This document shows, piece by piece, positions 1 through 15,550 of a stretch of 15,550 bases of DNA. A program made the position numbers and the translations under genes. The notes under the pieces were generated by a model. The model was not told the origin of the DNA. It did not search any database and saw nothing but the letters and a program-made list of their open reading frames with translations. Position 1 is the first letter of the stretch; every line of letters starts with the position of its first letter. This DNA comes from an uncultured Nitrospirota bacterium (GTDB taxonomy: Bacteria > Nitrospinota > Nitrospinia > SZUA-224): assembly GCA_913009285.1 (NCBI GenBank), contig CAJVYE010000004.1, positions 1-15,550 of the forward strand. The letters are read 5' to 3'.

Positions 1-20
1 ACACGACGCTCTTCCGATCT
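1..20 (+). other. Illumina Read 1 adapter remnant (not genomic)
   Basis: The first 20 bases match exactly the 3' end of the TruSeq universal (Read 1) adapter, ending in CTTCCGATCT. Genomic sequence starts at 21. This is library contamination left on the contig end. Confidence 0.97.
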
Positions 21-54
21 AAGCTCTGCTTTCTATAGTCAAAGCAGAGCTTTT
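21..54 (+). terminator. Rho-independent terminator-like hairpin
   Basis: A perfect 12-bp stem (21-32 with 41-52) closes an 8-base loop and runs into a short T stretch at 51-54. It fits a terminator for a gene lying upstream of the contig end, now lost. It directly abuts the adapter, so no upstream context is available. The stem is symmetrical and AT-flanked, so it could also work on the other strand. Confidence 0.55.
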
Positions 55-219
55 CCCAAAGTTTATATTAGCCTTTTTTTTATACGCATTACTATACACT
101 CCGTAGAACCTTATTATCTGTTCACTCGTATTTGGTATATGTAATACCAATTGTGCTAAAAAATCCTCCGCATCAAAAATCTTAACCCATCCCGGACTTC
201 CGTTATTATGCCCTATACA

Positions 220-249
220 TTGACAAATTAACTAAAAAATACATATATT
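220..249 (+). promoter_or_regulatory. Candidate sigma-70 promoter
   Basis: TTGACA at 220-225 is separated by 18 bases from TATATT at 244-249. It points towards the cyclase gene about 310 bases downstream. A transcript from here would cross the 34-bp inverted repeat at 358-477. The match is by eye only, and the surrounding DNA is AT-rich, so chance is possible. Confidence 0.35.
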
Positions 250-357
250 TTAGTATTATACCCCTAGCTTGCTGATGATGATCAATAAGCCCTCTGTAAA
301 GGTTATTTAAAAACGGTAATTTTTACCGAGAGCTTGTTGTGGTTGGATCGTGATTAT

Positions 358-477
358 GGGATCTTTAACCCAAATAATGCAATTGAAACCGTCATAATAC
401 TTGAAATCAGCACCGCCTGTGGCACTTCTTCAGCGTATTCTAACGATTTCAATTGCATTATTTGGGTTAAAGATCCC
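358..477. repeat. 120-bp element with 34-bp terminal inverted repeats
   Basis: Bases 358-391 and 444-477 are reverse complements at 33 of 34 positions. The core of each arm reads gggatctttaaccc. They flank a 52-base centre with no evident coding capacity. The length, end-to-end symmetry and lack of coding content suggest a miniature inverted-repeat element or a deleted insertion sequence. No target-site duplication is visible next to the arms. As RNA it would form a very stable hairpin in the leader of the downstream cyclase gene. An amplification or assembly fold-back artefact is an alternative. Confidence 0.6.
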
Positions 478-550
478 GCTTAACTGAAAGAAAACATATT
501 CGTTACGTTTTCTATATATACAGGCCGAAACCCTTTTTACATTCAAAGCC

Positions 551-556
551 AGGAGG
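551..556 (+). promoter_or_regulatory. Ribosome binding site of the cyclase gene
   Basis: AGGAGG lies 5 bases before the ATG at 562 and 11 bases before the second in-frame ATG at 568. It supports a start at one of these two codons rather than further inside. Confidence 0.7.
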
Positions 557-561
557 CTATC

Positions 562-2361
562 ATGCCTATGAACAAGAAATGGAGGCTGACGCTCAAGGAT
601 TTTACTGACGTCGTCCAGGACAACTCTCTTTCTCGTTGGCCACGGTTTTGGCATTGGATGAACCGTATCTGGACTTTCATCTCCACCGTGGTGGACTACA
701 TCCGGTCATCTTTTATTACGAAGATGATCCTCGTCTCGTGGATTCTGCTGGCCGGTGCTGTAATAATCTCTGGTGGCGCTTCCTATCTAGTAGCCATGCC
801 TGCTCTAGAAGACGAGATAGAGTTCACCGGTAAGACTACGGTTACCATCTTCGCGTCCACCAATATTCTTCTTTTCGAGGAGGAAGGCGGCGCCACAGAG
901 CTTCAGCTCTATCTAGACAACATCATGGAGGCCGATGTGGATGACCGTATTGTAGAAGCCCTCGTGTTCGACAAACAGTTGAAGGTTCTTGCGCGAAAGG
1001 ACAAAAACAAGATCAACGAGTATGGCGTGGCCAAAAAGTGGAAGCATTTGAAAAGCATCAGCAAACTCCATGTCATTAATGAAGAGGAGAAGAGCTTTCT
1101 TACCATAGCGGCTCCGGTCGCCTACAGTGAGGACACGGATCCTGTGGGCTACGTGGTCTTCATATTCAGCCAGACTCCTGTGGAACACGCGAAGGCCAAG
1201 ATTATACGGCAGACCATTATCCTTTTGGGGCTCATGATCCTGCTAGGCGGAGCGTATATCGGCTGGATCATGTACCGCCGTTTATCTCCAGTCCGCAAGG
1301 TTACCGAGGCCTTCGAAGCTATGAACAAGGGTAACTTTAACGTTGAAGTTAAGGTTCCCAAAGGCGACGATGAGATCGCCAAGCTGGCCATGGCAGCTAA
1401 GAAGCACCAGGGCATTCAACGGCGGGTTAGGAAGTACACTCACCCGGCTTGCCAGCAGATCGTGGAGGGCAAGATCCCCGAGGAGCCGAGGGAGAAATCC
1501 CTTATCCACGTTTTCATTGACATCGTAGACTTTACGAAGCGCACCCGACTGTACCCCATCGAAGAGACTGCGAAAGAGCTCAACACTTTCTTCGATCTTT
1601 TTGAGCTGTGGGCCAGACGCTTCGGGGGAATCCCCATGAATTACATGGGGGATGGCATCTACTACGTTTTTGGCCTCATGAAAAAAGAGGCTATCGACCT
1701 TGTGGACGCCCAACAGGCATTTATGTGTATGATTGGCGTACAGCTTTTCTTCAACACCTACGCTTATCTTCAAAAAGATCGACAAAACAAATTTCCTATC
1801 GTCTGCCGGATAGGAATATCGACAGGGAAAGCTCTGGTTGCTAGGGTAGGTTCAAGCTACATGGCCATGGGCGATTCTGTCAACTACGCCGCTCGGCTCC
1901 AGGGTAAAAGTAACCCCGGCAAGATCGCCTGTGAGAATCACGTCCAGCTTAACGCCGCCTGGCCGCTCAAAGAAGGAGAAGAAAAAGAGCTGCCTAAGAA
2001 GGAGCTAGTGAAAGACCGTGCCAAATGGAAGCGTAGATATGCTGTCACGGAGAGGCCGTACATGATGCGTGTGAAGGGATATGGCCAAAAACGCCTCCCT
2101 ATCTTCCACGTTAAAGGCCTTGTGGATTCTGCGGACAACGAAAGGTTGCGGAAGCACCTGCAAGAGTTCGTAGAAAATCCCGAGACCCTCTCCATCCTGA
2201 AAAGGGCTTTAAGCCCTGAGGATCTAGAGGCCTTCAAGGTTCATCTGGCGGATCAGTTAAGCGTAGAAAGGCTATTACTACAAGATCCCGAACCCGAATG
2301 GTTCATCCCCGAAGAAAAGAAGTGGGAGGGGAAGGCCAACGGTGACAATGAGGAGGAGTAA
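562..2361 (+). CDS. Membrane-anchored class III adenylate/guanylate cyclase (HAMP plus catalytic domain)
   Basis: This 599-residue protein is predicted to make a cyclic nucleotide from ATP or GTP at the inner membrane in response to an outside signal. In order it has a cytoplasmic start, TM1 (about 54-78), an extracytoplasmic sensor-like region of about 140 residues with no family I recognise, TM2 (about 217-237), a short HAMP-like linker (238-280) and a class III catalytic domain (about 312-520). Both metal aspartates are visible (D320 in FIDIVDF, D364 in MGDG), as are the transition-state residues N441 and R445 in VNYAARL. The purine-selecting pair is unusual: the usual Lys is N360 and the usual Asp/Thr is M434. 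A charged insert (about 466-500) and a charged tail (521-599) extend the domain. The gene is much richer in GC than its neighbours (39 of 60 bases in 1441-1500), which suggests transfer or a mis-join. Confidence 0.88.
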   Translation: MPMNKKWRLTLKDFTDVVQDNSLSRWPRFWHWMNRIWTFISTVVDYIRSSFITKMILVSWILLAGAVIISGGASYLVAMPALEDEIEFTGKTTVTIFASTNILLFEEEGGATELQLYLDNIMEADVDDRIVEALVFDKQLKVLARKDKNKINEYGVAKKWKHLKSISKLHVINEEEKSFLTIAAPVAYSEDTDPVGYVVFIFSQTPVEHAKAKIIRQTIILLGLMILLGGAYIGWIMYRRLSPVRKVTEAFEAMNKGNFNVEVKVPKGDDEIAKLAMAAKKHQGIQRRVRKYTHPACQQIVEGKIPEEPREKSLIHVFIDIVDFTKRTRLYPIEETAKELNTFFDLFELWARRFGGIPMNYMGDGIYYVFGLMKKEAIDLVDAQQAFMCMIGVQLFFNTYAYLQKDRQNKFPIVCRIGISTGKALVARVGSSYMAMGDSVNYAARLQGKSNPGKIACENHVQLNAAWPLKEGEEKELPKKELVKDRAKWKRRYAVTERPYMMRVKGYGQKRLPIFHVKGLVDSADNERLRKHLQEFVENPETLSILKRALSPEDLEAFKVHLADQLSVERLLLQDPEPEWFIPEEKKWEGKANGDNEEE

Positions 2362-2375
2362 TCCTGAGCTTAAAA

Positions 2376-2422
2376 AGGGCTCTTCGTATGTGCAACGTGT
2401 GTGAGGAGCCCTATAATTTTAT
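2376..2422. terminator. Bidirectional intrinsic terminator between convergent genes
   Basis: A 10-bp stem with one G-U pair (agggctcttc at 2376-2385 with 2403-2412) is followed on the + strand by an AT/T-rich stretch and on the - strand by a run of five T. It sits between the ends of the cyclase (+) and the TPR protein (-), so it probably ends both transcripts. Confidence 0.75.
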
Positions 2423-2440
2423 AATAATTTATTTTCCTTT

Positions 2441-3967
2441 CTATTCTTCTTTGGATGATCCTCTGTTTAACGTTTTGACTTTTAAGTTTTTCAAAAAATT
2501 ATAGCGTTTATACGCAATGGGGTGATCTGGATCCAAATCCAATACTTCCTGATAATATTGCTTGGCTGTTTGATGGTCTTTGCGAACAAAGGCCTTGTTG
2601 GCCTTTTTCAATTTATCCTTAATTTTTTTTTGTCTTATAGCTTCCCATTTTTTATGTTGTTTTACTAAACTATATCGATAAGGATTTTCTTTTAGTTCCT
2701 CTATGGCTACTTTTATTTTCTGGATCGCCAAGTAAATTGCTTTAGAATTTTGATCATTATCATAAATTTTACGAGCTTCAGATAGAGCAGATTCAACTGT
2801 TGCTTTAGGCAAAAGGGTTGTTTTTTTAGGCTCTAGCTCTACTTTTACTTCTGCGACTTTGGGCACTACCTTTTTTACAATAGCCTTGCGTTTTATTGGC
2901 TTTAGTCTTTTTTTGCTTAACTTAATCTTTCGGGTTTTTTGGGCTTCCTCAAAATTTTTGTAAATCATTGCTATGAACTGTTCATCTTCGGAAGCCAATT
3001 CGTATTCATCATTGCCTTCGGTTGGTTCTTCAAGATACGCTTCAGTTGCTTTGACGGCATCGTACGCCTTCTTAATATCTCCTTCCTCATCCATTTTTCG
3101 CGCAAATTTTAAAGCCAAGGCCACCAATGCTTTTTCGTCATTTTTATTAAGTTTAATATTAATCCTTCTTAATTCTTCAAGGGTAATTTGAATATCTACC
3201 AACGTTTTATCATCATACTTTGCCTGACTCAAAAGCTCGACCAGATTATTATATTTCTTATCATAGTTTCTTTCGAAAGTGCTTAATTTAGCTTTGATTT
3301 TCATAAATTCTTTTTCAGCCTTTTTATGTTCGGCATCGCCAGGATTACTTAAATCCATAGCCCTTTGGCAATATTCCATAGCCCATAAATATTTATTGAA
3401 ATGTTCTATGTTATTACTTGTGAGGTGTTTGGAACGATTTACGTAATATCTAGCTGTTGCCTGAACACCCTCTTTAACTTTTTCACATCGATCGACATCT
3501 TCGGGTTTTAGGTCTTGTTTAGAACATCGTTCTTTGTTAAAAAAAGTGGCTGCAGTCACGTAATCGCCGCGTTGTAAAGCTGCAAAGGCATATTCACGGT
3601 TGGTTAATTTGAATTTTTCAAAATTTTTCTGCGGAGACAAATGAGTACAAGCAGCCGCTGAGGCAACCAGGTAAGCTAAAAAAGCAAGAGTATAAATTTT
3701 CCTAAATCTTGCCAAATGTTTTATGTCGTCCGATGAATTTAGCACATCAGAGACTAAATTGAGAGCCTGTCCTGTTTCAATATCTCGCTCAATGTTAGGA
3801 ATGAAAAGGTTTTTTTTAAGAGTTGGAACATCCGCCTTTTTAGATTGAAAAAACTTGTCTACTTTGAAACGCGCTGACGCCTCAGGCCGGGACTGAGTTA
3901 GCGCTTTGCAGCTTTTTTGGAATTCAGCCGGATTGAACCTTGGGTGAGTGTGAGGGCTAATATTCAT
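2441..3967 (-). CDS. TPR-containing predicted lipoprotein, function unknown
   Basis: From the ATG at 3967 the product is 508 residues; a TTG at 3988 would add seven. About 85-90 residues into this frame there is a basic stretch (RFRK), a hydrophobic run and SAAAC, which together look like a lipoprotein signal with Cys as the lipid site. That implies the true start may be the TTG at 3715, giving a 22-residue signal followed by the Cys; I see no good ribosome binding site for any choice. The mature part is helical and charged. It has a tyrosine- and alanine-rich helical region, a strongly basic linker (about 350-376 of the longest form) and a C-terminal TPR-like unit ending in a typical LDLDPDHPIAY motif. 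The protein probably sits at the cell envelope and may scaffold others. The gene is AT-rich (18 of 60 bases GC in 2701-2760), unlike the convergent cyclase. I do not recognise a specific family. Confidence 0.65.
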   Translation of the reverse strand: MNISPHTHPRFNPAEFQKSCKALTQSRPEASARFKVDKFFQSKKADVPTLKKNLFIPNIERDIETGQALNLVSDVLNSSDDIKHLARFRKIYTLAFLAYLVASAAACTHLSPQKNFEKFKLTNREYAFAALQRGDYVTAATFFNKERCSKQDLKPEDVDRCEKVKEGVQATARYYVNRSKHLTSNNIEHFNKYLWAMEYCQRAMDLSNPGDAEHKKAEKEFMKIKAKLSTFERNYDKKYNNLVELLSQAKYDDKTLVDIQITLEELRRINIKLNKNDEKALVALALKFARKMDEEGDIKKAYDAVKATEAYLEEPTEGNDEYELASEDEQFIAMIYKNFEEAQKTRKIKLSKKRLKPIKRKAIVKKVVPKVAEVKVELEPKKTTLLPKATVESALSEARKIYDNDQNSKAIYLAIQKIKVAIEELKENPYRYSLVKQHKKWEAIRQKKIKDKLKKANKAFVRKDHQTAKQYYQEVLDLDPDHPIAYKRYNFLKNLKVKTLNRGSSKEE

Positions 3968-4157
3968 AAGAATGCAGATTACATTCAATAGTACACAAAT
4001 GCAAATGAATTGTTACAATCAATTTATAAAATTATACTTTGATATAAAAATTAAAAAAAGTCAAGAACATTTTCAAATCCTCGGTATAACAGTGCCTGAG
4101 AAGATGTGAGATTTATCTCTAATGCGCCAGCGACGATTCATCCTTTTGGACTTTCTT

Positions 4158-4185
4158 GGTGTTTTGGGCAGAGCACCCTTTTTTT
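4158..4185 (+). terminator. Terminator-like hairpin with T run
   Basis: GGTGTTT (4158-4164) can pair with GAGCACC (4171-4177) using two G-U pairs, and seven T follow at 4179-4185. The shape fits a + strand terminator, but no intact + gene lies directly upstream. It may be left over from a lost gene. Confidence 0.4.
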
Positions 4186-4208
4186 GCTTTGGCTATATTT
4201 CATCTCAT

Positions 4209-4253
4209 TGAAAAATAGCCTTGACTATTTTTCAGTATTATGAATAATAGTCA
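4209..4253. promoter_or_regulatory. Two overlapping, mutually exclusive hairpins
   Basis: Hairpin 1 has a perfect 10-bp stem (4209-4218 with 4225-4234) and a 6-base loop. Hairpin 2 has an 8-bp stem (tgactatt at 4222-4229 with aatagtca at 4246-4253). They share bases, so only one can form at a time. They end about 20 bases before the ATG of the short reading frame at 4275. This could be an operator (two related palindromes) or an RNA switch. Confidence 0.35.
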
Positions 4254-4274
4254 TTATGGAAAGTAGACTCATTT

Positions 4275-4460
4275 ATGTTAAAATCTGGCAGGAACTTGTC
4301 AGAGACAGAGCCATCTTCCTCGCTTAAAAAATTTCAAAACACTCTCAACATACCGGCAGTTCAGCTTATAAATGATAGGGAGGGATACCGGATCATATCG
4401 AATGAGAATCAATCTATACTGGTCGCTCCAGCATACCAGTGGCTTTCCAGGTTACCGTAA
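4275..4460 (+). pseudogene. Short reading frame, possible remnant of an ATPase (DUF4143-type) gene
   Basis: This 61-residue frame begins with ATG behind the paired hairpins at 4209-4253. Its second half, with an NIPAVQL segment and a C-terminal WLSRLP, reminds me of the C-terminal ends of some AAA+ ATPases with a DUF4143 domain. No P-loop or other ATPase motif is present. One reading is that an internal deletion joined the first codons of such a gene to its last ones. The resemblance is from memory and not verified. The frame could instead be a small unknown protein or no gene at all. Confidence 0.3.
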
Positions 4461-4586
4461 AGAAATGTACAAGCAAGAGATTGATAGGAAATTCCTTTTT
4501 TTTCTCTATGTCTTTCTCTGGTTCTGCTGCTGGTTTATTAAATTATCGTTTATCTTACCCTCTTTTTTTAGCATCCTAAAATATAG

Positions 4587-4614
4587 TTGACAATAGGTAT
4601 AATTAAGGTATAAT
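4587..4614 (+). promoter_or_regulatory. Near-consensus sigma-70 promoter of brnTA
   Basis: TTGACA (4587-4592) and TATAAT (4609-4614) are both perfect consensus hexamers, 16 bases apart, and end 11 bases before the brnT ATG. The -10 region lies in an 11-base direct repeat: ggtataatta occurs at 4596-4605 and again at 4607-4616. That arrangement could serve as an operator for the ribbon-helix-helix antitoxin. The short distance to the ATG implies a very short or absent leader. Confidence 0.7.
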
Positions 4615-4625
4615 TATTATATATT

Positions 4626-4886
4626 ATGGATTTTGAATTTGATTCCCAAAAAAGCGACAGCAATAAGAAAAAACATAGGATTGATTTCTATGAAGCTCAA
4701 AAACTGTGGGATGATCCTGATTTAATTGAAATTCCTTTTAAAACCAGTGATGAACAAAGATATTTAGTAATTGGAAAAATATTAGGAAAGTATTGGTCAG
4801 GAATAATTACTTATCGTGGAGAAAAGGTAAGAATTATTTCCGTAAGACGATCAAGGAAAGAGGAGGTTGAATTATATGAAAGCTAA
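4626..4886 (+). CDS. brnT: BrnT-family toxin (DUF497)
   Basis: The 86-residue protein fits the BrnT family, type II toxins with a RelE-like ribonuclease fold that cut RNA and stall translation. The family pattern is visible. It has an N-terminal FEFDSQKSDSNKKKHRI segment matching the usual start (aromatic/acidic, then a Lys-His before a Phe-Glu/Tyr-Glu-Ala stretch). A central RYLVIGKILGK strand pair and the C-terminal VRIISVRRSRKEE motif with its Arg/Glu residues follow. The length is typical (about 85-100). The ribosome binding site is weak (aaggt around 4605-4609). The stop overlaps the start of the antitoxin by 11 bases, and toxin-first order is normal for BrnTA. Confidence 0.85.
   Translation: MDFEFDSQKSDSNKKKHRIDFYEAQKLWDDPDLIEIPFKTSDEQRYLVIGKILGKYWSGIITYRGEKVRIISVRRSRKEEVELYES
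4861..4866 (+). promoter_or_regulatory. Ribosome binding site deciding the brnA start
   Basis: AGGAGG lies directly before an in-frame TTG at 4867 (no spacing) and 9 bases before ATG at 4876. The spacing favours the ATG as the antitoxin start. The site lies inside the brnT coding sequence, consistent with strong, coupled translation of the antitoxin. Confidence 0.75.
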
Positions 4887-5100
4887 AGATATTGACAAAA
4901 AATTTGATGAAGGAAAGGATATCTCCAAACACCTTGATGTTTCAAAAGCCGGAAGACCGAAGCAAGAACAGAAAAGGGTTAATGTAGACTTCCCTTTATG
5001 GATGATACAGCAATTAGATAAAGAAGCAAGACGGTTAGGTGTTCCTCGTCAGTCAATAATTAAAGTATGGGTAGCTGAACGGCTTGAAAAAGCGTCTTGA
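4876..5100 (+). CDS. brnA: BrnA-type ribbon-helix-helix antitoxin
   Basis: The 74-residue protein neutralises BrnT and probably represses the shared promoter. Its C-terminal half is a ribbon-helix-helix domain: a short beta strand (RVNVDFPLWM), a helix (IQQLDKEARRLG) and a second helix after VPRQSIIKVWVAERL. The N-terminal half (about 1-30) is charged, with KPG-like basic residues, and likely wraps the toxin. It overlaps brnT by 11 bases, so the two are translationally coupled. The gene runs convergently into comM, with the two stop codons only 15 bases apart and no terminator that I can see. Confidence 0.82.
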   Translation: MKAKDIDKKFDEGKDISKHLDVSKAGRPKQEQKRVNVDFPLWMIQQLDKEARRLGVPRQSIIKVWVAERLEKAS

Positions 5101-5115
5101 AAAAAAACTAACGAT

Positions 5116-6678
5116 TTAATACTCCCCTCTATCCAGCGTCCTGTACTGTATTGACTCTGCCACATGATCTCCATGAATATCCTCTGCTCCGGCAAGGTCG
5201 GCTATTGTACGGGAAACCTTTAGTATCCTGTTATAAGCACGAGCGCTCAGACCGAGTTTGTTTATTGCCATCTCAAGTAAATCCTTAGATTCCTTCCCTA
5301 CCTGACAATACTTATTGAGTTGCCTCGAATCCATATGTGCGTTACAGTATATATTTTCGTTTTTAAACCTCTGCTGCTGTATCATCCGTGTCTCCTTAAC
5401 CCTCTCCCTGATTTTGTCTGATATTTCACCATTGTTGTCAGATGTCAGCTCCTGATACCTCAGGGCAGGGACATCTATATGGATATCGATTCTGTCCATG
5501 AGGGGACCGGAGATTCTGGATATATACTTCTTTATCAGCATGGGGGAACATGAACACTCCTTTTTCGGATCGGTCTTGTAACCGCACGGGCAAGGGTTCA
5601 TCGCTGCTACTAACATGAAACGGGAAGGATATGTAATAGAGGTAGATGCCCTTGAGATGGTCACCTTCCCATCCTCAAGTGGTTGTCGCATTACTTCAAG
5701 GACATTCCTGGTGAACTCTGGGAGTTCATCAAGGAATAGCACGCCATTATGTGAAAGGCTCACCTCGCCAGGCATAGGTATATGTCCACCACCTATAAGT
5801 CCTGCATACGATATGGTATGATGCGGAGAACGAAAAGGACGGGTCACAATAAGCGCTCTGTTATCCCTAATCATCCCCATGATACTATGTATCTTTGTGG
5901 CCTCTATAGATTCTTCAAGAGACATATTCGGAATTATCGTGGGGATTCGCTTTGCAAGCATTGATTTCCCTGATCCCGGGGGACCTATCATTATTATGTT
6001 ATGTCCGCCTGCTGAAGCTACCTCTAATGCCCTTTTCACATGATGCTGGCCCTTCACATCGGAGAAATCTATAGGGTACTTTAAGTTATCATTAAAATAC
6101 TTATTGATATCTATCTTCTTTGGCTGGATGGTAACCTTACCACTTAAAAACTCCACTACCTGGGGAAGATTCTCAACAGGATAGACATCTATCCCCTCTA
6201 CTACTGCTGCTTCAGCAGAATTTTCAGCAGGGAGGAGTATACCTTCAATTCCTTGTTCAGATGAGGACCTTTTAATCTTCATCTCCTTGGAGGCCACGGC
6301 TATCGGGAGGGCGCCCTTTATCGGTTTTATCCTTCCGTCAAGTGAGAGCTCTCCCAGGATGATATAGCGCCTTACAAGATCCTTTTCGAGAAACCCCATG
6401 GTGTTGAGGATAGCCACAGCTATCGGAAGATCAAAGGCAGAGCCTTCCTTTCGTATATCTGCTGGTGCAAGGTTAACAGTGATTTTTTTCAATGACGGGA
6501 ATTCAAATCCACTATTCTTGATAGCGGCCTTTACCCTATTCTGACTCTCTTTTACGGCTGTATCAGGTAATCCTACTGTGGAATAGCTAGGTAACATACC
6601 GTGAGATATATCTACTTCAACCTCTACCATGTGTGCATCTATTCCATAGACAGCACTGCTCAATACCTTTGAAATCAT
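5116..6678 (-). CDS. comM: ComM/YifB-family Mg-chelatase-like AAA+ ATPase
   Basis: This 520-residue protein fits the ComM (YifB) family throughout. Members are AAA+ motors, and in transformable bacteria ComM drives branch migration so that incoming single-stranded DNA can be recombined. The N-terminal Lon-protease-like (ChlI) fold spans about 1-190, with the hallmark MVEVEVDISHG and VGLPDTAVKESQNRV. Walker A is at 232-239 (GPPGSGKS), Walker B is VLFLDE at 313-318, and the family hallmark NPCPCGY is at 361-367, followed by further Cys residues (C375, C377). The C-terminal winged region contains LSARAYNRILKVSRTIADL. Length is normal. The ATG at 6678 has a purine-rich site (gaggga) about 7-8 bases upstream. 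It is downstream of and co-directional with the amidase, 118 bases away. Confidence 0.95.
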   Translation of the reverse strand: MISKVLSSAVYGIDAHMVEVEVDISHGMLPSYSTVGLPDTAVKESQNRVKAAIKNSGFEFPSLKKITVNLAPADIRKEGSAFDLPIAVAILNTMGFLEKDLVRRYIILGELSLDGRIKPIKGALPIAVASKEMKIKRSSSEQGIEGILLPAENSAEAAVVEGIDVYPVENLPQVVEFLSGKVTIQPKKIDINKYFNDNLKYPIDFSDVKGQHHVKRALEVASAGGHNIIMIGPPGSGKSMLAKRIPTIIPNMSLEESIEATKIHSIMGMIRDNRALIVTRPFRSPHHTISYAGLIGGGHIPMPGEVSLSHNGVLFLDELPEFTRNVLEVMRQPLEDGKVTISRASTSITYPSRFMLVAAMNPCPCGYKTDPKKECSCSPMLIKKYISRISGPLMDRIDIHIDVPALRYQELTSDNNGEISDKIRERVKETRMIQQQRFKNENIYCNAHMDSRQLNKYCQVGKESKDLLEMAINKLGLSARAYNRILKVSRTIADLAGAEDIHGDHVAESIQYRTLDRGEY

Positions 6679-6753
6679 AAGAGATCCCTCTGAAAATACC
6701 CCCTTAACGTCTGAATAGCTGTCACTCCGAAGAATTTCATCCGCTTTTTCTTT

Positions 6754-6788
6754 AAATCGAAAATCGACAATCGTAAATCGAAAATAAA
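6754..6788. repeat. Heptamer tandem repeat upstream of comM
   Basis: Five 7-base units in register, with aaatcga as the main unit (6754-6760, 6761-6767, 6775-6781) and diverged copies between and after. It lies in the 118-base gap between the amidase stop and the comM start, about 75 bases before the comM ATG. It shares the 7-bp period of the arrays near flaG, hisH and hisF. Confidence 0.75.
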
Positions 6789-6796
6789 AGGGTTCT

Positions 6797-7990
6797 TCAC
6801 TCTGTTCTGTAAGCCATCGTGGTCTTCATTATATAATCTTCTATCCCCGCATAAATGCTATGAGCAATCTTTTCCCTGTAATTCTTATTGCGAAGCCTCT
6901 TCTCCTCTGCTGGATTGCTTATAAAGGATGTTTCTATTAATACACTGGGCATATCAGCGCCATAAAGCACATAAAAAGGCCCACCTTTCAGCCCGAAATC
7001 TTTTATGTTTGAGTATGTCCTACTGAATTTATTGACAAGAGATCTATGGATTACGCTGGCTAGTTGAATTGATTCATTTATCTTGCTATTTGCCTTCATA
7101 TCCGCCAATATAAACTGGACATCACTATTTATTTTTTGCCGGGTAGCCATATTTTCCCTTGCCGCTGTTTCTAATGCCCTTTCACTGAGTGCGTCACTCA
7201 GATAATATGTCTCAATCCCATTAACACCCCTCTGTCTGCTTGCATTTGTATGGATAGAGATGAATATATCAGCCTCCTTTTCATTAGCAATAAACGCCCT
7301 CTGCTCTAACTGGATATACACATCCTTCTCTCTTGTCAAGACTATTTTGTAATTACCTTCTTTCTCCATTATCCTTTTTAATCTCTTTGCTATATCAAGG
7401 ACTACAGTCTTTTCTTGTAGTCCACCTCTCCCCGTTGCTCCTGCATCCTTGCCCCCATGTCCAGGATCTATAACTATCTTAGGGGTTCTCCTCTTACTTT
7501 TATTCCTTGCATATTTTTCCTTTATAGTAAGTGGTTTTTCTCTGCCGGTTTCCTCTACTTTCTTTTTGGTTGCAGGAAGAGGTGTACCCCAGACATCGAT
7601 AACTATCCTGTAAGGATCATCCAAGGAAAACACCTTAAACTTGTCAATATTATCAATATCAAGAACAACCCTGACCACATCCTTCTTATTCTGTCCTGCC
7701 CTTATTCTCTTCAATAGGCCGTTATTTATTGAGATATTGTGTTCCTTTAAGTTCGGATCGATCACAGTGTTCAGAATATCTATATAGAACCTATTAGGAT
7801 TTATCAAGCGATGTTCTCTGAACTTTGCCTTACCATCTATGTCGATTACAATCCTTGTGTATTTAGGGTTTGTCCATGGCCGTATATTTGTTACCCTGCA
7901 CATCTTCTTTGCAAAGGAAACATTGGTACTAATAAGGATCAGGGAAAGAAAGACCGGTATATAACATAGATACCATCCCTTTTTATTCAC
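6797..7990 (-). CDS. AMIN-domain N-acetylmuramoyl-L-alanine amidase (AmiC-like)
   Basis: The 397-residue protein is an exported Zn-dependent amidase that cuts the bond between N-acetylmuramic acid and the stem peptide, used to separate daughter cells or remodel the wall. A signal peptide covers about 1-27 (basic start, hydrophobic 9-25, then VSFA). One AMIN domain (about 31-135), a targeting module, and a basic linker follow. The Amidase_3 domain is at about 170-390. Zn ligands H178 (IDPGHGGKDAGA), E193 and H247 (SIHTNAS) and the catalytic E353 (VLIETSFISN) are all present, so it should be active. The start is GTG at 7990, with AAGGAGGT 12 bases upstream, slightly long. It lacks the SH3 or LysM extras seen in some relatives. 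Confidence 0.93.
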   Translation of the reverse strand: MNKKGWYLCYIPVFLSLILISTNVSFAKKMCRVTNIRPWTNPKYTRIVIDIDGKAKFREHRLINPNRFYIDILNTVIDPNLKEHNISINNGLLKRIRAGQNKKDVVRVVLDIDNIDKFKVFSLDDPYRIVIDVWGTPLPATKKKVEETGREKPLTIKEKYARNKSKRRTPKIVIDPGHGGKDAGATGRGGLQEKTVVLDIAKRLKRIMEKEGNYKIVLTREKDVYIQLEQRAFIANEKEADIFISIHTNASRQRGVNGIETYYLSDALSERALETAARENMATRQKINSDVQFILADMKANSKINESIQLASVIHRSLVNKFSRTYSNIKDFGLKGGPFYVLYGADMPSVLIETSFISNPAEEKRLRNKNYREKIAHSIYAGIEDYIMKTTMAYRTE

Positions 7991-8371
7991 CTTAAGCAGA
8001 GTACCTCCTTTCTCTATTGACAGACGTTACATATATCTTCTGCTCAAATATTAATCATTTTGCTACAACTGACATTCTTTTAATATGTTATTTAAAATAT
8101 CTACAGGTTTATCCACAACTTTTTCACAATTTTTGTTGAAAAAGTGCTGGACGTAATTTTACTATTCTTTATTGTTTACTTATTATATATGCCTTTATTT
8201 CTTCCTCTAAGGGAGTGATATGCATTAATGCATCTTTCATAACTACATTTCAATAATACATAAAATATAATATAAATCAATTTAAAAATAAACACACTAA
8301 GAGCTCGCTAAAAAATAACTTAACATTCTCGCAACTAATCTTCAGGCTATCTTTGATCGATCCCTAAAAAC
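7991..8371. other. Gene-free intergenic region (381 bases)
   Basis: It lies between the amidase start (-) and the end of the second ABC transporter gene (-), so it should hold the amidase promoter, which I cannot pin down. Visible elements are the amidase ribosome binding site (8003-8010) and one consensus DnaA-box-like nonamer, TTATCCACA (8109-8117). That nonamer is followed at once by a 9-bp hairpin (8118-8126 with 8137-8145). The rest is AT-rich with no coding potential and no clear terminator for the ABC genes. Confidence 0.55.
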
Positions 8372-10162
8372 TCAGGGGAAGAGTTGCAGACGATAGAGGT
8401 TGTAGTAGATCCCCTTTCTTTTGATCAGCTCCTTCGGAGTCCCCATTTCTTTTATCCTCCCATCCTTCATAACGATTATCCTGTCGACATACCGGATAGT
8501 AGAGAGTCTATGGGCAATTATTATTGATGTTCTCCCCTTGATCAGTTTTTGCAGTGCATCCCTGATAAGTATCTCTGTCTCTGTATCAACACTGGAGGTT
8601 GCCTCATCCAGGATTAGGATAGCGGGGTTGTAGGCAAGTGCCCTGGCAAAGGCAAGCAGCTGTCTCTGTCCCAGAGAGAGTGTACTTCCCCTCTCCTGGA
8701 CTATCTCCTGGTAGCCATGCCTGAATCTCTCTATGAAGTTATGCGCGTTGACATAGGTAGATACCTTTTTAATATCATCGAGTGTGATATCTTTGTTATT
8801 AAGCCTGATATTCTCCTCTATATTTCCTGAGAAGAGAAACACATCTTGTTGTATCACTCCAATATGGTGACGCAACTGGTATTTATCTATGTCCCTTATA
8901 TCAATACCATCGAGGAGTATCCTTCCCTTTTTTATATCGTAGAATCTTCCCAGGAGATTGATGATTGAGGTCTTTCCAGAGCCAGTAGCGCCCACTATGG
9001 CAATACTCTCACCCGGTTTGAGATGGAAAGAGATATCTTGCAATACATAGTTATTAGAATCTCCTGAATCGTATGAAAACCATACACCCTGAAACTCTAT
9101 CTCTCCACATACCTTTTCAATCTTTACAGGTTTCTCTGGATTCGGTATATCCTCAGGTGTATCGATTACCTTGAAGATCCTCTCTGAGGATGCCATGCTC
9201 GCTTGCATGATGTTGAATTTTTCTGCAAGATCACGTAAAGGCATAAAGAACCGGAGGACATATTGTATGAATGCCACCAATACCCCTGGCAAAATGATCC
9301 CTTCCAGTATCTCTCCTCCTCCATACCATATAATCAATCCAATTGCCATGGCGCTTAGGACCTCTATAGTAGGGAAGAAAAGGGCATTGTATATGATAGA
9401 TCTTATGAGTTCATCCCTATTTTCTATATTTATTTGCTTAAATCTGTTGAAATTTTTTTCTTTTCTGCCAAATACCTGAACCGTACTCATCCCTGATATA
9501 TTCTCCTGTAGGTAAGAATTTAGCCGTGCAAGTGAGATTCTTGTCTTTCGATAGGCATCCCTTGCCTTTTTGCGGTAGAGTGCCATGATAATAAAGAGAA
9601 GTGGTATGATGGTGAATAAGATAAGGGCCAATCTCCAGTCCATGTATACCAGGACACAGGCTATTCCAATGAGGGTGAATATATCACTGAAGATAAAGAC
9701 CAGACCCGATGTAAGCATCTCATTTAAGACCTCTACATCGTTGACCACACGTGTCATAAGCCTTCCCACAGGGTTTCTGTCAAAGAAAGCTAATGACATC
9801 TTCTGGAGATGAGAGAATATATTTACCCGGAGATCATACATCACCCTCTGCCCTGTAAGGTGCATCATATATACCTGGAGATACTGTAGGACAAAGCCTG
9901 TTATGAGGATAGCAATATAGATCCCGGCTATAATATTCAGTCCTTCTATCTTTTTCTGGCTTATGTAATCATCTATGGCAATTTTGGTAAGGTATGGTCC
10001 TGCAAGGTGGAGGAGGGATATGATTATAAGGAGAAGGACAGAGATGACTACTTCCAGGCGGTAAGGTGCAATATATCTTAAGAGTCTCTTTATCAGTTTG
10101 GCATCGTATGCCTTTCCCAGTATCTCATCCTCAAGAAAATTGTTGGCAAATCCTCTCATCAT
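8372..10162 (-). CDS. ABC exporter half-transporter, subunit B (MdlB/TM288-like)
   Basis: The 596-residue protein has an N-terminal six-helix ABC exporter membrane domain (about 25-320) fused to an ATPase domain (about 355-590). Walker A is at 391-398 (GATGSGKT), the Q-loop Gln is Q439, Walker B ends in D519-E520 with the catalytic Glu intact, and the switch His is H551. The signature motif is LSLGQ (495-499) rather than LSGGQ. The intact Glu with an altered signature is the pattern of the partner that keeps the working ATP site in heterodimeric exporters. It starts at ATG 10162, 46 bases after the stop of the upstream ABC gene, so the two are one operon. The substrate cannot be told from sequence; drugs, lipids or peptides are all possible. 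Confidence 0.92.
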   Translation of the reverse strand: MMRGFANNFLEDEILGKAYDAKLIKRLLRYIAPYRLEVVISVLLLIIISLLHLAGPYLTKIAIDDYISQKKIEGLNIIAGIYIAILITGFVLQYLQVYMMHLTGQRVMYDLRVNIFSHLQKMSLAFFDRNPVGRLMTRVVNDVEVLNEMLTSGLVFIFSDIFTLIGIACVLVYMDWRLALILFTIIPLLFIIMALYRKKARDAYRKTRISLARLNSYLQENISGMSTVQVFGRKEKNFNRFKQINIENRDELIRSIIYNALFFPTIEVLSAMAIGLIIWYGGGEILEGIILPGVLVAFIQYVLRFFMPLRDLAEKFNIMQASMASSERIFKVIDTPEDIPNPEKPVKIEKVCGEIEFQGVWFSYDSGDSNNYVLQDISFHLKPGESIAIVGATGSGKTSIINLLGRFYDIKKGRILLDGIDIRDIDKYQLRHHIGVIQQDVFLFSGNIEENIRLNNKDITLDDIKKVSTYVNAHNFIERFRHGYQEIVQERGSTLSLGQRQLLAFARALAYNPAILILDEATSSVDTETEILIRDALQKLIKGRTSIIIAHRLSTIRYVDRIIVMKDGRIKEMGTPKELIKRKGIYYNLYRLQLFP

Positions 10163-10208
10163 GTCTTAGATGGCTCCATTTATAGTCTATTCTCCTTCAC
10201 CTCATTAG

Positions 10209-11963
10209 TCATACGAGCTCCATTTCTAGCCCAAGCATCTGTTGCCGGTAGATATTCTGGTATATCCCCTTTATAGAGATGAGTTTTTTATGATCCCCCA
10301 CCTCTGCGATTCTGCCCTGATCCAGTACAACTATCATGTCAGCATCTTTTATTGTTGATATCCTGTGTGATATCATAATTGTTGTGATCCCTTTCATCAC
10401 CTTTTTCATTTCTCTCAATACCTTTTCCTCCATCTGTGCATCCAGGCTGGCAAAGGCATCGTCCAGTATCAAGATTTTAGGTCTCCTTAGTATGACCCTG
10501 GCAAGGGCAAGCCTCTGCCTCTGACCGCCGGACAGGGTTACTCCTCTTTCTCCTAATAGCGTATCCATACCGTTGGGAAATCTCTCTATCTCCATAGATA
10601 ATCCAGAGATAGAGGCTGCTTTCCATATATCTTCATCACTTGCACCATCATGTGCTCCAAACAGGATATTCTCTCTTATGGTATCAGAGAAAAGTAAGGG
10701 TTCTTGCTCGACATAGCCTATACTTTTCCGAAGGAGGTCTATAGGAATCCTTTTGATTTCCACTCCATCAACAGTAAGACCGACACCATCTATATCATAT
10801 ATCCGTGGTATAAGCTTTACCAATGTGCTTTTTCCCGACCCAACGGGACCAACCAGTGCAGTGATACTCCCTTTCTTTATCTTCAGGTTTATTCCATGGA
10901 GGACATCTCCCCTATCTGGATAATAAGAAAAGTTGAGATCTTTAAATTCAATCTCCCCTTTTATCTCTGTTATAGGTAATTTATCATCCCTGTCTACCAT
11001 CTCAGGTTTGATGTCGAGAAATTCCTCTATCCTCTCCATCGCTGCTATCCCCCGCTGGATAAGATTAATAACATATCCTGTTGCCATCATCGGCCATGTC
11101 AGCATAGCGAGATAGCTATTAAACGCGACGAATGCGCCGAGACTCATCCTACCTGTAATGACATCTCGACCACCAATCCAGAGGACTATTACAGCGGTAA
11201 GGCCGGCAATAAATATCATCATACTGGGAAGAAGTGTCCTAATCTTTGTTAGAGAAAGGTTCTTTCTGATATACTCCTGATTGATTCTCTTGAATCTTTC
11301 CAGAGTGCTCTCCTCACAGACATATGCTTGGACCACTCTTATCCCTGAAATGGATTCCTGGACTATTGTACTCAGATTAGAAAGTCCCACCTGAACATCT
11401 TTAAATTGATTACGTATTCCACCAATGATCCTGTATACGATGAAGGAGAGAATTGGTAAGGGGAGAAGAATAAGAAGTGTTAAACGTACATTTATGATAA
11501 TCATTAATATAAGACATGTAGAGACAGTTACTATAGTATCGACAATGATCAAAACGCCGAATCCCAATAGTTCTCTGACTGCTGTCAGGTCATTGGTAGC
11601 CCGTGACATGATGTCTCCGGTCTTTGTGTGCTGGAAGAATGACCATGAGAGTCTTTGCAGGTGGGCAAAGTAATCGTTTCTGAGATCGCATTCTACCTTT
11701 CTCGATGGAGTGAATAGGTGTTTACGCCAGTAGAATCTGAATACTCCCTGAAATATTGCTACAATAAGGATTAATCCTGAGTAACGAATTAGTATGGTGG
11801 TTGCTGGTCTTTGGGGAAGGAGATCTATAGCCTCCTTTATAATCCATGGGATGATCAAGGCAAGGGCATCTGCGATAAGTAGGGCTATGATCCCTCTGAT
11901 CAGGTCGTTGTAATATTTAACGGTATATCCTGCTAATCTTCTTAGTGTGCCTATTTGAGACAT
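10209..11963 (-). CDS. ABC exporter half-transporter, subunit A (MdlA/TM287-like)
   Basis: The 584-residue protein has a six-helix ABC exporter membrane domain (about 18-305) followed by an ATPase domain (about 337-575). Walker A is GPVGSGKST (372-380), the Q-loop Gln is Q420, the signature is a canonical LSGGQ (477-481) and the switch His is H533. Walker B ends in D501-D502, so the catalytic Glu is replaced by Asp; the D-loop (ASLD) is intact. In heterodimeric exporters this substitution marks the subunit that carries the degenerate ATP site. It is the first gene of a two-gene operon with subunit B. The ATG at 11963 has no clear ribosome binding site. The lipid A flippase MsbA is less likely, because that is a homodimer with two intact sites. 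Confidence 0.92.
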   Translation of the reverse strand: MSQIGTLRRLAGYTVKYYNDLIRGIIALLIADALALIIPWIIKEAIDLLPQRPATTILIRYSGLILIVAIFQGVFRFYWRKHLFTPSRKVECDLRNDYFAHLQRLSWSFFQHTKTGDIMSRATNDLTAVRELLGFGVLIIVDTIVTVSTCLILMIIINVRLTLLILLPLPILSFIVYRIIGGIRNQFKDVQVGLSNLSTIVQESISGIRVVQAYVCEESTLERFKRINQEYIRKNLSLTKIRTLLPSMMIFIAGLTAVIVLWIGGRDVITGRMSLGAFVAFNSYLAMLTWPMMATGYVINLIQRGIAAMERIEEFLDIKPEMVDRDDKLPITEIKGEIEFKDLNFSYYPDRGDVLHGINLKIKKGSITALVGPVGSGKSTLVKLIPRIYDIDGVGLTVDGVEIKRIPIDLLRKSIGYVEQEPLLFSDTIRENILFGAHDGASDEDIWKAASISGLSMEIERFPNGMDTLLGERGVTLSGGQRQRLALARVILRRPKILILDDAFASLDAQMEEKVLREMKKVMKGITTIMISHRISTIKDADMIVVLDQGRIAEVGDHKKLISIKGIYQNIYRQQMLGLEMELV

Positions 11964-11979
11964 ATATAGATATTACCAT

Positions 11980-11997
11980 AAATGTAAGCGTTCACAG
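11980..11997. repeat. 18-bp direct repeat, copy 1
   Basis: AAATGTAAGCGTTCACAG here is identical to bases 12581-12598. Each copy begins one heptamer-repeat region: this one before flaG, the other before hisH. Confidence 0.9.
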
Positions 11998-12174
11998 AAC
12001 ACTGAAATTGGAAATTGGAAATTGGAAATTAGGTAATAGTTCGACCTGTGCGGTTAGCTGTTAGCCATTAGCTTCTGGATAAAATAGTCTCCTCTTTGCT
12101 AACGGCTAATAGCTAATGGCTAACAGCACAGGTTGAGAAAACTGTAAACCGATAACTGTGAACTGATAACTGAT
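11990..12174. repeat. Inverted pair of heptamer arrays upstream of flaG
   Basis: The left half (11990-12073) is 12 consecutive 7-base blocks in one phase. The unit drifts from gttcaca through four near-identical gaaattg copies (12004-12031) to gttagct-type copies (12053-12073). The right half (12098-12174) is 11 blocks in its own single phase, moving from gctaacg-type to aactgat-type units. The halves mirror each other: 12057-12073 pairs perfectly with 12111-12127 (17 bp), 12044-12051 with 12126-12133 (8 bp), and gttcacag (11990-11997) with ctgtgaac (12156-12163). It ends 11 bases before the flaG ATG. Confidence 0.8.
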
Positions 12175-12185
12175 TAGAAGTATAG

Positions 12186-12575
12186 ATGGCAATACAATCC
12201 ATAAATATACCGACGATAGTCCTTGAACCCGGTAGGACGAATGTATCCCGGGAGATCAAAAAAGCTGTTCCTGCAAATGATCAGGTGCCGGAGCCTATCC
12301 AATCGTCAGGTTCTGCCCCCCAGAATAAAATCGAATATCTGGTAGACAAGGTAACAGAATTAAGCAGAAATCTGAACATTAAACTCTCTTTTTCCATTGA
12401 CGAAGAGTTGAACATGGTGATCGTTACGATTACCAGACCGGGAATAGAACCCGGGAGTGAACTAGAGGTCATCCGCCAGATCCCCCCTGAGGAGATGGTG
12501 GAATTTGCCAGAAGATTTAAGGAACTAAATGATGGCGGGGAAACGGAAGTGTTTATACCCGGCCTGAAAGTTTAA
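12186..12575 (+). CDS. flaG: FlaG-family protein
   Basis: The 129-residue protein matches the FlaG family in its C-terminal half. The hallmarks are NIKLSFSIDEELNMVIVTI followed by VIRQIPPEEMVEFARRFKEL (residues about 62-115). FlaG proteins are small, often encoded next to flagellin and cap genes, and affect filament length; their mechanism is not settled. The N-terminal half (1-50) is low in predicted structure and rich in Pro/Val. Between the two strands of the domain there is a PGIEPGSE insert not usual in the family. No other flagellar gene is nearby. It stands alone between the ABC genes and hisH, bounded on both sides by heptamer-repeat regions. The start ATG at 12186 has only a weak purine site (gaag, 12177-12180). 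Confidence 0.8.
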   Translation: MAIQSINIPTIVLEPGRTNVSREIKKAVPANDQVPEPIQSSGSAPQNKIEYLVDKVTELSRNLNIKLSFSIDEELNMVIVTITRPGIEPGSELEVIRQIPPEEMVEFARRFKELNDGGETEVFIPGLKV

Positions 12576-12580
12576 GTTTT

Positions 12581-12598
12581 AAATGTAAGCGTTCACAG
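12581..12598. repeat. 18-bp direct repeat, copy 2
   Basis: Identical to 11980-11997. It begins right after the flaG stop codon and leads into the left heptamer array. Confidence 0.9.
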
Positions 12599-12625
12599 TT
12601 CACGGTTTACAGTTAACAGTTGATG
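12591..12625. repeat. Heptamer array, left arm (before hisH)
   Basis: Five consecutive 7-base units starting at 12591, drifting from gttcaca to gttgatg and all beginning with GTT. It is inverted relative to the array at 12941-12968: gtttacagtt (12605-12614) pairs with aactgtaaac (12940-12949), and gttcacag (12591-12598) with ctgtgaac (12963-12970). Confidence 0.8.
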
Positions 12626-12636
12626 AAAACAGAATG

Positions 12637-12913
12637 GTAACTATTCAGCGAATTATAAAATTGTTTGTTTTAGCCCTGAAGGGGCATAAGCACATAGCCG
12701 TGGGTAAAGCCCACGGACCAAGATATATCAAAATTTATAGCCCTGAAAGGGCGGAAGAAAATAGTTATTGTTTCTTCGCTCAGATTTATCTTTCACCCCT
12801 TCGGGGCTGGATGTTTCTTTTTTTCCTTTATCCGTGGGCTTCACCCACGGCTATATGCTTTCAGCCCTTCGGGCCTAAATTAGATTTATCAAAAAAATAC
12901 GCTGAATAGTTAC
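12637..12913. mobile_element. 277-bp non-autonomous element with nested REP-like hairpins
   Basis: The ends are perfect 14-bp inverted repeats, gtaactattcagcg (12637-12650) and its complement (12900-12913). Inside, two long arms mirror each other (12671-12717 against 12831-12877 with a few changes). Each carries a 7-bp GC-rich hairpin (12698-12716 and 12832-12850) plus a short ccctgaagggg or cccttcggg hairpin; two further short hairpins are at 12740-12752 and 12796-12806. ACAGAA flanks both sides (12629-12634 and 12914-12919), a possible imperfect target duplication offset by 2 bases on the left. It has no transposase gene, so it would depend on one elsewhere, such as a RAYT-type enzyme. Confidence 0.75.
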
Positions 12914-12940
12914 ACAGAAAGTAAAAGGAAATTGAAAAAA

Positions 12941-12968
12941 ACTGTAAACTGTAAACTGATAACTGTGA
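12941..12968. repeat. Heptamer array, right arm (before hisH)
   Basis: Four 7-base units in phase: actgtaa twice, then two variants. It lies on the far side of the 277-bp element from its inverted partner at 12591-12625 and ends 19 bases before the hisH ATG. Confidence 0.8.
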
Positions 12969-12987
12969 ACGGGTACGGGAGACTTAT

Positions 12988-13611
12988 ATGATAGCTATTG
13001 TCGATTATGGAATGGGGAATTTAAGGAGTGTTCAGAAGGGGTTTGAAAAGGTAGGATATACCGCGGTTATTACAGGTGACCCCAACATGGTCATGGATGC
13101 CGATGCCATTGTCCTACCAGGTGTTGGCGCCTTTAGAGATTGTATGAAAAATCTTGAGAAGGCAGGATTGATCGACCCAATCAAGGAATTTATTAATAGA
13201 GGTAAGCCATTTCTGGGTATCTGCTTAGGTCTTCAACTTCTCTTTACAGAGAGTGAGGAGTTTGGTATTCATAAGGGACTCGATATTATAAAGGGGAGGG
13301 TTGTTAGATTTCCTGATAATCTCAACACTACTAGGTTAATCAAGATTCCTCACATGGGCTGGAATAGTGTAAAGATAAAAAAAAGGGTGTCTATCTTTGA
13401 AGGGATTCCGGATGATGCATATTTCTATTTTGTGCACTCCTATTATGTTGTGCCGACAGATGGAGATGTGATTGCTATGACTACCAACTATGGAGTTGAG
13501 TTCACTTCTGCTATTGCGTCAGATAATCTGTTTGCTGTTCAGTTTCATCCGGAGAAGAGTCAGGAATTGGGTCTTCAGATATTAAAGATTTTTGGAGAGA
13601 TTACTAAATAA
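12988..13611 (+). CDS. hisH: Imidazole glycerol phosphate synthase, glutamine amidotransferase subunit HisH
   Basis: The 207-residue protein releases ammonia from glutamine and passes it to HisF, the fifth step of histidine synthesis. It is a class I amidotransferase. The catalytic triad is visible as C79 (GICLGLQLLF), H187 and E189 (QFHPEKS). The start MIAIVDYGMGNLRSV and the PGVGAF loop (44-49) are typical, and length is normal. The ATG at 12988 follows a gggag site 7 bases upstream. One base separates its stop from the hisA ATG, so they are translated together. Its upstream region is filled with repeats, so the promoter may lie further back or within them. Confidence 0.97.
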   Translation: MIAIVDYGMGNLRSVQKGFEKVGYTAVITGDPNMVMDADAIVLPGVGAFRDCMKNLEKAGLIDPIKEFINRGKPFLGICLGLQLLFTESEEFGIHKGLDIIKGRVVRFPDNLNTTRLIKIPHMGWNSVKIKKRVSIFEGIPDDAYFYFVHSYYVVPTDGDVIAMTTNYGVEFTSAIASDNLFAVQFHPEKSQELGLQILKIFGEITK

Positions 13612-13612
13612 A

Positions 13613-14341
13613 ATGCTTATTATACCGGCTGTAGATATCAGGAAAGGTAAGTGTGTCAGGCTTCTTCAAGGGAGAATAGATAGAGAGACTGTCTATTCTG
13701 ATGATCCGATATCAATGGCGCAGAGATGGGAGGAATTGGGTAGTGAGCTTATCCATGTTGTGGATCTCGATGGTGCATTTGAGGGGAGACCCGGGAATAT
13801 GGATATTATTAAGAGGATGATCGCTTCTCTCAGGATTCAGGTGGAAGTAGGGGGTGGTATCAGGGATATAGAGACCATAGAGGATTATATTACAGGTGGT
13901 GCCAGCATGGTAATATTAGGGACAGTGGCGTTAGAGGATCCTGGATTTGTAGAGGATGTATGTAATAGGTTTCCAGGCAGGGTCACTGTCGGTATAGATG
14001 CAAGAGACGGTTATGTAGCTATTAAGGGTTGGACCGAGGTTACACGGGAGAAGGCATCCATGTTAGCAAGGAGATTTGATGGTTTGGGTATCACTGCTAT
14101 CATTTATACAGATATTAAGAGAGATGGGATGCTAGTTGGTCCCAATGTCGAAGGTATTAAGGAATTTGCCTCTTCGACAGATATCCCTGTGATTGCATCA
14201 GGAGGTATATCCGGGATAGAGGATATAAAGAGGGTGTTAGATATTGAAGAATATGGTGTTACAGGTATTATAGTAGGAAAGGCCATATACGATGGAACGC
14301 TCGATTTTCAGGAAGCAGTTAAAATAGCGAATAGTCGTTAG
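13613..14341 (+). CDS. hisA: ProFAR isomerase HisA
   Basis: The 242-residue protein is a (beta-alpha)8 barrel that isomerises ProFAR to PRFAR, the substrate of HisHF. The catalytic aspartates are D8 (IPAVDIRKGKCVRL) and D167 (YTDIKRDGM); phosphate-binding glycines are at VGGGI (79-83) and ASGGI (195-199). I chose ATG 13613 because family members begin with this MLIIPAVD motif. A TTG at 13592 in the same frame would add seven residues read from the end of hisH and is unlikely. The ribosome site ggagag lies inside hisH, about 13 bases upstream. The last few codons, including the stop, fall inside a heptamer array (14327-14354), so the C-terminus has been written by a repeat. Confidence 0.97.
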   Translation: MLIIPAVDIRKGKCVRLLQGRIDRETVYSDDPISMAQRWEELGSELIHVVDLDGAFEGRPGNMDIIKRMIASLRIQVEVGGGIRDIETIEDYITGGASMVILGTVALEDPGFVEDVCNRFPGRVTVGIDARDGYVAIKGWTEVTREKASMLARRFDGLGITAIIYTDIKRDGMLVGPNVEGIKEFASSTDIPVIASGGISGIEDIKRVLDIEEYGVTGIIVGKAIYDGTLDFQEAVKIANSR

Positions 14342-14436
14342 TGAATAGTATTTAAAAGGATAAATATAAATACCTAATAGGAAATGTAATCTTTTGAATA
14401 CTAAAAACTATATACTAACGACTATTCACTATGATG
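14327..14436. repeat. Inverted heptamer arrays between hisA and hisF
   Basis: The left arm (14327-14354) has four 7-base units such as gcgaata and gtgaata, starting inside hisA. The right arm (14409-14436) has four units in the opposite sense. Bases 14326-14342 pair with 14414-14430 at 16 of 17 positions, forming a large hairpin with an AT-rich loop. It ends just before hisF; the hisF ribosome site (gagg, 14436-14439) follows at once. It could slow or end transcription between hisA and hisF, but there is no T run. Confidence 0.75.
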
Positions 14437-14445
14437 AGGTTTTAG

Positions 14446-15243
14446 ATGTTAGCAAAGAGAATAATCCCATGTCTTGATGTAAAGGATGGGAGGGTGGTAA
14501 AGGGTGTAAACTTTTTGAATCTGAAGGATGCAGGGGATCCTGTAGAGGTAGCAGAGACCTATGAGAGAGAGGGTGCTGATGAACTTACTTTCCTCGATAT
14601 AACAGCCTCACATGAGAAGAGGGATATTATTATTGATGTGGTTTATAGAGCCGCTGAAAGGGTCTTTATGCCCCTGACTGTAGGAGGAGGTATCAGGACA
14701 CTTGAGGACATACGTGCACTCCTTAAGGCTGGAGCGGATAAAATATCGATAAATACCGCTGCTGTAAAGGATTCAATGTTTGTGAAGAGGGCCTCCGAGA
14801 TGTTTGGGAGTCAGTGTATTGTGGTCTCTATAGATGCCAAGGAGGTTGTAGAGATAAATCTTAGCAATATTAGTAATAAGAGTAGTGATCAGAAGCAATG
14901 GGAGATATATACCCATGGTGGAAGGAGACCGACAGGGATTGATGCTGTGGAATGGGCTGAGAGGATGGAGGATTATGGTGCAGGAGAGATATTACTTACG
15001 AGTATGGATAGGGATGGAACAAAAGAGGGTTATGATGTAGAATTAACTAGAAGGATATCGGAGTCTGTTGGTATCCCGGTGATCGCCTCAGGTGGTGCTG
15101 GAAGTATTGAACATCTTTATGATGGATTGACAAAAGGGAAAGCAGATGCTGTTTTAGCAGCCTCTATATTTCATTATCGTGAATATACTATTAGAGAGGT
15201 GAAAGAGTATTTAAGAGAGAGAAAAATCATTGTCAGGATGTAA
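14446..15243 (+). CDS. hisF: Imidazole glycerol phosphate synthase, cyclase subunit HisF
   Basis: The 265-residue protein is a (beta-alpha)8 barrel that joins ammonia from HisH to PRFAR, giving imidazole-glycerol phosphate and AICAR. The catalytic pair D11 ([14 protein letters not shown]) and D130 (VVSIDAKE) is present. Phosphate-binding motifs are at VGGGI (79-83) and ASGGAGS (214-220). It is about 10 residues longer than usual because of a polar insert around 134-149, before the conserved WEIYTHGGR. The start ATG at 14446 has gagg six bases upstream. It is separated from hisA by 104 bases, most of which form the inverted heptamer arrays. Confidence 0.97.
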
Positions 15244-15257
15244 GAAGAAAACGGTGC

Positions 15258-15286
15258 TTGACAAAAATTGTTAATATTGCTAAATT
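15258..15286 (+). promoter_or_regulatory. Candidate promoter downstream of hisF
   Basis: TTGACA (15258-15263), a 17-base gap and TAAATT (15281-15286), about 45 bases before an ATG with a good ribosome binding site. It suggests the next gene has its own promoter and is not simply the tail of the his run. Confidence 0.45.
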
Positions 15287-15331
15287 TAGTATCTATTTTA
15301 TAGCATTAAACTGTTTTGGAGGTATTTGATT

Positions 15332-15367
15332 ATGGAGATTGGAAGGAGGGATATATTTTGCCAGGCG
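15332..15367 (+). CDS. Start of a truncated gene, product unknown
   Basis: An ATG at 15332 follows GGAGGT (15318-15323) with 8 bases between and opens a frame of 12 codons (MEIGRRDIFCQA) before the adapter interrupts it at 15368. Any further translation would read adapter sequence. A histidine gene such as hisI often follows hisF, but 12 residues are too few to say. Confidence 0.4.
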
Positions 15368-15433
15368 AGATCGGAAGAGCACACGTCTGAACTCCAGTCA
15401 CATTCCTTTATCTCGTATGCCGTCTTCTGCTTG
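15368..15433 (+). other. Indexed TruSeq adapter (not genomic)
   Basis: Starts with AGATCGGAAGAGC and continues through the standard indexed adapter to the end of the P7 primer (TCTTCTGCTTG). The 8 bases at 15402-15409 (attccttt) occupy the index position, and I recall them as TruSeq index 27. Library contamination. Confidence 0.97.
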
Positions 15434-15550
15434 AAAAAAAAAAAAAAGTAAATATAAAAAAAATAATAAATAAAATAAAAAAAGAAAACATAGAAAATGA
15501 CAATGCCATGAAAATATATGGTAGTAAGGAGAAAGCTATTAGAATCTGTG
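15434..15550. other. Post-adapter tail: poly-A and AT-rich sequence of doubtful origin
   Basis: Fourteen A (15434-15447) directly follow the adapter end, as seen when a read runs past the end of its template. About 100 AT-rich bases follow, of unknown origin. Nothing here should be annotated as genomic. Confidence 0.85.

Follow-up and report, generated by a model that had tools for sequence, protein, structure and literature searches.

Why should intergenic DNA keep a period of seven bases while the repeated unit itself changes? The question is raised by a short region just before a flaG gene in the window analysed here, a stretch of 15,550 nucleotides which is the entire contig C4 of a 1.51 Mb source genome (G000; 304 contigs, 58.9% complete). 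The preliminary description divided positions 11990-12073 into twelve consecutive heptamers and positions 12098-12174 into eleven; this segmentation is borne out as written. In the left half, identity at lag 7 is 0.636, compared with 0.259 in dinucleotide shuffles (z 8.0; 0/2000 as high); in the right half it is 0.586 (z 6.0; 0/2000). The other lags, 2-6 and 8-13, give identities of 0.14-0.33 in both halves. The period is indeed conserved while the unit changes, as had been claimed: several unit families are found within the one stretch.

Lag 7 is also in excess elsewhere in the genome. In a sample of 160 kb (20 stretches, about 10.6% of G000), 21 arrays have lag 7, whereas every other lag between 4 and 12 has 0-5. 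Seventeen of the 21 are intergenic (one is a poly-A run), and four lie beneath ORFs of at least 80 aa. Intergenic autocorrelation in the sample is highest at lag 7 (0.3135, compared with 0.279-0.295 at lags 3-6 and 8-13). The preliminary description was to be given up if the rest of the genome showed no such excess; since it does, the description survives its own test.

Element ends and target duplications

The arrays are the arms of IS66-type gene-less elements with terminal inverted repeats and 8-bp target duplications. They are not free-standing repeats like the STRR sequences with which they had been compared. A 14-base sequence, GTAAGCGTTCACAG, stands at 11984 and again at 12585, beyond flaG; G000 has dozens of copies of it and of a sister sequence, GTAACCGTTCACGG, often as facing pairs. 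The end pattern GTAASCGTTCACRG has 81 exact occurrences in G000 (46+35) and is found exactly in six of 40 genomes, G000 included. With up to two mismatches allowed, the end gives 75 matches in its own genome and a reversed-pattern control gives none. Each end site was paired with its nearest facing partner, which yielded 66 elements in five genomes (31 in G000, 15 in G003, 11 in G007, 8 in G001 and 1 in G004); the set was drawn from most of the end sites in G000 and part of those in G001, G003 and G007. An exact 8-bp target duplication is present at 23 of the 66, compared with 0.51 when flanks are shuffled, and a duplication with at most one mismatch at 33 (1.51 shuffled). At lengths 4-7 and 9-12 there are 0-1 exact duplications among the 66. 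These are transposable elements.

The terminal inverted repeats begin with GTAA, as expected of the IS66 family. ISDge4 is given with ends GTGACTACTCAGCA/GTAACTGCTCAGCA and an 8-bp repeat in the relevant part of PMC12898284, and 8-bp repeats are listed for two Paracoccus IS66 elements in that of PMC3281130. At one locus (L393, genome G093), 120 bp separate the outer edge of GTAACCGTTCACAG from the start of an ORF for a PF03050 transposase (E 1.5e-22); a single end is seen there, because the locus stops before the ORF does. At another (L043, in G001) the outer edge of the end GTAACTATTCAGCG lies 115 bp from a match to an IS66 transposase fragment. An IS66 transposase near the end, and a transposase fragment near a related end, place it in the IS66 family. 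G000 itself, at 58.9% completeness, yielded no IS66 transposase. The IS66 transposases of G003 and G007 were considered as drivers and rejected, as the end (up to three mismatches) is absent within 1.5 kb on each side of them. In the 20 other genomes sampled for four-helix-bundle (4HB; PF05635, S23p/IVP, Avd-like) loci, the exact end pattern occurs at five sites in four genomes: the element L354 described below, the IS66 transposase of L393, and three sites which have neither visible arms nor a 4HB frame. The elements thus resemble IS66 elements (ISBst12 group, e.g. ISDge4) and their miniature derivatives in their GTAA-beginning ends, 8-bp duplication, and a transposase or fragment beside the same ends elsewhere. 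They differ in having no transposase inside, long degenerate 7-bp arms, and a parent which carries a 4HB gene instead.

Anatomy of the stretch before flaG

The repeats extend further than had been described: they cover 11984-12174 and 12585-12976, and an inverted pair related to them lies at about 14330-14440. The first of these stretches is a mosaic of three parts. The left arm of one element, A, occupies 11984-12041; it is followed by an inner element at 12042-12135, and 12136-12174 is the right arm of yet another element. Element A begins on the forward strand with its left terminal inverted repeat, GTAAGCGTTCACAG (11984-11997), an IS66-type end recognised by end-pattern matches in its own genome. 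The arm is of 'a' type (11984-12041, forward strand): the end is followed by GAACACTG, three GAAATTG units, GAAATTA and GGTAATA, and the same arm recurs in many copies in G000 and some in G001. The inner element, to which no strand is assigned, was found as inverted repeat I5; it has CRACCTGTGC ends and arms of GTTAGCN heptamers, which form a perfect inverted repeat (12057-12073 and 12111-12127; 17/17 bases). One other copy was found in G000 (L019, contig C29). Its loop is inverted, it has an exact 8-bp duplication, AAAAAACT, and it is nested within a 'c'-type element which has its own target duplication; no copies were found in G001 or G002. The remaining part (12136-12174, reverse strand) is a 'c'-type right arm, AACTGTA AACCGAT AACTGTG AACTGAT AACTGAT, made of inverted GTTCACA units and matching the arm of L019, L071 and L079. 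This arm has no clear terminal repeat. If the right end is allowed up to three mismatches, a 186-bp candidate element ends at about 12169; its flanks are alike at 2/8 bases.

The two arrays had been taken for mirror halves, which holds in part. The GTTAGC blocks are perfectly inverted, being the only long perfect inverted arms in 11984-12174, and the terminal GTTCACA is mirrored by AACTGTGAAC. The GAAATTG run, however, has no inverse partner in the stretch, which is not one mirrored array. Four of the 23 'heptamers' (GTTCGAC and CTGTGCG; GCACAGG and TTGAGAA) are element ends and junctions rather than repeat units. The unit type changes at 12041/12042 and 12135/12136 because different elements abut there. 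That the register is kept across 12041/12042 has a probability of 1 in 7 by chance.

The sequence CCATAAAT occurs three times in the window, at 3383, 11976 and 12199. The second occurrence (11976-11983, forward strand) adjoins the left end of element A and the third (12199-12206) lies inside the flaG ORF; the pair is a possible target duplication, unproven because the copy in flaG adjoins no terminal repeat. A clean target duplication is missing both from element A and from element B, which lies beyond flaG, and the right end of A is not clear. G001 and G002 contain no match to FlaG, and the best match of the window's ABC transporter in G001, G002 and G003 is 34% identical, so there is no orthologous site for an empty-site comparison.

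The stretch may have arisen naturally, by recombination among nested copies, or it may be a chimera of the assembly. An artefact, in which the mosaic arose by a chimeric short-read join at a repeat, is considered unlikely. It would fit the left and right arms, which come from different element types, the missing target duplication, the 304 contigs of the genome, and the unremoved adapter sequence in the same contig; however, a natural recombinant of nested copies would look identical, and such a join leaves the element families (66 paired elements in five genomes) untouched.

Other repeats and features of the window

The FlaG gene (12186-12575, forward strand; Pfam PF03646, E 1.7e-13) lies between elements A and B. 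Element B (12585-12976, forward strand) is of 'c' type, and its ends, at 12585-12598 and 12963-12976, belong to inverted repeat I2. Its arms consist of GTTCACA, GTTCACG, GTTTACA and GTTAACA units together with inverted AACTGTA and AACTGAT. No target duplication was found around it; the flanks are alike at 2/8 bases. Nested in B is a second IS66-type gene-less element (12637-12913, no strand assigned) with GTAACTATTCAGCG ends, the end that stands near the transposase fragment in G001. It has a duplication, ACAGAATG (12629-12636) and ACAGAAAG (12914-12921), alike at 7/8 bases. A large palindrome of AGCCCTGAAGGGGC / CCGTGGGTAAAGCCCACGG blocks occupies 12669-12879 within this nested element, and CCCTGAAGGGGC-type blocks resembling it are present in elements of L016 and L119. 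The third inverted heptamer pair, GAATAGT CGTTAGT GAATAGT ... ACTATAT ACTAACG ACTATTC (14330-14440, no strand assigned), was read directly from the hisA/hisF junction; TRF reports period 7 at 14397-14418.

Several further features were observed. AAATCGA heptamers are found at 6754-6785 of the window. In the G000 sample, TTTTCGA/AATCGAA inverted pairs recur about 150-200 bp apart (L301, L303); they form a further arm family in which GTAA ends are not visible. Positions 900-1290 of L317, also in G000, hold a long, very regular GGCTAAA array with an inverted partner, which is possibly young. Positions 4626-5100 of the window hold a BrnT-type toxin gene and, after it, a gene for a CopG-type antitoxin. 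At 15368-15433 there is an Illumina adapter inside the contig, presumably TruSeq, followed by poly-A; all sequence to the right of it may be an artefact.

A 4HB gene in the parent element

Remnants of a 4HB gene were found in 16 of 77 sequences, 15 of them in frame (the exception, L021, is in a shifted frame), representing 14 distinct loci. The 77 sequences comprise 75 elements, two of which are the window's, and two window stretches; among the 75, some loci are read more than once, with overlap (L010 three times, L024 and L029 twice each). Elements A and B of the window have no 4HB match at E 0.01. An apparently complete parent, L354, is present in a Desulfobacterales genome (that of locus L194), in which the exact end pattern occurs once. 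This element is 466 bp long. Its left part has the GTAACCGTTCACGG end and GGTTCAC/GGTTTAC heptamers; the 4HB ORF is intact (E 7.1e-34), and beyond it are inverted heptamers and a right end with two mismatches. The target duplication, AAATCCTT/AAATCTTT, agrees at 7/8 bases. The first 49 bp of element B have 84% DNA identity to L354. The S23p/4HB family has solved structures (2GSC, 2RLD). It is called functionally uncharacterized in the part of PMC11270868 that deals with it, where PF05635 is also placed in insertions of CPR rRNA genes; in the relevant section of PMC8700078, 4HB genes are merely listed among strain-specific genes.

The elements could also be ordinary IS66 miniature elements, with subterminal repeats that serve as transposase or host-factor sites and a 4HB gene that is a passenger sometimes picked up. 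Their IS66 ends and 8-bp duplications agree with this, as do the 'c'-type end, which reads into the unit (GTAACC GTTCACG GTTCACG), and the 61 of 77 sequences which have no 4HB remnant at E 0.01. It is nevertheless doubtful, since arms are present at 4HB loci with no recognisable IS66 end, and both unit and period vary among elements, unlike fixed transposase sites.

Repeat arms beside 4HB genes

An array was counted if 35 bp lying no more than 160 bp from a gene reached a lag identity of 0.66 or higher; it had to lie outside the gene in the class and named panels and outside the Pfam match in the independent panel and the BrnT control. The class panel covers 53 loci of the window's class, in 35 of which the ORF was found by motif (32 after removal of duplicates). 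The named panel comprises L126-like 4HB genes from many phyla, the best 80 of 553. The independent panel has 40 of 42 4HB hits (E 2.6e-35 to 2.0e-25) from 20 genomes; one hit with a stop, one partial hit, seven stronger hits and all weaker ones are omitted. Degenerate arrays, mostly of 7- or 8-bp units, stand beside 20/32 genes in the class panel, 34/80 in the named panel (best 80 of 553) and 26/40 in the independent panel, compared with 0/30 BrnT genes of the same class. At the looser threshold of 0.60, the counts are 25/32, 64/80 (again the best 80 of 553) and 36/40; four of the 30 BrnT genes pass, at lags 6, 9 and 11 and none at period 7 or 8. Tiled across the BrnT loci, none of 427 tiles has 7 or 8 as its best lag. 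Tiles farther from the 4HB genes at the same loci reach lag 7 or 8 in 14 of 333 cases, and a larger set of 766 distant control tiles gives 16 at lag 7 and 5 at lag 8.

Arm periods are mostly 7 in the class and independent panels and mostly 8 in the L126-like genes; 6, 9, 11 and 12 are rare. Where both flanks reach 0.66, the period is the same on both sides in 6/6 class loci, 8/8 named loci (best 80 of 553) and 10/10 independent loci; at 0.60 this applies to 10/12, 27/36 (best 80 of 553) and 19/22. The units upstream of a 4HB gene, once reverse-complemented, match those downstream of it, as measured by 6-mer sharing: this is 0.278 at 18 class loci (0.030 shuffled) and 0.309 at 27 named loci (0.114 shuffled), with 0/2000 as high in each case. 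Two 4HB genes, at L349 and L360, have arms with a 6-bp unit, GGTTAA, which shows that pitches other than 7 and 8 occur. The arms around 4HB genes mostly lack recognisable IS66 ends. A terminal repeat with an 8-bp duplication was found around none of the 112 intact 4HB loci tested for it; duplications of lengths 5, 6 and 7 were found at 10, 4 and 2 of these loci. Titles and abstract openings of the open-licence literature yielded no statement of a general link between 4HB genes and repeats.

The proposal that unit family strictly tracks protein phylogeny was rejected. Within the class, unit similarity is weakly related to protein similarity (r 0.14; 60/2000 permutations as high) and period is not (r 0.006); the overall r of 0.51 is probably dominated by related Flavobacteriaceae.

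It had also been suggested that a 7-nt-templated process builds the heptamers, or that a structure of that pitch selects them. No evidence of templated building was found, and periods of 8, occasionally 6 or 9, occur around relatives of the 4HB gene. A protein or structure may read the 7-nt pitch.

Maintenance of phase

In the G000 and G001 elements among the 75, GAAATTN runs have 1-6 units per arm. Since unit number differs among arms, whole units come and go. In the same elements the core is in native orientation relative to the end type in 38 arms and flipped in 12, 'native' being our reading from where the 4HB start and stop lie. The core is thus found in both orientations, and the two copies of the inner element have their loops in opposite orientation; recombination between mirror arms apparently takes place. 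Arm flips, like the mosaic, could in part be assembly errors in a genome of 304 contigs.

Among simple repeats with longer units, heptamers are reported to be the commonest class in most of the genomes surveyed (Mrazek 2007, cited in PMC4679880). The published arrays, as presented in the relevant parts of PMC4679880 and PMC4692102, mostly have one unit per array (some are 'split' sets), with no element ends described, and slippage is mentioned for them in both. Pure replication slippage of STRR-type heptamer repeats, with mirror arms produced by chance inversion, would be in keeping with this abundance and with the polymerase slippage proposed there (PMC4679880 citing Mrazek 2007; PMC4692102), as well as with unit numbers ranging from 1 to 6. 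It is highly improbable in view of the terminal repeats and 8-bp duplications, arms that match as reverse complements, the clustering of changes by unit position in two of the arm sets, and the 0/30 control genes with arrays at 0.66. The suspicion that slippage alone is insufficient was therefore right. Slippage is disfavoured as a full account; it is likely as the step that changes array length.

Positional constraint was tested against random substitutions (1000 replicates). Changes cluster by unit position in the class 7-bp arms (n=22; z 5.6, 0/1000) and in the Flavobacteriaceae 8-bp arms (n=42; z 3.3, 0/1000). Clustering is weak in the other named 8-bp arms (n=29; 26/1000), and it is not significant in the class 8-bp arms (n=9; 114/1000) or in the window's own four arms (121/1000). 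At one Flavobacteriaceae locus, where 25 loci share the downstream gene and 21 share both neighbours, the best lag is 8 in 23/25 upstream and 22/25 downstream flanks, and the units differ. In units anchored on [AG]AG (n=172), C stands at position 7 in 75% and A at position 8 in 76%, with positions 4-6 variable.

Relation to known systems

The closest likeness outside mobile elements is to the intervening sequences (IVS) of 23S rRNA with an S23p ORF, as in Coxiella burnetii. The description in PMC4990558, as far as it concerns the repeats, gives two to three strain-variable GACAGAT heptamers upstream of the S23p ORF. PF05635, inverted terminal arms and variable-number heptamers beside the ORF are common to both systems. 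The window-type elements differ in lying outside rRNA, in their IS66 ends and target duplications, and in having arrays on both sides. Neither the window nor any of 20 4HB loci gives a match in Rfam, to rRNA or otherwise, and none of the 20 4HB genes sits within rRNA. S23p/PF05635 coding is present in the parent L354 and absent, at E 0.01, from elements A and B.

An element acting at the RNA level, like the IVS, would have arms that pair in the transcript, a stem cut by RNase III, and selection for complementarity. The C. burnetii IVS, with the same protein family, a terminal stem and strain-variable heptamers (PMC4990558), offers a precedent, and the window's heptamer stretch is predicted to fold at -62.6 kcal/mol, compared with -40.1 when shuffled (z -5.3). 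The inner palindrome dominates this fold, however. By manual count, the a/b ends do not match in 21 of 29 typed element pairs, evidence against strict pairing of a stem, and the absence of Rfam matches also counts against an RNA-level element. An RNA-level origin is accordingly quite unlikely.

Cyanobacterial STRR sequences are intergenic tandem heptamers. So are the TAACTGA repeats of Beggiatoaceae and the GGGAATC repeats of Xanthomonas, and the window-type arrays share this character. They differ from such simple repeats in that the units vary, with several unit families in one stretch, and the arms are inverted around a core. Bacterial intergenic DNA is enriched in heptamer repeats, for which a 2015 paper (PMC4692102) had no detailed literature to cite; the repeats studied in that paper were generally not found associated with mobile elements.

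Homology between PF05635 and Avd, the accessory protein of diversity-generating retroelements, is suggested in a passage of PMC10053308, and the protein of L127 has a sub-threshold bAvd match. No reverse transcriptase or template repeat was noticed at the 4HB loci, in apparent contrast to such retroelements.

Origin and significance of the arms

The seven-base period is real, and it is to be reinterpreted as belonging to transposon arms and not to a free 7-bp array. The reading that best explains the data as a whole, to which we give a probability of roughly 0.78, is that small non-autonomous mobile elements have these arrays as their inverted arms. A transposase of the IS66 type, working in trans, would have brought 4HB cassettes into the window's genome, where the parent 4HB gene was presumably lost. 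Nesting and recombination would then have joined parts of three elements into the 185-bp stretch. Phase would be kept in three ways: arms change by whole units through slippage; they exchange with the mirror arm by core inversion, which would spread variants in register; and some unit positions are held, most likely through binding of the arm, at that pitch, by the 4HB protein or by a partner.

The wider association of 4HB genes with arms is the part worth following. We propose tentatively, with the odds somewhat against it, that 4HB genes and inverted arms form one widespread bacterial unit, of which the rRNA IVS and the window's IS66-ended elements would be special cases. The arm would be a periodic recognition track with a pitch of 7 or 8 bp and a few fixed positions in each unit, e.g. 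[A/G]AGNNNCA, and its reader would be the pentameric 4HB protein or its partner. If so, the unit would be free to drift while the pitch and the arm-to-arm match stay, and such units would account for many of the degenerate heptamers in bacterial intergenic DNA. Tying heptamers and 4HB genes together makes both testable, as it supplies a defined protein, a repeat and a parent element; the 25 Flavobacteriaceae loci, in which the pitch is constant and the unit drifts, offer a natural series for such tests.
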